Positions 1-54,977 of a DNA stretch of 54,977 bases are shown here, in pieces. The stretch spans positions 13,078 through 68,054 of the forward strand of contig JAPYUK010000008.1 in NCBI GenBank assembly GCA_029936155.1. The letters are read 5' to 3'. Under the pieces are notes generated by a model that worked only from the letters and a program-made list of their open reading frames with translations, did not search any database and was not told where the DNA came from. A program made the position numbers and the translations under genes. Source of the DNA: Dehalococcoidia bacterium. GTDB lineage: Bacteria > Chloroflexota > Dehalococcoidia > Lucifugimonadales > Lucifugimonadaceae. Numbering within the stretch: the first letter of the stretch is position 1; every line of letters starts with the position of its first letter.

Positions 1-1801
1 CCTCAGTATCGCTTGGGCTGATGATCGTGGTGAGAACGTCATTTACCGAGTGGGCTGACGTGTCGTTTTCGATGTTTCCGTGATCGGATGTGATGACGAA
101 CGACCTGCCAGATTCTTTGGCACCCCGAGCAATTTTTTCCAGAGCGTCGGCAGCGGCGCGGTAGGCGACCTTGGCTTCCTCATATCGATTCGGCAGCAGG
201 TGCCCCACCATATCGGGAGCGGCGATGTTGCAGCAGATGAGCCGTGATGTGCTGGAAGAAATAGCGTTCAACACGTCGTCGCTAACTTCTTTAGCTCGCA
301 TGCTTGGGTTGAGGTAGAAGTCTGTATCCGATTTCACGCCATCTTCTTCGCCGTGGGATGGGGTGACGAATCGAGCTTCGTTTGCCCCGGCGACAGGGTC
401 TTCACGCCGACCCCTAAAGAAGTAACCCATGTGCGACGACTTCACGCTTTCGGCCACCAGCGTGTATTCGTCGTCGCCCACCGTGTCGGGCCATTGGGCG
501 AGAAAGTTGGCTGCGTGCGGCTGTGTATGAAAGGCGACGCTCACCCCGTGTTCGGCCTCGAAAACCGGGTGATACTCGGCGATTCCACATATATCGAGAT
601 CAAGATTGTGATCGATCCATGAACCGTCCCATTTGCGACCGCGCGATTCACCCTCAACTTCGAGGAATCTTTTCGCGCCCGCGAGGGCGCCGATTTTTGA
701 GCGCTGCCGATCAGATCGAAAGTTGAGGTCGACGAATGCGTCACCGGATGAGATCGCGGGCATGGAACCGTCTTCACGGAGAAGCGAGATTGCTGGGATG
801 TCCTGATCGGTTTTGCCGGAAGTGTGCGTATCGGCGATTGCATCTCTGAGTTCATCAAAACTTGAAACGGGCTGACCAGAACTTCCAGTTAACTGGTCGA
901 AATCGGCCTTTGCCGCTTGTTCTCGATAATCACGATCCATCGCGGTTGAGCGACCGACCACCCACGCCAAGGAATACTCTGCACCGTATTTCCTGAGCAG
1001 TACCTGAAGTTGGCCGACGAAGTCACCGACATCATCGATTGAAATAATCGAGCTATCGGCGGCTGAATCGCGACCATCAAGAATCGCCTGCATCTGGACT
1101 TTTTCGGGTGCTACACCGTGCCTCTCGAACACCAGTTCGAGAAATGCTTCAAGGTGATTCCACGCGCTGTGAACTCGCCCGTCTCCACCGCCAACACCCG
1201 AGAGCAGAAAGCAGAAATTGATCGTGGCACCACGCTTTTTCGCCTTACTGACGACGTCATTCAGTGCCGGATTGTCGAAAAACTCACCGGTATTGATCGA
1301 GTTGGTAATTTCCAATGGAAGCTGCGGTGCTAGCTCCGTGTTGCCGATCTGCTGGTGGCCGGTTTCAGAGTTACCTTGAACCGCGGGATCAAGATCTTCG
1401 AAACCTGCCCATATTCCTGCCGCACTCGTCGGAACCGACAGATTTTCGTTGCGGAGAGCCGCCAGATTGCGAGCACCCGAAGCCCAAGGAACATAGCGAT
1501 GATCGTCGGCGACTGCTTCGACCAACGACTCGACCCGCTCGATCAGTTCATCGTTTAACCCCCCCCGGGCGATCTGAAGATCGTTGATCCAAGTAAGTGC
1601 GTCTCTGGTTGGCGTGTCGGAATCAAGCGTCTCGACCCGGACTGGATACAGAAGATATTTCGCCCACTCGGAGCTTCGTCCGATGCGATCGGCAGCAGAT
1701 TCGATCAACTCACGGTCGTTGTCTACCAACGCAGCCCAGGCTGCGTCGATCACGCCCTTTGATCGTCTTCTGTTGTACCCGAGGCCGTCGACAACTGCCA
1801 G
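1..1801 (-). CDS. gpmI: 2,3-bisphosphoglycerate-independent phosphoglycerate mutase-like (3' end off the window)
   Basis: Predicted to interconvert 2- and 3-phosphoglycerate in glycolysis/gluconeogenesis using two metal ions and a phosphoserine. The frame is open from the left edge to about 1801. It shows the N-terminal VVDG metal site, the phospho-serine motif GNSETGH (Ser about residue 145), GRVHS, ILDGRD, FRSDR and the metal motif SDHGN near the end. The C-terminus, roughly the last few dozen residues, lies outside the window. The protein is longer than the usual ~510 aa: the stretch between VVDG and the catalytic Ser is about 90 residues longer than in typical enzymes. The start is uncertain. 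TTG at 1801 is the only usable start in this frame and puts the metal Asp at residue 5. A more natural N-terminus (NKTVLAVVDG) begins at TTG 1829 behind a GGGAA but is one base out of frame, so a frameshift or sequence error near 1801 is possible. Family call is firm; activity is inferred. Confidence 0.85.
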   Translation of the reverse strand, partial: MAVVDGLGYNRRRSKGVIDAAWAALVDNDRELIESAADRIGRSSEWAKYLLYPVRVETLDSDTPTRDALTWINDLQIARGGLNDELIERVESLVEAVADDHRYVPWASGARNLAALRNENLSVPTSAAGIWAGFEDLDPAVQGNSETGHQQIGNTELAPQLPLEITNSINTGEFFDNPALNDVVSKAKKRGATINFCFLLSGVGGGDGRVHSAWNHLEAFLELVFERHGVAPEKVQMQAILDGRDSAADSSIISIDDVGDFVGQLQVLLRKYGAEYSLAWVVGRSTAMDRDYREQAAKADFDQLTGSSGQPVSSFDELRDAIADTHTSGKTDQDIPAISLLREDGSMPAISSGDAFVDLNFRSDRQRSKIGALAGAKRFLEVEGESRGRKWDGSWIDHNLDLDICGIAEYHPVFEAEHGVSVAFHTQPHAANFLAQWPDTVGDDEYTLVAESVKSSHMGYFFRGRREDPVAGANEARFVTPSHGEEDGVKSDTDFYLNPSMRAKEVSDDVLNAISSSTSRLICCNIAAPDMVGHLLPNRYEEAKVAYRAAADALEKIARGAKESGRSFVITSDHGNIENDTSAHSVNDVLTTIISPSDTE

Positions 1802-1906
1802 GACTGTTTTGTTCGTACTATTCGCCAAGTGTCGTGCGTTCCCTGTCTCTATTCACGTTCTAGTTTAATTTACTGAAGGTCGCCCGTATTGGATTGCGCA
1901 GAGCCC

Positions 1907-2497
1907 TTATTCTTTGGCCTCGATAGCTGCCCAAGAGACGAACATGCCCGGAATATTGGGCTCATCAATGTTCTTGTCAGCGAGCCAGCCAAATGGAAGC
2001 TCTAGTGAGTATCGCCACATGTCCGATGGAATGTACTCATTGGCCTCGGTAGCACACTTTATATTCCAGTCATTATCGGTCGCTGTGTCACGGAGACACG
2101 GCGACATGGAGATTTTATCGACGACTTCACCCGAAGAGTCGAAAAACAGGATGTCAATTGGAACGTATGTGTTGAACATCCAGAAACCACTGTTGTGGTC
2201 GGATTCATAAGTGAACAACATTCCTGTCCCGGCCGGAATCGACTCGCGGCACATGAAGCCCTGCGTTCGCTCGCTCGAATTATTGGCTACTTCGACCCGT
2301 AGATCGATGTCGATTCCATCGGTCGAAAGAGTAAGGTCTGTTACTGGTAGTACCCCGTGTTGCAAATCTTCGCAGTCGGCCGACTCGACGAATTTTGGCG
2401 ACGGATAATCGGAGCCGCAAGCAGAAAAAACGGCCATGGCTGCCAGCACTACGGGCACGAAGACGGCAACGCGCATATTCGGAAGGGTGAGTTTCAC
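1907..2497 (-). CDS. DUF192 family lipoprotein
   Basis: A 196-aa exported protein of unknown function. Residues 1-27 form a signal peptide ending in a lipobox (FSAC), so it should be lipid-anchored outside the cytoplasmic membrane. The rest matches the DUF192 fold: a segment running TQGFMCRES, then GMLFTYESD, then FWMFNTYVPIDILFF, the typical signature of this family. DUF192 proteins are usually small, periplasmic or secreted, and their biochemical role is not settled. The GTG start at 2497 lies only 6 bases from the start of the divergent MFS gene, so the two genes share an extremely short promoter region and their leaders must overlap. An ATG at 2476 is an alternative start that leaves the signal peptide intact. 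Confidence 0.85.
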   Translation of the reverse strand: MKLTLPNMRVAVFVPVVLAAMAVFSACGSDYPSPKFVESADCEDLQHGVLPVTDLTLSTDGIDIDLRVEVANNSSERTQGFMCRESIPAGTGMLFTYESDHNSGFWMFNTYVPIDILFFDSSGEVVDKISMSPCLRDTATDNDWNIKCATEANEYIPSDMWRYSLELPFGWLADKNIDEPNIPGMFVSWAAIEAKE

Positions 2498-2503
2498 AAC
2501 TCG

Positions 2504-3895
2504 ATGGTAGCTGACGGATCTGAAAGAACGACCGAGGAAACGTCAGAAGCGCGCGCTGTTGAGACTTCAGGATCGGTTTCTCCTACAGCAGAGACTGTGA
2601 GTTCTGGTGTAGCCGGGATTCAATCGAGAAGATCAGTGAACACCACAAGACCTGTTCAAGAGCCACGCGTAAAAGTTGCGCCGTTCGCGGCGTTTGGCAT
2701 TCCCAGCTTCCGGTTCCAGTGGGCAGCCGACTCAATGATGACCTGGGGATCAGAGATGGAAACCCTGATACTGGGTTGGTACATCCTCGTCGCCACCGAT
2801 TCCCCGTTTCTGGTTGGAGTGCTGGGAGCGCTCAGGTTTTCAGGCACGCTGACCGCACCGATAGTCGGGGTACTGGCAGATCGGATCAGCCGGAAGGTGA
2901 TGCTGATTACTCTCAGGGGTGGAGCGGGGCTTGCCGCTCTGTCGTTGCTCATTCTTGTTGCTACAGATCTGCTCATGCCGTGGCACATCTTCGTCATTGC
3001 TGGATTCAGCGGGTTGGTGCGTGCCTCAGATAACGTACTTAGGCAGTCACTGATCGCCGATACGGTGCCTCGCAATTTGCTGATGAACGCCTCGGGTCTG
3101 GCGAGGACAACACAAGATACCGCTCGTATTGTCGGCGCGCTCCTCGGTGCAACGCTGCTTTCGAGGCTTGGCCTCAGCTGGGCGTACGTAGGTGTGACGG
3201 CTTTTTATGCCTTCAGTGTTTTGTTTGGCATTGGGATTAGCACGATTCGTTCGAGCGTTCAGGTCAAACACGTGAATCCGGTCACCGAGATGAAGCAAGG
3301 CATGAAATACATGATCAGCTCACCGGTAATCAAGCCGTTGATGTTCCTCGCATTTCTGGTAAATCTGTCTGCATTTCCACTTACAAACGGCCTGTTGCCA
3401 GTGGTGGCTCGTGATGTCTATGGCCACGACGAAAACGGGCTAGCGATGATGGTCTCTGTATTTGCTGTTGGCTCGCTCGTGGGTTCGATGCTGATGGCGG
3501 CGGTCGTGAATTCACGTCGTCCGGAGCGCTTCATGATGTTCACAATGGTCGGTTGGTATGTGCTGCTGATCTTGTTTGCCCAGACCGATTCGAACGGTAT
3601 TGGATTACCGTTGCTGGCACTGATCGGCGCTTCGATAAGTTTCTGCATGATCTCGATGTCGGTTGTGCTGATGACCTTCACCAAGTTCGAGATGCGGGGT
3701 CGGGTGATGGGCGTGCGAATGCTGGCTGTATACGGCCTCCCGATGGGGCTGATAGTCGGCGGCTGGCTTATCGAGCGCTACGGTGTGCCGGTGGCTGTGA
3801 CGGGGTATGCGATTGGCGGACTCGTCTTTGTCGGATTGTCTATTTTGAAGTGGCCCCGTCTGATCAGAGGATTTGATCCCGTAGGACGAGAGTAG
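2504..3895 (+). CDS. MFS transporter
   Basis: A 463-aa integral membrane carrier of the major facilitator superfamily, probably with 12 membrane helices. It carries the loop motif GVLADRISRKVML between helices 2 and 3 and resembles the enterobactin-exporter/macrolide-efflux type of MFS protein, so drug or siderophore export is possible; the substrate cannot be read from sequence. The first ~65 residues are hydrophilic, rich in Ser/Thr/Glu, and precede the first helix. The start is ATG 2504, behind GGAAGGGTGA at 2481-2490. An upstream extension of the frame to 2357 overlaps the opposite-strand lipoprotein gene and is rejected. Divergent from the DUF192 gene and 6 nt upstream of the DUF2332-like fragment. 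Confidence 0.88.
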   Translation: MVADGSERTTEETSEARAVETSGSVSPTAETVSSGVAGIQSRRSVNTTRPVQEPRVKVAPFAAFGIPSFRFQWAADSMMTWGSEMETLILGWYILVATDSPFLVGVLGALRFSGTLTAPIVGVLADRISRKVMLITLRGGAGLAALSLLILVATDLLMPWHIFVIAGFSGLVRASDNVLRQSLIADTVPRNLLMNASGLARTTQDTARIVGALLGATLLSRLGLSWAYVGVTAFYAFSVLFGIGISTIRSSVQVKHVNPVTEMKQGMKYMISSPVIKPLMFLAFLVNLSAFPLTNGLLPVVARDVYGHDENGLAMMVSVFAVGSLVGSMLMAAVVNSRRPERFMMFTMVGWYVLLILFAQTDSNGIGLPLLALIGASISFCMISMSVVLMTFTKFEMRGRVMGVRMLAVYGLPMGLIVGGWLIERYGVPVAVTGYAIGGLVFVGLSILKWPRLIRGFDPVGRE

Positions 3896-3901
3896 ATATC
3901 T

Positions 3902-4165
3902 GTGAACCCCGAGATGGAACGCCGGTCATACATGTTTCGGGATCTCGGAGAGCTCCCGGTCTTGTCGCCTCACTACGCATATCTCGCTACACGAATCGCC
4001 GATGACTCAGAATTACTTGAGATAGCTAGCATCGGAGGGCGTGGTCAACCGACTCCAAACCTATTGTTCATGTCGGTGAGATTTCTTCTTGAAGAGGGCG
4101 CTGATCCCGAACTACTAGCTAATTGCGAAGCGCACGGCCGCTGGATCGACTGGCAGGCGGACTGA
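3902..4165 (+). pseudogene. DUF2332-like N-terminal fragment (87 aa)
   Basis: A short reading frame starting at GTG 3902 (or ATG 3914), 6 nt after the MFS gene. Its sequence (LSPHYAYLATRIADDSELL, then GQPTPNLLFMSVRFLLEEGAD) matches the beginning of DUF2332 proteins, which are normally about 330 aa. Here the frame ends in TGA after 87 aa, and the ~64 nt before the convergent enolase-superfamily gene hold no continuation in any frame that I can see. It is probably a 3'-truncated remnant, although a short stand-alone protein cannot be excluded. Function of DUF2332 is unknown. Confidence 0.5.
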
Positions 4166-4229
4166 TTCTGGTGCGACGAAGGGACAGTACGGCCGGCGTT
4201 TGCTGACAAGCGCGGTCGAATCGTGGACC

Positions 4230-5351
4230 CTACTGCATGTGTCCCCACACGTCAGCTAGTTCAGAGGGGCTATCGCTGCTGCGGCCTCGCATCTTTTCGA
4301 GGTTGTAATCAAGACCGAGTCCTGGTCCATCTGGAACTCGAATAAAGCCGTCCTCGACTTCGTAAGGAGTATCCAGAATCGAGTCGTTGTCACGAATGCC
4401 AACTTCCTCGATGTTGTACTCCTGGGCGTACGGGAAATTTTTGCTAGGGGCGAGCAAGTGAGCGTGGGCCGCCGTCGACCCGTAGGGCTGGGTATTGTGA
4501 GTGGTCATAGTTGCACCGTGCGCTGACAAAACTGCCTCGATACGTAGAAACTCGGTGATGCCACCAACCTTCACCACGTCGGGTTGGACGATATCGGGTC
4601 GACCCTCTCGAATCAGGGTCAGGTACTCCCAGCGAGTGAACGAATTTTCGCCTGAAGCAATCGGAATATCCAGTGCGTCGGCAACCTCGGCCATACCCAC
4701 GTAGTTGCGGGTGTGCACAGGCTCTTCAAAGTGAAATACGCCGAGGTCTTCAAGCTGGCGTCCGATCTCGATGGCGTGGTGTACGGAGTAGGCACTGTTC
4801 ACATCGACCATCACGTCGACCTCGTAGCCAACCTCATCTCGAATGGCTTTTACCGTCTCGATTGTCCTGTCGCCGGGATCATCAATATTGCCAGGAATTG
4901 CCGAATGCGTCTTGTACGCCGAGAATCCCTGATCTCGAAAGTGAGCAACACGTTTTGCTTCGACTTTTGGGGCGAGATCACGCACCAGCGAGCTGGCATA
5001 AACCTTGATCTTGTCGCGTCGCTTACCACCGATCAGGTTGTAGATCGGGGTATCAAGAATCTTGCCCTTCAAATCCCACAAAGCCAGATCAACCCCGGCC
5101 GCAGCCGTCAGTAAAGCGCCCAGAGGTCCGGCAACCGCTCCCGCCTTGAACATAGAGTCCCAGATCTCCTCTGAGTCGAACGGCGATTTGCCGACCACGA
5201 GGGGTGTGAAGACCGTTTCTATCGCTGCTTTCGAAACGTAAGGGGCGCGACGAAAACACTCGCCGAATCCTGTGAGCCCCTCGTCGGTGTGAAGGACTAC
5301 GTATGGGTACTCTTCATCGAGCACCAGGCATTCGACGCTAGTAATTTTCAT
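4230..5351 (-). CDS. Mandelate racemase/muconate lactonizing enzyme family protein (enolase superfamily)
   Basis: A 373-aa cytosolic enzyme of the enolase superfamily, which abstracts a proton alpha to a carboxylate and stabilises the enolate on Mg2+. The capping domain is N-terminal (about 1-120) and the barrel follows. Metal ligands are visible: Asp in VMVDVNSAY, Glu in HFEEPV, Glu in IASGENSF. The acid/base motif on the second strand reads K-T-H (AYKTHS) rather than the common KxK, and a His is present in TTHNTQP, so a sugar-acid dehydratase or racemase is likely but the substrate is unknown. The start is ATG 5351 (MKITSVECL); the longer frame upstream lies inside ispH. Its first 14 nt overlap the 3' end of ispH, implying translational coupling. 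A paralogue lies at 51641-52741. Confidence 0.88.
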   Translation of the reverse strand: MKITSVECLVLDEEYPYVVLHTDEGLTGFGECFRRAPYVSKAAIETVFTPLVVGKSPFDSEEIWDSMFKAGAVAGPLGALLTAAAGVDLALWDLKGKILDTPIYNLIGGKRRDKIKVYASSLVRDLAPKVEAKRVAHFRDQGFSAYKTHSAIPGNIDDPGDRTIETVKAIRDEVGYEVDVMVDVNSAYSVHHAIEIGRQLEDLGVFHFEEPVHTRNYVGMAEVADALDIPIASGENSFTRWEYLTLIREGRPDIVQPDVVKVGGITEFLRIEAVLSAHGATMTTHNTQPYGSTAAHAHLLAPSKNFPYAQEYNIEEVGIRDNDSILDTPYEVEDGFIRVPDGPGLGLDYNLEKMRGRSSDSPSELADVWGHMQ

Positions 5352-6300
5352 TTGGTTCGATCTCTTCTTCTTTGCTCTGGCGAGTTCCATTGTTGACGAG
5401 ATTCCGTAGATTGCGGGGAATCGCAAAGGTAGTTTTTTCTTCGCCGGGTCCAACTCGGAACACATTCTTCGGCTCGATCGCATCGATCACCGCTTTGACC
5501 TGCTTTTCGGGAGTGGACGCGCCGGACGTAATGCCGATCTTATCTACACATTCGAGCCATGAACGGTCGAGCTCTTCTGGACCGTTTATAAGATACGCCG
5601 GTACACCTTTGTTGATCGCTACGTCCTTGAGTCGATTGCAGTTCGAGCTGTTTTGGGCACCGATCACGAGCACTAGATCAGTCATCTCGGCGAGTTCGGT
5701 TGCAGCTGCTTGGCGGTTCGTTGTCGCGTAGCAAATATCGTTTCGTACAACAGCATTGGGGTGACGCTGCTTGATTCGATCTACCGCAATAGAAGTGTCG
5801 TTAACTGAGAGAGTCGTTTGCGTGAGTACGGCAACCTCGGTTTCCGATGGCCAGTTCGGTAACTTGGAGTCGATTCGTTCGTCGACAAGCTCCATTTCGG
5901 CCTGTCCGGTCGTCCCGACCACTTCCTGATGACCAAAGTGACCCACCAGAACAATCTTCTTACCTTCTCGGGTGTACTTCTTTGCTTCGTTGTGCACGCG
6001 GGTAACGAGTGGGCAGGTGGCATCGAGTACCGTCAGTCCACGTTCTTCGGCAATTTTGTAGTCAGATGGCGGTGATCCGTGCGCTGAGAAGACCACAACA
6101 GCACCTTCGGGGACTTCACCGACGTCTTCAACAGTTATGGCGCCCTTCGCCTCGACATCGGCGACCACCTTTGGGTTGTGCACGATCTGGTGCTTTACAT
6201 ACACCGGCGTGCCGTACTGCTGAATGGCGAGATCGACGATGTCGACAGCGAGGTCGACGCCTGCACAAAATCCACGTGGGCTGGCTAGAAATACGTCCAT
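5338..6300 (-). CDS. ispH: 4-hydroxy-3-methylbut-2-enyl diphosphate reductase
   Basis: The last enzyme of the MEP isoprenoid pathway, converting HMBPP to IPP and DMAPP with a [4Fe-4S] cluster. The 320-aa protein has the three cluster cysteines in the expected order: GFCAGV near residue 12, LDATCPLV near 96 and NDICYATT near 193. Also present are the conserved SAHGSPP and the TSGASTPE substrate-binding motif. Length is normal for the family. The start is ATG 6300. The 3' end overlaps the start of the enolase-superfamily gene by 14 nt, so the two are likely cotranscribed although no shared pathway is evident. Its presence indicates isoprenoid synthesis by the non-mevalonate route. Confidence 0.97.
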   Translation of the reverse strand: MDVFLASPRGFCAGVDLAVDIVDLAIQQYGTPVYVKHQIVHNPKVVADVEAKGAITVEDVGEVPEGAVVVFSAHGSPPSDYKIAEERGLTVLDATCPLVTRVHNEAKKYTREGKKIVLVGHFGHQEVVGTTGQAEMELVDERIDSKLPNWPSETEVAVLTQTTLSVNDTSIAVDRIKQRHPNAVVRNDICYATTNRQAAATELAEMTDLVLVIGAQNSSNCNRLKDVAINKGVPAYLINGPEELDRSWLECVDKIGITSGASTPEKQVKAVIDAIEPKNVFRVGPGEEKTTFAIPRNLRNLVNNGTRQSKEEEIEPNENY

Positions 6301-6381
6301 TTATGGGAGATCCAGTTCGGTAGCGGGAGATGCCGTTAGATACGAGACAGAAAGTATATCGGCGATAGCGACGCTGCTCAC

Positions 6382-7815
6382 CTAATCCGAAGCGGGGATA
6401 GTCGTGGCAGGTTCAAGTTCACTGGAAACTTCGAATGAGTCAGAGGTGCTTGTGATTCTAGCTAGGATGATTGCAGCTACCGCGAACGCTATCGCAACTG
6501 CGATGAGGAGCGCCTTGTAGCCAAGGTTTCCCGACACTGAATTGAGTTCGTCGATCCCAATTCCAGCGAACCTAGCTACACCGGCTCCACCAAGCGTTGC
6601 CAGACTCGTATACCCGAGCTCTCTCGCAACTGATGTGTGACTTACAAGGCTGTTTGCTACTGCCCATGTAAGTGTCATAAACAGACCAACAGCAATACCA
6701 ACTACTACGCCAACCGCGAGCACCGGTCCAATTGAGCTGACGAACAGTAACAATAGTGACGAGACTATTCCGGTAGCCCCAGCGACAATAAACATATTGG
6801 TACGGCCAACTCGGTCAGCCAAATAGCCTGCTGGAAGCACGGTTAGGCCAGCAGCAAGTACGATCACCACCACCAGCTTGTCGGCTCCGTCTGCTGGATT
6901 ATCGAGTCCAACGACGTCCTGTAAGAAAAACAACGCGTAGATCTGCATCGATGACATCGCTGCGGTTGAGAACCCCAATGCAACGAGGAACGCCAGATAG
7001 CTGCGGCTGATGGGAGCCTTTGGAGATGCCGGGGTCGACGGTGCAGCCTTGGCCCGCTGTTTGTGCCATTTACTGGAGCTACGTAATGCCGGGAAGAAGA
7101 GCCCGCCTGCCGGTTTAGTCGCAACTACGGTCCAGATGACGCTGGTCATTAACGCGACGATCATTAGAGCTATCGAGTACCAGAGCCACTCCGGTGATTC
7201 GACGGCATCGTATCGGGCCATGAACTGGAGGACGATTACCGTAAGAGAACCAGCGCCGATAAGTCGCCATAAGTTGAGCACGCCTGCTGCCTGCCCACGC
7301 TCTTGGGCCGGAACGTGGTCGACAATCAAGGCATTGGCGGGGCCCTGTCCAGTGTTGCCAAACATCTGCATTGCACCGATGGCGAGGAGCAGCATCACGA
7401 AAGATGTGGCCATGCCAAACAGCACAGTGGTTAACGCGAGACCAACTCCTCCGAAAAGGATGTAGGGTAGTCGGCTACCCAGTCTTGAGTCTCGATCGCT
7501 GAGCGCCCCTGCACCCAGTTGAGCCGCCGCCGCAACGCCCAGACCAACCAGCGAAATAATCCCAAGTGCCCCATTTTTATCGAGGGAATACCCTAGGATT
7601 TCAACTCGACCTGCATCCAGTGCTTCCAACACCTTGAACGGTAGAATCCCACCGCCGACACCGGTCCAAATCCCTGAGAGGCCGAAAGCGTAAATACTCA
7701 GATTCGTAATACTGTGCTTGCCCGATGAGCCCGAACTGCCGAAGGCGCGTTTTAACAGCGATCGGGGTGATCGTGTCTCAACTTCGCCGTTTTGATTCTT
7801 AGCCCGGTTACTCAC
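6382..7815 (-). CDS. MFS transporter (12 TM)
   Basis: A 477-aa membrane carrier of the major facilitator superfamily. Hydrophobic segments fit 12 helices in two bundles, with a basic central loop around residues 235-265 (KWHKQRAKAAP). The helix 2-3 loop reads GALSDRDSRLGSRLPYI and its C-half counterpart reads GYLADRVGRTNMF, both typical MFS signatures. The arrangement resembles sugar:cation symporters of the GPH/SLC45 type, but the substrate cannot be assigned. About 38 N-terminal residues are hydrophilic. Starts at ATG 7815. Divergent from the ArsC-like selenoprotein gene; the 115-nt space between them holds an inverted repeat. Confidence 0.85.
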   Translation of the reverse strand: MSNRAKNQNGEVETRSPRSLLKRAFGSSGSSGKHSITNLSIYAFGLSGIWTGVGGGILPFKVLEALDAGRVEILGYSLDKNGALGIISLVGLGVAAAAQLGAGALSDRDSRLGSRLPYILFGGVGLALTTVLFGMATSFVMLLLAIGAMQMFGNTGQGPANALIVDHVPAQERGQAAGVLNLWRLIGAGSLTVIVLQFMARYDAVESPEWLWYSIALMIVALMTSVIWTVVATKPAGGLFFPALRSSSKWHKQRAKAAPSTPASPKAPISRSYLAFLVALGFSTAAMSSMQIYALFFLQDVVGLDNPADGADKLVVVIVLAAGLTVLPAGYLADRVGRTNMFIVAGATGIVSSLLLLFVSSIGPVLAVGVVVGIAVGLFMTLTWAVANSLVSHTSVARELGYTSLATLGGAGVARFAGIGIDELNSVSGNLGYKALLIAVAIAFAVAAIILARITSTSDSFEVSSELEPATTIPASD

Positions 7816-7848
7816 ATAACGTCCTTGCTGTTACGGTGCAGCGTACTC

Positions 7849-7873
7849 CAATTTTCACCTAACATGAAAATTG
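7849..7873. promoter_or_regulatory. Inverted repeat in a divergent promoter region
   Basis: CAATTTTCA at 7849-7857 and TGAAAATTG at 7865-7873 form a perfect 9-bp inverted repeat with a 7-nt spacer. It lies between the divergent MFS gene (start 7815) and the ArsC-like gene (start 7931). The geometry and AT-rich arms suit a dimeric repressor's operator better than a terminator, since no T-run follows. Role inferred only. Confidence 0.4.
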
Positions 7874-7930
7874 CGATTGCAACATCCAGTTGTGCTACAA
7901 GGCTGGCGCTACCGGGAAGGAGGGCAACTA

Positions 7931-8278
7931 GTGTCTACTGAATTGAAGTTTTACTGTTGGTCACGTTGAAGTACGTGCCAGAAGGCCCGTCGGGCTCTCA
8001 ACGATTCAGAAACTGGTTACGAATTTAAAGATTTCTTCGAGGAAGAGCTATCTGTCGACGAGATAACAGCCCTGAGTAAATTGACGTCTATCGACGAGAT
8101 GTTCGCGTGGCGCAGCCCAAGCTCCAAGCCGTACCGAGACCTCAGAGGCAAGGCAACAGATGATGAACTGATCGCTCTGATGGCGAAGGAACCTCGACTC
8201 ATCCGGCGCCCGATTCTCACCGACGGTTCGCGGATTGTTTTCGGGTTCAAGCAGGGTGCGTACGACGAGCTTATCTAG
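7931..8278 (+). CDS. ArsC/Spx-like thioredoxin-fold protein, probable selenoprotein (Sec at codon 13)
   Basis: Read through one in-frame TGA, this is a full-length 115-aa ArsC/Spx family protein. The N-terminus runs FYCWSR-TGA-STCQKARRAL, where relatives have a redox-active cysteine followed by STC (CxxC). The C-terminal half has the family signature LIRRPILTDG and then VFGFKQGAY. TGA at 7967-7969 replaces exactly the catalytic cysteine, and no other stop occurs until TAG at 8276. Start is GTG 7931 with a strong Shine-Dalgarno (AAGGAGGG, 7916-7923). A stem-loop follows the TGA at bacterial SECIS distance. A thiol/selenol reductase is likely; arsenate specificity cannot be claimed. A nonsense mutation or sequencing error (TGC to TGA) is the alternative. 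Conventional annotation would start at ATG 8099 or drop the gene. No selA, selB, selC or selD is visible in this window. Confidence 0.8.
7967..7999 (+). promoter_or_regulatory. UGA selenocysteine codon and candidate bacterial SECIS stem-loop
   Basis: After TGA 7967-7969, GGCCC (7984-7988) pairs with GGGCT (7992-7996), including one G-U pair, closing a GTC loop at 7989-7991. The helix extends past one mismatch by two more pairs (7981-7982 with 7998-7999). The loop G and U are the 20th and 21st bases after TGA. From memory this matches the loop position in E. coli fdhF and the general bacterial rule of a G early in the apical loop 16-37 nt from UGA. A folding calculation was not possible. Confidence 0.6.
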
Positions 8279-8426
8279 CGTTTGGCTGGCCAACAATCTG
8301 TGCCTCGAATACTTGTGCGCTGACACCCATTCGGCCTGTGGGTGTAGGCCCTCTGGGATCGACACGAGCATTATTACTCTTTACGCGCTTTCAAATCGAT
8401 CCTGTAAAACAGGAGAGAGCACTAAG

Positions 8427-8621
8427 ATGCTGTTCCTGAAATCATGCCCTCGATGCACCGGCGACATTAATGCCGATAGCGACACGCACGGCACTTTTTT
8501 GAAGTGCCTTCAATGCGGGTTTCCGAAGGATATATCGCCAGAAATGGCGGCCATATTATTTAGGCAGACGACCGCCACCCCGGGTTCGCCGGCGGTACAA
8601 CCTGGTACCCGTGCCGCTTAA
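8427..8621 (+). CDS. Small zinc-ribbon protein (64 aa)
   Basis: A short protein starting at ATG 8427 behind AGGAGAG (8411-8417). Two CxxC knuckles (SCPRCTGD and KCLQCGF) about 18 residues apart form a classic zinc ribbon in the first half; the C-terminal half is Ala/Pro/Thr-rich and looks disordered. Such proteins often bind nucleic acid or act as accessory factors, but no function can be assigned. The frame extends upstream to 8235 into the selenoprotein gene; that extension is rejected because of the well-placed Shine-Dalgarno. Confidence 0.7.
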   Translation: MLFLKSCPRCTGDINADSDTHGTFLKCLQCGFPKDISPEMAAILFRQTTATPGSPAVQPGTRAA

Positions 8622-8750
8622 ACATTGACTCGCCGCTTGATCAGTTGACTAACTTGTCCAGCGCGTCGACTTAATATGCGGTCTCAAAAACGATTCGAGA
8701 CCAACGAAAATTCGTGCATTCCCCGCCGAGGCTGGTGCTAGAATTCCGGC

Positions 8751-9590
8751 ATGTCAGAAGCCATTGACGCCTCGATAAATACCAGCGTGATTCTGGACGC
8801 AGATCGTGACACCGGAATCGCCACGATCACGCTAAATCGGCCAGACCGACTCAACTCCCTCAGCCACGATCTACTCCAATCGTTGTCCACCGCCATCAGC
8901 GACGTCGCGATCGACGAATCCATACGTGTAGTAATCATTACTGGTTCAGGTCGTGCCTTTTGCGCAGGGGCTGATACCGACGAGATGACCGGCGGATCTG
9001 GTGATGGTCCACACAAATCAGGGCCCGGCGGAGCCGAAGCTCTACGCCGCGGATTTGAACTCGCCCACAAGGTTATTCTCGGCATTTACGAGATGGAAAA
9101 ACCGGTAATAGCGGTGATAAATGGAACTGCTGTTGGCGCTGGATTTGACCTCGCCTGCGCCTGCGATATTCGCATCGCCTCAGACACCGCTCGCTTCATG
9201 GCCGCCTACATTCACGTCGGCCTCTTCCCCGGTTACGGCGGCACGTGGCTCTACCCGCGAGTTCTGGGCCCCGCCAAAGCTGCTGAACTGATGTACACCG
9301 GAAATTTCCTTGAGATAGATGAGGCCAAGAACCTTGGCTTTGTAAACGACGTAGTATCGAGCGAAGAACTTTTTGCTACTGCTAACAAGATGGCCCGTCA
9401 GATCGCCAACGGCCCTCCGATTGCCATCAAACTCGCGAAAATGATGATGCGTCGCGGAATGAATATGGATCTCGAAAGTTCCCTCGAAATGTCTGCCGCA
9501 GTGGAGGCAATCACGTTATCCTCTGAGGATCACGTTGAGGGTATGGCTGCACTGCGGCAAAAACGACGACCAGAGTTCAAGGGGAACTGA
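8751..9590 (+). CDS. Enoyl-CoA hydratase/isomerase family protein (crotonase)
   Basis: A 279-aa crotonase-fold enzyme acting on acyl-CoA thioesters. The two oxyanion-hole segments are clear: RAFCAGADTDEM near residue 70 and NGTAVGAGFDLACACD near 125. The C-terminal region contains the usual KLAKMMMRRG helix. It could be an enoyl-CoA hydratase of beta-oxidation or another crotonase such as a ring-opening or isomerase enzyme; the usual Glu pair is not unambiguous, so specificity is left open. Its TGA overlaps the ATG of prs (TGATG), indicating translational coupling with nucleotide-precursor synthesis, an unusual pairing. Confidence 0.9.
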   Translation: MSEAIDASINTSVILDADRDTGIATITLNRPDRLNSLSHDLLQSLSTAISDVAIDESIRVVIITGSGRAFCAGADTDEMTGGSGDGPHKSGPGGAEALRRGFELAHKVILGIYEMEKPVIAVINGTAVGAGFDLACACDIRIASDTARFMAAYIHVGLFPGYGGTWLYPRVLGPAKAAELMYTGNFLEIDEAKNLGFVNDVVSSEELFATANKMARQIANGPPIAIKLAKMMMRRGMNMDLESSLEMSAAVEAITLSSEDHVEGMAALRQKRRPEFKGN

Positions 9591-10555
9591 TGCTCGGTAC
9601 GAACGGCAATCCGGTTATTTTCTCAGGTAATTCGCACCTGCAACTTGTGGAAGATATTTGCGAATATCTCGATCAATCTGTCGGTGAAGTCGAAGTTTTC
9701 AAGTTCACTAACGACAACACATTTGTGCGCATCCTCGAAAATGTTCGGCAAAAGGATGTGTTCATTCTGCAGTCAGACGTCGAGCCGGTGAATGACAACA
9801 TCATGGAGTTGTTGATCATGATCGACGCTGCCAAGCGCGCATCCGCAGGTCGAATAACTGCGGTAATTCCGTACTATAGCTATGCGCGGACCGACAAAAA
9901 AGATCAGCCTCGCGTTCCGATAACGGGTCGGCTGATCGCCGATTTGCTTGAAACTGCTGGTGCAGACCGGGTGATTATGGTCGATCTGCACGCCGGACAG
10001 GTTCAGGGCTTCTTCCATGTTCCAGTGGATGAACTGACAGCCATGCCTGGGTTGGTCAACTACTTTCTTGAGCGCGATCTCGACAATCCGATGGTGTTTG
10101 CAGCTGATATCGGAATCTCAAAGAAGGCACGTTACTTCGCCGACGCGATCAGTGCTCCACTGTCTATCGTTGAGAAACGCCGTCTCGGGAATGAAGATCG
10201 CGTAGAGAGCATGAACATCATTGGTGAAGTTGAGAGAGATCAGCCAGTAATCGTGTTCGACGATGAGATCAGCACGGGCGGAACAATGATTTCGGCCGTC
10301 GAAGCAATCACCGATCGGGGTGTAACTGAGGTCTATGTAGTTGCAACACACGGCGTGTTGCCAGGTGAGGCATCCAAGCGGATTACTGATATCCCCTATA
10401 TCAAAGAATTGGTAATAACCGACACAGTGCCTTTGTCCAAAGACAAGTTAAACTCAAAGATCAAGGTAATTTCAATTGCACCGCTTCTTGGAGAAGCGAT
10501 AAGGCGTATCCACGAAGGCCGTTCCGTTGGAGAACTGTTCACCAGATACAGGTAA
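9590..10555 (+). CDS. prs: Ribose-phosphate pyrophosphokinase (PRPP synthetase)
   Basis: Makes PRPP from ribose 5-phosphate and ATP for purine, pyrimidine, histidine, tryptophan and NAD synthesis. The 321-aa protein shows the ATP-loop region YYSYARTDKKDQPRVPI near residue 90, the metal/ribose motif DLHAGQVQGFF near 130 and the PRPP-binding loop reading VFDDEISTGGTM near 220. This last motif is slightly altered from the usual DDIIDTGGT. Length is normal. The start overlaps the crotonase stop by one base (TGATG). Confidence 0.95.
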   Translation: MLGTNGNPVIFSGNSHLQLVEDICEYLDQSVGEVEVFKFTNDNTFVRILENVRQKDVFILQSDVEPVNDNIMELLIMIDAAKRASAGRITAVIPYYSYARTDKKDQPRVPITGRLIADLLETAGADRVIMVDLHAGQVQGFFHVPVDELTAMPGLVNYFLERDLDNPMVFAADIGISKKARYFADAISAPLSIVEKRRLGNEDRVESMNIIGEVERDQPVIVFDDEISTGGTMISAVEAITDRGVTEVYVVATHGVLPGEASKRITDIPYIKELVITDTVPLSKDKLNSKIKVISIAPLLGEAIRRIHEGRSVGELFTRYR

Positions 10556-10607
10556 ATGAGGTTCGATACCGAACCGATTCTGCAACGTGAGCAGCCAGTA
10601 GCTATAT

Positions 10608-13370
10608 ATGTTCAAGCTGTTTAATAAACTCGTTGGCGATTCCAACGAAAAAGCACTCAATCTACTTCACCCGATCGTCGACGAGATCAATGAACTCGAA
10701 CCCGAGTTCGAAAAACTCAGCGATGAAGAGTTGAAGGATGTTACTGGCGACCTGCGGTCTCGTTACGAGGCGGGTGAGCATCTCGATGACTTCGTCCCCG
10801 AGGCCTTTGCAGCGGTACGAGAGGCTTCCCGACGCACAGTAGGCATGCGACCTTTCGATGTGCAGATGATCGGTGGAATTGTTCTCCATGAGGGTAAAAT
10901 CGCCGAGATGCGCACGGGGGAGGGCAAAACTCTCGTTGCGACCATGCCGACGTACCTGAACGCCATAACTGGCGAAGGTACGCACGTTATTACCGTTAAC
11001 GACTATCTGGCAAAACTTCATGCCGGGTGGATGGGTGCTGTTCACCACTCGCTTGGGCTGACCGTCGGATGCCTGCAAAACGATACGTCGTGGGTCTACA
11101 ACCCGGATGCCCCGATAACCGTAGAAGCGCCTTCCGAAAACGAAGATGATGCCGATGCGGCACCGCCCGTGCGACTGCCAGAAGACAACTTCCAGTCGGC
11201 AACAAAGCGGGAGGCATACGCCTGCGATATTACTTACGGCACCAACAACGAATTCGGCTTCGACTACCTGCGGGACAACATGGTTGAGGAGGCTGAACGT
11301 CGAGTCCAACGCGGCCTGTCCTACGCTATTGTCGATGAGGTCGACAGCATCCTCATCGACGAAGCACGAACTCCGTTGATCATCTCCGGTCCTGCCAAAG
11401 AGCATAGCCAGGAGTACAGGAAGTTCGCCCAACTCGCCAAACGCCTATCTCCAGATGTCCACTTCGAGATCGAAGATAAGCGCAAGACCGTCGTCCTCAC
11501 TGAAGAGGGAATCGCAGCCATCGAGCGAGAGCTCAAGATTGAGAACCTTTACGGTCCCGAGAACGACGTGCTTTCTCACTTTGCAGAAAACGCCATCCGT
11601 GCCCAGCACATCTACACAAACAACCGTGAATATGTCATTCAGGGCAGCGACATTGTTCTGGTTGACGAGTTCACTGGTCGACTCATGACGGGTCGACGTT
11701 TCTCCGACGGAATGCATCAGGCGCTCGAGGCCAAAGAAGGGGTAACCGTTCAGCGCGAGTCGAATACGTACGCCACGATCACCCTCCAGAACTACTTCCG
11801 GATGTACAAAAAACTCGCGGGAATGACTGGTACGGCTTCGACCGAAGCCGAAGAGCTCGACAAAATCTACAAGCTGGAAGTTGTCGAAATTCCCACCAAC
11901 CGAGAGACACAGCGTCTGGATCGAGGCGACTACATCTACATGACAGAGGAAGCCAAGTGGAATGCGATCGCTGATCGAATTTCAGAGCTCCACAATGACG
12001 GTCGACCAGTACTCGTCGGCACGACCAGTATCGACAAATCGGAGCTTCTCGGTGATCTGCTGAAACAGAAGCGTGTGCCACACAACGTTCTTAATGCAAA
12101 GCAACACGAACGTGAAGCGAACGTTGTGGCGGAAGCTGGTAAGGGCGGGGCGGTCACAGTCGCAACGAACATGGCAGGCCGTGGAACCGACATTATTCTG
12201 GGCGGCAACCCGGATGTGACCACCGCTTCCGACGCCGGATGGCAGACCGACCACGACACTATTGTGCAAAAAGGCGGCCTGTTCGTTCTCGGGACTGAGC
12301 GCCACGAATCGCGTCGTATCGACAACCAGCTTCGTGGTCGTTGTGGCCGACAGGGCGACCCTGGCGAAACCCAGTTCTATCTCTCTACTGAAGATGACAT
12401 CGTTCGGCGCTTCGGTGGCGATCGCATCAAGGGAGCGATGAACCTCTTCCGTTGGGAGGCTGATGTTCCGATCGAAAACAAGATGGTCTCAAAATCGGTT
12501 GAAACCGCTCAGACGAAGGTCGAGGCGCAGAACTTCGAGGTGCGTAAGTATCTCGTCGATTATGACGACGTTGTGAACACCCAGCGGGATGTGATTTACC
12601 GGCTACGGGACAAGGTTATCGACGGCGAGGATCTTCGGCCCACGATCAGCGAGTATGTCGAAAATGAAGTTCGACTGATCGTCAACGATCGAATCAACGG
12701 TGGCAGCGAGAATTACGATGTCGAGGGCCTGTATCGAGAGTTGTTGCTGGTCTTCCCGACGTTGGATGGCTTCCCGGATCCCGAAAATATTTATGAACTG
12801 CGCCCAGATGAGGCAGAAGATACCTTCATCGAACTGGTACGCACGATTTACGATAAGCGCACCGAGGAATTCGGTTCTGAGATGCTCAACCGTCTTGAGC
12901 GGGCGATCATGCTGCGAACAATCGACGAGCACTGGGTTGAGCACCTAACGTCGATGGATAACATGCGGCAGGGAATCGGACTTGAAGCAGCAGGCCAGCG
13001 TGACCCGCTGATTGCCTACAAACACCAGGCCTTCCAGATGTTCACGTCGCTCGACGAGACGATCAAGTCTGTTGTGGCGCGAACGATTTTCCGAGTTGCA
13101 CTGTCACAACAGCCAGCGCCATCGCGGACTCCACAAATGAATGCAACGAAGGCTGATGCTGACGTTTCGGTGCAGAAGGCGAACGCAGTTGCCAACCAGA
13201 AGTCGGTGATGTCGAGCGTCAACTCAGGGCATGGGGTCGGCCAGGCGGGCGGTAACAGCCTTGCCCAAGTACCGACACACACACCGGACGGCCGCAAGAT
13301 GACCCGAGCAGAGCGTCGCAAGATCGAACGCCTCCAACGAAAACAGGCGAAACAGGGCAGTGGCGACTAG
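10608..13370 (+). CDS. secA: Preprotein translocase ATPase subunit SecA
   Basis: The motor that drives unfolded preproteins through SecYEG using ATP. The 920-aa protein has Walker A (MRTGEGKTL near 105), the DEVDSILIDEART Walker B region, the preprotein cross-linking domain, the second nucleotide fold (GTTSIDKSE, TNMAGRGTDI) and the helical wing. Between GLTVGCLQND and KREAYACDITYG there is an extra segment of roughly 45 residues, rich in Asp/Glu/Pro, compared with E. coli SecA. The tail ends in RRKIERLQRKQAKQGSGD and lacks the CxCx8CH zinc/SecB-binding motif, in line with bacteria that lack SecB. Preceded 52 nt upstream by prs and followed by a short hairpin with a T-run at 13380-13398. Confidence 0.97.
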   Translation: MFKLFNKLVGDSNEKALNLLHPIVDEINELEPEFEKLSDEELKDVTGDLRSRYEAGEHLDDFVPEAFAAVREASRRTVGMRPFDVQMIGGIVLHEGKIAEMRTGEGKTLVATMPTYLNAITGEGTHVITVNDYLAKLHAGWMGAVHHSLGLTVGCLQNDTSWVYNPDAPITVEAPSENEDDADAAPPVRLPEDNFQSATKREAYACDITYGTNNEFGFDYLRDNMVEEAERRVQRGLSYAIVDEVDSILIDEARTPLIISGPAKEHSQEYRKFAQLAKRLSPDVHFEIEDKRKTVVLTEEGIAAIERELKIENLYGPENDVLSHFAENAIRAQHIYTNNREYVIQGSDIVLVDEFTGRLMTGRRFSDGMHQALEAKEGVTVQRESNTYATITLQNYFRMYKKLAGMTGTASTEAEELDKIYKLEVVEIPTNRETQRLDRGDYIYMTEEAKWNAIADRISELHNDGRPVLVGTTSIDKSELLGDLLKQKRVPHNVLNAKQHEREANVVAEAGKGGAVTVATNMAGRGTDIILGGNPDVTTASDAGWQTDHDTIVQKGGLFVLGTERHESRRIDNQLRGRCGRQGDPGETQFYLSTEDDIVRRFGGDRIKGAMNLFRWEADVPIENKMVSKSVETAQTKVEAQNFEVRKYLVDYDDVVNTQRDVIYRLRDKVIDGEDLRPTISEYVENEVRLIVNDRINGGSENYDVEGLYRELLLVFPTLDGFPDPENIYELRPDEAEDTFIELVRTIYDKRTEEFGSEMLNRLERAIMLRTIDEHWVEHLTSMDNMRQGIGLEAAGQRDPLIAYKHQAFQMFTSLDETIKSVVARTIFRVALSQQPAPSRTPQMNATKADADVSVQKANAVANQKSVMSSVNSGHGVGQAGGNSLAQVPTHTPDGRKMTRAERRKIERLQRKQAKQGSGD

Positions 13371-13379
13371 GTGCCATTG

Positions 13380-13398
13380 GGTGCCAACGGCGCTTTTT
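13380..13398 (+). terminator. Probable intrinsic terminator after secA
   Basis: GGTGCC (13380-13385), loop AAC, GGCGCT (13389-13394), then TTTT. Six pairs including wobble pairs, followed by a T-run, 10 nt after the secA stop. The same GGTGCC core recurs at 38569 and 39832. Confidence 0.5.
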
Positions 13399-13434
13399 CT
13401 TGAGGACGACTGATATACCGCGCCCCGAGCTAAA

Positions 13435-13474
13435 GCATCCGAAGCCGAGGGATCTGGGGTGGTGACGAGCGGCA
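13435..13474. repeat. Dispersed intergenic repeat, copy 1
   Basis: GCATCCGAAGCCGAGGG followed by ATCTGGGGTGGTGACGAGCG resembles copies at 32367-32409 and, reversed, at 43771-43816. All three are intergenic and share a CAT-C-GA start, an AGGGATCTGG-like core and a GACG end. Confidence 0.45.
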
Positions 13475-13528
13475 GGCTTCTGTCAATCCACACCTCATGA
13501 CGCAACGCCCCGCGATAACCTGTAGTGC

Positions 13529-15298
13529 ATGGACAATGGCGCTATTTCAAAAGTGTTTGCCGATGTCGCTGTGCTCATGCAGGCGAGGGGCGACAACGTA
13601 TTCAAGGTTCGAGCACACTCGAAGGCGTCTGACGAAATAAAAAGCCTGTCGTATTCACTCGCCGATATCGTTGATGACACTGAGCTACTACGAGAAATCC
13701 CCGGCTTCGGCGAAGCGATTGTCGGTAAGACCCAGGAGCTCATCCGCACCGGCCGACTCGGCCTGCTTGAGGATCTACTTGAGGAGCTTCCAGATGGCGT
13801 GCTCGAACTCGTGCAGATACCCGGAATCGGACCCAAAACGGCCGTGATAGCTGCCCAGGAACTAGGCATTGGCACGTTCGAGCAGCTTGTAGCGTCGATC
13901 GAATCAGACGAGTTTCAGCAACTGCCCAGAATCAGTAAGAAGGGCGCACAACAAATTCTTCGCCACACGAAGATGCGAATTGAACAGGGCGACCGATTCG
14001 GGCTTGGCCCAGCGACTCAAATTGTCGCAGGCGCAATCGAAGAACTGAAGACCCGGTGCCCTGAAATTACTCTGATAGAAGTTGCTGGCAGTGTGAAGCG
14101 AGGCGTAGAACTGGTTGGTGACATCAACATCCTGTGCGCGGTAGCCGAGGGCGCTGATCCTGCCACCGTACTCGAATGCTTCGCTACTCTCCCAAGTGCA
14201 CACAAAATACTTTCGCAAGACGCGTCTAATGCTCGGATCGCAGATAACTCTGGCAAGTTCATGTCGATCAAAGTTGTGCCAGCGAAAGCATGGGCGGGTG
14301 CTCTTGTATACGCCACTGGGTCAATTGCACATGGCAGGAAACTGGAGGAAATAGCTGAACAAAATGATCTGGTGCTGACCGAAGACGGACTTTACGAAAA
14401 TGGTGCCGACGATCCAGTAGTAGCTGAGACCGAAGCTGATATCTACGACCTCCTCAATCTGAACTTCATCCCACCCGAGATGCGAGAAGACTCCAACGAA
14501 ATCGAACTGGCCGAAACAAGCGATTTCTCGCGAATCCTCAAACTCTCCGACATTCGAGGCGATCTTCACTCCCACACTAACTGGTCCGATGGTCGTTATC
14601 CCCTGGAAGAAATGGTGGCCTCCGCCGCCGCCGATCGTGGATTTGAATACCTCGCGATAACTGACCATTCGCCCAGCGCAACCGTGGCCAACGGGCTCGT
14701 CCCCGACATGCTACTCGCCCATAACAGCGCCGTGAAAGAACTCGACAAAACCTCCGAACTAAGATTGCTCACTGGAACCGAAATGGACATCAAACCCGAT
14801 GGTTCACTCGATTACAGCGACGAACTACTCGCCGATCTCGACATCGTCATCGCCTCAATCCACTCTGGTATGGATCAAGATGAAGCAACAATGACACAGC
14901 GTGTAATCGATGCCATGGAAAGCCCTCACGTCGACATCATCTGTCACCTTACAACTCGTCTTACCGAACGGCGCGCCGCCGTTGAAATCGATATCGAAGC
15001 CATACTGAACGCTGCAGTCCGAACGGGCACGGTAATGGAGATTAACGCCTCCCCAGACCGGCTTGATTTGAAGGCTGAACACGTACGAATGGGCGTCGAT
15101 CTGGGTGTAATCTTTGCAGTGAACACCGACTCGCATCGTACTTGGCAGTTTGCAAATCTTCGATTCGGCGTTCAAACAGCGATTCGCGGTTGGGTCGAAT
15201 CGGGTCAAGTCATCAACACACTCCACTACGCAGAGCTCATGGCATTTCTCGCACTTCCGAAGACCGAGCGCTACGCATTCAAGAAACCCCGTGGTTAG
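13529..15298 (+). CDS. polX: PolX-family DNA polymerase/PHP phosphoesterase with degenerate polymerase site
   Basis: A 589-aa protein with the bacterial PolX layout: helix-hairpin-helix 8-kDa-like region (1-170), nucleotidyltransferase palm (about 180-320) and C-terminal PHP phosphoesterase (about 345-589). Such proteins act in base-excision repair, the PHP part giving 3'-5' exonuclease or AP-endonuclease activity. The palm keeps GSVKRG and D198, but the second catalytic Asp of the DxD motif is Asn (GDINIL, N200) and the third, in the usual VDLRVV strand, is Ser (MSIKVV, S246). Polymerase activity is therefore doubtful. The PHP motifs DLHSHTNWSDG, AITDHS, ASIHSG and NTDSH are intact, although the GHPTGR motif reads CHLTTR. 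The hypothetical gene that follows starts inside its last codons. Confidence 0.88.
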   Translation: MDNGAISKVFADVAVLMQARGDNVFKVRAHSKASDEIKSLSYSLADIVDDTELLREIPGFGEAIVGKTQELIRTGRLGLLEDLLEELPDGVLELVQIPGIGPKTAVIAAQELGIGTFEQLVASIESDEFQQLPRISKKGAQQILRHTKMRIEQGDRFGLGPATQIVAGAIEELKTRCPEITLIEVAGSVKRGVELVGDINILCAVAEGADPATVLECFATLPSAHKILSQDASNARIADNSGKFMSIKVVPAKAWAGALVYATGSIAHGRKLEEIAEQNDLVLTEDGLYENGADDPVVAETEADIYDLLNLNFIPPEMREDSNEIELAETSDFSRILKLSDIRGDLHSHTNWSDGRYPLEEMVASAAADRGFEYLAITDHSPSATVANGLVPDMLLAHNSAVKELDKTSELRLLTGTEMDIKPDGSLDYSDELLADLDIVIASIHSGMDQDEATMTQRVIDAMESPHVDIICHLTTRLTERRAAVEIDIEAILNAAVRTGTVMEINASPDRLDLKAEHVRMGVDLGVIFAVNTDSHRTWQFANLRFGVQTAIRGWVESGQVINTLHYAELMAFLALPKTERYAFKKPRG

Positions 15299-16085
15299 CA
15301 GCAAAGATACAAGCCAAAAAAAAGGATCCCTGGTCGACGAGACCTCGGATGCCATCACGCGCCTGAAATCAACCATTGCTCCTTCGACTGGCGATTGGAA
15401 ATTAACTGTCCTCGAAACGATAGCCAAGTGGCCTCTGGCAAGTGAGAACCTTGCCGGTGAACAGCTCGACTATCTGATTGGCGGTGAGGCGTTCGATTGG
15501 CGTCTGTTGGCACAGCGATTGCTGGAGGAATGTGGATCAGATATCGACGACGACACGTGGTGGGACTGGCTAACAGATCCGGTCCTTTTTGCCGGGTTTG
15601 AAGAGCCGGAATTTATGCGTGCGGTCGGTGTAGACAAGTTCAGGGCACACCTTTCGTACTTCTACGGAGTAACCGTTGAGCAGGCTCTTCTGGCAGCCGT
15701 TGAAGAGGAGATTACGCATCGACGTGTTGCGGCCGGACGCCAGCTCAGCGACAATTCAATGGAGCTTGCTTACGAAACGCTTTACGGCAATACACGGGAC
15801 CAGCTTTGGGAAGTGTTCAAGATCGAAACAGGTGTTGAGGCAGCTCGGGAAGGGTGGCGGCACCGTGACGAGCATTCGCTCGGCTCCGAGGATGCGTTTA
15901 CCTACTGGCTGTTCAAGCTAAGAATGGAACGATCCGACCCCGCGAAAATCGCCAGCGACACGCGCAAGGGGCTTGCCAAGCTGGAGCGTATGCGCCAAAA
16001 CAACGTCAGGCGGATGCAACTCGTTCAGACCGACAGAATTCGCTCCGCGGTCAAGAGTACTCGTAGGCGCAATGTGAAGTCGTGA
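15291..16085 (+). CDS. Hypothetical protein (264 aa)
   Basis: Not recognised. The likely start is GTG 15291, overlapping the last 8 nt of polX, so translation is probably coupled; the frame is open further upstream but that part lies within polX. The protein is soluble, acidic and rich in tryptophan in the middle (DDDTWWDWLTDP), mostly helical by composition, and ends in a basic tail (KSTRRRNVKS). No signal peptide, membrane helix or cysteine motif is seen. Position suggests a role linked to the PolX/PHP protein, but that is only context. Confidence 0.65.
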   Translation: MVSSKDTSQKKGSLVDETSDAITRLKSTIAPSTGDWKLTVLETIAKWPLASENLAGEQLDYLIGGEAFDWRLLAQRLLEECGSDIDDDTWWDWLTDPVLFAGFEEPEFMRAVGVDKFRAHLSYFYGVTVEQALLAAVEEEITHRRVAAGRQLSDNSMELAYETLYGNTRDQLWEVFKIETGVEAAREGWRHRDEHSLGSEDAFTYWLFKLRMERSDPAKIASDTRKGLAKLERMRQNNVRRMQLVQTDRIRSAVKSTRRRNVKS

Positions 16086-16149
16086 CATGGAGTCATAACT
16101 GGCAATTGCCATTGCATTCGAACCGACTAACGGCTAGCCTGAATGTGAT

Positions 16150-16410
16150 ATCGAAACAGCTTCGACGAGAAGTAGTACCGAGATTGCAAAGGTCCGAGAG
16201 ATTCGGTGGTTGGTGTGAACCGGAACCCATGCACTCGTGAAGTCGTCTCTGAGCTGGCAAACTGGAAGTCCTCATTTACCACGGATTATTAGGTACGCCC
16301 GGTGGCACCGTTAAAGCTAATCGAGTGGTTCGCAGCAGGCTCCGTAAGTTGCGAGCAATGAAGGTGGTACCGCGGTTAACCCGTCCTTTGATGAAGCCGT
16401 TTTTGCTTTT
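16150..16410 (+). promoter_or_regulatory. T-box leader (valine) upstream of valS
   Basis: An untranslated leader of ~340 nt precedes valS. It holds the T-box consensus AAGGTGGTACCGCGG at 16361-16375, whose TGGT bulge would pair with an uncharged ACCA tRNA end. AAGG then pairs with CCTT around GGTTAACC. Upstream is a stem I with an AGAGATTCGGTGGTTGGTG-like segment, and GAAGTCGTCTCTGAG, where GTC (16242-16244) is a fitting valine specifier codon. T-runs at 16400-16410 follow. The expected effect is valS expression when charged tRNA-Val is low. The boundary at the 5' side is approximate. Confidence 0.85.
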
Positions 16411-16505
16411 AATTTGGGTGGGTATTTTTGTGCCTAGAAATTGGCACAGTGGAATCGTGTTATCAATGTACTAGCGGCCGTGAATGGCCGAATAGGAACG
16501 AAGAA

Positions 16506-19157
16506 TTGAAGTCGATAGAGTTTAGCGACCTACCAAAACGCTTTGATGTGAACGAACGAGAGTTGCACTGGCGCGATCGTTGGAACGAACTTGGCGTCGC
16601 CAACCGTGACCCGAATGCACCGCGTGAAAACTCGTTCGTTATCGACTCGCCGCCGCCGACCGTCAGCGGATCACTTCATATCGGTCACATCTTCTCGTAC
16701 ACGCATCAGGATCTGCTCGCTCGCTACAAGCGAATGACCGGATGGAACGTGGCCTACCCGATGGGCTGGGACGACAATGGTCTGCCAACCGAGCGTCGCG
16801 TTCAGAATTACTTCTTCGTTCGTGCCGAACGCAACGTGACCTACATCGAGAATCTTGATGTTGAAGCAAAGCGTGCAGAGCTGGGTCTCAAAAAGAACCA
16901 GGAACTCGTGATCAACCGTGAAAACTTTATTGAGCTTTGCCGAGTTATCACCGAGATGGACGAGATTGTCTTCAAAGACATGTTCAACCGGATGGGCTAC
17001 TCGATCGACTGGAGTGATGAATACACCACAATCGACGCCAAAAGCCGCCGCATCGCGCAGCGCAGTTTTCTGGATCTCCACGAGAAGGGACACGTATACC
17101 AACTTGAGTCGCCGACCATGTGGGATGTCGATTTCCAGACAGCCGTCGCCCAGGCTGAAGTTGAAGACCGTGAGAAAGGTGGCGCGTATCACGATATCGA
17201 GTTCGGAGTATTCGAGGAAGAGGCCCCGGTCAAGAGCTTTGTGATCTCGACTACTCGCCCCGAATTGCTGGCTGCTTGTGTGGGCATCACGGCCCATCCC
17301 GACGACGAACGATTCAAAGGGTTGTTCGGTAAACACGCCGTAACACCGGGTTTCTTCGCCAAAGTTCCCATTTTCCCGAGCTCCGAGGCCGATCCTGAAA
17401 AAGGGACGGGGATATTAATGGTGTGTACGTTCGGTGATCAGACCGACGTTGCTTGGTGGCATGAGCAGGGACTTGAACTGCGACAGATCCTAGGTCGCAA
17501 CGGCCGAATTCTCGACCACAAGTTTGGCGAAGACGGCTGGGAGAGCCAGAACCCTGAAAAAGCGAACGAGAACTATCAAGAGATGGTCGGAAAGCGAATT
17601 CCATCTGCCAAGTCGATCATGGTCGACTTGATGCGGGATCCCGAGAACTCTGCCACTGGTAACGGTGCGCCACTGCAGGATGAGCCGAAGCAAATTCAGC
17701 ACCCTGTTCGCTATTTCGAAAAAGGCGACAATCCGCTCGAATATCTGACTACGCGCCAGTGGTTCGTGAAGTTGCTCGACAAGACCGACCAGATGATTGA
17801 CATGGGTCGTAAGATCGATTGGCACCCCGACTTCATGCGTAAGCGGTTCGAGAACTGGACCGAAAACCTGAACGTCGACTGGTGTATTTCTCGCCAACGC
17901 TACTTTGGCGTGCCGATTCCAGTGTGGTATCCGCTCGATGAGCAGCTTGAGCCGCAGTACGATCAGGCCATCATTGCGACCGCCGACATGCTGCCCGTCG
18001 ACCCTGAGTCGACCGCGGCTCCCGGCTACAGCGAGCATCAGCGTGGAGTTGCAGGCGGATTTTCCGGGGAACCCGATATTTTCGACACGTGGTTCACTTC
18101 GTCGCTCAGCCCGCAAACGGTCGCCCGGTGGGGTGATGACGACGATCAGATGGACACGCTGTTCCCGATGGATGTGCGGCCGCAGGGTCACGACATTATT
18201 CGAACGTGGGCGTTCTACACGATCGCCAAGTCGATGCTGCACCATGAAACGGTGCCGTGGCGCAACATCAACCTATCGGGTTGGGTTCTCGATCCCGATC
18301 GGAAAAAAATGTCGAAGTCGAAAGGCAACGTGGTCACGCCGGTTGATACTCTCGACAGATTCGGAGCAGATGCCGTTCGCTACTGGTCGGCCTCGTTCAA
18401 GTTGGGCAGCGATGCCGCCCACGATGAGGCAATTTTCAAGATCGGTGGCAAGTTGGTCACCAAGCTTTACAACGCCGGTAAATTCGTACTCGCCCAGACG
18501 GCGGAAGACGGTCCTATTACGAACGAACTCGACCTAGCGTTTGTGGCCGAGCTCAAGGAAGTCGTCAGAATCGCCACTGAGTCGTTCGAGAAATTCGAGT
18601 ACTCCGTAGCGCTACAGGAGACCGAAAAATTCTTCTGGGGAGCATTTGCCGACAACTACATCGAACTGCTCAAAAGGCGTTCCCGCTCAGAAGACGACCC
18701 TGAGGGCAGGGCATCGGCTGTGGCGACATTGCGACTTGGCCTGAACGTCGTGTTGCGGTTGTTCGCTCCGATCGTTCCGACCATTGCCGATGAAGTGTGG
18801 AGTTGGGTGTTCGCCGAGGAGACGGGTGAGCCGTCGGTTCACAAGGCAGCTTGGCCAACGGTCGCCGAGCTCGATGCGATTCCTTCACCGGAAATTGCTG
18901 GCTCGTTCTCGGCTGCTTGTGACGCTATCTCAGCGATTCGAAAGGCAAAGAGCGAGAGCGGCGTGAGTTTGAATCGCGAGCTGCTGAGTCTGGTGCTTGA
19001 GGCCGACGATGAAGGTGAATCTGGTCTTCGACTGGTATTGGACGATGTCGCAGCCGCCGGTGGGGCTGAAGCGATCAGCTTCGTTTCTGGTACACCGTCG
19101 GGCGACTGGCGCTACAAAGCCCAGATCGAACCCGCTGAGGCACCGGAAAAAAAATAG
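16506..19157 (+). CDS. valS: Valyl-tRNA synthetase
   Basis: Class I aminoacyl-tRNA synthetase charging tRNA-Val and editing threonine. From TTG 16506 it is 883 aa. HIGH box: SGSLHIGHIFSYTHQD near residue 60; KMSKS box: KKMSKSKGN near residue 605. The segment GWDDNGLPTERRVQNYF is typical of the ValS group without the C-terminal coiled coil; the protein indeed ends shortly after the anticodon-binding domain. The start was chosen because AGGA (16494-16497) precedes it and because the sequence then begins SIEFSDLPKRFDVNE as expected. The open frame upstream to 16428 lies in the leader. Regulated by the T-box leader. Confidence 0.95.
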   Translation: MKSIEFSDLPKRFDVNERELHWRDRWNELGVANRDPNAPRENSFVIDSPPPTVSGSLHIGHIFSYTHQDLLARYKRMTGWNVAYPMGWDDNGLPTERRVQNYFFVRAERNVTYIENLDVEAKRAELGLKKNQELVINRENFIELCRVITEMDEIVFKDMFNRMGYSIDWSDEYTTIDAKSRRIAQRSFLDLHEKGHVYQLESPTMWDVDFQTAVAQAEVEDREKGGAYHDIEFGVFEEEAPVKSFVISTTRPELLAACVGITAHPDDERFKGLFGKHAVTPGFFAKVPIFPSSEADPEKGTGILMVCTFGDQTDVAWWHEQGLELRQILGRNGRILDHKFGEDGWESQNPEKANENYQEMVGKRIPSAKSIMVDLMRDPENSATGNGAPLQDEPKQIQHPVRYFEKGDNPLEYLTTRQWFVKLLDKTDQMIDMGRKIDWHPDFMRKRFENWTENLNVDWCISRQRYFGVPIPVWYPLDEQLEPQYDQAIIATADMLPVDPESTAAPGYSEHQRGVAGGFSGEPDIFDTWFTSSLSPQTVARWGDDDDQMDTLFPMDVRPQGHDIIRTWAFYTIAKSMLHHETVPWRNINLSGWVLDPDRKKMSKSKGNVVTPVDTLDRFGADAVRYWSASFKLGSDAAHDEAIFKIGGKLVTKLYNAGKFVLAQTAEDGPITNELDLAFVAELKEVVRIATESFEKFEYSVALQETEKFFWGAFADNYIELLKRRSRSEDDPEGRASAVATLRLGLNVVLRLFAPIVPTIADEVWSWVFAEETGEPSVHKAAWPTVAELDAIPSPEIAGSFSAACDAISAIRKAKSESGVSLNRELLSLVLEADDEGESGLRLVLDDVAAAGGAEAISFVSGTPSGDWRYKAQIEPAEAPEKK

Positions 19158-19230
19158 GTGCAAGTTGCGGGCGACCATAACGGCGGTCGCTGTTGCAAAC
19201 TTCTCCCTCACCCCAATCCTCTCCCGCTCG

Positions 19231-19255
19231 GTTAGAGGGCAGAATGCCCTCTAAC
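19231..19255. terminator. Bidirectional hairpin between convergent valS and RraA-like gene
   Basis: GTTAGAGGGC and GCCCTCTAAC form a perfect 10-bp stem with the 5-nt loop AGAAT. It overlaps the stop codon of the minus-strand gene. Just upstream (19203-19230) is a CTCCCTCACCCCAATCCTCT run of the kind seen in many bacterial intergenic repeats. T-runs are weak, so it may be a repeat that also terminates. Confidence 0.55.
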
Positions 19256-19937
19256 TCTTCGCTTTCCATTCTTCCCAGTTCGCCAGCGTGAAATTTGGAA
19301 CTGAGAAGTAGCGGTGTATTGCGCCTTCTTTGGCGCGCACCTCGGCACACATTTTGGCGACATCCGGAGCTTCGTCAACTGGAACCCTAGTAGCGCCGTC
19401 GGCATCACAAACGAGAATGTCGCCGGGATTGATGTTCAGGCTGGCGACGATGACCGGTATCTCGTGCTCAAGCATGTTGAATGGTCCGTGTCCAGGTACG
19501 CGGCCGGTCGCCCATAAGGGAAGTCCGGCGTCAGCAATTCCCGGTACGTCTCGTGCATTGCCGTCGACAAGCGCACCAACCGCGCCGAGAGCCTTCATTT
19601 GATATGCCATGCCATCGCCGATAATTGCGCCGCGTCGCGCAGGTTTTTCAACATCCTGTTGCACGACAATCACGGGTACGTTCGCGCGGGCGATCGCATC
19701 GAAATAGTCCATACGATTCACGTTGAATTCACCTGGTTCGTTCAACGGCGCCCACGTCGAGGTTAGAGCGTATCCAACTGCCGGTTTTGCACCTGGAGAG
19801 ATATATTCACGGATGCTTGGGTCGGTGTAGTCGTCATCTTCGTGGACGAACCCACGGACGAGGATTCCAGCGTTTTGGACTGTGGCCGAGTCGTATTCAG
19901 CGAGGGTGTCGAGGATCGACTGATCAATTGTTTTCAT
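19251..19937 (-). CDS. RraA-like protein (HMG/4-hydroxy-4-methyl-2-oxoglutarate aldolase family)
   Basis: A 228-aa protein of the RraA/HMG-aldolase fold, formerly annotated as demethylmenaquinone methyltransferase. The hallmark segment is present: GDGMAYQMKALGAVGALVDGN followed by ARDVPGIADAGLPLWATG. Members are metal-dependent retro-aldolases or decarboxylases acting on 2-oxo acids in aromatic breakdown, or bind RNase E; in a catabolically rich genome an aldolase is more likely. ATG 19937 (MKTIDQSIL) is chosen; the frame is open upstream to 20153 but overlaps the preceding gene. It lies 25 nt after the small hypothetical gene, at the end of the CoA operon strand. Confidence 0.85.
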   Translation of the reverse strand: MKTIDQSILDTLAEYDSATVQNAGILVRGFVHEDDDYTDPSIREYISPGAKPAVGYALTSTWAPLNEPGEFNVNRMDYFDAIARANVPVIVVQQDVEKPARRGAIIGDGMAYQMKALGAVGALVDGNARDVPGIADAGLPLWATGRVPGHGPFNMLEHEIPVIVASLNINPGDILVCDADGATRVPVDEAPDVAKMCAEVRAKEGAIHRYFSVPNFTLANWEEWKAKS

Positions 19938-19962
19938 AGTAAGGAGTATTTGCTGTTCGTGG

Positions 19963-20235
19963 CTACTGTTCGAGCGGAACGATGTCTGGCTCGATTGAAA
20001 GTGGATCACCGGGGAAGAATTCTCTCCACGGCTCGAACTGTTCGACGAATGTCCGGCCCTCTTCGGTCGATCCGATGCCCTTGATGGCCCGTCCCGGATC
20101 GTAACCTGTGGTCTTCGCCAGAGCTTCGATGCCGCGTTTCGTCTCGCGAACACCGCCGACGGAGAACGAGTCTCCGTCTTCGTTTTCGACGATCAGATCG
20201 AATCCTTTTTTCTTCTGTTTCCAGTACAGCCTCAT
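19963..20235 (-). CDS. Hypothetical protein (90 aa)
   Basis: Not recognised. Starts at ATG 20235 behind GAGG with 7-nt spacing. The protein is small, soluble and Lys/Glu/Gly-rich, opening MRLYWKQKKKGFDLIVENEDG, and ends in an acidic, Pro-rich tail. A longer start at 20292 is possible but has no ribosome site. It sits between coaBC and the RraA-like gene on the same strand, 25 nt ahead of the latter, so cotranscription is likely. Confidence 0.55.
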   Translation of the reverse strand: MRLYWKQKKKGFDLIVENEDGDSFSVGGVRETKRGIEALAKTTGYDPGRAIKGIGSTEEGRTFVEQFEPWREFFPGDPLSIEPDIVPLEQ

Positions 20236-20376
20236 CAACGCACCTCGGTCTGCAATTGCTCTGAAATATATTTGATGATAAATCTCGCCCACATTCTAAA
20301 GGCACGCGCGCTGATCTGGACACGCGAATCTATGTCGAATGAGATTGAAGTGATGCGCCACAGATGGCTGGCGTGG

Positions 20377-21612
20377 CTATCGATCGCTGAGCAGGGACAA
20401 GGCACGATCTAGAATTGCATGGCCAACATCGAGCTTGTACATCAGCGGTTGCTGCTCTGCAATTCCCTCTGCATCGACGAATGTCACCCTGTTCGTGTCT
20501 GTTCCGAACCCGCTTCCTGGCTCACTCACGTCATTGGCAACAACAAACGCAGCGCCCTTCGGAGTAGCCTTCGCTCTTGCGTTCATTTCGAGGTCGTTCG
20601 TCTCTGCGGCAAATGCCACTTTCACGAGATTTCGACCGTGTGCCAGCGGCATGAAATCTTCGACCTTCTTAAGATCGAGGGTCATCTCACCCGATCCCTG
20701 TTTCTTGATCTTGTGATCAGAAACGTTCGCCGGAGTAAAGTCGGAAATAGCAGCGGCCATGATCAGCAGATCAGCGTCGGACGACTCGAGAACGATTGCA
20801 TCGCGCATCTCTTCGACTGTTGATGCCTTCACCACAGTGACTCCTGCAGGGTCGGGAAGACTCGATGCTGAAACGAGCGTAACAATTGCACCCCGATCTC
20901 GTGCCGCCTCCGCGATTGCATAGCCCATCTTTCCGGTCGAACGATTTGAGATATATCTGACGGGATCAATGGGCTGGCGTGTGCCACCAGCAGAAACGAT
21001 CACATGCCTGCCTCTATAGTCGCCATGCCTCCCCACTGCTTGACGCACCAGCCCGATCAGGGCTGCCGTGTCGACGAGTCGACCCTTGCCTACCAGGCCT
21101 GATGCAAGCCGCCCACTATCAGGTCCAGCAACCAAGACGCCGTCACCGACCAGCATTTCCACATTTCGCCGAGTTGGTGGACTGGCGAACATATCGGCGT
21201 CCATGGCTGGAGCCACGATAACTGGTGCCTCGGTCGCCAGCACTGTTGCGGTAAGCGGGTCGTCAGTGATCCCCATCGCCAGTTTGGCGAGAGTGTTTGC
21301 AGTTGCCGGTGCTATCAGTACGCAATCGGCGTGCAAAGCCAGCGCTACGTGGTCGATGCTCAATTCTGAATTGGCATCCCAGAGCGACGTTGTCACGGGT
21401 CGATGGGTTAGCGCCTCGAACGTCGTTGTGCCAACAAACTCCATGGCCGATGTGGTCATGATCACGTCGACAAATGCACCTGCCTGAACCAGCTTGCTTG
21501 CGATATCGGCGGCTTTGTAGGCGGCGATCGAGCCGGTCACACCGAGCACTATCGACTTGCCTTCAAGCGGCGGTCGTGAGATTGGTTGCATCGAGCTAAT
21601 TGCAGGTGACAT
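20377..21612 (-). CDS. coaBC: Bifunctional phosphopantothenoylcysteine decarboxylase / phosphopantothenate-cysteine ligase
   Basis: Carries out two steps of coenzyme A synthesis: ligation of cysteine to 4'-phosphopantothenate and FMN-dependent decarboxylation. The CoaC half (about 18-190) shows GVTGSIAAYKAADI, APATANTLAKLA and VAPAMDADM; the last differs from the usual PAMNxxM by Asp for Asn at the substrate-binding position. The CoaB half (about 205-411) opens VIVSAGGTRQPIDPVRYISN and has STGKMGYAIAEAA and FAAET. At 411 aa the length is normal. Starts 14 nt after coaX. If the Asp is real, decarboxylase efficiency could be affected. Confidence 0.95.
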   Translation of the reverse strand: MSPAISSMQPISRPPLEGKSIVLGVTGSIAAYKAADIASKLVQAGAFVDVIMTTSAMEFVGTTTFEALTHRPVTTSLWDANSELSIDHVALALHADCVLIAPATANTLAKLAMGITDDPLTATVLATEAPVIVAPAMDADMFASPPTRRNVEMLVGDGVLVAGPDSGRLASGLVGKGRLVDTAALIGLVRQAVGRHGDYRGRHVIVSAGGTRQPIDPVRYISNRSTGKMGYAIAEAARDRGAIVTLVSASSLPDPAGVTVVKASTVEEMRDAIVLESSDADLLIMAAAISDFTPANVSDHKIKKQGSGEMTLDLKKVEDFMPLAHGRNLVKVAFAAETNDLEMNARAKATPKGAAFVVANDVSEPGSGFGTDTNRVTFVDAEGIAEQQPLMYKLDVGHAILDRALSLLSDR

Positions 21613-21626
21613 GGTCTGTAACCAGT

Positions 21627-22412
21627 CTAAGTGATGTTCATTTCGTGAACCATTCGAAGACCGATGAGGGTCAGTTCGGGGTTCACGTGGTTGAACGATT
21701 CGGTGTGTTGCGCCATCAGGTTGGCGAGCCCGCCAGTTGCGACAACTGAAACTTTATCTGGGGCGTCGGGATTGAGTTCTGCCTTGAATCGGACCAGCAT
21801 GCCTTCAATCAACTCGGCAAATCCATAGATGAATCCGGACTGCATCGAAGCAACCGTGCTTCGACCGATCACACGATCGGGAGCGACCATCTCGACCCGT
21901 CTGAGTTGAGACGTATTGCGGAACATGGCGTCGGCGGCAATTTCCATTCCAGGAGAGATAGCCCCTCCAATGTAGTCGCCGTCAGCGGTAACTGCGTCGA
22001 ACACGGTTGCAGTGCCGATATCGACAACGACCAAGGGCCCGCCGTAAAGCTGGTGCGCTGCGACGGCGTCGACGATTCGGTCAGCACCGACGTCTTGTGT
22101 GCGGTCGTAGTGGATGCGGATTCCCGTTCGAACACCTGGGCCGATTACGAGAGGTTCGAGACTGGTTAGAGCAGATAAGGCAGCGACGTAGGCTTCAGTC
22201 AGCGGGGGCACCACTGAGCAAATGACTACAGCATCGAACGATTCCGGCTCGACGCCTTTCGAACGTAGTACACCTTGCAAAGCCCAGGCATGCTCGTCGA
22301 TAGTTCGGGTTTCGCGGGTCGCCAATCGCCAGGTGGCGGTCAGTTCCTGATCGTCAAACGCGCCGATTGTGATGTTCGTGTTGCCGATATCGACGGCAAG
22401 TAGGTAAGTCAC
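21627..22412 (-). CDS. coaX: Type III pantothenate kinase
   Basis: Phosphorylates pantothenate, the first committed step of CoA synthesis; type III enzymes belong to the ASKHA fold and resist feedback by CoA. Visible motifs: LLAVDIGNTNITIG (P-loop-like, N-terminus), GADRIVDAVAAHQLYGGPLVVVD (substrate/dimer region, about residue 100) and GGAISPGM. GTG 22412 is chosen because it puts the conserved DIGNTN at residue 8 as in the family; ATG 22439 is the alternative. It lies between nnr and coaBC on the same strand. Confidence 0.95.
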   Translation of the reverse strand: MTYLLAVDIGNTNITIGAFDDQELTATWRLATRETRTIDEHAWALQGVLRSKGVEPESFDAVVICSVVPPLTEAYVAALSALTSLEPLVIGPGVRTGIRIHYDRTQDVGADRIVDAVAAHQLYGGPLVVVDIGTATVFDAVTADGDYIGGAISPGMEIAADAMFRNTSQLRRVEMVAPDRVIGRSTVASMQSGFIYGFAELIEGMLVRFKAELNPDAPDKVSVVATGGLANLMAQHTESFNHVNPELTLIGLRMVHEMNIT

Positions 22413-22501
22413 TGTTTCCCAAGTATATGAGCGTGGCATGGGAAAACACGGTCATTTACACGCGACCGGGTGTTATTGAGGGTAAGAAATGGAACTATCG
22501 A

Positions 22502-24067
22502 CTATTGCGAGTCGGACTGAACATAATCTCGGTAAAAGGCTCCGAGTCGTTCTGAAACGTCGGTGGCTCGCATCCCTGTTTCGCCAAGTTCTCGACTGGC
22601 GATGTCGGCGGCGTAGCCGTGTACGAACACCCCAAGAGACGACATTGCGAAGGATTCATCGGGAGATTGAGCGAGCAGCCCACCGATCAAACCGGCAAGC
22701 ACATCGCCACTTCCACCCTTGGCGAGACCCGAGTTGACCCAAGGCGAGACTGCCAGCCGTCCGTCGGGCGCTGCAATAAGAGTGGAAGCCCCTTTCAAAA
22801 CAACAATCTTGCCGAACTTTTTAGCTGCTTCCAAGACGGTGGATTTTCGATCTTCCTGAACTTCTTGGATCGAGATACCAAGCAGCCGACTCATCTCGCC
22901 AGAGTGCGGCGTCAGTACGGCTGGATTCTCAAATCGATCCCACCATTTGTGGCTGCCACTGAGGATGTTCAGAGCGTCGGCATCGAGCACCAACGGTGTC
23001 GCTGGGTTCATCTGTGACAGGAATATCGACAAGAACTCGGAGGTTGAGGGGTTGTTGCCGAGTCCCGGGCCGATCACGACAGAGTTGGAGCGAGCAGCTA
23101 GATCAAGTGCGATTCGAGCGGCTGTGGTGGGCGTTACCTCGCTATTCTCTGATGAAACGGGGAGCGAGCTGTACACCGCCTCGGGAATGGCTCCTGCTAT
23201 CCGGTTGTAAGCAGGTTCAGGAGTAGCAACAAATGTCAGGCCATTTCCTGAACGAGTGGCAGCGTCGGTCGCCATACTTACGGCACCGAGGTACTGCTTG
23301 GACCCGCCAATGATCAAATTAGATCCGAACGTACCTTTGTGAGCCGCAAATGGCCGTTCAGGGTAGAGGGACGCCGCAAGATCGGGCGTAAGTAACTCGA
23401 CGTCGACTTGTGAATCGAGACCGGCCGGAATGCCGATATCCAGCTCGCTAATGTCCCCGGTCGTCGATGGATCGCCAGCTAAGGCTGGGCCGATCTTTGT
23501 GTAGCCAAGCATCAACGTGAAATCGGCTGGAAGCCCAGCTATGTCGAATTCACCGGTATCCGAGTTCAAACCGGTCGGCAGATCGAGTGCTGCGACTGGA
23601 ATTGCCGATTCGAGAACGACAAATAACAGTGATGTAAGTGGCTCGGTGATAGGTCGTGACGCCCCAGTGCCCAACACGGCGTCGACCACAAGATCAGTTG
23701 AGTCGAGTGTAGATATCAGCAGTTCAAGACCATCTTTGGAGGTTCCGTCGAAAACTGAAACTCCGACGACTTCAGCGAGCTCACGTTTTGGGTCTTGAGC
23801 TTTTCGATCTGCGCAAAGAATCGCCGTTACATTCGCACCCCAACTGGCGAGATGACGACCCGCCACGAATCCATCAGCACCGTTGTTACCGGGGCCGATA
23901 AGGATCACAACTCGACGGCCAAATATGCCATTATCTTCGTCAAATCTGGCTCGAACCCACTCGGCAACTGACAGTCCGGCGTTTTCCATGAGCGTGTCGA
24001 GCGATACACCGGCCTCGACCGACGACTGCTCGATCGCTTGCATCTGGGCAGCAGTTACTAGTTTCAT
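22502..24067 (-). CDS. nnr: Bifunctional NAD(P)H-hydrate epimerase / ADP- or ATP-dependent NAD(P)H-hydrate dehydratase
   Basis: Repairs NADHX and NADPHX, the damaged hydrated cofactors. The 521-aa fusion has the YjeF-N epimerase domain first (about 1-210, with GPGNNGADGFVAGRHL) and the YjeF-C dehydratase domain second (about 230-521, with GGSKQYLGAVSMA, LTPHSGEMSRLL and the kinase-like SGLAKGGSGDVLAGLIGGLL). ATG 24067 overlaps the acpS stop (ATGA), showing coupling; a longer frame to 24247 is inside acpS and is rejected. The acpS-nnr pair is conserved in many bacteria. Confidence 0.95.
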   Translation of the reverse strand: MKLVTAAQMQAIEQSSVEAGVSLDTLMENAGLSVAEWVRARFDEDNGIFGRRVVILIGPGNNGADGFVAGRHLASWGANVTAILCADRKAQDPKRELAEVVGVSVFDGTSKDGLELLISTLDSTDLVVDAVLGTGASRPITEPLTSLLFVVLESAIPVAALDLPTGLNSDTGEFDIAGLPADFTLMLGYTKIGPALAGDPSTTGDISELDIGIPAGLDSQVDVELLTPDLAASLYPERPFAAHKGTFGSNLIIGGSKQYLGAVSMATDAATRSGNGLTFVATPEPAYNRIAGAIPEAVYSSLPVSSENSEVTPTTAARIALDLAARSNSVVIGPGLGNNPSTSEFLSIFLSQMNPATPLVLDADALNILSGSHKWWDRFENPAVLTPHSGEMSRLLGISIQEVQEDRKSTVLEAAKKFGKIVVLKGASTLIAAPDGRLAVSPWVNSGLAKGGSGDVLAGLIGGLLAQSPDESFAMSSLGVFVHGYAADIASRELGETGMRATDVSERLGAFYRDYVQSDSQ

Positions 24068-24447
24068 GGCTTCCAAGCGCCGTCCCGAGCTTCTCCTACA
24101 GCAGAGGCGGTCGCAAACTCGCGGGAGTGGGAAAGGCTCAACGCAATTCGGGTAATGCCCATCTTCTCCGCCCGTGCCTTCGCTGGACCATGTAGCAGTA
24201 TCTCTGGCGGACCGCCTCGCTGGCGTGTGACTTCGATCGACTTCCAAGGCACACCCCGTACTCCGGTGCCCAGCAGCTTCATCACCGCCTCTTTGGCTGC
24301 GAATCGACTCGCGAGCTGATGCGGGCGACCGCGGGCGTAACGCTGTTCGCCCTCGGTGAATATCTTTGCTAAAAACCGTTCAGGGTAGCGTTCCAGTACC
24401 CCAGCGACTCTGGGAATCTCGATTAGGTCGATCCCTGTGTAGATCAT
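24064..24447 (-). CDS. acpS: Holo-[acyl-carrier-protein] synthase
   Basis: Transfers the 4'-phosphopantetheine of CoA to apo-ACP for fatty acid synthesis. The 127-aa protein has the N-terminal metal site GIDLIEIPRV, the hallmark ASRFAAKEAVMKLLGTG near residue 50 and LSLSHSREFATASAV near the end. The size is normal. It is the first gene of a minus-strand cofactor cluster (acpS-nnr-coaX-coaBC) joining CoA synthesis with its use. The 173-nt divergent space to folD should hold promoters for both directions. Confidence 0.96.
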   Translation of the reverse strand: MIYTGIDLIEIPRVAGVLERYPERFLAKIFTEGEQRYARGRPHQLASRFAAKEAVMKLLGTGVRGVPWKSIEVTRQRGGPPEILLHGPAKARAEKMGITRIALSLSHSREFATASAVGEARDGAWKP

Positions 24448-24620
24448 GCGATAGGAACCTCCGGCCCCAGAGCATGTGTCAGCTGATCGGCCGACGCAGT
24501 AAAAATTCTTCCCGGAATAATACTTGTATTCATGAATTCTCGGTTACGATTTATTCGGGCATATACCAGTTCCGCATCACTCAGTACATTTTTCTTCATA
24601 TCTATCGGAGCCAGATCAAA

Positions 24621-25508
24621 GTGACAGCACGAATTATCGACGGTAAACAAGTGGCCTCAGCGGTCCATGACGAGGTTGCTGCTGGAGTGGCCGAGTTTAA
24701 GAAGAAGCATGATGCCGTTCCCGGGCTCACAGTCGTTTTGATTGGCGATGACCCGGCTTCCCACTCCTACGTAAAAGGGAAAGAGCGTGCGTGCGAGAAG
24801 GTCGGTATCAGGACCGAGACGATTCGACACGACTCTTCGATCACCCAGAAAGCGTTGATCGAGATCGTCGAAGGCCTCAACGCCGACCCGCAGGTCAATG
24901 GTATTCTCGTGCAGTTGCCACTTCCCGACCATCTCGATGGAGACGCAGTGATTCATGCGATTGATCCAATGAAAGATGTCGATGGCCTTCACCCCGAAAA
25001 CGCTGGGCTGTTGATGCTTGGTCAACCTCGCTTTGCCCCGGCAACTCCACTCGGCGTCCAGCGCATGCTTGTCGAACAGAACGTAGATATGAAGGGTGCC
25101 AAGGTCGTGATCGTCGGTCGAAGCAAGCTTGTTGGAATGCCACTGACCGCCTTGCTCTTGCAAAAAGGAGTTGGTGCAAACTCGACCGTGACCGTGTGCC
25201 ACACTGGAACCAAAGACATCGGTGCGGAGACACGGCGCGCCGACGTACTAATCGCAGCAACTGGTTATCCTGGAACGATTACAACTGACATGATCAAGCC
25301 CGGTGCAGTGATCATCGACGTGGGCGTTTCCAGAGTCGACGACGCCACGCGCAAACGTGGCTATCGTCTCACTGGTGATGTCGATTTCGAAGGAGCATCA
25401 GAGGTCGCATCGGCAATCACGCCGGTACCGGGCGGAGTCGGGCCGATGACCATTTCGATGCTTCTCGTGAACGTGTTGCATGCAGCTGAATTGGCTGTCT
25501 CAAACTAA
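24621..25508 (+). CDS. folD: Methylenetetrahydrofolate dehydrogenase / methenyltetrahydrofolate cyclohydrolase
   Basis: Interconverts methylene-, methenyl- and 10-formyl-THF in one-carbon metabolism with NADP+. From GTG 24621 it is 295 aa. Visible: the substrate motif GDDPASHSYVKGKERACEKVGI with the catalytic Lys, GILVQLPLPDHLD, DVDGLHPENAG, the dinucleotide loop VIVGRSKLVGMPL and the terminal TPVPGGVGPMT. The start was chosen because the domain begins directly (TARIIDGKQVA); the frame continues upstream across acpS territory, which is rejected. Divergent to acpS. Confidence 0.95.
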   Translation: MTARIIDGKQVASAVHDEVAAGVAEFKKKHDAVPGLTVVLIGDDPASHSYVKGKERACEKVGIRTETIRHDSSITQKALIEIVEGLNADPQVNGILVQLPLPDHLDGDAVIHAIDPMKDVDGLHPENAGLLMLGQPRFAPATPLGVQRMLVEQNVDMKGAKVVIVGRSKLVGMPLTALLLQKGVGANSTVTVCHTGTKDIGAETRRADVLIAATGYPGTITTDMIKPGAVIIDVGVSRVDDATRKRGYRLTGDVDFEGASEVASAITPVPGGVGPMTISMLLVNVLHAAELAVSN

Positions 25509-25515
25509 GATCACA

Positions 25516-25544
25516 TTAGATATATCGATAATTTGCGATAGAAT
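25516..25544 (+). promoter_or_regulatory. Possible promoter of the pdhA operon
   Basis: TTAGAT (25516-25521) and TAGAAT (25539-25544) are separated by 17 nt, 84 nt ahead of pdhA. An inverted repeat, AATCCCA (25567-25573) and TGGGATT (25591-25597), follows in the leader and could be an operator. Consensus match is modest. Confidence 0.3.
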
Positions 25545-25627
25545 GATCGTTTAGCCGTTTCCGACGAATCCCAGAATTGTGTACTTTTTTTGGGATTGCA
25601 AGTACTGTTCGCGTCATCTGTTAATTA

Positions 25628-26686
25628 ATGGTAAATCCCACTAAATCCAGCTCAAAATCCAAGTCGAAACCTGCAAAATCATCTAAGAACGGCAAAAGCG
25701 GTGCCGTTGGGCCGGACGAAAGTGATGTAGCCGCTAGTACAGACCATCGGGAACTATTCAGGCAGATGTTTCTCATCCGCCAATTCGAACTGGCTTGCGG
25801 CGAAAACTACTCGAAGGGTCTGATTCGCGGGTTCCTGCACCTGTATATCGGTCAGGAAGCGACCGGTGTCGGGGCCATCTCTGCACTTCGGAAAGACGAC
25901 TACATCGTCAGTAATTACCGCGATCACGGACATGCGCTTGCCCGTGGAGTCGACATCAACCGATCCATGGCTGAGCTTTTCGGCAAGGCGACTGGGACTT
26001 CGAAGGGCAAAGGCGGGTCGATGCACCTGTTCGACGTCGTAAAGGGGTTCATGGGCGGTCACGGTATCGTCGCCGGGCAGTTGCCGTTGGCAGCCGGACT
26101 CGCACTTGCACAGCAGTACCAGAAGACCGACGGTCTAACGATGTGCTTCTTCGGTGATGGATCGACGAACCAGGGTGTCTACCACGAGACCTTAAATCTG
26201 GCTGCCGTGTGGAAACTCCCCGTTCTTTTCTTCCTCGAAAACAATATGTACGGAATGGGCTCTTCGATCGAACGAGTCCGCGCTGGTGGCATCGACTTCT
26301 ATCCCGGATTGGCGACCTACGAAATTCCAGCTGTCGAAGTAGACGGCATGGACGTTCTGGCGGTCAAAGAGGCGACTGAAATAGCCGTTGAGCGTATTCG
26401 CGCCGGCGGTGGCCCTCAGTTCATAGAGGCCAAGACTTTCCGTTTCGGTGGTCACTCCGTCGCGGATGGTCAGAAGTACCGTGGGCAAGAAGAGGTCAAG
26501 GAGTGGGAGACACGCGATTCCGTTGTGGCCTTCCCGCTCAAGCTGATCGAAATGGGACTCGTTACTAAGGATCAGATCAACGACGTCAAGGCAGAAGTTT
26601 ATGAAGCAGTGGCAAAGTCTGTTGAGTTTGCCGAGCAGAGTCCCAATCCCGACCCTAAAGAAATCCACAACGACGTGTTCGCCTAA
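25628..26686 (+). CDS. pdhA: Pyruvate (2-oxoacid) dehydrogenase E1 component, alpha subunit
   Basis: The TPP-binding half of the heterotetrameric E1 that decarboxylates pyruvate or a related 2-oxoacid (or acetoin). The 352-aa protein has a ~35-residue Lys/Ser-rich leader (KSSSKSKSKPAKSSKNGKS) before the domain, unusual and probably disordered. It then shows GLIRGFLHLYIGQEA, the phosphorylation-loop region, and the TPP motif GDGSTNQGVYHETLN ending in ENN. Followed 5 nt later by the beta subunit. E2 is downstream at 29355; no E3 is in this window. Confidence 0.93.
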   Translation: MVNPTKSSSKSKSKPAKSSKNGKSGAVGPDESDVAASTDHRELFRQMFLIRQFELACGENYSKGLIRGFLHLYIGQEATGVGAISALRKDDYIVSNYRDHGHALARGVDINRSMAELFGKATGTSKGKGGSMHLFDVVKGFMGGHGIVAGQLPLAAGLALAQQYQKTDGLTMCFFGDGSTNQGVYHETLNLAAVWKLPVLFFLENNMYGMGSSIERVRAGGIDFYPGLATYEIPAVEVDGMDVLAVKEATEIAVERIRAGGGPQFIEAKTFRFGGHSVADGQKYRGQEEVKEWETRDSVVAFPLKLIEMGLVTKDQINDVKAEVYEAVAKSVEFAEQSPNPDPKEIHNDVFA

Positions 26687-26691
26687 TTCAT

Positions 26692-27669
26692 ATGACAGAA
26701 ATTGTTCTTAGAGAAGCACTAAAACGGGGACTCGAGGAAGCGCTCGAAAACGACCCCAGCGTATTTATGATGGGTGAAGACATCGGCGAGTATGGCGGTG
26801 CTTATGCCGTGACAGACGGATTCTTGAAAAAATTCGGTCCAGATCGAATCAAGGACACCCCGATTTCCGAGCAGGCCTTCTTGGGCGCTGGCATCGGAGC
26901 TGCGGTGGCTGGCCTTCGACCAATCATCGAATTTATGTCGATCTCCTTCACATTGGTAGCATTCGACCAGATCGTGAACATGGCAGCTAACTTGCGTTAC
27001 ATGTCAGGCGGCCAGATCAGCGTTCCAATGGTGATACGAGCACCTACCGGCGCTGGTGTACAACTTGGTGCCACTCACTCGCAAAGCTTTGAAACGTGGC
27101 TTGCTGAAGTTCCCGGTATGAAAGTTGTTTGCCCGTCGAACTCTTACGACGCACTTGGACTAATGCGTTCGGCGATCAAGGACAACAACCCCGTGCTGGT
27201 GGCCGAGCCTGCGCTGCTTTACGGCACCAAAGGCGAGGTTCCCGACGAGTACTACGAAGTTGAAATCGGAAAGGCCTATGTCACACGTACAGGTAGCGAT
27301 GTCACGCTGATTTCGTACGGGTACGGTATGCGTCTGGTAAACGAGGCGGCTGACAAACTTGCAGAACGTGGAGTGTCAGCGGAAGTTATCGATCTGCGAT
27401 CGCTGAGTCCGCTCGATATGGACGCGATTGTCGCATCTGTTCAGAAAACCAATCGCGTGGTGGTTGTCGATACTGCCCGCCGGATTGGCGGGATCATGGC
27501 GGAAGTTTCTGCTGAACTGCAGCAACGTGCCGCGGAGTGGCTGGATGGTCCGGTAATGCGTGTCGGATCAGACGACGTGCCGTGGCCATACAACAGAGGC
27601 CTCGAACGTGAAGTGCTCACGGACGCTGATGACGTGCTCAAGGCAGTCGCAGAAGGCTACGGCCTTTAA
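26692..27669 (+). CDS. pdhB: Pyruvate (2-oxoacid) dehydrogenase E1 component, beta subunit
   Basis: Pairs with the alpha subunit to form E1 and to dock on E2. The 325-aa protein includes MMGEDIGEYGGAY at the N-terminus (Glu that activates TPP), TPISEQAFLGAGIGAA, RAPTGAGVQLGATHSQ near residue 120 and the C-terminal transketolase domain (VIDLRSLSPLDMDAIV). Size and motifs are normal. Only 5 nt separate it from pdhA. A 7-bp hairpin, CACTCAC at 27741-27747 with GTGAGTG at 27756-27762, lies downstream. Confidence 0.94.
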   Translation: MTEIVLREALKRGLEEALENDPSVFMMGEDIGEYGGAYAVTDGFLKKFGPDRIKDTPISEQAFLGAGIGAAVAGLRPIIEFMSISFTLVAFDQIVNMAANLRYMSGGQISVPMVIRAPTGAGVQLGATHSQSFETWLAEVPGMKVVCPSNSYDALGLMRSAIKDNNPVLVAEPALLYGTKGEVPDEYYEVEIGKAYVTRTGSDVTLISYGYGMRLVNEAADKLAERGVSAEVIDLRSLSPLDMDAIVASVQKTNRVVVVDTARRIGGIMAEVSAELQQRAAEWLDGPVMRVGSDDVPWPYNRGLEREVLTDADDVLKAVAEGYGL

Positions 27670-27873
27670 AGATGGATCTAAGCTTCGGCTTCTCCGTATT
27701 CGGCTGATTTAGCGGTGGGCACAACCTGCATTTCCTCGGCCACTCACCAATTCTTGTGAGTGAATCTGAACAATTCTGGCGAACGCTGTAACATTTGTTC
27801 AGTTAGGCTACCGAGCACGACCACTAGGCCAATCCCGAATAGTTAGCGATTGGGCAGCAGGAGGAAAGTTTCA

Positions 27874-27957
27874 ATGAATGTACTTGAACTCATTTCTCCC
27901 ATGAACGCGCCCATCTCAGAAGCTAACTCAGGCCAGTCGGTTGTCTCTCTCATCTAG
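27874..27957 (+). CDS. Possible small peptide ORF (27 aa) with strong Shine-Dalgarno
   Basis: ATG 27874 follows AGGAGGAAAG (27859-27868) at good spacing, one of the best ribosome sites in the window, yet the frame ends at TAG 27955 after 27 codons (MNVLELISPMNAPISEANSG and seven more). It lies in the 344-nt gap between pdhB and rsgA, 56 nt ahead of the rsgA start. It could be a leader peptide or a small protein; no family is recognised. Confidence 0.35.
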   Translation: MNVLELISPMNAPISEANSGQSVVSLI

Positions 27958-28013
27958 GTATTGATATTGAGACGTGCGGCTAATTTCCCCGAGTGCTTCG
28001 AGGAATACCCACG

Positions 28014-29213
28014 TTGAACGCATCTCCCAGTAACGATGATCTAGGTCTTCCAATTAACGACCTGACTTCGAACTCTGACACTGGCCCGGTGATTGACTAT
28101 TCAAGTCTTGCCCAATATGGCCTGACTGACGAGGTCGAGAGCCGCTTCAAAACAATCCACGAAAAAGACGCCGAGCTTGTACCCGGAAGGGTGGCACGCG
28201 TCGATGGTATATCGACCTTCGTGCACGCGGGTACGGCTGACTATCGAGCCGTAAGCACATTCGCCAGGATCGTCCACGATGAGGAATTCGAAATAGAACC
28301 GGCCCAGCCTTCAGTCGGTGATTGGGTTCTCATTCGGTCCGGGAAAGATCAGGATCCCGACGAAATAGAGCTTGTTCTACCTCGTACTTCGCTTCTCGTT
28401 CGAAAACGGGTCATGCGGGGAAAAGACGAGGGCGCCGAGCAGGTTTTAGCTGCCAACATCAGCACTGCATTCATCGTTCAAGCAGCCACGTACTTCAATT
28501 CGAACCGTCTGGAACGTGAGATAGCACTCGTGTGGGGTAGTGGTGCCGTTCCAGTCGTCATCTTGTCGAAATCCGACCTGTTAGAAGACGTCGACCCGGC
28601 TGATGTAATCGAGCGGGCAAAGTTGTCGGCTCCGGAGGTTGAGATCTTCGCAGTAAGCGCTATCACTGGGGACGGTGTTGAGCCTCTGAGACGCTTTACA
28701 ACCGCTGGCACTACCGCAGTCATGATCGGTGCGTCCGGGGTTGGTAAATCGACGCTAGTGAATCATCTGATGGGCCGCAAGGTGATGGACACGGGAGAAA
28801 TCCGTGAATCCGACACCCGGGGACGTCATACAACGGTCACCCGCCAACTTCTTCCATTGCCAGGCGGCGGCGTGTTGATCGACACACCAGGCATCCGCAC
28901 GATCGGGCTTGTTGGCGGAAGCGAAGAAGCACTCGCCAAAACATTTCCTGAGATCGAACAGTTCCTTGGTCAGTGCAAATTCCGCGATTGTGGTCACGGT
29001 GGAGAACCTAGATGCGCCATCACCGAGGCTATAAAAGATGGTCGACTGTTGGCGTCGCGATTCGAGTCGTACTTGCGGATGGGAGAAGAGCTCGTTTACG
29101 AAGAAACCAAGCACCACCCAACCGTTAAAACTGACCATCAGCGAAGAATGCGAGTGATAGCAAAGGCCAACAGGCAAAGATCGAAGCTGTCGAAACGACC
29201 CGGATCTAGCTAG
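28014..29213 (+). CDS. rsgA: Ribosome small-subunit biogenesis GTPase RsgA
   Basis: A circularly permuted GTPase that checks late 30S assembly. From TTG 28014 (GAGGAA just upstream) it is 399 aa. Order of motifs is permuted as expected: OB-fold with GRVARVDGI, then SKSDL (G4), GASGVGKSTLVNHLMG (G1), DTRGRHTTVTRQL (G2), DTPGIRTIGL (G3), and a C-terminal zinc site CKFRDCGHGGEPRC. The N-terminal ~50 residues before the OB-fold are extra and polar. It sits between the E1 and E2 genes of a dehydrogenase complex, which is unusual; the E2 gene starts 141 nt downstream. Confidence 0.93.
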   Translation: MNASPSNDDLGLPINDLTSNSDTGPVIDYSSLAQYGLTDEVESRFKTIHEKDAELVPGRVARVDGISTFVHAGTADYRAVSTFARIVHDEEFEIEPAQPSVGDWVLIRSGKDQDPDEIELVLPRTSLLVRKRVMRGKDEGAEQVLAANISTAFIVQAATYFNSNRLEREIALVWGSGAVPVVILSKSDLLEDVDPADVIERAKLSAPEVEIFAVSAITGDGVEPLRRFTTAGTTAVMIGASGVGKSTLVNHLMGRKVMDTGEIRESDTRGRHTTVTRQLLPLPGGGVLIDTPGIRTIGLVGGSEEALAKTFPEIEQFLGQCKFRDCGHGGEPRCAITEAIKDGRLLASRFESYLRMGEELVYEETKHHPTVKTDHQRRMRVIAKANRQRSKLSKRPGSS

Positions 29214-29274
29214 ACGCCGCCTAATGATCCGCAATTTTGCTCAAAATCAGCGGAATCTTGTGTACCCTCTATCA

Positions 29275-29294
29275 ACGGGTCTTTTAAGACCCGT
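29275..29294. promoter_or_regulatory. Perfect palindrome ahead of pdhC
   Basis: ACGGGTCTT and AAGACCCGT form a 9-bp stem with a two-base centre, 60 nt ahead of the pdhC start and 62 nt after rsgA. There is no T-run, so an operator or mRNA hairpin is as likely as a terminator. Confidence 0.4.
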
Positions 29295-29354
29295 CATGTG
29301 ACCCAACCAGGCACACGATATTTGTGAACGCAAGCGTCCCGCAGGAGTGCAGAT

Positions 29355-30602
29355 TTGATTAGCGAAGTGACTATGCCCTCGATGGGTGCTGACATGACCG
29401 AGGGCACTATCGCCAAGTGGCTTAAGGCCGAAGGCGATGAGATCAGTCGTGGGGACAAACTGGCTGAGATCGAGACCGACAAAACGGTTGTCGAGATGGA
29501 AGCCTACGCAGAGGGTTTGCTTCGCAAAATCGTGATTGATGAAGGCTCACTCGTTCAGGTTGGAACTGTAATCGCATTCATCGGTGCCGCCGATGACGAG
29601 GTTCCCGAAGTCGCGGCTGCTGAATCACCGAAAGCTGAAGAAAAGGCACCCGCACCTGCTGCTACCCCTCCACCAGTTCCTGTCCAACAATCTGCTTCTG
29701 CGCCGACACCCGTTGCAGCAGTTCCAGCTTCCGCTGGCGGACGTCTAAAAGCTTCGCCGATAGCCCGCAAAATTGCTGAAGAAAAAGGCTTCGACATCGC
29801 TGCTGTTCCCGGTACTGGACCCGGCGGCAGAATCACCAAATCTGACGTAGAGAATTTCACTCCTTCACCCGGATTCGCAGCTTCTGGAGGACGCTCACCG
29901 GTCGTCATGGACGGATCGGACACACCGCTGTCTTCGATGCGCCAGGCAATTGCCCGAGTGACGGTGAAGTCGAAGACCGAGTCGCCTCACTACTATGTAA
30001 CTCACGAAGTGAATATGGGGCCTGCCATGACATTCCGTGCACAGCTCAACGAGGCAATAGTCGACGATGGCGACCGTGTCTCGGTCAACGACATGGTTCT
30101 CAAAGCTGTCGCAACAGCGCTTTTGAGGTACCCCAAGTGGAACTCATCTTTTGATGGCGACAAGCTGATCGGTCACTCCGATATCAATCTCGGTGTTGCG
30201 ATCGCACTCGATGAAGGCCTGATCGTGCCCGCCGTGATCGGCATCCAGAACATGTCGCTGATCGAGATATCCCGCTACGTAAGAGATATGGGCAAGCGTG
30301 CTCGCGGCGAGGGCGGATCTCTCACCCAGGCTGAAATGACTGGTGGAACGTTCGGAACGTCGAACCTTGGCATGTTCGGAACCGACACATTCTCGGCAAT
30401 TATTGTGCCGCCAAACGCGGGGATCATCGCTGTCGGTGCGGTCAAAGAAAAACCGATCGTCAAGAACGGCAACGTCGTCGTGGGTCAGACCATGAATGCG
30501 TCGATCTCAGCCGATCACCGTGTAGGCGATGGCGCAGAGGCTGCCATCCTGCTGGGCGAGTTCCAGAAGATTCTCGAGAACCCCGTCCGCCTGATGCTTT
30601 AG
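29355..30602 (+). CDS. pdhC: Dihydrolipoamide acyltransferase E2 component
   Basis: Core of the 2-oxoacid dehydrogenase complex, moving the acyl group from E1 to CoA. The 415-aa protein starts at TTG 29355 behind AGGAG. Domains: one lipoyl domain (1-80, Lys in EIETDKTVVEME), a Pro/Ala linker, the E1/E3-binding domain (about 125-165, ASPIARKIAEEKGFDI and GTGPGGRITKSDVE) and the catalytic CAT-like domain ending with the active-site SADHRVGDGAEAA. Encoded downstream of pdhA-pdhB with rsgA interposed. E3 must be encoded elsewhere. Confidence 0.94.
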   Translation: MISEVTMPSMGADMTEGTIAKWLKAEGDEISRGDKLAEIETDKTVVEMEAYAEGLLRKIVIDEGSLVQVGTVIAFIGAADDEVPEVAAAESPKAEEKAPAPAATPPPVPVQQSASAPTPVAAVPASAGGRLKASPIARKIAEEKGFDIAAVPGTGPGGRITKSDVENFTPSPGFAASGGRSPVVMDGSDTPLSSMRQAIARVTVKSKTESPHYYVTHEVNMGPAMTFRAQLNEAIVDDGDRVSVNDMVLKAVATALLRYPKWNSSFDGDKLIGHSDINLGVAIALDEGLIVPAVIGIQNMSLIEISRYVRDMGKRARGEGGSLTQAEMTGGTFGTSNLGMFGTDTFSAIIVPPNAGIIAVGAVKEKPIVKNGNVVVGQTMNASISADHRVGDGAEAAILLGEFQKILENPVRLML

Positions 30603-30716
30603 GCGGCTGGTTCGATATTTTTGTCACTTCGTGTTTGTACGGGTTGGGCAAGCACCGGTTAGCGAACGTCAAACTCCCTGTCGAATCAGACGGGGCTGCG
30701 GATAGGCTTGCGGACG

Positions 30717-32330
30717 ATGTACGTACGGGAAACATTCAATACTGAGGAGCGAGCGGTTCTTAGCCGCTTTTTCACGAATATTGACGGTCCGGTTTTTGCG
30801 CTGATCAATCTGCCTGAGGTTGTAAAAGGCGCACTTTTTGCACGGTATAGCCGTTCACCAAAATCGCTCCGACGGCTGTTTCTCGACGAATTTTTCGATC
30901 AACCCGAAATTCCAATTCAGGATCTCGCCGAGGATTCTGAAAGCTCCACACTGGTTTCGCTGGAACGCGCCGAGGGCCTTTACGACCGAGTCTTTTCGCA
31001 GTTTGGTGATGACTCGGTCGCCCAACTTGGCGGAGCTCATATTGCATGTGAGCAGGCATCGAACATCCTGACGAAAGTGCTTGAGTGGGGACGACTTGCG
31101 GCCTATCTGGAGCAATCAACTCGGTACATCTTCTACGATCAGAAACTGGGTGACCACTACCGGTACATCGCACCACCCGAGATTGAAACGGGTCACCTTG
31201 CCAACGAATACAGCAAGACGATGGACTGGCTGTTCGACGAGTACTCGGCGTTGGTCCACACCTGCGTGCCGTTTTTTGAGGAGCAGTTTCCGAGAGAGCC
31301 TGGCGACTCGAAGTTCATCTACACATCGTCGATACGTGCAAAAGCGTGCGACTCGGCGCGTGGACTGCTACCGGCTGCAACTACTTCGAACGTGGGAATC
31401 TTCGGCACGGGACAGGCCTACGAGCAGATGCTCATTCGTATGAACAGCCATCCGCTCGAAGAGGCTCGTGATTACGCTCGAATGATGCTGGTCGAGCTTC
31501 GCAAAGTTATTCCGTCATTCCTGAAACGGGTTGATCTCCCGGATCGAGGTGGAGCGTGGTCAGACTATTTCCATGACAACCGCGAGGCAATGGAGCGTAT
31601 CGCTGCGAGCATCAACGATGAGCCGAGCGGTATCGATGAGGTGACTCTGGTCGAGTGGGACCATGACGCCGAAGAAAAGATTGCGGCGGCGGCGTTGTAC
31701 GCCCACACTGATCTGCCAGATACGCAGCTTCAGGTGATCGTCAGCAGCATGAGCGATGCTGACAAGGCTGAGGTAATCCGAGCGTACGCTGGCGACCGCC
31801 GGAACCGTCGACACAAGCCGGGTCGAGGAATGGAACGATCTTTTTATCGCTTCGACATATTGTCCGATTTCGGCAGCTTCCGTGATCTACAACGCCACCG
31901 AATGCTGACACTCGACTGGCAGCGACTCGGAGTAAAGCATGGCTATCTGACGCCACCGGCGATTGAAGAGGTTGGCTGGACCCAGCGCTGGGACGATGCG
32001 ATGGGTCGAATGAGCGACTTCCACGAGAGCGTGTTGAACGAGCATGGTCCGGACGTCTCGCAGTACGTGGTGCCGTTTGGATTCAAATTGCGCTACTCGA
32101 TGCAGCTAAACGTCCGGGAAGCGTTCCACATGTTGGAGCTTCGTACTTCTCGGCAAGGGCACCCGGACTACCGCCGTGTGTGCCAACTGATGCACAAGCT
32201 GATTCGGGACAAAGCGGGGCACAAAGCGCTCGCCGACGCGATGTCTTATGTAGATCACGGCTCATACGACCTTGAACGCCTTGAGGCCGAGCGCAGGGCA
32301 GAGCAGAAGCGGACAGTGTCGGCGGACTGA
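30717..32330 (+). CDS. ThyX-like (FAD-dependent thymidylate synthase family) protein with two ThyX-like halves
   Basis: A 537-aa protein, more than twice the size of ThyX (~220-250 aa). The first half has FSQFGDDSVAQLGGAHIACE followed by WGRLAAYLEQSTRY, matching the ThyX helix and ribose/dUMP region. The second half has FGSFRDLQRHRMLTLDWQRL, which keeps the RHR of the ThyX motif but lacks its Ser. It looks like a fused or duplicated ThyX fold with degraded motifs in both halves, so thymidylate synthase activity is uncertain; a novel flavin- or nucleotide-binding role is possible. ATG 30717 is chosen; TTG 30708 is also open. Same strand as pdhC, 114 nt downstream. Confidence 0.75.
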   Translation: MYVRETFNTEERAVLSRFFTNIDGPVFALINLPEVVKGALFARYSRSPKSLRRLFLDEFFDQPEIPIQDLAEDSESSTLVSLERAEGLYDRVFSQFGDDSVAQLGGAHIACEQASNILTKVLEWGRLAAYLEQSTRYIFYDQKLGDHYRYIAPPEIETGHLANEYSKTMDWLFDEYSALVHTCVPFFEEQFPREPGDSKFIYTSSIRAKACDSARGLLPAATTSNVGIFGTGQAYEQMLIRMNSHPLEEARDYARMMLVELRKVIPSFLKRVDLPDRGGAWSDYFHDNREAMERIAASINDEPSGIDEVTLVEWDHDAEEKIAAAALYAHTDLPDTQLQVIVSSMSDADKAEVIRAYAGDRRNRRHKPGRGMERSFYRFDILSDFGSFRDLQRHRMLTLDWQRLGVKHGYLTPPAIEEVGWTQRWDDAMGRMSDFHESVLNEHGPDVSQYVVPFGFKLRYSMQLNVREAFHMLELRTSRQGHPDYRRVCQLMHKLIRDKAGHKALADAMSYVDHGSYDLERLEAERRAEQKRTVSAD

Positions 32331-32366
32331 CGTGTCAGCTTGCTGGTTTCTGTGTCCCGTGTTAAG

Positions 32367-32409
32367 TCATCTGAATCGAGGGATCTGGTGTGGGGACGCG
32401 CTCACGGCA
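32367..32409. repeat. Dispersed intergenic repeat, copy 2
   Basis: TCATCTGAATCGAGGGATCT and then GGTGTGGGGACGCG resemble copies at 13435 and (reversed) 43771. The following stretch to 32496 holds a run of 9 C (32448-32456) and CGCTACGCTGCGGTCGGG, which also recurs near 46261. No gene is seen in 32331-32496. Confidence 0.45.
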
Positions 32410-32496
32410 AGGTGGCGTCACCCCACGCCGACCGAACTTCCGAAGATCCCCCCCCCAACCCAATCCGCTACGCTGCGGTCGGGAATTGGATTGTGC

Positions 32497-33969
32497 CTAG
32501 TTGAAGGACTTTTCGCGCGTCATAAACCACGCAGGCACCAATGCCAGCGCCGACAACACTGCCCCGTACAGATAGAACCGAGTGAACACGGTGACTCCAG
32601 CCTCGGTTGCGCTATCGAGAATCTGCTGTTGTACCTCGGGGTCGAGCGAGAACGCCGGAACATCGGCGACCAGCTGTTGGAATTGCACAGTGCCCAGTGC
32701 GGTCATCGTAGCGAGACCGGCCGTCATTCCCACCACCCGAGAAACGCTTAGCAACGCCGATGCCGCACCCCGCTGATCATCCTGAACGCCACGCAGAGCT
32801 GTTTCGGCGATCGGGGAGACGAGTAACCCGAGTCCCAGTCCGGTGAGCGCCAGGTGGATCGTCAGCATAGGTTCGGCGATTTCGACGGTCCACGTTGAAA
32901 GAAGCATGAATCCAGCAGTTGTGACCACGAGTCCAGTCATCGCGGGAATTCGGGGACCAAACCGCTGGGTGACGTAGCCACCGACCAATGCGCCGATACC
33001 GATGGCGAAGGTCATTCGCAGCAGCTGAAGACCGCCTTCCAGCGGGGACTTTCCGAACACAGACGCCGCCATCAGCGGCACTGCGACCATCCCGATAATC
33101 AATACGGTTCCGACCAAAAAGTGAGTCAGGTTGGAGTGGTTGAATGATGGAAGACGGAAGAGTTGCTTCGGGAACAGTGGATCCGAAGACCGATTGTTCA
33201 TGAACGCGAGCAGTGCGACCATGCCGACTGCCAGCAACAGCGATATTGCCATCAGCGCGTCGGGCTCACCGATCCTCACGAGTCCGATGGTGAGCAGTGT
33301 AAGGGCGGCTGCGAACACGACAGATGTTGGCACATCGACTCTAACTGCGTTTCGTCGACCCGGCGGGTTTGTCATGATCCAAATCGCTGCAAGCGCGGTA
33401 AGTGGAATGTTCAGCCAGAACGCCCACTCCCACGATAGCCAGGTCGTAATTCCACCGCCCCAAAGCGGCCCAAATACGCCGCCAGCCTCGGCACTCGCGC
33501 CGATCATTCCGTAGGCAATAGCACGATGTTTGCCGCCGACCAGTTCACCTGCAGCTGCGATCGAAATTGGGATCATTGCACCGCCACCAATAGCCTGGAA
33601 GACTCGTGTACCCACGAGCCAGTTTAACTCTGGTGCTCCGTCGTACAGCAGGCGAGGAATGTCCGGGGAGAGAGCTACCAGTATCGATCCAAGAGTGAAG
33701 ACACCCAGCGCAAGCAAAAAAGCACGCCGGTACCCCGTTCGATCGGAGATACGCCCCATAAGCGGCATGGCGGCTGTGTAACCGATCAGGTAGCCGGTGA
33801 TCACCCACGACGCCCGGTCCAACTCACTCACACCGACCCGCAGATCGGCCATCATGTCGGGGAGTAGCGTTACAACAACGGTCTGGTCATCGGCGGCGAT
33901 GAATACCCCGAAGCAGAGTGGCAGTAGCAGCTTGTATGGGGCAATAATCTGCCAGAGGCGTATGAACAT
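32497..33969 (-). CDS. DHA2-type MFS transporter (EmrB/QacA, P55-like)
   Basis: A 490-aa drug:H+ antiporter-2 type carrier; hydrophobic segments fit 14 helices. Motifs: FIAADDQTVVVTLLPDM in helix 1, MPLMGRISDRTGYRRAF (helix 2-3 loop) and RVFQAIGGGAMIPISI. It probably exports a hydrophobic compound or lipid. Its start is 3 nt after the stop of an LppX/LprAFG-family lipoprotein gene, the same pair as mycobacterial lprG and P55 (Rv1411c-Rv1410c), which together move lipids to the outer layers. Homology to that function is inferred from architecture and order. Confidence 0.88.
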   Translation of the reverse strand: MFIRLWQIIAPYKLLLPLCFGVFIAADDQTVVVTLLPDMMADLRVGVSELDRASWVITGYLIGYTAAMPLMGRISDRTGYRRAFLLALGVFTLGSILVALSPDIPRLLYDGAPELNWLVGTRVFQAIGGGAMIPISIAAAGELVGGKHRAIAYGMIGASAEAGGVFGPLWGGGITTWLSWEWAFWLNIPLTALAAIWIMTNPPGRRNAVRVDVPTSVVFAAALTLLTIGLVRIGEPDALMAISLLLAVGMVALLAFMNNRSSDPLFPKQLFRLPSFNHSNLTHFLVGTVLIIGMVAVPLMAASVFGKSPLEGGLQLLRMTFAIGIGALVGGYVTQRFGPRIPAMTGLVVTTAGFMLLSTWTVEIAEPMLTIHLALTGLGLGLLVSPIAETALRGVQDDQRGAASALLSVSRVVGMTAGLATMTALGTVQFQQLVADVPAFSLDPEVQQQILDSATEAGVTVFTRFYLYGAVLSALALVPAWFMTREKSFN

Positions 33970-33972
33970 CGG

Positions 33973-34692
33973 CTAGATTGGTGATTCCAGCGAAACCGGC
34001 TTGTCGAACTCGGAAAGAGTGATTACACGTATCGTCGACGGATCATCTTCTAGTTGTATGTCTCCTGAAATAATAATTTTCTTCAGGAGATAGCTATCGG
34101 AGTCGAGTGTGAGTGTGACGCTGGGAACTGCATCAGGATTTACGGTGCCCACCAGAGCTACGAAAGTCGGTGCCGGAAGACTGCCGATTATCAGTATGTC
34201 GCTGGTTTGGTCACCATCTAAGACGTAGCCCGGATGCTGCGTTTCTCCCAGAATGTCGGCAACCAGCTTAACCGGATCCAGAAATGAAAAGGGGCTATCT
34301 TCGGGTGGAATTTCCGACCACGTTCCCGTTAGAGGATTCGTCATCCACGTTCGTTCGCCGATCACGACCGCCTCGACTCGCACGAACGCGCGACCGATAT
34401 TCGCTTCGGCTTTGAGATCGAGTCCGCCCGGCGCGACGATTCCATCTGCCCGCGTCAGCTCAAGTGACCCAGAGAGCGTAGTAAATCCTGAATCATGGGT
34501 GAGCTCGAAGCTAAAACTCTGCAAATCACCCATAGCCGATTTTGACTTTGCTACAGCTTCGGAAGCGGTAATTCGAGGAGTGACCGGAACGGGCGTCGGC
34601 TCGCTTTTTGAGCAGCCAAATACGACAGTGACTACAAGCAACAAGATGAAAAGTGCCAAGACGGATGTTCGGCGTGGGCGTGTGAGGGTCAT
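33973..34692 (-). CDS. LppX/LprAFG-family lipoprotein
   Basis: A 239-aa lipoprotein. The N-terminus has basic residues, a hydrophobic core and a lipobox ending VVFGC; the mature part begins SKSEPTPVPVTPRITASEAV, then a beta-rich domain with SFSFELTHDSG, TWSEIPPEDSPFSFLDP, IGSLPAPTFVAL and the ending TLSEFDKPVSL. This matches the LppX/LprAFG fold, whose hydrophobic pocket carries lipids in Mycobacterium. ATG 34692 gives the cleanest signal peptide; ATG 34713 and GTG 34731 are also open. Located between a SirB1-like gene and the DHA2 pump, on the same strand with 3-nt spacing to the pump. Confidence 0.78.
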   Translation of the reverse strand: MTLTRPRRTSVLALFILLLVVTVVFGCSKSEPTPVPVTPRITASEAVAKSKSAMGDLQSFSFELTHDSGFTTLSGSLELTRADGIVAPGGLDLKAEANIGRAFVRVEAVVIGERTWMTNPLTGTWSEIPPEDSPFSFLDPVKLVADILGETQHPGYVLDGDQTSDILIIGSLPAPTFVALVGTVNPDAVPSVTLTLDSDSYLLKKIIISGDIQLEDDPSTIRVITLSEFDKPVSLESPI

Positions 34693-34741
34693 AACCGCAT
34701 AGACAGCATTCATTAGATCACTACGAATCACACGGCTTTCG

Positions 34742-35611
34742 CTATTCGACTGAATCTTCGCTGCCGCGGGCGGTAAGTGCTTTGAGTTTGCGAAGTGCGC
34801 TCTCGGCCTGTTCGGTGTTAGAACCAGCGGGGGCACGTTCGAGAAACTGGGTGAGGGAATCGACTGCGTCGCCGAAATTTCCTACTTTGGTTTGCAGATG
34901 AGCCAGTTCGCTGAGGTTTCTGAGGTTGGAGGGATCGAGAAGCTGTATTCGTTTAGACGCTGAGAGTGCCAGTTCGTACTGCTTGTGCTTCTCGTGGGCT
35001 ACTTTTAGGTTACTGAGCAATCTGCGGAGCATCGTTCGTTTTTTAGCAGGGGTGAGGAACTTCCGTTCCAGAGCATCAAAATCACCGTTCTTCACACGGT
35101 CTTTGCCCAGAATGTTGGTTATACACTCTTTGCGGGAAAGCAGACCGCCCTTGTGGAATGGATCGACGTAGATTCGTTCATCACCCGACCCAACAGCAAC
35201 AACGAAGTGCTTGCGGAGCGATATACCGTCGACGGCCACTCCTGCGACTCTTGCAACCTCTATATAGAGGATCGAGAGCGCTACCGGATTACCTTTGAGG
35301 CGATCGATTACCTCACTCAGGTGACTGTTGTTGGGATCGAAATAGTTTTTCGAATCACCACTGAAACCCGATTCGTCGAACAAAACCTCATGCATTGCGC
35401 CAATGAAGTCGTAGTTGGTGTGGTGTGCAGTGAGCCGGGACTTCACCCGCGCGCCGAACTGTGCGATGCGCCCTTGATAGGCGATTACATCGAGTTCAGG
35501 AAATTCGTTTGATGCTGCATACAGGCTAGCCGCTGCAAGATTTATTTCGGCATCAGGACAACGGATCGCCCTGGCGAAATTTTCTTTTGGTGTGAGAGAA
35601 CTGGTTCCCAA
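34742..35611 (-). CDS. SirB1-family (transglutaminase-like) protein with TPR-like repeats
   Basis: A 289-aa cytosolic protein. Residues ~30-200 match the SirB1/transglutaminase-like domain: SGFSGDSKNYFDPNNSHLSEV, GNPVALSILYIEVARVAGV (the usual catalytic cysteine position is not Cys) and YVDPFHKGGLL. Residues ~210-285 look like tetratricopeptide repeats (ELALSASKRIQLLDPSNLRNLSELAHLQ). The biochemical role of the family is not established. It starts a three-gene minus-strand run with the lipoprotein and MFS pump. Confidence 0.82.
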   Translation of the reverse strand: MGTSSLTPKENFARAIRCPDAEINLAAASLYAASNEFPELDVIAYQGRIAQFGARVKSRLTAHHTNYDFIGAMHEVLFDESGFSGDSKNYFDPNNSHLSEVIDRLKGNPVALSILYIEVARVAGVAVDGISLRKHFVVAVGSGDERIYVDPFHKGGLLSRKECITNILGKDRVKNGDFDALERKFLTPAKKRTMLRRLLSNLKVAHEKHKQYELALSASKRIQLLDPSNLRNLSELAHLQTKVGNFGDAVDSLTQFLERAPAGSNTEQAESALRKLKALTARGSEDSVE

Positions 35612-35810
35612 AGTGAGCGGCGGCGTCCTGTACTGCGCTAGTCAAGTCCAAACCGGATTCCCGATCCAGATACGGCGCATTCTAGCTGTGTCACGGGGAA
35701 GCCGCAATGACTAGTGACGAAGCAATATTTAGGATCATTTGACATGTAAGTCTGTGGTTGTAAAACTAAAGCGCAGACGAATTATTTCGTCAGCGTGTTG
35801 GAAATACAGC

Positions 35811-35905
35811 ACACGGGGAGCTCGGGATAGCCGGGCTGAGAGGGCAGACACAATCATTCTGCCAACCCTTGAACCTGATCTGGGTAATGCCAGCGTAGGA
35901 AATCG
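35811..35905 (+). promoter_or_regulatory. TPP riboswitch (THI element)
   Basis: The conserved core is present: ACGGGGAGC, then GGGCTGAGAGG, then CCCTTGAACCTGATCTGGGT followed by AATGCCAGCGTAGGAA. These are the helix-junction and pyrophosphate/thiamine pocket sequences of the THI element. It precedes an ABC transporter gene set by ~65 nt. High thiamine diphosphate should lower expression of the transporter. The remaining part of the 35612-35969 gap has no other clear feature. Confidence 0.93.
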
Positions 35906-35969
35906 GCCCGAGTGCCACATCCAAGCGTGAATACCCAGATGAATAGAACTCTGGGAATACGCAGGAACG

Positions 35970-36800
35970 ATGAGCCCGGTGCCTCTAACTACTAATAAGG
36001 CAAACGACGTATCTGTCGATCATGACGACGCGCTCCTTTCGGTTGCAAACGTCGGATTCGACTACGACAACACTCCGATTCTGGACGAAGTGAGTCTGAC
36101 CGTTGATCGTGGTGAGTTCGTGGCGCTTGTCGGGCCCTCTGGCTGCGGCAAAAGTACTCTCCTCAATTTGATTTCAGGTGTTCTACCTGCTCGATCTGGC
36201 GCAATTCGTACTGGCAACCGGGTGATTCGAAGTGATCGTCTCGGCAACGTTTCGTACATGCAGCAAAAAGATCTGCTGCTGCCGTGGCGATCGGTTGCGG
36301 AAAACAGTCGACTTGGTATCGAGCTTCGCGGTGCTGGGCACGCTGATTCGATGGAGCAGGTCGAGCGACTTTCGAGATCATTCGGCCTAGCTGATGTGCT
36401 CGATATGATGCCATGGCAACTTTCAGGCGGAATGCGACAGCGCGCAGCATTGCTCAGGGCTGTGCTTCCCGAGAATCCGGTTCTTCTTCTCGACGAGCCA
36501 TTTGGTGCTCTCGACGCCATTACTCGCCGTTCACTACAACAATGGTTGTTGAACACTCTGGATACGTCGGACAGGGCTGTTGTGCTGGTTACCCACGACG
36601 TCGAAGAATCCATTCTGTTGGCGGATCGAGTGTTGGTCATGGCACCAAATCCGGGACGGATCGTTGCCAACATCGATGTGAAGATCGATTCTTCTCTTGA
36701 TGGTGCGGATACATCCACCTCACCCAGATTTATCGAGCTGAAGAAGCGGGTTCTGAGTCTGCTGAATGGCGATGAGTCGGGTTCAGGGGCATCCCAATGA
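35970..36800 (+). CDS. thiZ: ABC transporter ATP-binding protein, HMP/thiamine-precursor uptake
   Basis: A 276-aa ATPase of the nitrate/sulfonate/taurine (NitT/TauT) family. Walker A GPSGCGKSTLL near residue 56, Q-loop YMQQKDLLLPW, signature LSGGMRQRAALLRA, Walker B VLLLDEPFGALDA and H-loop TH are all intact. Function inferred from the TPP riboswitch upstream and the binding protein downstream. Its stop overlaps the permease start by 4 nt (ATGA), so the set is one operon. Confidence 0.88.
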   Translation: MSPVPLTTNKANDVSVDHDDALLSVANVGFDYDNTPILDEVSLTVDRGEFVALVGPSGCGKSTLLNLISGVLPARSGAIRTGNRVIRSDRLGNVSYMQQKDLLLPWRSVAENSRLGIELRGAGHADSMEQVERLSRSFGLADVLDMMPWQLSGGMRQRAALLRAVLPENPVLLLDEPFGALDAITRRSLQQWLLNTLDTSDRAVVLVTHDVEESILLADRVLVMAPNPGRIVANIDVKIDSSLDGADTSTSPRFIELKKRVLSLLNGDESGSGASQ

Positions 36801-37600
36801 CGCTCTTGACCATCCTCCGGGTGAAGCTATTCGACTGGCTCCCGGCGATCATCGCTGTGGCGGCACTGGTGATCGCGTGGGAAGTGCTTGTTGGGGTATT
36901 AGAGGTTCAGCGTTGGCTGCTCCCACCGCCAAGCGTAATCATCAATGAACTCTTCGATTCGCTCGCGAGCCTTTCGCGACACGCGGGAACTACCGCGAGC
37001 GAGACCGTGATCGGGTTCGCTGTATCAATCGTCTTAGCGTTATTGATCGCCTCGGGTATCGTCTGGTCACGCACAGTTGAACGGTCTATCTACCCGATCA
37101 TCATCGCCTCGCAGACTATTCCGATCATCACACTTGCTCCGCTACTGATCATCTGGGTAGGCACCGACATCATGTCGAAGGTCATCGTGATCGTTCTGTT
37201 CACCTTCTTCCCGATTGTTATCAGCCTCGTCACTGGACTGCGATCGGTCGAGCAGGAGATGGTCGACATGTTCCGGACGCTCGGAGCATCGCCATGGCAA
37301 ATTTTCTACAAGCTGATGCTTCCTACTTCACTGCCTAACTTCTTCGCTGGTCTGAAGGTCGGCGCCGTGGTTTCAGTAATCGGAGCCGTGATTGGTGAGT
37401 GGTTTGGTGCGAGTTCTGGACTGGGCTGGCTTATGAAAATAGCTGGCGGTCAATTTCAAACGGCGAAGGTATTCGCCGCGATTGTTGTGCTTTCAATTTT
37501 GGCAATGCTGCTATTTGCGGTGGTAGTTGCTGTTGAGAAGTGGTCGCTGCGGAAATATCCGCCTACCGTAACCAGAGTCATTCGGCTAGGAGAGTCATGA
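36797..37600 (+). CDS. thiX: ABC transporter permease, HMP/thiamine-precursor uptake
   Basis: A 267-aa inner-membrane permease with about six helices. The EAA loop (FRTLGASPWQIFYKLMLPTSLPNFFAGLKV) typical of binding-protein-dependent permeases is near residue 160. Belongs to the SsuC/TauC/ThiX group. Overlaps the ATPase gene by 4 nt and the binding-protein gene by 4 nt. Confidence 0.88.
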   Translation: MTLLTILRVKLFDWLPAIIAVAALVIAWEVLVGVLEVQRWLLPPPSVIINELFDSLASLSRHAGTTASETVIGFAVSIVLALLIASGIVWSRTVERSIYPIIIASQTIPIITLAPLLIIWVGTDIMSKVIVIVLFTFFPIVISLVTGLRSVEQEMVDMFRTLGASPWQIFYKLMLPTSLPNFFAGLKVGAVVSVIGAVIGEWFGASSGLGWLMKIAGGQFQTAKVFAAIVVLSILAMLLFAVVVAVEKWSLRKYPPTVTRVIRLGES

Positions 37601-38568
37601 AAAAATTTGCGCTGCTACTTGCAGTAATTGCATCGCTGGTGATCGTCGCTTGTAGCGAACGTGAGCCGGAAGACATCGTAATAACCCTTGATTGGTTCCA
37701 GAATGCGAACCACGCGGGAGTCTACGAGGCGGTCGACAAGGGATATTTCGAGGATGAGGGGTTGAATGTCGAGATCGTGCCACCGGCCGACCCCGCGGCA
37801 ATACTCGGCCTGGTTGTTAGTGGCGACAGCGATTTTGCCTTCTACTACCAGCCAGATCTTCTTCAGGCCCGACAGGAAGGCATTCCTGTTGTTGCGGTCG
37901 CTGGGATTGTTCAGCGTCCTTTGAACTCGATCATGACGCTCGCGTCATCGGGTATCGACAGGCCCAGCCAGCTTGCTGGCAAAAAAGTCGGAACGCCCGG
38001 CCTGCCGTGGAACGAAGCTATGCTCTCCACGATGCTCGAAGCAGACGGTGTTTCTCGTGATGATGTCGAAGTAATCGATGTTGGTTGGACTGCAAGCCAG
38101 GCGCTGATGGCGGGCACAGTCGACGCCATCATTGGTGTTTACTGGACCTACGAATCGATCATCATCGAGAACGAAGGACTTGCCACGAACGTTCTTATGC
38201 CAGACGAATGGGACGTTCCGAGCTACTACGAACTTGTTCTCGTTGCTTCGGAAGAAACTGTCAAGGATCGACCCGAGATGGTCGAGAACTTCGTAAAGGC
38301 TTTCAACAAGGGGCATGCACAAGCTGCCGACGATCCTCAGGGAGCTATCGACACGCTTATTCGGCTGAACCCGGATGCGGAGATTGATGAAGCTGTCGAT
38401 CGTGCGGGTGTCGAGTTGTTGGCTCCGCTTTGGAAGTCGGAGGGTGCGCCTGTTGGCTCGCTGTCTAGCGACCGCTGGGAAGATCTGGTGAACTGGATGA
38501 AGAGCCGGTCACTCCTCGATTCATCGCAAAAAGCAACGGACGCCTTCGACGCTAGCTTCGTGAACTAG
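37597..38568 (+). CDS. thiY: Substrate-binding lipoprotein, NMT1/THI5-like (HMP or derivative)
   Basis: A 323-aa lipoprotein (lipobox IVAC near residue 18) of the NMT1/THI5-like periplasmic-binding fold. The opening of the mature part, ITLDWFQNANHAGVYEAVDKGYF, is the ThiY-type signature for binding pyrimidine thiamine precursors. With the TPP riboswitch upstream, uptake of HMP or formyl-aminopyrimidine is the best guess. ATG 37597 is chosen as it begins the signal peptide (MKKFALLLAVIASL) and overlaps the permease stop. No thiamine synthesis gene is in the window, so it may support salvage. Confidence 0.88.
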   Translation: MKKFALLLAVIASLVIVACSEREPEDIVITLDWFQNANHAGVYEAVDKGYFEDEGLNVEIVPPADPAAILGLVVSGDSDFAFYYQPDLLQARQEGIPVVAVAGIVQRPLNSIMTLASSGIDRPSQLAGKKVGTPGLPWNEAMLSTMLEADGVSRDDVEVIDVGWTASQALMAGTVDAIIGVYWTYESIIIENEGLATNVLMPDEWDVPSYYELVLVASEETVKDRPEMVENFVKAFNKGHAQAADDPQGAIDTLIRLNPDAEIDEAVDRAGVELLAPLWKSEGAPVGSLSSDRWEDLVNWMKSRSLLDSSQKATDAFDASFVN

Positions 38569-38586
38569 GTGCCGATGGCACGTTTT
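38569..38586 (+). terminator. Probable terminator after thiY
   Basis: GTGCC (38569-38573), loop GAT, GGCAC (38577-38581) then GTTTTC. The stem begins at the stop codon. The same core occurs near secA and, reversed, after the first SMP-30-like gene. Confidence 0.5.
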
Positions 38587-38702
38587 CTCCGGCAGGGCTT
38601 ATCGTGAATTGTTCGACAGGCCTAGCCGTAGGGTGCTTCGGTGGCTGGGTGAGGGTGAGGTGTTGCCTAACATGGGCGCCCTAAACGTCGATCCTTAGAT
38701 TG

Positions 38703-39584
38703 CTATCGCAGCGGCACGATCTTTTTGACGATCGTGCCGTTTTCACGAGTGAGAGTTGTGATCGTTTCGATGCCGTGTTCGAGTAAATACGCGCGGCCTG
38801 CTTCGATACCTGCACCCACTTGGGCAACTGAGTGACTATCGTCGCCAAAACAGAATTGCACACCCATTTCTGAAGCCAACTGGACGGTCCATGGCGCGGG
38901 GTAAGGCGATGCGAGGCCTTTTGACAGCGCCCCGACGTTTAGATCGAGAATGCACCCGTTGGCTTTGGCGGATTCTAAAACGGTGTAAACGGCCTTCATC
39001 ACCGAATCAGAGTCGAGTTCTGACCGGCCTTCAGAGAACAGCCGTGGGAGGTCGAGGTGCCCAATCACTTCGGGCCTCACCTGTTCGATCATCTCGCCAA
39101 CCAGCTCGTAGTAACGCAGCAGGAACAGTTCGAGCCCGCCTCGATTTGCCAAGGCTTTATCGAAGTCTTTTTGGCTCGTGTCAAACGGCATTTCGTCGAC
39201 CCAGTGAACGGAGCCGACCACATAGTCGAGGTTGTAATCGATTCGGAGTGTGGCTGCGCTTTCGGCGAACGATGATTCGGGCACGACCTCGACTTCAACG
39301 CCGCGTAGTATCTCGATACGATCACTGTATTGGCTCACCAACTCAGCACAAGTTGCCGAGTAGTCGTTGAATTTTTGCGCAAGATCGATGACCGATAGTC
39401 CGGCCTCGACCTCTTCTTCGTAGAGGAACTTCGGGTCTGTTGCGGGCGGGTGTGCAGTTACGCCGAATGTGGAGTAGCCGTATTCAACCGCGGCATCGAG
39501 CATCTCGCGCAGCGTGTCACTGCCGTGTTCGCAAAAATCACCACTGTGACCGCCGTGTAACGAAACTTTCCAAGGTTCAGACAT
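38703..39584 (-). CDS. PHP-domain phosphoesterase, HisJ histidinol-phosphatase-like
   Basis: A 293-aa PHP-superfamily metalloenzyme. Motifs: VSLHGGHSGDFCEHG at the N-terminus (a variant of the HxH metal site), GVTAHPPA, a central EVEVVPES, DYVVGSVHWVDE, VIGHLDLPRLF and FGDDSH near the end. This ordering is that of HisJ-type histidinol-phosphate phosphatases, though the variant first motif leaves other phosphate esters possible. Convergent with the thi transporter set across 134 nt that hold a terminator and a G-rich repeat-like segment (38640-38665). Confidence 0.78.
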   Translation of the reverse strand: MSEPWKVSLHGGHSGDFCEHGSDTLREMLDAAVEYGYSTFGVTAHPPATDPKFLYEEEVEAGLSVIDLAQKFNDYSATCAELVSQYSDRIEILRGVEVEVVPESSFAESAATLRIDYNLDYVVGSVHWVDEMPFDTSQKDFDKALANRGGLELFLLRYYELVGEMIEQVRPEVIGHLDLPRLFSEGRSELDSDSVMKAVYTVLESAKANGCILDLNVGALSKGLASPYPAPWTVQLASEMGVQFCFGDDSHSVAQVGAGIEAGRAYLLEHGIETITTLTRENGTIVKKIVPLR

Positions 39585-39853
39585 CTAATCAGGGTACGTC
39601 GCGGCGGTGACGAATTGCACCGATTTCTCGAGCGAAGCGCAGCGAAGTCGCGATATATCGATGGACCCAGTGGTCATCAGGCGAGGACGTGATCAATTAG
39701 CCATGAGGATCGGAGTCCTTGCCGCCACCGTACGCTGCATTGGGGGGAGAAAGATACTGCATCAAGTACAGCATGACAGTAACTGCGGTGACAACTTAAC
39801 GATGGCAGCCTTGGCCTGTCCTACCCAAGACGTGCCGTCGGCACCCTTCGGCA
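39585..39853. other. Intergenic region with repeats, no gene seen
   Basis: The 269 nt between two minus-strand genes hold TCGAGCGAAGCGCAGCGAAG (39628-39647), a type of interspersed element common in related genomes, and the hairpin GTGCC-GTC-GGCAC at 39832-39844, which lies directly after the first SMP-30-like gene and probably terminates it. No convincing reading frame was found. Confidence 0.5.
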
Positions 39854-39854
39854 C
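39832..39854 (-). terminator. Hairpin after SMP-30-like gene 1
   Basis: On the minus strand GTGCC-GAC-GGCAC is preceded by a second partial copy (GTGCCGAAGG) that touches the stop codon. T-run is weak (GTCTT). Shares its core with the hairpins at 13380 and 38569. Confidence 0.45.
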
Positions 39855-40747
39855 TAGAACCTGCGTTGCGGATATGCCAGTTGGCCGGTATGGCCGGTAT
39901 CTTCTACTTGATAGACCTCGCCGCCCTTGAACGTTACAAATAGTGTGTTCAACGAAGAGCCGCCGAACGTACAGTTTGTGGGATTGTCGGCGGGTGTCGG
40001 ATAAGTTCGTACGACTCTCCCAGATGCCTCGAACTCGTAGATTATCGGACCCGGCCCGGAAGACGACGATCCCGCCGTTGCGAGAATCGTTCCGGTAGAC
40101 GTCAGGGTCATTCCATCGATACTCCGACCCAGTCCAAAATCGTGCAGCACCTGGTGATCGCCAAGAGTTCCGTCGTCGTTCACGGGGTAGGCCAGCAACC
40201 GTCGGGTCTCGGTGGGATCGGTAGGGGTATCGGCCACGAACAACGTTTTCTGGTCGATAGAAAACAGCAAACCATTTGGTTTGTACGTGTCGAAGGTCAC
40301 CCGCAGCGTGTTCCAGTTGCCGCCAAACGTGTGTTCGGCCATGTAGACCGATTGATGATCGAGATTGCTGGGGCCGCCTGTGTAGTTCGGATCGGTGAAG
40401 TAAACACGTCCCTGCTGATCGACCGCAATGTCGTTCGGCCAGTTCATAGTTTCGCCTTGATACGCGTCGCTGATGATCATCGGCTCGGCATTGAGATCGG
40501 ACGCGTCGACCTTGGTGATCCGGTGCGCATCGCTTTCGCAAACAAATAATTGCCCCTGACGATCAAACGTCTGGCCGTTCGCTGCGCCGGTGTTTTCACG
40601 CCACACGCTGCTTTCGTTCGTCTTAGGGTCCCACCTGAACGTCGTGCTGGCGGCGCATTCGTTGTACAGCAGGCCCGATCCGTCCCACACTGGACCCTCG
40701 GTCAGCGTGTCGTGGTTCGCAATCTGGGTCCATTTCCATTCGGGCAT
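39854..40747 (-). CDS. SMP-30/gluconolactonase/LRE family protein 1
   Basis: A 297-aa six-bladed beta-propeller of the SMP-30/gluconolactonase family, usually a Ca/Zn-dependent lactonase in sugar oxidation. Motifs: LTEGPVWDGSGLLYNE at the N-terminus (metal Glu), NGQTFDRQGQLFVCES, MNWPNDIAVDQQGRVYFTDPNY (Asn/Asp metal ligands) and RSIDGMTLTSTG near 210. No signal peptide. A paralogue is the next gene upstream on the same strand, 60 nt away. Confidence 0.88.
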   Translation of the reverse strand: MPEWKWTQIANHDTLTEGPVWDGSGLLYNECAASTTFRWDPKTNESSVWRENTGAANGQTFDRQGQLFVCESDAHRITKVDASDLNAEPMIISDAYQGETMNWPNDIAVDQQGRVYFTDPNYTGGPSNLDHQSVYMAEHTFGGNWNTLRVTFDTYKPNGLLFSIDQKTLFVADTPTDPTETRRLLAYPVNDDGTLGDHQVLHDFGLGRSIDGMTLTSTGTILATAGSSSSGPGPIIYEFEASGRVVRTYPTPADNPTNCTFGGSSLNTLFVTFKGGEVYQVEDTGHTGQLAYPQRRF

Positions 40748-40807
40748 TGTTTTTCTTTCAGTTTTGGGAAGGGGGTTACAGTGATGATTAGCTCACACAG
40801 GTGAGAG

Positions 40808-41677
40808 TTAATTCGGCCACAGCAGGTGACCCGTCATTCCCGTGTTGCGGGCGACGAGGCAGTGGCCTTCGATTGATGAGACGTAGAGGTCTTCACCAAC
40901 GAACGTGCAGTTGGTAGGGCGTTGGGCTGGCGTCGGGTGGGTCTCGATGATTCGACCCTTGGGATCGAAGACCGTGACGGTTCCGCCGGGTCCTGAAACC
41001 TCCCAGCCGGTGCAGGCGACGATATTGCCTTCACTCGATAGCGTCATTCCGTCGATACCGCGGTGCGGACCAAAGTCGTGAAGCACCTCGTACTCGCCAA
41101 GCGAGCCGTCGTCGTTCACCGGATACGCCCTCAGTTCACGCTTTTCGTCGGCACGGTAGTCGCTCTGCGCAACGTAAAGAATCTTGTAGTCGTTCGAGAA
41201 AAGCAGTCCGTTTGGCATCGACGTATCGAACGTGCGCCGAACGGTTTTGTACGTATCGTCTTCCTGTGGCTCAGCGGAGATTATCGCCGAGAAGTTTATG
41301 CCGACATCGGGATTTACATCGCCAACTCGGTCGGAGAAGTAGATCGACCCTGAGGGCGTAATTGCCAGATCATTGGGTGAATTGATCCGTCGTCCGTCAA
41401 GCCGGTCGGCGATGGTTACTGTCGCATCATTTGGATCGAAGCGAACGATCCTTCGACCACCACCCGAGCAGCCGAATAGTTGACCCTCACTGTCGAAGTT
41501 GAGGCCGTTGGTGCCTTCAGTGTCTTCTCGGAATATCTCAACCAACCCGGATTCAGGATCCAACGAAAGTATCCGATTCATAGCGATATTCGAATACAGC
41601 AATCGCTCCCCGTCCCAGACGTTGCCCTCGGTGATAGTGCCGATTACCGGCGCCGCATTCTCAAATTCCCAGCTCAT
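40808..41677 (-). CDS. SMP-30/gluconolactonase/LRE family protein 2
   Basis: A 289-aa paralogue of the adjacent protein with the same motif order: ITEGNVWDGERLLYSN, NGLNFDSEGQLFGCSG, INSPNDLAITPSGSIYFSD and RGIDGMTLSSEG. Both likely hydrolyse lactones from sugar or aldonic-acid oxidation. The two copies differ throughout, so duplication is old. A haloacid dehalogenase gene begins upstream on the same strand. Confidence 0.88.
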   Translation of the reverse strand: MSWEFENAAPVIGTITEGNVWDGERLLYSNIAMNRILSLDPESGLVEIFREDTEGTNGLNFDSEGQLFGCSGGGRRIVRFDPNDATVTIADRLDGRRINSPNDLAITPSGSIYFSDRVGDVNPDVGINFSAIISAEPQEDDTYKTVRRTFDTSMPNGLLFSNDYKILYVAQSDYRADEKRELRAYPVNDDGSLGEYEVLHDFGPHRGIDGMTLSSEGNIVACTGWEVSGPGGTVTVFDPKGRIIETHPTPAQRPTNCTFVGEDLYVSSIEGHCLVARNTGMTGHLLWPN

Positions 41678-41744
41678 ATTTTTACTTTCAGTTGGAGTGG
41701 TTGTTGGCTGTGATAGTTTTTCGTGCTAATTCGTTGATTGCCAA

Positions 41745-42461
41745 TTATTTGCAACCAAGCTGATCTGCGAGATCGTTGAAATCGCTGGCGAAGTAGTTGA
41801 AGTCGGGTTCAGGCTCGAGGTCGGCCGGTTTCGCTCCACCGAACTCGTCGGGTCGAGTCACCAACGCTGCCTTTAGTCCAGCTTCGATCGCTCCTCTAAG
41901 ATCGTTATTGTGCGCTGCTACCAACATCACTTCGTCGTATTCGAGTCCCAGCAGTTGTGCGGTCTTCTGGTACGCCCATGGATGCCTTTTGTACTTGCCC
42001 GCAAGTTCGGCTGAAAGCACCGCATCCCACGGCAGGTTTGCGTACTTAGCCATATTAGTGAGCAGGGCGATGTTGCCGTTAGATAGCGAGGCGATGATGT
42101 ATTTCGACTTGAGTCGAGTTAGACCACCGGTTGAATCGGGCCATCCATCTAGCCGATGCCAAGACTTGTTGAACTCTACGAGCTCGGGTTCATCGATCGA
42201 CGGAAACTTGTATTGCTCCAGGAGCACATCCAACCGTTCACGGTGAATCTGATCGACGATCTTCCACTCGACCTCGCCAGAATTCACCTTCGCCATGCCC
42301 GCACCATACCCGGCGCGCCAATCGTCGGCGAACTGGTTCCAATCTGCCGTTACGCCGTGCTTCGAGCCGAATTCTGCTGCCTGTTGAGAAATCGACGTTC
42401 GCCAGTCAACAACTGTGCCAAAGACATCGAAGACGAGAGCTTTTACTTCACTGTCGCTCAT
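41745..42461 (-). CDS. Haloacid dehalogenase, type II (HAD superfamily)
   Basis: A 238-aa HAD hydrolase of the L-2-haloacid dehalogenase type. The nucleophile Asp is in LVFDVFGTVVDWRTS, the second motif is SLSNGN, the Lys motif YKRHPWAYQKTAQLLGL and the last acidic motif AAHNNDLRGA. The cap region includes FNKSWHRLDGWPDS. It probably removes halide from 2-haloacids such as those of marine origin, although some members are phosphatases. Upstream of the SMP-30 pair on the same strand. Confidence 0.87.
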   Translation of the reverse strand: MSDSEVKALVFDVFGTVVDWRTSISQQAAEFGSKHGVTADWNQFADDWRAGYGAGMAKVNSGEVEWKIVDQIHRERLDVLLEQYKFPSIDEPELVEFNKSWHRLDGWPDSTGGLTRLKSKYIIASLSNGNIALLTNMAKYANLPWDAVLSAELAGKYKRHPWAYQKTAQLLGLEYDEVMLVAAHNNDLRGAIEAGLKAALVTRPDEFGGAKPADLEPEPDFNYFASDFNDLADQLGCK

Positions 42462-42624
42462 GCATATTCTCCAGTCCGTTGAATTCTGCCCGATTACGAG
42501 ATCGACGACAGTTTGAACCGCTATTCGATCACATCACTGCCGACGGGCGGTATTCTAGTGCCCCGCACCAGCCTGTCCAGATCAGTCTGAAGTTCGTAAC
42601 GCCAATTTAGAGGAAAACTAACCG

Positions 42625-43578
42625 ATGCCCGAGATCAAACGACTATTTCTTACCGAAGCCGATGTGACCGGGCTGCTCGACATGGAGCTGGCGCTTGAGG
42701 CTCTGGACGATGCGTTTCGGGCTCGGTCGTCTGGAGACGTCCGGAACGAACCTCGAAAACGAATACCGACTGGCAACGGTTCGATGAATTTTATGGCTGC
42801 CAGCTGGACGAGTCGTGGTTGGGCAGGGCATAAATCGTACGTGAGTGGTGACTTTCGGGTGATGCTTTACGGCACCAACGGTGAAGGCTTGATTGCCGTG
42901 CTCGGTGCAGGTCGCATGGGGCAGGTTCGCACCGGCGCCGCATCTGGAATCGCTACTCGGTACATGGCGCGTGAAGACTCTTCGTCGGTAGGGATAATCG
43001 GATCTGGATACCAGGCTGAGACCCAGCTTGAGGCGGTGTGTGCCGTTCGGGATATCAAGGATGTAAAGGTGTTTTCTCGCACAGCAGAAAAACGCGAACG
43101 ATTCGCTTCGACGATGAGCGAACGACTCGGCGTGAACGTAATTGCTGTCGATTCAAAAGAGGCTGCTGCTGAGGGTATGGATGTGTTGGTAGCGGTGACC
43201 AGTTCTGTCGAACCGGTGATTACTGGTGACATGGTCGAACCGGGGATGCACATCAATGCGGCAGGGAATAACTCGTGGATGAAGCGGGAGCTGGATACCG
43301 CTGCGATTGTGAAGGCTGATCTGGTTGCTTGCGATGACATCGATCAAACGAAAATAGAGTGTGGCGAGTTGATGAGGGCGGCCGAGGCCGGGCATTTCGC
43401 ATGGGAGTCGCTAGTTCGGCTCGATCGAATCGTGGCGGGCCTGCGAACAGCTCGTTACTCCGACGACGAAATCACGCTGTTCGAATCACAGGGCGTCGCT
43501 TTCGAGGACATCGCTGTATGCGGGCGTCTGTACGAGCTTGCGCTGGAGCGCAGCGTCGGCGTAGAGCTGCCGGGATAG
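42625..43578 (+). CDS. Ornithine cyclodeaminase/mu-crystallin family protein
   Basis: A 317-aa NAD(P)-binding protein. The Rossmann segment is VGIIGSGYQAETQLEAV near residue 130, and RMGQVRTGAASGIATRYMAR is the typical family motif preceding it. C-terminal DDIDQTKIECGEL matches the ornithine/alanine dehydrogenase class. It could be an ornithine cyclodeaminase, a ketimine reductase or an alanine dehydrogenase. Start ATG 42625 behind AGAGGAAA. Followed by a clear terminator hairpin. Confidence 0.9.
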   Translation: MPEIKRLFLTEADVTGLLDMELALEALDDAFRARSSGDVRNEPRKRIPTGNGSMNFMAASWTSRGWAGHKSYVSGDFRVMLYGTNGEGLIAVLGAGRMGQVRTGAASGIATRYMAREDSSSVGIIGSGYQAETQLEAVCAVRDIKDVKVFSRTAEKRERFASTMSERLGVNVIAVDSKEAAAEGMDVLVAVTSSVEPVITGDMVEPGMHINAAGNNSWMKRELDTAAIVKADLVACDDIDQTKIECGELMRAAEAGHFAWESLVRLDRIVAGLRTARYSDDEITLFESQGVAFEDIAVCGRLYELALERSVGVELPG

Positions 43579-43593
43579 GGCGTCAGAACAAAA

Positions 43594-43623
43594 AAAGGCC
43601 GGAGCATTTCTGCTCTGGCCTTT
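43594..43623 (+). terminator. Intrinsic terminator after the ornithine cyclodeaminase-like gene
   Basis: AAAGGCC-G-GAGC and GCTC-T-GGCCTTT pair across the loop ATTTCT, with A-run before and T-run after. This A/T-flanked stem can act in both directions. Confidence 0.8.
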
Positions 43624-43770
43624 CCAATTCGCTGTGAAGCTGATCTGCCTCATAAGGCTTGTCGCATCAGTTCTGAACGTCGTTCGTCGATTAACCAGCA
43701 GCCTTGAGCACGGTCAGCTGCTGTGGTCTGGTGGGTGTAGCGTGTCGGCGAGACGCAAGACAAAGCGCGC

Positions 43771-43816
43771 GTCCCAGCCCCAGATCCTTCGACTCCGATG
43801 ATTCCGCTCAGGATGC
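43771..43816 (-). repeat. Dispersed intergenic repeat, copy 3 (reversed)
   Basis: Read on the minus strand, GCATCCTGAGCGG-AATCATCGG-AGTCGAAGGATCTGGGG, then CTGGGACGCG, aligns with copies at 13435 and 32367. It lies in the 43579-43937 gap, which otherwise holds the terminator at 43594 and no reading frame that I trust. Confidence 0.45.
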
Positions 43817-43937
43817 TGCGGAAATGCCATGCAACGATGACGCGGCAGCAGGAGCGGTTACACTCATCGTGACGTAAACTCCCGCCGGACTGCTCCCCAC
43901 AAGGCGCGAGCCAAATCACTCCGAGAAAGAAGTATCC

Positions 43938-45017
43938 GTGGCACTCGATTTCCTGAAACTGAACGACGATAACTCGATACGAATACCTGCAGGAGATTTG
44001 CACAAACAGGTGTCGGCGATCTTGCAAGGAGTTGGCACACCAACTGAGCACGCCGAGATCGTGGCGAAAATCCTGGTCTCATCCAGCCTTAGAGGGGTCG
44101 AGACGCATGGAGTTGGAAATGCCGTTCGGTACTCCCAGTCGATCGAGAGCGGTGAGTACACAGTCCCGCAGACCGTTGCGGTAGTGACTGAAACCGACAC
44201 CACAGCGTTGCTCAGCTGCGGCAACGGACTCGGCTTCGTGGCGGCATATCAGGGGATGGAAATGTCGATCGCCAAGGCGCGTGAGTTCGGTCTCGGCATG
44301 ACCACGATCAAAGACGGTCATCACATTGGCATGGTCGGCTACTATCCGATGATGGCGGCAGAGCAGGACATGATCGGCATGGCGATGACCAACGCCAGCC
44401 GCTCGGTTCGTCCGGCGCTGGGTGCTCGACCGCGGGTTGGGACGAACCCGATTGCGTTCGGAGCACCAGCAGGAGAAGAGCGAGATTTTATTTTCGATAT
44501 GGCGACCAGTACCGTTGCCAGCGGCAAGATCGGACTCGCAAAGCGCTTGGGCGTTCAGATGCCCGTCGGCTGGGCGGTATCCGCAGAGGGCGAGCCAATC
44601 ACGGAACCACGGGGCGATAGGGGAGAGGACTGGGCGATGAATCCGCTGGGTGGTACCCGAGAGCAGGGAGCTCACAAAGGCTACGGACTTGGCGTTGTTG
44701 TCGACATCCTATGTGGCGTTCTTTCCGGTGGAGGCTTCGGTGCTCAACTCTCGGGTGGCGAAAACATGACCTGGACGATGGCAATCGACATAGCGAAATT
44801 TCGAGATGTCGACGATTTCAAGGTGATGATGGACGACATGATTCGTGAGTTGCACGCCACTCCCCCGCTGCCAAATGAGGACGGCGTGCTCGTCGCTGGC
44901 GATCCCGAAGCGGACTTCGAGGATGATCGATTAATGAACGGTGTTCCAGTGGAAAACGGCCAGTACGATGAAATGCGGCAACGGGCGGTTCAGTTGGGTG
45001 TTGAGGTATTTATTTAA
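43938..45017 (+). CDS. Ldh family oxidoreductase 1 (malate/L-lactate dehydrogenase, LDH2/MDH2 type)
   Basis: A 359-aa NAD(P)-dependent 2-hydroxyacid dehydrogenase of the LDH2/MDH2 family (e.g. ureidoglycolate, sulfolactate or malate dehydrogenase). The catalytic His region RGVETHGVGNAVRY is near residue 58, DGHHIGMVGYYPMM near 120 and GTNPIAFGAPAGEERD near 172; the C-terminal HKGYGLGVVVDILCGVLSG is intact. Starts at GTG 43938. Its stop overlaps the next, highly similar gene (TAATG). Confidence 0.9.
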   Translation: MALDFLKLNDDNSIRIPAGDLHKQVSAILQGVGTPTEHAEIVAKILVSSSLRGVETHGVGNAVRYSQSIESGEYTVPQTVAVVTETDTTALLSCGNGLGFVAAYQGMEMSIAKAREFGLGMTTIKDGHHIGMVGYYPMMAAEQDMIGMAMTNASRSVRPALGARPRVGTNPIAFGAPAGEERDFIFDMATSTVASGKIGLAKRLGVQMPVGWAVSAEGEPITEPRGDRGEDWAMNPLGGTREQGAHKGYGLGVVVDILCGVLSGGGFGAQLSGGENMTWTMAIDIAKFRDVDDFKVMMDDMIRELHATPPLPNEDGVLVAGDPEADFEDDRLMNGVPVENGQYDEMRQRAVQLGVEVFI

Positions 45018-46093
45018 TGGTCAGCAAAGTAAAACTCAACGATTCCAACTCAACCCGGGTGCGAGCTAGCGATCTGCAAAAGCAACTCTCATCTATCTTC
45101 GAGGCGGTAGGAACTCCTGAGGACCACGCCGAGATCGCAGCCAAAGTTCTCGTATCTGCCAGCGTGCGCGGAGTCGATACACACGGAGTTGCCAACGTAG
45201 TCGGGTACTCCCAGAGCGTCGAGAACGGCGTGTACACCACTCCTCAGCAGATGGACATCATCTCCGAATCCGAAACCACCGCTCTTATGAGCGGCGGCAA
45301 CGGCATCGGCCTCGTGTCGGCATATCGCGCAATGGAAATCGCTATTGAAAAGGCGAAAAAACATGGGCTTGGGATGATCAGTGTACGAGACGGCCATCAT
45401 GTAGGGATGGTCGCCTACTATGCCATGATGGCTCTTGAGCACGACATGATCGGCATGTCGATGACCACCGCTGCGCCCGCAGTTCGCCCCGCTCTGGGTG
45501 CTAAGAAAATGCTGGGAACGAACCCGATCGGCTTTGCTGCTCCAGCAGGCGAGGAACGTGATTTTGTACTCGACATGGCGACTTCAACCGTTGCCAGCGG
45601 GAAAGTTGGCCTAGCGCGCCGAATTGGTGTTCCGATTCCGGCTGGCTGGGCAGTTACACCGGAAGGTGAAGAGATAACCAATCCACCTGAGGGTGAGAAC
45701 GAAACCTGGTCATTGAATCCTCTCGGGAACACTCGCGAGCAGGGTTCGCACAAGGGGTACGGGCTCGCCGTAATGGTCGACATTCTCTGCGGAGTCCTAT
45801 CGGGAGGTGGATTCAGTAATCAGCTTGCCCGCGGCGAAAACATGACCTGGGTGATGGCGATCGACATAGCGAAATTTCGAGATGTCGATGATTTCAAAGC
45901 GATGATGGATGACATGATCCGAGAACTCCATGCCACGCCAACACTACCCGGCGAAGATCGTGTGCTGGTCGCAGGTGATCCCGAAATGGACGCCACAGAT
46001 GACCGTATCGCCAACGGTGTCCCCGTCGAAAACGGCCAGTACGCCGCGATAAGGGCAAGGGCTGCAGAAGTAGGCGTCGAGGTGATTATTTAG
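45017..46093 (+). CDS. Ldh family oxidoreductase 2 (tandem paralogue)
   Basis: A 358-aa tandem copy. Long blocks are shared with gene 1, for example DGHHVGMVAYYAMM, GTNPIGFAAPAGEERDF, HKGYGLAVMVDILCGVLSGG and the DIAKFRDVDDFK segment. Overlaps the preceding stop by one base. The substrate may differ, since N-terminal substrate-region residues vary, or the pair may form a hetero-oligomer. A 46200-46231 hairpin lies downstream. Confidence 0.9.
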   Translation: MVSKVKLNDSNSTRVRASDLQKQLSSIFEAVGTPEDHAEIAAKVLVSASVRGVDTHGVANVVGYSQSVENGVYTTPQQMDIISESETTALMSGGNGIGLVSAYRAMEIAIEKAKKHGLGMISVRDGHHVGMVAYYAMMALEHDMIGMSMTTAAPAVRPALGAKKMLGTNPIGFAAPAGEERDFVLDMATSTVASGKVGLARRIGVPIPAGWAVTPEGEEITNPPEGENETWSLNPLGNTREQGSHKGYGLAVMVDILCGVLSGGGFSNQLARGENMTWVMAIDIAKFRDVDDFKAMMDDMIRELHATPTLPGEDRVLVAGDPEMDATDDRIANGVPVENGQYAAIRARAAEVGVEVII

Positions 46094-46199
46094 GTAGCGA
46101 GTGAACGTTGAGCGCTGACTGCAGTTTTCCAGCTCAGACAAACCGATTTCCCGAGTGGAGTCCTCGGAACCGAGAGACCTCGATGGAGTCACTGGTCAT

Positions 46200-46231
46200 A
46201 CTAGGCACAACGTGCACGCCCGCTGCCTAGT
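46200..46231. terminator. Hairpin between convergent genes
   Basis: ACTAGGCA (46200-46207) and TGCCTAGT (46224-46231) make a perfect 8-bp stem with a 16-nt loop between Ldh2 (plus) and the M24 peptidase (minus). No strong T-run. The adjacent 46238-46275 contains TAGATCCCTC and CTACGCTGCGATCGGG, related to the intergenic repeat seen at 32440-32482. Confidence 0.4.
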
Positions 46232-46313
46232 GTAGTTACCCGCTAGATCCCTCTACTTCACTACGCTGCGATCGGGAAATTGGTGCTTGCTGATATCAGA
46301 AACTAACGGACCG

Positions 46314-47525
46314 CTATCCTGTCTCTATATGCACAATCTCCATCTGCCGATCGCCTGTGATTTCCGGTCCGTCCTCCCCCATAAAAATATCCATCTCGGA
46401 GCGGACGCCGAACTCGGGGAGGTAGATTCCCGGTTCGATAGTTATGCCGATTCCGTTGATGACGGTGCGCGTGTCGTGTGTCTCCCAGTCGTCGAGATTC
46501 ACGCCGTTTGAGTGAACCTCGTGGCCGAGCGAGTGACCGAGTCGGTGGACGAAATAATCGCCATATCCGGCCTTTTTGATCACATCCCGAGCTACTCGAT
46601 CAAGCTCCCAGCCTTGAGCCTTACCGCCTTCCAAAACACGGGTTTCGAGTAACTCGAACGCCGCATCCCGCGCCCCTGTAACGGCGGTGAATACTTCTAG
46701 ATGTTTCGCGCTCGGCAGCTCACCGAGTTTCGCGGTCCACGTGATATCAGCCGAGATATTGCGTTCTTCCGGGCTCGACGCCTTCTTGCGTGCCCAGAGA
46801 TCGATCAGTAGCCAGCCTTCTCGCCTGATCACCGCTGAATTACCCGGCTGTGGGACATAGTGAGGGTCGGACGAATGCTCGTTGAACGCCACAACTGGCC
46901 CATCATCGAACTCGAGCCCGGCGCGGTCAAACTTGCCTCGAATGTGCTCAGCGATGTCGTGCTCGGTCAGCGCCCAGCGGATGTTCTCGCCGGCGTACTG
47001 GAAAGTCTGTTTTACGATCCGATCGAGGGCGTCTACAGCGAAGAAGTGAGATTGAAGCTGCTCAGGCGTCCAGCGTTCCGTCGCATATTGAATAACATCG
47101 CCAGAAGAAACAACCTCGGGCCCGAGCGATCGAACCAGCTCGATAGTTCCCGCATCTACTCTGGCCACACGAGGCAGTTCGTATAGAGGCGAGTACTCCA
47201 TAGCGACTTTTTTTGCACCATCAAGCAGCGATTTAAGTCCGGTGATCATTTGCTCGCGACTGCCGTACGCCGAGATAGAGGGTGCCCCTTCCGGAAAACG
47301 ACCTGTGTCAACTTCGTGTGCCAGCAGTTGCGGCACACCGTTCGAAGGAATCCACAGCCAAACAGGCCGGGTCAGATGCTCAACGTGATCACCAAGGGCG
47401 GCTTCGAACACCGAGTTTGTGTATCTGTAATCACGGGTTAACCAGCCGTCGATTCCGGCCGACTGAAGGAATTGTCGTGCATCGTCGAGCGGGCTGCCCG
47501 AAGGCGCGAGATCGTTAGGGCTCAT
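46314..47525 (-). CDS. M24-family metallopeptidase (Xaa-Pro aminopeptidase/creatinase-like)
   Basis: A 403-aa protein: N-terminal creatinase-like domain (1-165), C-terminal pita-bread peptidase domain. Metal ligands can be picked: Asp in LLIDLWARKK, Asp in ADITWT, His in HRLGHSLGHEVH, Glu in ITIEPGIYLPEFG and Glu in RSEMDIF. It may cleave dipeptides with Pro or act on a creatinine-like substrate. ATG 47525 overlaps the end of the preceding membrane-protein gene by 11 nt. An open-frame extension to 47561 is rejected. Confidence 0.87.
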   Translation of the reverse strand: MSPNDLAPSGSPLDDARQFLQSAGIDGWLTRDYRYTNSVFEAALGDHVEHLTRPVWLWIPSNGVPQLLAHEVDTGRFPEGAPSISAYGSREQMITGLKSLLDGAKKVAMEYSPLYELPRVARVDAGTIELVRSLGPEVVSSGDVIQYATERWTPEQLQSHFFAVDALDRIVKQTFQYAGENIRWALTEHDIAEHIRGKFDRAGLEFDDGPVVAFNEHSSDPHYVPQPGNSAVIRREGWLLIDLWARKKASSPEERNISADITWTAKLGELPSAKHLEVFTAVTGARDAAFELLETRVLEGGKAQGWELDRVARDVIKKAGYGDYFVHRLGHSLGHEVHSNGVNLDDWETHDTRTVINGIGITIEPGIYLPEFGVRSEMDIFMGEDGPEITGDRQMEIVHIETG

Positions 47526-47880
47526 AGTATATATTTTTAAACAGTTCAGCCGGGCGGTCATCGCCAGTCTTGGTGTACCACGGAGCGTGTTGTTCCGCGT
47601 AGGCTTTTGAGAATTTTTTCTCCATCCTGTAAAAGCGCCATCGTGTCCAGACCGACCAGTCAGCGAACAGGAGTGGGGTCATTAGGAGTCCGGAAATCCA
47701 AATGGATGTGGGTGTCCACTCCGGGAACATGTTGTACGGCACGCAATTGCAGCTCAGGTCGAACGCACTCAGGTGGAAGAAAACCCAAATTACGAGCACG
47801 GGCAGGCCGATGAAAATTATTCCCAAGTAGACAGCGATCTTGTTTCGCAGAGGGATAGGGACTCGTTGAGGTGAACTCAT
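47515..47880 (-). CDS. Small membrane protein (121 aa), unknown
   Basis: Not recognised. Two hydrophobic helices are visible, at about 13-36 (IAVYLGIIFIGLPVLVIWVF) and 57-78, then a basic, aromatic-rich cytosolic tail (WTRWRFYRMEKKFSKAY). Its end overlaps the M24 peptidase start by 11 nt, and it begins 21 nt after the MocA-like gene, so it is within a minus-strand operon with those genes. Confidence 0.7.
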   Translation of the reverse strand: MSSPQRVPIPLRNKIAVYLGIIFIGLPVLVIWVFFHLSAFDLSCNCVPYNMFPEWTPTSIWISGLLMTPLLFADWSVWTRWRFYRMEKKFSKAYAEQHAPWYTKTGDDRPAELFKNIYYEP

Positions 47881-47900
47881 ATCACCACATCTTAGCCGCT

Positions 47901-48533
47901 CTAGCCGTTCGGGCGAGCCAGCTCTGCATACGCCGCTAGCGCATTTTCGTAGGCTTCGGGCGTGTTGATGTCGAGTCGAACAATTGCTGAATCAAATTTC
48001 ACACGGTGGTGGTCGACATCAGGCTTCTTGAATATGGCTCGGACGCCTTCGGTTTCTTCGGAGATATTTGCGAGATCAGCACGAAGTCCGGCGTCGAAAA
48101 TGAGAGGGTGTCCACCGTGACCATCGAAGCCGGGAGAAGTGATATGTGCTCCGAAATCAGTGTGGACTTTCAACACTTTTTCGATCACCCAGGCGGGTCG
48201 AGGTTGATCGACAGCGAGTAACACGATCGAGTGGACGCCGTCTGGGACTTCCCAGATGCCGGCCTTGATAGAGGTCGTTTTACCTTCGAGAAATTTCGGG
48301 TTGTAGGCCCTGATGACGCCTTCACGGTCCTTGAGCAGCGGCGCCATTTCGACGTCGTACTTACCGGTCACCACGATCACCTTGTCGCAACCGCCTCGCA
48401 ATAGCGAGTTCATCTGATATTCGACGAGAGTTGTGCCGCGCCATGGCAGAAGCGCTTTCGGCTTGCCCATGCGGCTCGATTCACCGGCGGCTAGCAGCAC
48501 GCCAACTGCGTTGTAACTCACTTTAGTCTGCAC
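47901..48533 (-). CDS. mocA: MobA-like nucleotidyltransferase (molybdenum-cofactor cytidylyltransferase-like)
   Basis: A 210-aa protein with the NTP-transferase opening GVLLAAGESSRMGKPKALLPW, then VTGKY and VLLAVDQPRPA, and GHPLIF. This is the fold that adds CMP or GMP to molybdopterin, here most likely the MocA type used for molybdenum hydroxylases. Starts at GTG 48533, overlapping the XdhC-like stop by 11 nt. Neighbouring XdhC, CoxS and CoxM genes support the call. Confidence 0.85.
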   Translation of the reverse strand: MQTKVSYNAVGVLLAAGESSRMGKPKALLPWRGTTLVEYQMNSLLRGGCDKVIVVTGKYDVEMAPLLKDREGVIRAYNPKFLEGKTTSIKAGIWEVPDGVHSIVLLAVDQPRPAWVIEKVLKVHTDFGAHITSPGFDGHGGHPLIFDAGLRADLANISEETEGVRAIFKKPDVDHHRVKFDSAIVRLDINTPEAYENALAAYAELARPNG

Positions 48534-49692
48534 TCGACGATGCGGCAGGCTCGTTCGTTTCTGAACGTTGAGCTGCCTTCTCGGCTGCTTTGTCGATCAG
48601 TCGCTGGTCGAGTTTCAGTGTTCCGCCGTCGCCACCAAGTCGGAATCCAACGATCTCCGACAAGATCGAAAGTGCGATCTCTTCGGGAGTTCGAGCCGAT
48701 ATGTTCAAGCCGATGGGCGATCGTACACTCTGGATCTGCTCCATCGAGAAGCCTTCAGCGAAAAGCTCTTCAAAAATCAGGATCGTCTTTCGCTTCGAGC
48801 CAAGAAGCCCGACGTAACTTGCCGGAGTGCGCATCGCCGATGCCGTCGCCGATGCATCGTAGCGGTGACCTCTGGTAGCAATCACAATGAACGAGTTGGT
48901 GCCAATCGGAAGCTTTTCGAATGCCGAGCCATAATCAGATACAACGGTCTGTTCAGCCTCAGGGAATCGTTCTGCGTTCGAAAATTCGTCTCGGTCGTCG
49001 ATAACAAATATTCGGAATCCCAGCGTGGAAGCGACATTGGAGATTGCCTTCGACACGTGACCTCCACCCGCCAGAACCAGCGTGGGCGGGGTCGTGTAGG
49101 CCTCGATGTAGTATTCGACCCCAGATTCAGAGGTGATGTAGTCGTTTCTGCCCATCGCCATGAGCCGTCGAGCGTCGTTGATAGCACCGGAATCAAGCTT
49201 TTCATCGCCAAGCGAACCTGACGTCGACCCGTTCTCTCGAAGCAGCAGCTTCGAACCAACTGGCAGATCAGATCCCTCTGGAACCTTCATCAGGCTGGCG
49301 ACCGCAACCGGAGCACCGCCTTCGTACGCGGCAATTACTTCTTCGTTGAAATCCTGAAAATCTGACTCTTCTTCGGTAGCTCGAATCGGATCGAGCAGAA
49401 AGTACATCGTGCCGCCACAAACGAGACCATCCTGTGCAGCGAGGTCTTCGTTTAGTTCGTAGTCACGCATCTCAGCCGAACCGCCGCTTTTTAGCAACTG
49501 CGAAGCGGCAAACCATATGTCACCTTCAACACAACCGCCGCCGAGCGTGCCAACGCCCGAGCCGTCAGCACGGACAAGCAGCTTCGCACCGGGCTTTTGC
49601 GGTGTGGATCCTGAGGTTTTGACGACTGTGGCCACGACCATTTCGTTGCCAGCCGTTATTTCGTCAGATGCAGCTCGAAAAACCTGTTCCAT
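48523..49692 (-). CDS. XdhC/CoxI-family protein
   Basis: A 389-aa XdhC-like maturation factor for molybdenum hydroxylases, which helps insert the sulfurated cofactor. N-terminal half: VVATVVKTSGSTPQKPGAKLL and GTLGGGCVEGDIW; C-terminal half has a Rossmann-type segment VLAGGGHVSKAISNVASTL and FVIDDRDEFSN, then SYVGLLGSKRKT. Length is within the usual 250-390 range for the two-domain form. Linked to the MocA-like gene by an 11-nt overlap. Confidence 0.9.
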   Translation of the reverse strand: MEQVFRAASDEITAGNEMVVATVVKTSGSTPQKPGAKLLVRADGSGVGTLGGGCVEGDIWFAASQLLKSGGSAEMRDYELNEDLAAQDGLVCGGTMYFLLDPIRATEEESDFQDFNEEVIAAYEGGAPVAVASLMKVPEGSDLPVGSKLLLRENGSTSGSLGDEKLDSGAINDARRLMAMGRNDYITSESGVEYYIEAYTTPPTLVLAGGGHVSKAISNVASTLGFRIFVIDDRDEFSNAERFPEAEQTVVSDYGSAFEKLPIGTNSFIVIATRGHRYDASATASAMRTPASYVGLLGSKRKTILIFEELFAEGFSMEQIQSVRSPIGLNISARTPEEIALSILSEIVGFRLGGDGGTLKLDQRLIDKAAEKAAQRSETNEPAASSSAD

Positions 49693-50226
49693 TGATTACT
49701 CGTGATTAGATAGGGATTAGTGAATTAGTTGCTGTGATTCGATCCGGTCACACAAAGAGTCGGTGCGTACAAAAAAATTAGGATCAACCCATATCGAACA
49801 TAAGTCCAGATTAGCATATTGGACCGCTGATTCTCGATAACTTCGCAGTTGGTCAGCCGGGTACCCTGTTCAGATTACGAGATACGTGGAAGGGTAGAAA
49901 TTGTCGAACCTTACCGTGGTAAGTGAGGTTCAAGTTTCTAATCTAAATCGTCCCGAGAAGTTCTAAAATCGCCGGGGCGAGCCGACTACTTGATCGCACC
50001 TTCCCAGATTGCAATTCTGTCGGGAGACTCGACTTCTTCTTGCGTAGATTCGTGATGCTCTAGCGCATGCAATTGCGCGGATTTGAGCAGTTCGGATAAT
50101 GAATCACCACCCAACATCGCCCAGCCGCTGCTGATACGAATTCCGCCCTCACACTGAATTTTCCCTTAATTGGCGATTCGCTGCATTGGTGGTATGACCA
50201 GTTAGGAATCGAACCTTGGGAAAGAA
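49693..50226. other. Gene-poor stretch between XdhC-like and coxS genes
   Basis: 534 nt without a certain gene. It holds an interrupted hairpin at 49913-49938 (GAACCT...AGGTTC flanking TTACC/GGTAA) and one weak minus-strand frame (49986-50117). The XdhC promoter should lie near 49693-49800. No repeat or RNA gene was recognised. Confidence 0.4.
49986..50117 (-). CDS. Possible small protein (43 aa)
   Basis: ATG 50117 to TAG 49986 gives MLGGDSLSELLKSAQLHALE and continues acidic to WEGAIK. The composition looks protein-like and amphipathic, but there is no clear ribosome site and no family match, so it may be chance. A stop just upstream limits any extension. Confidence 0.25.
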   Translation of the reverse strand: MLGGDSLSELLKSAQLHALEHHESTQEEVESPDRIAIWEGAIK

Positions 50227-50703
50227 CTAAGCCTTAGCGAGTCGCTCAGCGGCGTCTTGAACTGAGCGGACGATCTTGTCGTAGCCTGTGCAGCGGCAGA
50301 GATTGCCCGCTAACTTCAGCCGAATTTCGTTCTCGGTTGGGTGCGGATTATCGTTGAGCAGGGCAGTCGTCGCGATCATGAAGCCCGGAGTGCAGAAACC
50401 GCACTGTAGACCTGAGTTTTCGACAAAAGCGTCCTGCACGGGAGACAGATGACCGTGGTCAGCCAGTCCCTCGACCGTCGTGATCTCGCGGCCGTCTACT
50501 TCGGGAGCTAGTACAAGACATGAGCACGACGACTTGCCGTCGACCATTACCGTGCACGCGCCGCAGTTGCCGTTTGAGCAGCCTTCTTTGGTGCCAGTGA
50601 GTTTTAGATGATCACGAAGCGTTTCGAGAAGAGTCCATGTCGAATCGACAAGAATCTCGTGCTCGACACTGTTCACTGTTGTTTTGATTTGTTTCTTGCT
50701 CAT
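50227..50703 (-). CDS. coxS: Molybdenum hydroxylase small subunit, 2Fe-2S (CoxS-like)
   Basis: A 158-aa iron-sulfur subunit of the xanthine oxidase/CO dehydrogenase family. Plant-type 2Fe-2S cysteines: GCSNGNCGACTVM followed by SCSC; helical 2Fe-2S domain: LQCGFCTPGF and NLCRCTGYDKI. It passes electrons from the molybdenum site to FAD. Starts immediately after the CoxM-like stop (TAA then ATG). Size is typical. Confidence 0.93.
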   Translation of the reverse strand: MSKKQIKTTVNSVEHEILVDSTWTLLETLRDHLKLTGTKEGCSNGNCGACTVMVDGKSSCSCLVLAPEVDGREITTVEGLADHGHLSPVQDAFVENSGLQCGFCTPGFMIATTALLNDNPHPTENEIRLKLAGNLCRCTGYDKIVRSVQDAAERLAKA

Positions 50704-51567
50704 TTAGGCGAGTCGCTCCAGGCAGATAGTCAGGGTCCGATTTGTCAGGACCCTGATCAGTTCTTTACGATATTCGGCAGAGCCACGTACGTCGGTGATC
50801 GGCACTGCCGCCTGAACAGCCAAATTAGCTGTTTTGTTGATCGTTGCCTCGTCTATTGCGGTGCCTTCTAGATATTCCTCGGCTGCGTAGGCTCGAACTG
50901 GGGTTGGCGCCACAGACGCCAGAGCGATTCGTGCCTTTGTGACGACCTTCGTTGACGGGTCGACCTCGATCAGCGATCCAACTCCTGCAACCGCGATATC
51001 CATCTCGTTTCGCGGGATAAATCGCAGGTATGCGGACGCCGTGTTTGCCGAGGGAGCGGGAAGCACAAGCTCTTTGAGAATCTCTCCTTTCGCAAGTACC
51101 GTCTGGCCCGGACCCGCGAAGAAGTCGATCAGCGGGATTTCCCGTTCGCCCGAGGCGCTGGCAGTGCGTGCGATCGCTTCGTGAATCAACAACGCCGGGA
51201 TTGTGTCGGCTGATGGCGCTGCGTTGCAGACGTTGCCACCGACACTAGCCCTATTCTGGATATGGATCGAACCGACCAGTTCAGACGACTCCGAAAGTGC
51301 AGCATAGCCGCTATTTTTAGCGGTAAAGTTGTGCACATCTGTGCAGGAAACTGCTGATCCGATCCTGAGACCTGATCCGTTCGATTCAAGAGACGATAGT
51401 TCCGGAATTCGCTTCAAATCGACAACGAGGTCGGCGTTTCGGCGGTTGCTCTTCAACTGGTCGATGATGTCGGTTCCGCCCGCAAGTGGACGTACCTCAC
51501 CGGGTTGAGCCAGTAGTTCAAGCGCAACGGCCAGCGAGGTCGGCGCTTCGTAATCAAAGTTCGGCAT
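50704..51567 (-). CDS. coxM: Molybdenum hydroxylase medium subunit, FAD-binding (CoxM-like)
   Basis: A 287-aa FAD subunit. FAD-binding signatures RPLAGGTDIIDQLK near residue 35 and SVGGNVCNAAPSADT near 105; the C-terminal CO_deh_flav_C-like domain follows. The start is uncertain: ATG 51567 is behind GGAG at proper spacing, whereas ATG 51579 has it too close. It pairs with CoxS, but the molybdopterin-binding large subunit is not found next to them in this window. Confidence 0.92.
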   Translation of the reverse strand: MPNFDYEAPTSLAVALELLAQPGEVRPLAGGTDIIDQLKSNRRNADLVVDLKRIPELSSLESNGSGLRIGSAVSCTDVHNFTAKNSGYAALSESSELVGSIHIQNRASVGGNVCNAAPSADTIPALLIHEAIARTASASGEREIPLIDFFAGPGQTVLAKGEILKELVLPAPSANTASAYLRFIPRNEMDIAVAGVGSLIEVDPSTKVVTKARIALASVAPTPVRAYAAEEYLEGTAIDEATINKTANLAVQAAVPITDVRGSAEYRKELIRVLTNRTLTICLERLA

Positions 51568-51640
51568 TCGTTCGTGCATCTCCAGAAGTTACAGTTGGCC
51601 TTCGCAATTGTTTTGGCCAGTCGGGCGAGAGTATATGCCT

Positions 51641-52741
51641 CTAACCCACTCGATATTCGGCCAGCGTATCCCATTTCGGCACCAGTCCGAGTCCGGGGCG
51701 GTCGGGAGCGTAGACGTAGCCGTCCTTGATCTCCAGCTCGTGCTCCCAGATTTTGCCGTGCATTGGGTTCACCGATTCTCGGTAATACTCGAGTATCAAC
51801 CCGTTCGGAATCGCCGCCACTAGGTGTATGTGGACTTCTTGGGCACCGTGTGGGGCGACATCGAGATCGTTCGCCTGTGCGAGCGCTGCAACCTTCATGA
51901 ACTCGGTGATTCCACCAAGTATCAGGGCGTCGGGCTGGAGAATATCTACAGCGCGGGCGTTGATCATGTCTCTGAAGCCGTAGCGGGTGTATTCGTTTTC
52001 ACCAGCAGCGATCGGAACTGAAGTCGCACGGGTGATTTCGGCCTGACCAATATAATCGTCAGGTTCAACTGGTTCTTCAAACCAGAACAGGTCATACTTT
52101 TCGGCTTTTCGGGCGAACTCGATCGCCTGATAGTGGCGATACGCGCTGTTGGCATCGACCATCAGCCTAACGTCGGGGCCTATAGTTTCGCGACAGACGC
52201 GCACCCGTTCGATGTCTTCATTTATCGGCACTGCACCGACCTTGATCTTCACAGCACGAGCACCCAGATTCACGTTGTCTTCCATCTCCTGTGCGAGCTC
52301 TTTGAGGCCTTTGCCTTCCTCGTAATAGCCGCCAGCGATGTAGGTATCGACCTTGTTCGTAAAGCCACCGAGCATCTTGTAAACCGGCATATTGGCGAGC
52401 TTGCCCTTGATGTCCCAGAGCGCAATGTCAATACCGGCGATGATGCGAGTGGAAATACCGCGTCGACCCACCAGTTTTGGTCTCCACATTGCATGCCACA
52501 GGGCTTCATTGTCGAGAGGATCCTGACCAATCAGCCCCTTCTTGAAGTGTTCAACAAAGGCTGACCCAACCTCAGGAGTGGCTTCCATCCCCCCAGCGAG
52601 TCCGATTCCCTGGATGTCGGGATCATCGGTGTCGATCACAACGATGTTCAGCAGATTGTGCGTGTAGGTATAGAGCCCATTGGTGATCGGCACTGCCCGT
52701 GCCCACTTGAACATTTCCAAACGTACATCTGTGATTTTCAT
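51641..52741 (-). CDS. Mandelate racemase/muconate lactonizing enzyme family protein 2
   Basis: A 366-aa enolase-superfamily enzyme. KxK acid/base motif in AVKIKVGAV, metal ligands Asp in MVDANSAYRHY, Glu in FEEPVEPDDY, Glu in AAGENEYTRY, and His in APHGAQEVHIHL. This set is that of the MR subgroup, so it is probably a sugar-acid dehydratase or racemase. ATG 52741 (MKITDVRLEMF) is chosen. Located 74 nt upstream of coxM on the same strand. Differs from the gene at 4230 by having KxK rather than KxH. Confidence 0.9.
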   Translation of the reverse strand: MKITDVRLEMFKWARAVPITNGLYTYTHNLLNIVVIDTDDPDIQGIGLAGGMEATPEVGSAFVEHFKKGLIGQDPLDNEALWHAMWRPKLVGRRGISTRIIAGIDIALWDIKGKLANMPVYKMLGGFTNKVDTYIAGGYYEEGKGLKELAQEMEDNVNLGARAVKIKVGAVPINEDIERVRVCRETIGPDVRLMVDANSAYRHYQAIEFARKAEKYDLFWFEEPVEPDDYIGQAEITRATSVPIAAGENEYTRYGFRDMINARAVDILQPDALILGGITEFMKVAALAQANDLDVAPHGAQEVHIHLVAAIPNGLILEYYRESVNPMHGKIWEHELEIKDGYVYAPDRPGLGLVPKWDTLAEYRVG

Positions 52742-52856
52742 CGAAAGGTCGCCTTTCAGGCTGGTCATTGTTGCTCAGAGAGTTCGCGCAATGCCTCTGG
52801 GCACACGAATCGAGCGGAGTGTAGCAGTGAGGTATGCCCGCAACACGCTGGAACCA

Positions 52857-52980
52857 GATGATATCCCGTGTGCCGCCAAGAGTTCTCATTTGAAATATGA
52901 CGGCAATCAAGGGCTGCTGAATACAAACAGCATTGGCAGGCAAGGTTATGGAACTCCTCAGCGGCACACGGGATATCATC
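52857..52980. repeat. 20-bp perfect inverted repeat with 84-nt spacer
   Basis: GATGATATCCCGTGTGCCGC (52857-52876) has its exact reverse complement at 52961-52980. Inside, GAGTTC and GAACTC extend the pairing by 6 bp past a small internal loop. A CAG occurs at each outer edge. The element lies in the 357-nt intergenic space between divergent genes at 52741 and 53099, which otherwise holds no gene that I can support. It could be a MITE-like insertion or a structured RNA. Confidence 0.7.
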
Positions 52981-53098
52981 AGCGTTCAGCCCCAGCCTCT
53001 GCACCTAACCGTCGAGGCCGACGACGACAATTCTCGTGATCAAAATTCGTCACTGGATCGTTACATTGCCGCCACGGGTAACTGCTAATGTTGAATGC

Positions 53099-53818
53099 AT
53101 GCAAAGCAGTCCCTCAACACTTTCTTCGTTTCGCCAGAGCTACATTGAGCGCGATCAAATCGAAGAAAATAGGTTTGAAGACGATCGACGCCGACGGCAT
53201 GGAATGGTCGTCGCGCTCGTTCCGCTGGGGATAGCTATGGCGCTCATCGTTCACTATACGAACATCGTGGTGACGATCGACGATGCGGACTGGCAGTACG
53301 TTCTTCACCGTCCGAACTTCGCCCACATCATGAAGCTATCGCTCGCGCCGATCATTGGCGGTGGGCTGGCCATGTTGTTCGCCGGACTCGTTGCGACTAC
53401 GGCTGCGGGTCGAGAGGGACGATATCTACCGCTGATAATGACGGCGGTTCTTTACACCCTGTTTTTGCCGGCTATTGTCGGACTTCTGCTGCCAGCCAAC
53501 CTATTTCTTCTCGATATCACCGGGCTATCGTTCGCCGAATACTCCGTAGGAGAAGCCCTTTCTTCGTGGATTTTGAGCACACCGTTCTTCGTGTTGATCT
53601 ACACGATGACTGGTTTCAAAGCTGCTTTCTGGGCAGCGATCGGAGCGGTTCTGCTCGCCGCAGCTGTGTTCAGATTTATGGGTCCCAATAACAGCAATTT
53701 CAGTGTCACCCGCACATCCGTAGTAACGACGATCGTGGGTCTCAGTGCGCTGCTGGTCATCATGTTTGGACCACTTGAAATATTTGAAGTGCTGTACAAC
53801 GAGTTCCGCCTGAATTAG
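53099..53818 (+). CDS. Integral membrane protein (239 aa), unknown
   Basis: Not recognised. After a charged ~33-residue N-terminus rich in Arg/Asp/Glu, five to six hydrophobic helices follow (MVVALVPLGIAMALIVHY, then segments near 80-100, 110-135, 150-175, 180-195 and 210-225). The last residues are polar. No transporter signature. ATG 53099 is preferred; an extension to 53036 is open. Confidence 0.7.
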   Translation: MQSSPSTLSSFRQSYIERDQIEENRFEDDRRRRHGMVVALVPLGIAMALIVHYTNIVVTIDDADWQYVLHRPNFAHIMKLSLAPIIGGGLAMLFAGLVATTAAGREGRYLPLIMTAVLYTLFLPAIVGLLLPANLFLLDITGLSFAEYSVGEALSSWILSTPFFVLIYTMTGFKAAFWAAIGAVLLAAAVFRFMGPNNSNFSVTRTSVVTTIVGLSALLVIMFGPLEIFEVLYNEFRLN

Positions 53819-53971
53819 TTGCGACCGGATTCTGTTTGCCGTCGCGTTCATTTCAATGAGCTCATCTCGAAATTCCAGCGTAGGGCCGCGCCAAAGTGGT
53901 GCTGGTACTTCTTGAGAGGAATGCAGACTTTGGACGACTCACTCGATGAATGTCTAGAGCAGTCAATAACC

Positions 53972-54520
53972 CTAGCCGCCGACAGCTGTGGCCAACTCGA
54001 CACATACGTCTAGGGAAAGTTCACAGAGAATGACGGTGTTTCCAACCACAGTGAATGCTTTGAACTTGGTAACCGCTCTCGAGCCCGCACCACGGTTGCT
54101 TGCACCAACCTGCCCACCTTCTCGGAAACTCTGGTCGATGTCTGCGGCGGCATCGGTACTACCGGCCGTGGCTGCAGAATCGTGCGATGCGTAAACCCGT
54201 ACTTCAATGTCTCTGGCGTTGTAGAAGCCGAAGTAGACCTCCGTGGCCTCGGGAACCGTGCTGATGTCGTCATACTGCTTGTTCTGCTTCCAACCTGCAG
54301 CTGAGTAGTCGTCGGCCGTGAAGATTTTGTCGACGAACATCACTCGGGAAACCTCGTTGAGCGCTTCATCGACTTCTGCTGCCGGTTCCGCAGCGTCTGA
54401 GCCACCTGAGTCTGAGTCAGATGCTCCGCACGCTATCGCTAACGAGAGCCCGGCGATCATCAATACGATCATCAGCGATCGGGCGTGCTTCAAATAAGCG
54501 TGATTGCTTAGGACGTGCAT
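53972..54520 (-). CDS. Lipoprotein (182 aa), unknown
   Basis: Begins MHVLSNHAYLKHARSLMIVL with a lipobox LAIAC, so it is exported and lipid-anchored. A Ser/Asp/Gly-rich linker follows, then a soluble domain with SRVMFVDKIFTADDYSAAGW and FREGGQVGASNRGAGSRAV. Two cysteines near the C-terminus (LCELSLDVCVEL) could form a disulfide. No family is recognised. Confidence 0.75.
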   Translation of the reverse strand: MHVLSNHAYLKHARSLMIVLMIAGLSLAIACGASDSDSGGSDAAEPAAEVDEALNEVSRVMFVDKIFTADDYSAAGWKQNKQYDDISTVPEATEVYFGFYNARDIEVRVYASHDSAATAGSTDAAADIDQSFREGGQVGASNRGAGSRAVTKFKAFTVVGNTVILCELSLDVCVELATAVGG

Positions 54521-54725
54521 AATGGTGGAGACCTCGTTGAGCGGATTATTGCTGATAGTTGAGTGATTCGGCTCCGAGGTTACCAAGTAGGCCAATCTCC
54601 CACAATGGGAACGAACGGTTGCCAGTGGTTCAGATTGATGGGTTGCTCTCGGGCGATCTCGTGAGAGAATCTATATCGTTCCAATGCGCCTTCCCCGTCT
54701 TTGACTGGCGATGCGCATCACCCGT

Positions 54726-54802
54726 GGGCCTGTAGCTCAGCTGGTTAGAGCAGTTGACTCATAATCAATTGGTCGGGGGTTCAAGTCCCTCCAGGCCCAC
54801 CA
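54726..54802 (+). tRNA. tRNA with anticodon CAU (Met or Ile2)
   Basis: Full cloverleaf: acceptor GGGCCTG/CAGGCCC, D-arm GCTC...GAGC, anticodon arm TTGA-CTCATAA-TCAA, variable and T-arm with GGTTCAAGTCC, and encoded CCA at 54800-54802. CAU could be elongator Met or, if modified to lysidine, tRNA-Ile2; sequence alone does not settle it here, though the Ile-like acceptor stem tilts toward Ile2. Confidence 0.9.
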
Positions 54803-54977
54803 CCTACTCGTTTTTCACGCACCCACCTATTGATTTCTCTTAGTACGGTGGCTCGCTCGGCGACCCTTTACATGCGACCTCAAATAGGGCATTTATTTGG
54901 TGCTATTGGGCAGCGCTACCTGGGTCACTTCCGCACTTCACATATGCGAATATCGTCAAAAAGCACCTCACTGTCAG
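54803..54977. other. Right window edge after the tRNA
   Basis: 175 nt with a short T-run (54810-54815) that may terminate the tRNA. One plus-strand frame from ATG 54872 stays open to the window end but is too short (35 codons) to judge. Confidence 0.3.

Follow-up and report, generated by a model that had tools for sequence, protein, structure and literature searches.

An ArsC/Spx-family protein of SAR202 Chloroflexota with a probable selenocysteine in its U-x-x-C motif

Background

ArsC-type selenoproteins with selenocysteine (Sec, U) as the first residue of a U-x-x-C motif are already known. According to the accessible part of PMC2398784, the GOS survey of 2008 lists a selenoprotein family named 'Arsenate reductase 2', which is assigned to cd03032, has a UxxC motif and comprises 42 Sec sequences. 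The family NF041106 (ArsC_rel_Se_1) likewise contains ArsC-like proteins with Sec as the first residue of U-x-x-C, as the consulted sections of PMC13188914 describe. In the accessible parts of the respective papers, ArsC-like selenoproteins are also listed in PMC1794560 and an ArsC-like UxxC family in PMC9312934 and PMC13188914. Two further relatives, which have a catalytic Cys instead of Sec, are the Spx protein of Bacillus subtilis (1z3e) and the glutaredoxin-linked arsenate reductase ArsC (TIGR00014; PDB 1i9d and kin). For Spx, the available sections of PMC2801614 report that mutation of G52 disables the protein and that K62 is required for activation.

The literature on selenium in Chloroflexi and their neighbors deals with other proteins. 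The consulted parts of PMC5736913 and PMC4959059 describe Sec-containing formate dehydrogenases in Chloroflexi, glycine reductase is the subject of PMC9751293 from the Dehalococcoidia/selenoprotein literature (accessible part), and selA and selB were reported in the consulted part of PMC5649159 for sponge-symbiont bins of various phyla. The terms ArsC and Chloroflexi are absent from PMC12013277, PMC5029168 and PMC9402790, and the main text of PMC10444878, a paper on the cultivation of SAR202, contains no word beginning with 'selen'. In the open-licence literature, we found no paper that pairs SAR202 with selenoproteins or Lucifugimonas with selenium, and in the part of it that was examined there was no report on the presence of the gene described here across SAR202.

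Here, we analyzed a stretch of 54,977 nucleotides (the window) from the genome of a SAR202 Chloroflexota whose genus includes Candidatus Lucifugimonas marina (Chloroflexota, Dehalococcoidia, SAR202 cluster); the latter carries the gene as well. A preliminary description had pointed to a probable selenoprotein gene in this window and had stated that ArsC-like Sec proteins were reported in marine metagenomes, which agrees with the 'Arsenate reductase 2' entry in the accessible part of PMC2398784.

Results

The translation bore out the preliminary description of a full-length frame of 115 codons with a single TGA (Table 1). Twelve residues are followed by the TGA, by S-T-C, by 99 more residues and by the terminal TAG. 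The TGA occupies the position of the first Cys in a CxxC-type motif, giving U-x-x-C, and the Shine-Dalgarno sequence noted ahead of the GTG start was rated good. A mechanical scan of the window for frames with an in-frame TGA returned four, of which only this gene was convincing by eye. Standard annotation would probably truncate, break or miss it.

Table 1 Features of the gene, with positions counted from the first nucleotide of the window
Feature	Position	Strand	Basis
Probable ArsC/Spx-family selenoprotein gene, 115 codons and TAG stop	7931..8278	+	Translation; PF03960; relatives
Shine-Dalgarno sequence AAGGAGGG, 6 nt 5' of the GTG start	7917..7924	+	Sequence
Codon 13 (TGA), proposed to encode selenocysteine in place of the catalytic Cys	7967..7969	+	TGA/Cys interchange in relatives
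TGC for Cys16, the proposed resolving Cys of U-x-x-C	7976..7978	+	Position +3 from TGA: Cys in 70/72, Ser in 2/72 TGA relatives (best 80 of 103 stretches)
Core hairpin of the proposed SECIS element; its G-U-C loop (7989-7991) follows the UGA by 19 nt	7981..7999	+	Fold, covariation, published SECIS model
Invariant Ser62-Pro63	8114..8119	+	63-row alignment A2
Invariant Arg93-Pro94, aligned with R-P of Spx	8207..8212	+	63-row alignment A2; alignment with Spx

With the TGA read as a residue, the protein belongs to the ArsC family of Pfam (PF03960; 56.4 bits, cut-off 24), and it is the only match to this family in its whole genome (G000). It stays under the cut-off of all eight NCBIfam families listed: it reaches 72.6 bits with TIGR01617, the Spx/MgsR regulators (cut-off 75.05), 29.7 bits with NF041106 (cut-off 85) and 29.0 bits with TIGR00014 (cut-off 106.05). 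All 63 members of alignment A2 match TIGR01617 with E-values of up to 0.001.

In a search of 60 genomes, which includes the own genome and overlaps with the named-genome set below, 43 have a match to the gene. As counted from the listing, there is one in-frame TGA inside the match in 41 of these 43; as for the other two, G028 has TGC and the match in G003 begins past the active site. Reading the active-site codon at 29 loci from this search gave TGA in 28, always at the same codon, and TGC in one. Scanning named genomes yielded 103 stretches that encode a relative, and the best 80 of them were kept. Codon 13 is readable in 79 of these best 80 of 103 (L108 is cut off) and is TGA in 72 and TGC or TGT in seven. 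All 72 TGA frames are otherwise open and of full length, including the one on the closed chromosome of Candidatus Lucifugimonas marina (L094, CP046147). When 393 genomes across the class were searched, 82 had a match; by our own count, 62 of these are near full length, 55 with an in-frame TGA, among them L196 with an additional TAG, and seven without, and the rest are weak or partial. Six of the seven without TGA were read and all have Cys; the seventh is G089. The preliminary description had expected a Cys at codon 13 of homologs, which is indeed what the relatives without TGA have there, and conservation of the TGA, which was found in close as well as in distant relatives. Its argument that a random loss would rarely hit this very codon is strengthened by the single TGA in 41 of 43 genomes with a match and by the identical position in 28 of 28 TGA loci read.

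Among the TGA relatives from the best 80 of 103, TGA is also the terminal stop in 27 of 72. The codon therefore keeps its stop meaning, and it is the context that decides. Y8 and other residues 5' of the TGA are kept among the relatives in the alignment. In one relative (L196:1501-1821, genome G419), a TAG lies three codons 5' of the Sec TGA, at a codon for Trp in most others; this may be a pseudogene, an error or another recoding.

The machinery for Sec insertion was searched in the own genome (2.07 Mb, 84 contigs, 89.3% complete). It encodes SelB (cut-off 242.25; the genome search gave 322.1 bits, the protein of 627 amino acids 339.5 bits) and SelA (509.2 bits, cut-off 267.9). With the tRNA-Sec of a relative as query, the last 28 nucleotides of a tRNA-Sec gene were detected where contig C46 ends (76,860-76,887 of 76,887; 96% identity). 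Since, in addition, the DNA beyond this fragment resembles the DNA beyond the tRNA-Sec gene in L072 (73% over 906 columns), selC is cut by the contig end. A further tRNA-Sec match on contig C81 (52.3 bits, above the Rfam gathering score) was discarded, as ARAGORN reads it as tRNA-Ser(GCT). SelD was not found in this 89%-complete assembly: the two matches, at 92.9 and 74.3 bits, are under the cut-off of 125 and by eye resemble other AIR-synthase-type proteins. Of the four genes named for a search in the preliminary description, selA and selB are thus present, selC is represented by its 3' 28 nucleotides, and selD was not recovered.

Within the 60 genomes, SelB is above its cut-off in 53 and SelD in 51. 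Gene and SelB occur together in 43 genomes, SelB without the gene in ten, neither in seven and the gene without SelB in none (Fisher p = 5e-5, uncorrected for relatedness). One of the seven genomes lacking a SelB match (G056) has strong matches to tRNA-Sec and SelD, so that a gap in the assembly may explain why SelB is missing. All ten tRNA-Sec loci of relatives checked with ARAGORN have the anticodon TCA; an eleventh source, L048, is the contig with selB and carries no tRNA. Among the matches listed, the SelD of each relative has an in-frame TGA of its own (also L199-L210), and it is probably a selenoprotein itself.

Directly 3' of the UGA, we found a hairpin that occurs in two registers. In the genus of the window, nucleotides 18-22 pair with 26-30 and 15-16 with 32-33 (UGA = 1-3), and the loop, mostly G-U-C, comes 19 nt after the UGA. 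Outside the genus, most lineages pair nucleotides 19-26 with 30-37 and have a loop that is often G-U-N or G-G-N and lies 22-23 nt after the UGA; in L114 the loop is at 19. The hairpin of the window's genus is about 4 nt closer to the UGA than that of most other lineages (L089-L168, nucleotides 15-37 after the UGA), and in L118 hairpins are possible in either register. RNAalifold gave no single joint structure over all lineages, because the hairpin sits in two registers, and the registers were analyzed apart. In the 19 sequences of the genus, 99.2% of the cells are paired and two pairs change on both sides, with few columns that vary; the covariation is modest, its score being reached by 15 of 500 shuffles and the counts of pairs and types by 93 of 500. 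The 54 sequences from outside the genus (53 distinct) have 90.8% of their cells paired, compared to at most 68.4% in slid controls, and contain 50 double-change cells versus 15.5 +/- 2.8 in shuffles, none of 500 being as high. All these shuffles ignore relatedness, and hence their frequencies are not probabilities.

The published model of the bacterial SECIS element, as given in the consulted sections of PMC13188914, asks for a loop of 3-9 nt with G in its first two positions, a stem of 4-16 bp, a spacing of 16-37 nt and a minimum free energy of -7.5 or below. If flanking pairs are allowed, 60 of 73 TGA genes (the 72 from the best 80 of 103 and the window gene) conform to it, and in the other 13 a correctly shaped hairpin has an energy of -4.1 to -7.2, short of the limit. 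A hairpin of this shape at -4 or below is present in none of the seven Cys genes; at least one of them (L123) folds stably, but its loop lies outside the published model. The hairpin of the window agrees with the model at -9.4 kcal/mol when distant flanking pairs are included, whereas the 19-nt core reaches -7.2 with the limit at -7.5. The window core is equaled in folding by 16 of 200 of its dinucleotide shuffles, and the 60-nt fold around the UGA has a z of only -0.84.

A stricter local test, with 40 synonymous-codon shuffles per gene and a threshold of -7.5 kcal/mol, was passed by 47 of the 73 TGA genes; among the synonymous shuffles 7.3% passed, and of 876 sites elsewhere in these genes 2.2%. 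In 55 of the 73 genes the native sequence outdoes at least 95% of its 40 shuffles, and for the window gene two of 40 do as well as the native sequence. Over the first ten codons after the UGA, conserved residues within the genus show a codon identity of 0.74, versus 0.40 at 50 other positions (p = 1.8e-4). An Rfam scan of the window at gathering level returned no RNA family at the hairpin site. The same database reports a T-box leader (16153-16391, forward strand, 122.3 bits), followed by a large frame (16428-19157) that by eye resembles an aminoacyl-tRNA synthetase, and a TPP riboswitch (35804-35919, forward strand, 58.3 bits).

The neighbors of the gene in the window encode a mandelate-racemase-like enzyme, LytB/IspH, an MFS transporter, a 64-aa frame, an enoyl-CoA hydratase, PRPP synthetase and SecA. 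LytB, PRPP synthetase, the MFS transporter and SecA are found again at 36 to 41 of 80 loci, the window included (best 80 of 103). Near relatives keep the gene together with IspH, MFS, PRPP synthetase and SecA, and in others it has frames alongside that by eye are MutS- and MutL-like. The neighborhood tells little about function, as it varies between relatives and names no substrate. The 64-aa frame just downstream (8427-8621, forward strand) has CPRC and CLQCG motifs and no Pfam match, and similar frames follow the gene in seven of 79 other loci (best 80 of 103).

In a tree of 80 proteins (midpoint root, few columns), the window protein falls within a set of 19 rows from genomes of its genus (support 100/98). 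The seven Cys forms make up one side of a single branch (support 99/99) inside the 44-row half that also holds the window. One branch has 12 rows from Syntrophaceae and other records titled Deltaproteobacteria. The Cys-form genome G028 retains SelB, a tRNA-Sec with anticodon TCA (L066) and a SelD with one TGA. A contig titled Alphaproteobacteria (L104) bears the SAR202 gene with its neighbors in nearly identical form and is probably mis-binned.

An AlphaFold2 model, in which codon 13 was entered as Cys, has a mean pLDDT of 93.2. Its top Foldseek match is Spx bound to the alpha-CTD (1z3e; TM 0.90, 27% identity); ArsC-related proteins and ArsC follow at lower ranks. Spx also comes first in a sequence-profile search of solved structures (1.4e-23). 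The conserved domain cd03032 is presumably the Spx-like subgroup.

Discussion

The window gene adds a member to the known UxxC selenoproteins of the ArsC type. It probably belongs to the same subfamily as the GOS 'Arsenate reductase 2' sequences or to a very close one, to judge by their descriptions: both are marine, of the ArsC family and of the U-x-x-C type. The accessible part of PMC2398784 names no host lineage for that family and has no occurrence of Chloroflexi. NF041106 shares the ArsC-like character and the position of Sec, but the score of the window protein is under its cut-off. With Spx, the protein has the fold and the C-x-x-C position in common, as well as the equivalents of R60 and R92; it differs in having Sec for Cys and in lacking equivalents of G52 and K62. 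Glutaredoxin-linked ArsC also has the same fold and catalytic-Cys position, but the window protein differs by its low TIGR00014 score, its U-x-x-C pair and the absence of an arsenic gene among its seven neighbors.

That the gene encodes a selenoprotein, as the preliminary description supposed, is almost certain in the light of the conserved TGA, the covarying hairpin, selA and selB and the 3' end of tRNA-Sec. The full reading, to which we assign a probability of roughly 0.9, is that of an ArsC/Spx-family selenoprotein with a thioredoxin-like fold and SECIS-directed Sec, most likely a selenol-thiol oxidoreductase. The computation shows the frame, the exchange of TGA and Cys at the active site, the covarying hairpin, SelA and SelB and the fold; we infer the insertion of Sec itself, the chemistry and the substrate in the following scheme. 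The UGA would be read as selenocysteine, with the downstream hairpin recruiting SelB together with Sec-tRNA-Sec, the charged tRNA being supplied by SelA and SelD. Sec13 and Cys16 would form the redox pair: Sec13 may attack the oxidized substrate, Cys16 may resolve the intermediate by way of a selenenylsulfide, after which thioredoxin or a low-molecular-weight thiol could reset the pair.

Readings without Sec fare badly. A nonsense mutation or a sequencing error in a dying or mis-assembled gene might be suspected in a draft assembly of 84 contigs, yet 72 of the 79 named relatives with a readable codon (best 80 of 103) share the TGA at this position, their frames, that on the closed chromosome included, are otherwise open, and the synonymous sites 3' of the TGA are unusually conserved. 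Such conservation already refutes this reading, and its probability is next to nil. It is also very improbable, if not quite to the same degree, that the TGA is read as Trp or Cys through a changed code or a suppressor, or that it is a true stop after which only a downstream piece of 59-65 residues is made. Nothing positive speaks for this beyond a downstream TTG or ATG where a short piece could start. Against this reading stands the use of TGA as terminator in the relatives, which means that it still stops translation, and the fact that the replacing residue is Cys in the seven other relatives; SelA, SelB, the tRNA-Sec with anticodon TCA (relatives) and the hairpin are all Sec-specific. The segment 5' of the TGA, with Y8 and other residues, is conserved, which speaks against it as well.

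A further question concerns function. Given a selenoprotein, a selenol-thiol oxidoreductase is probable, a redox-sensing regulator somewhat unlikely and any other role improbable. An oxidoreductase fits since Sec and Cys are placed in a thioredoxin-like fold with invariant S-P and R-P. To our knowledge, nearly all known selenoproteins are redox enzymes, which speaks against the alternative of an Spx-type transcription regulator that binds RNA polymerase and uses U-x-x-C as a switch without being an enzyme. It is the likeness to Spx that gives this alternative its weight: Spx is nearest both by profile and by fold, C10-x-x-C13 of Spx aligns with U13-x-x-C16, and R60 and R92 align with R61 and R93. 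However, of the residues for RNA polymerase contact or activation (G52, R60, K62), R60 alone has an aligned counterpart, as G52 is lost in a gap of two residues and the position of K62 is taken by an invariant Pro, and the TIGR01617 score is under the cut-off. Taken together, we consider the regulator unlikely. In view of the likeness to Spx and a neighborhood that is not informative, the role as a selenol-thiol oxidoreductase is put forward only as more probable than that of an Spx-like regulator. Still less likely is the specific variant that the only ArsC-family protein of this SAR202 genome is a Sec-Cys oxidant sensor that reprograms RNA polymerase. If there were such a Sec-based Spx-type regulator, selenium supply would tune stress transcription.

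Conclusions

The selenol-thiol oxidoreductase proposed here adds a widespread gene of SAR202, an abundant and barely cultured ocean lineage, to the catalog of selenium-dependent proteins. The clade of Cys forms without a model-conforming SECIS element and the shifted hairpin together provide a clean case of how SECIS elements can be lost and displaced inside a coding sequence. Since a cultured strain of the same genus carries the gene, both the insertion of Sec and the function of the protein are directly testable.
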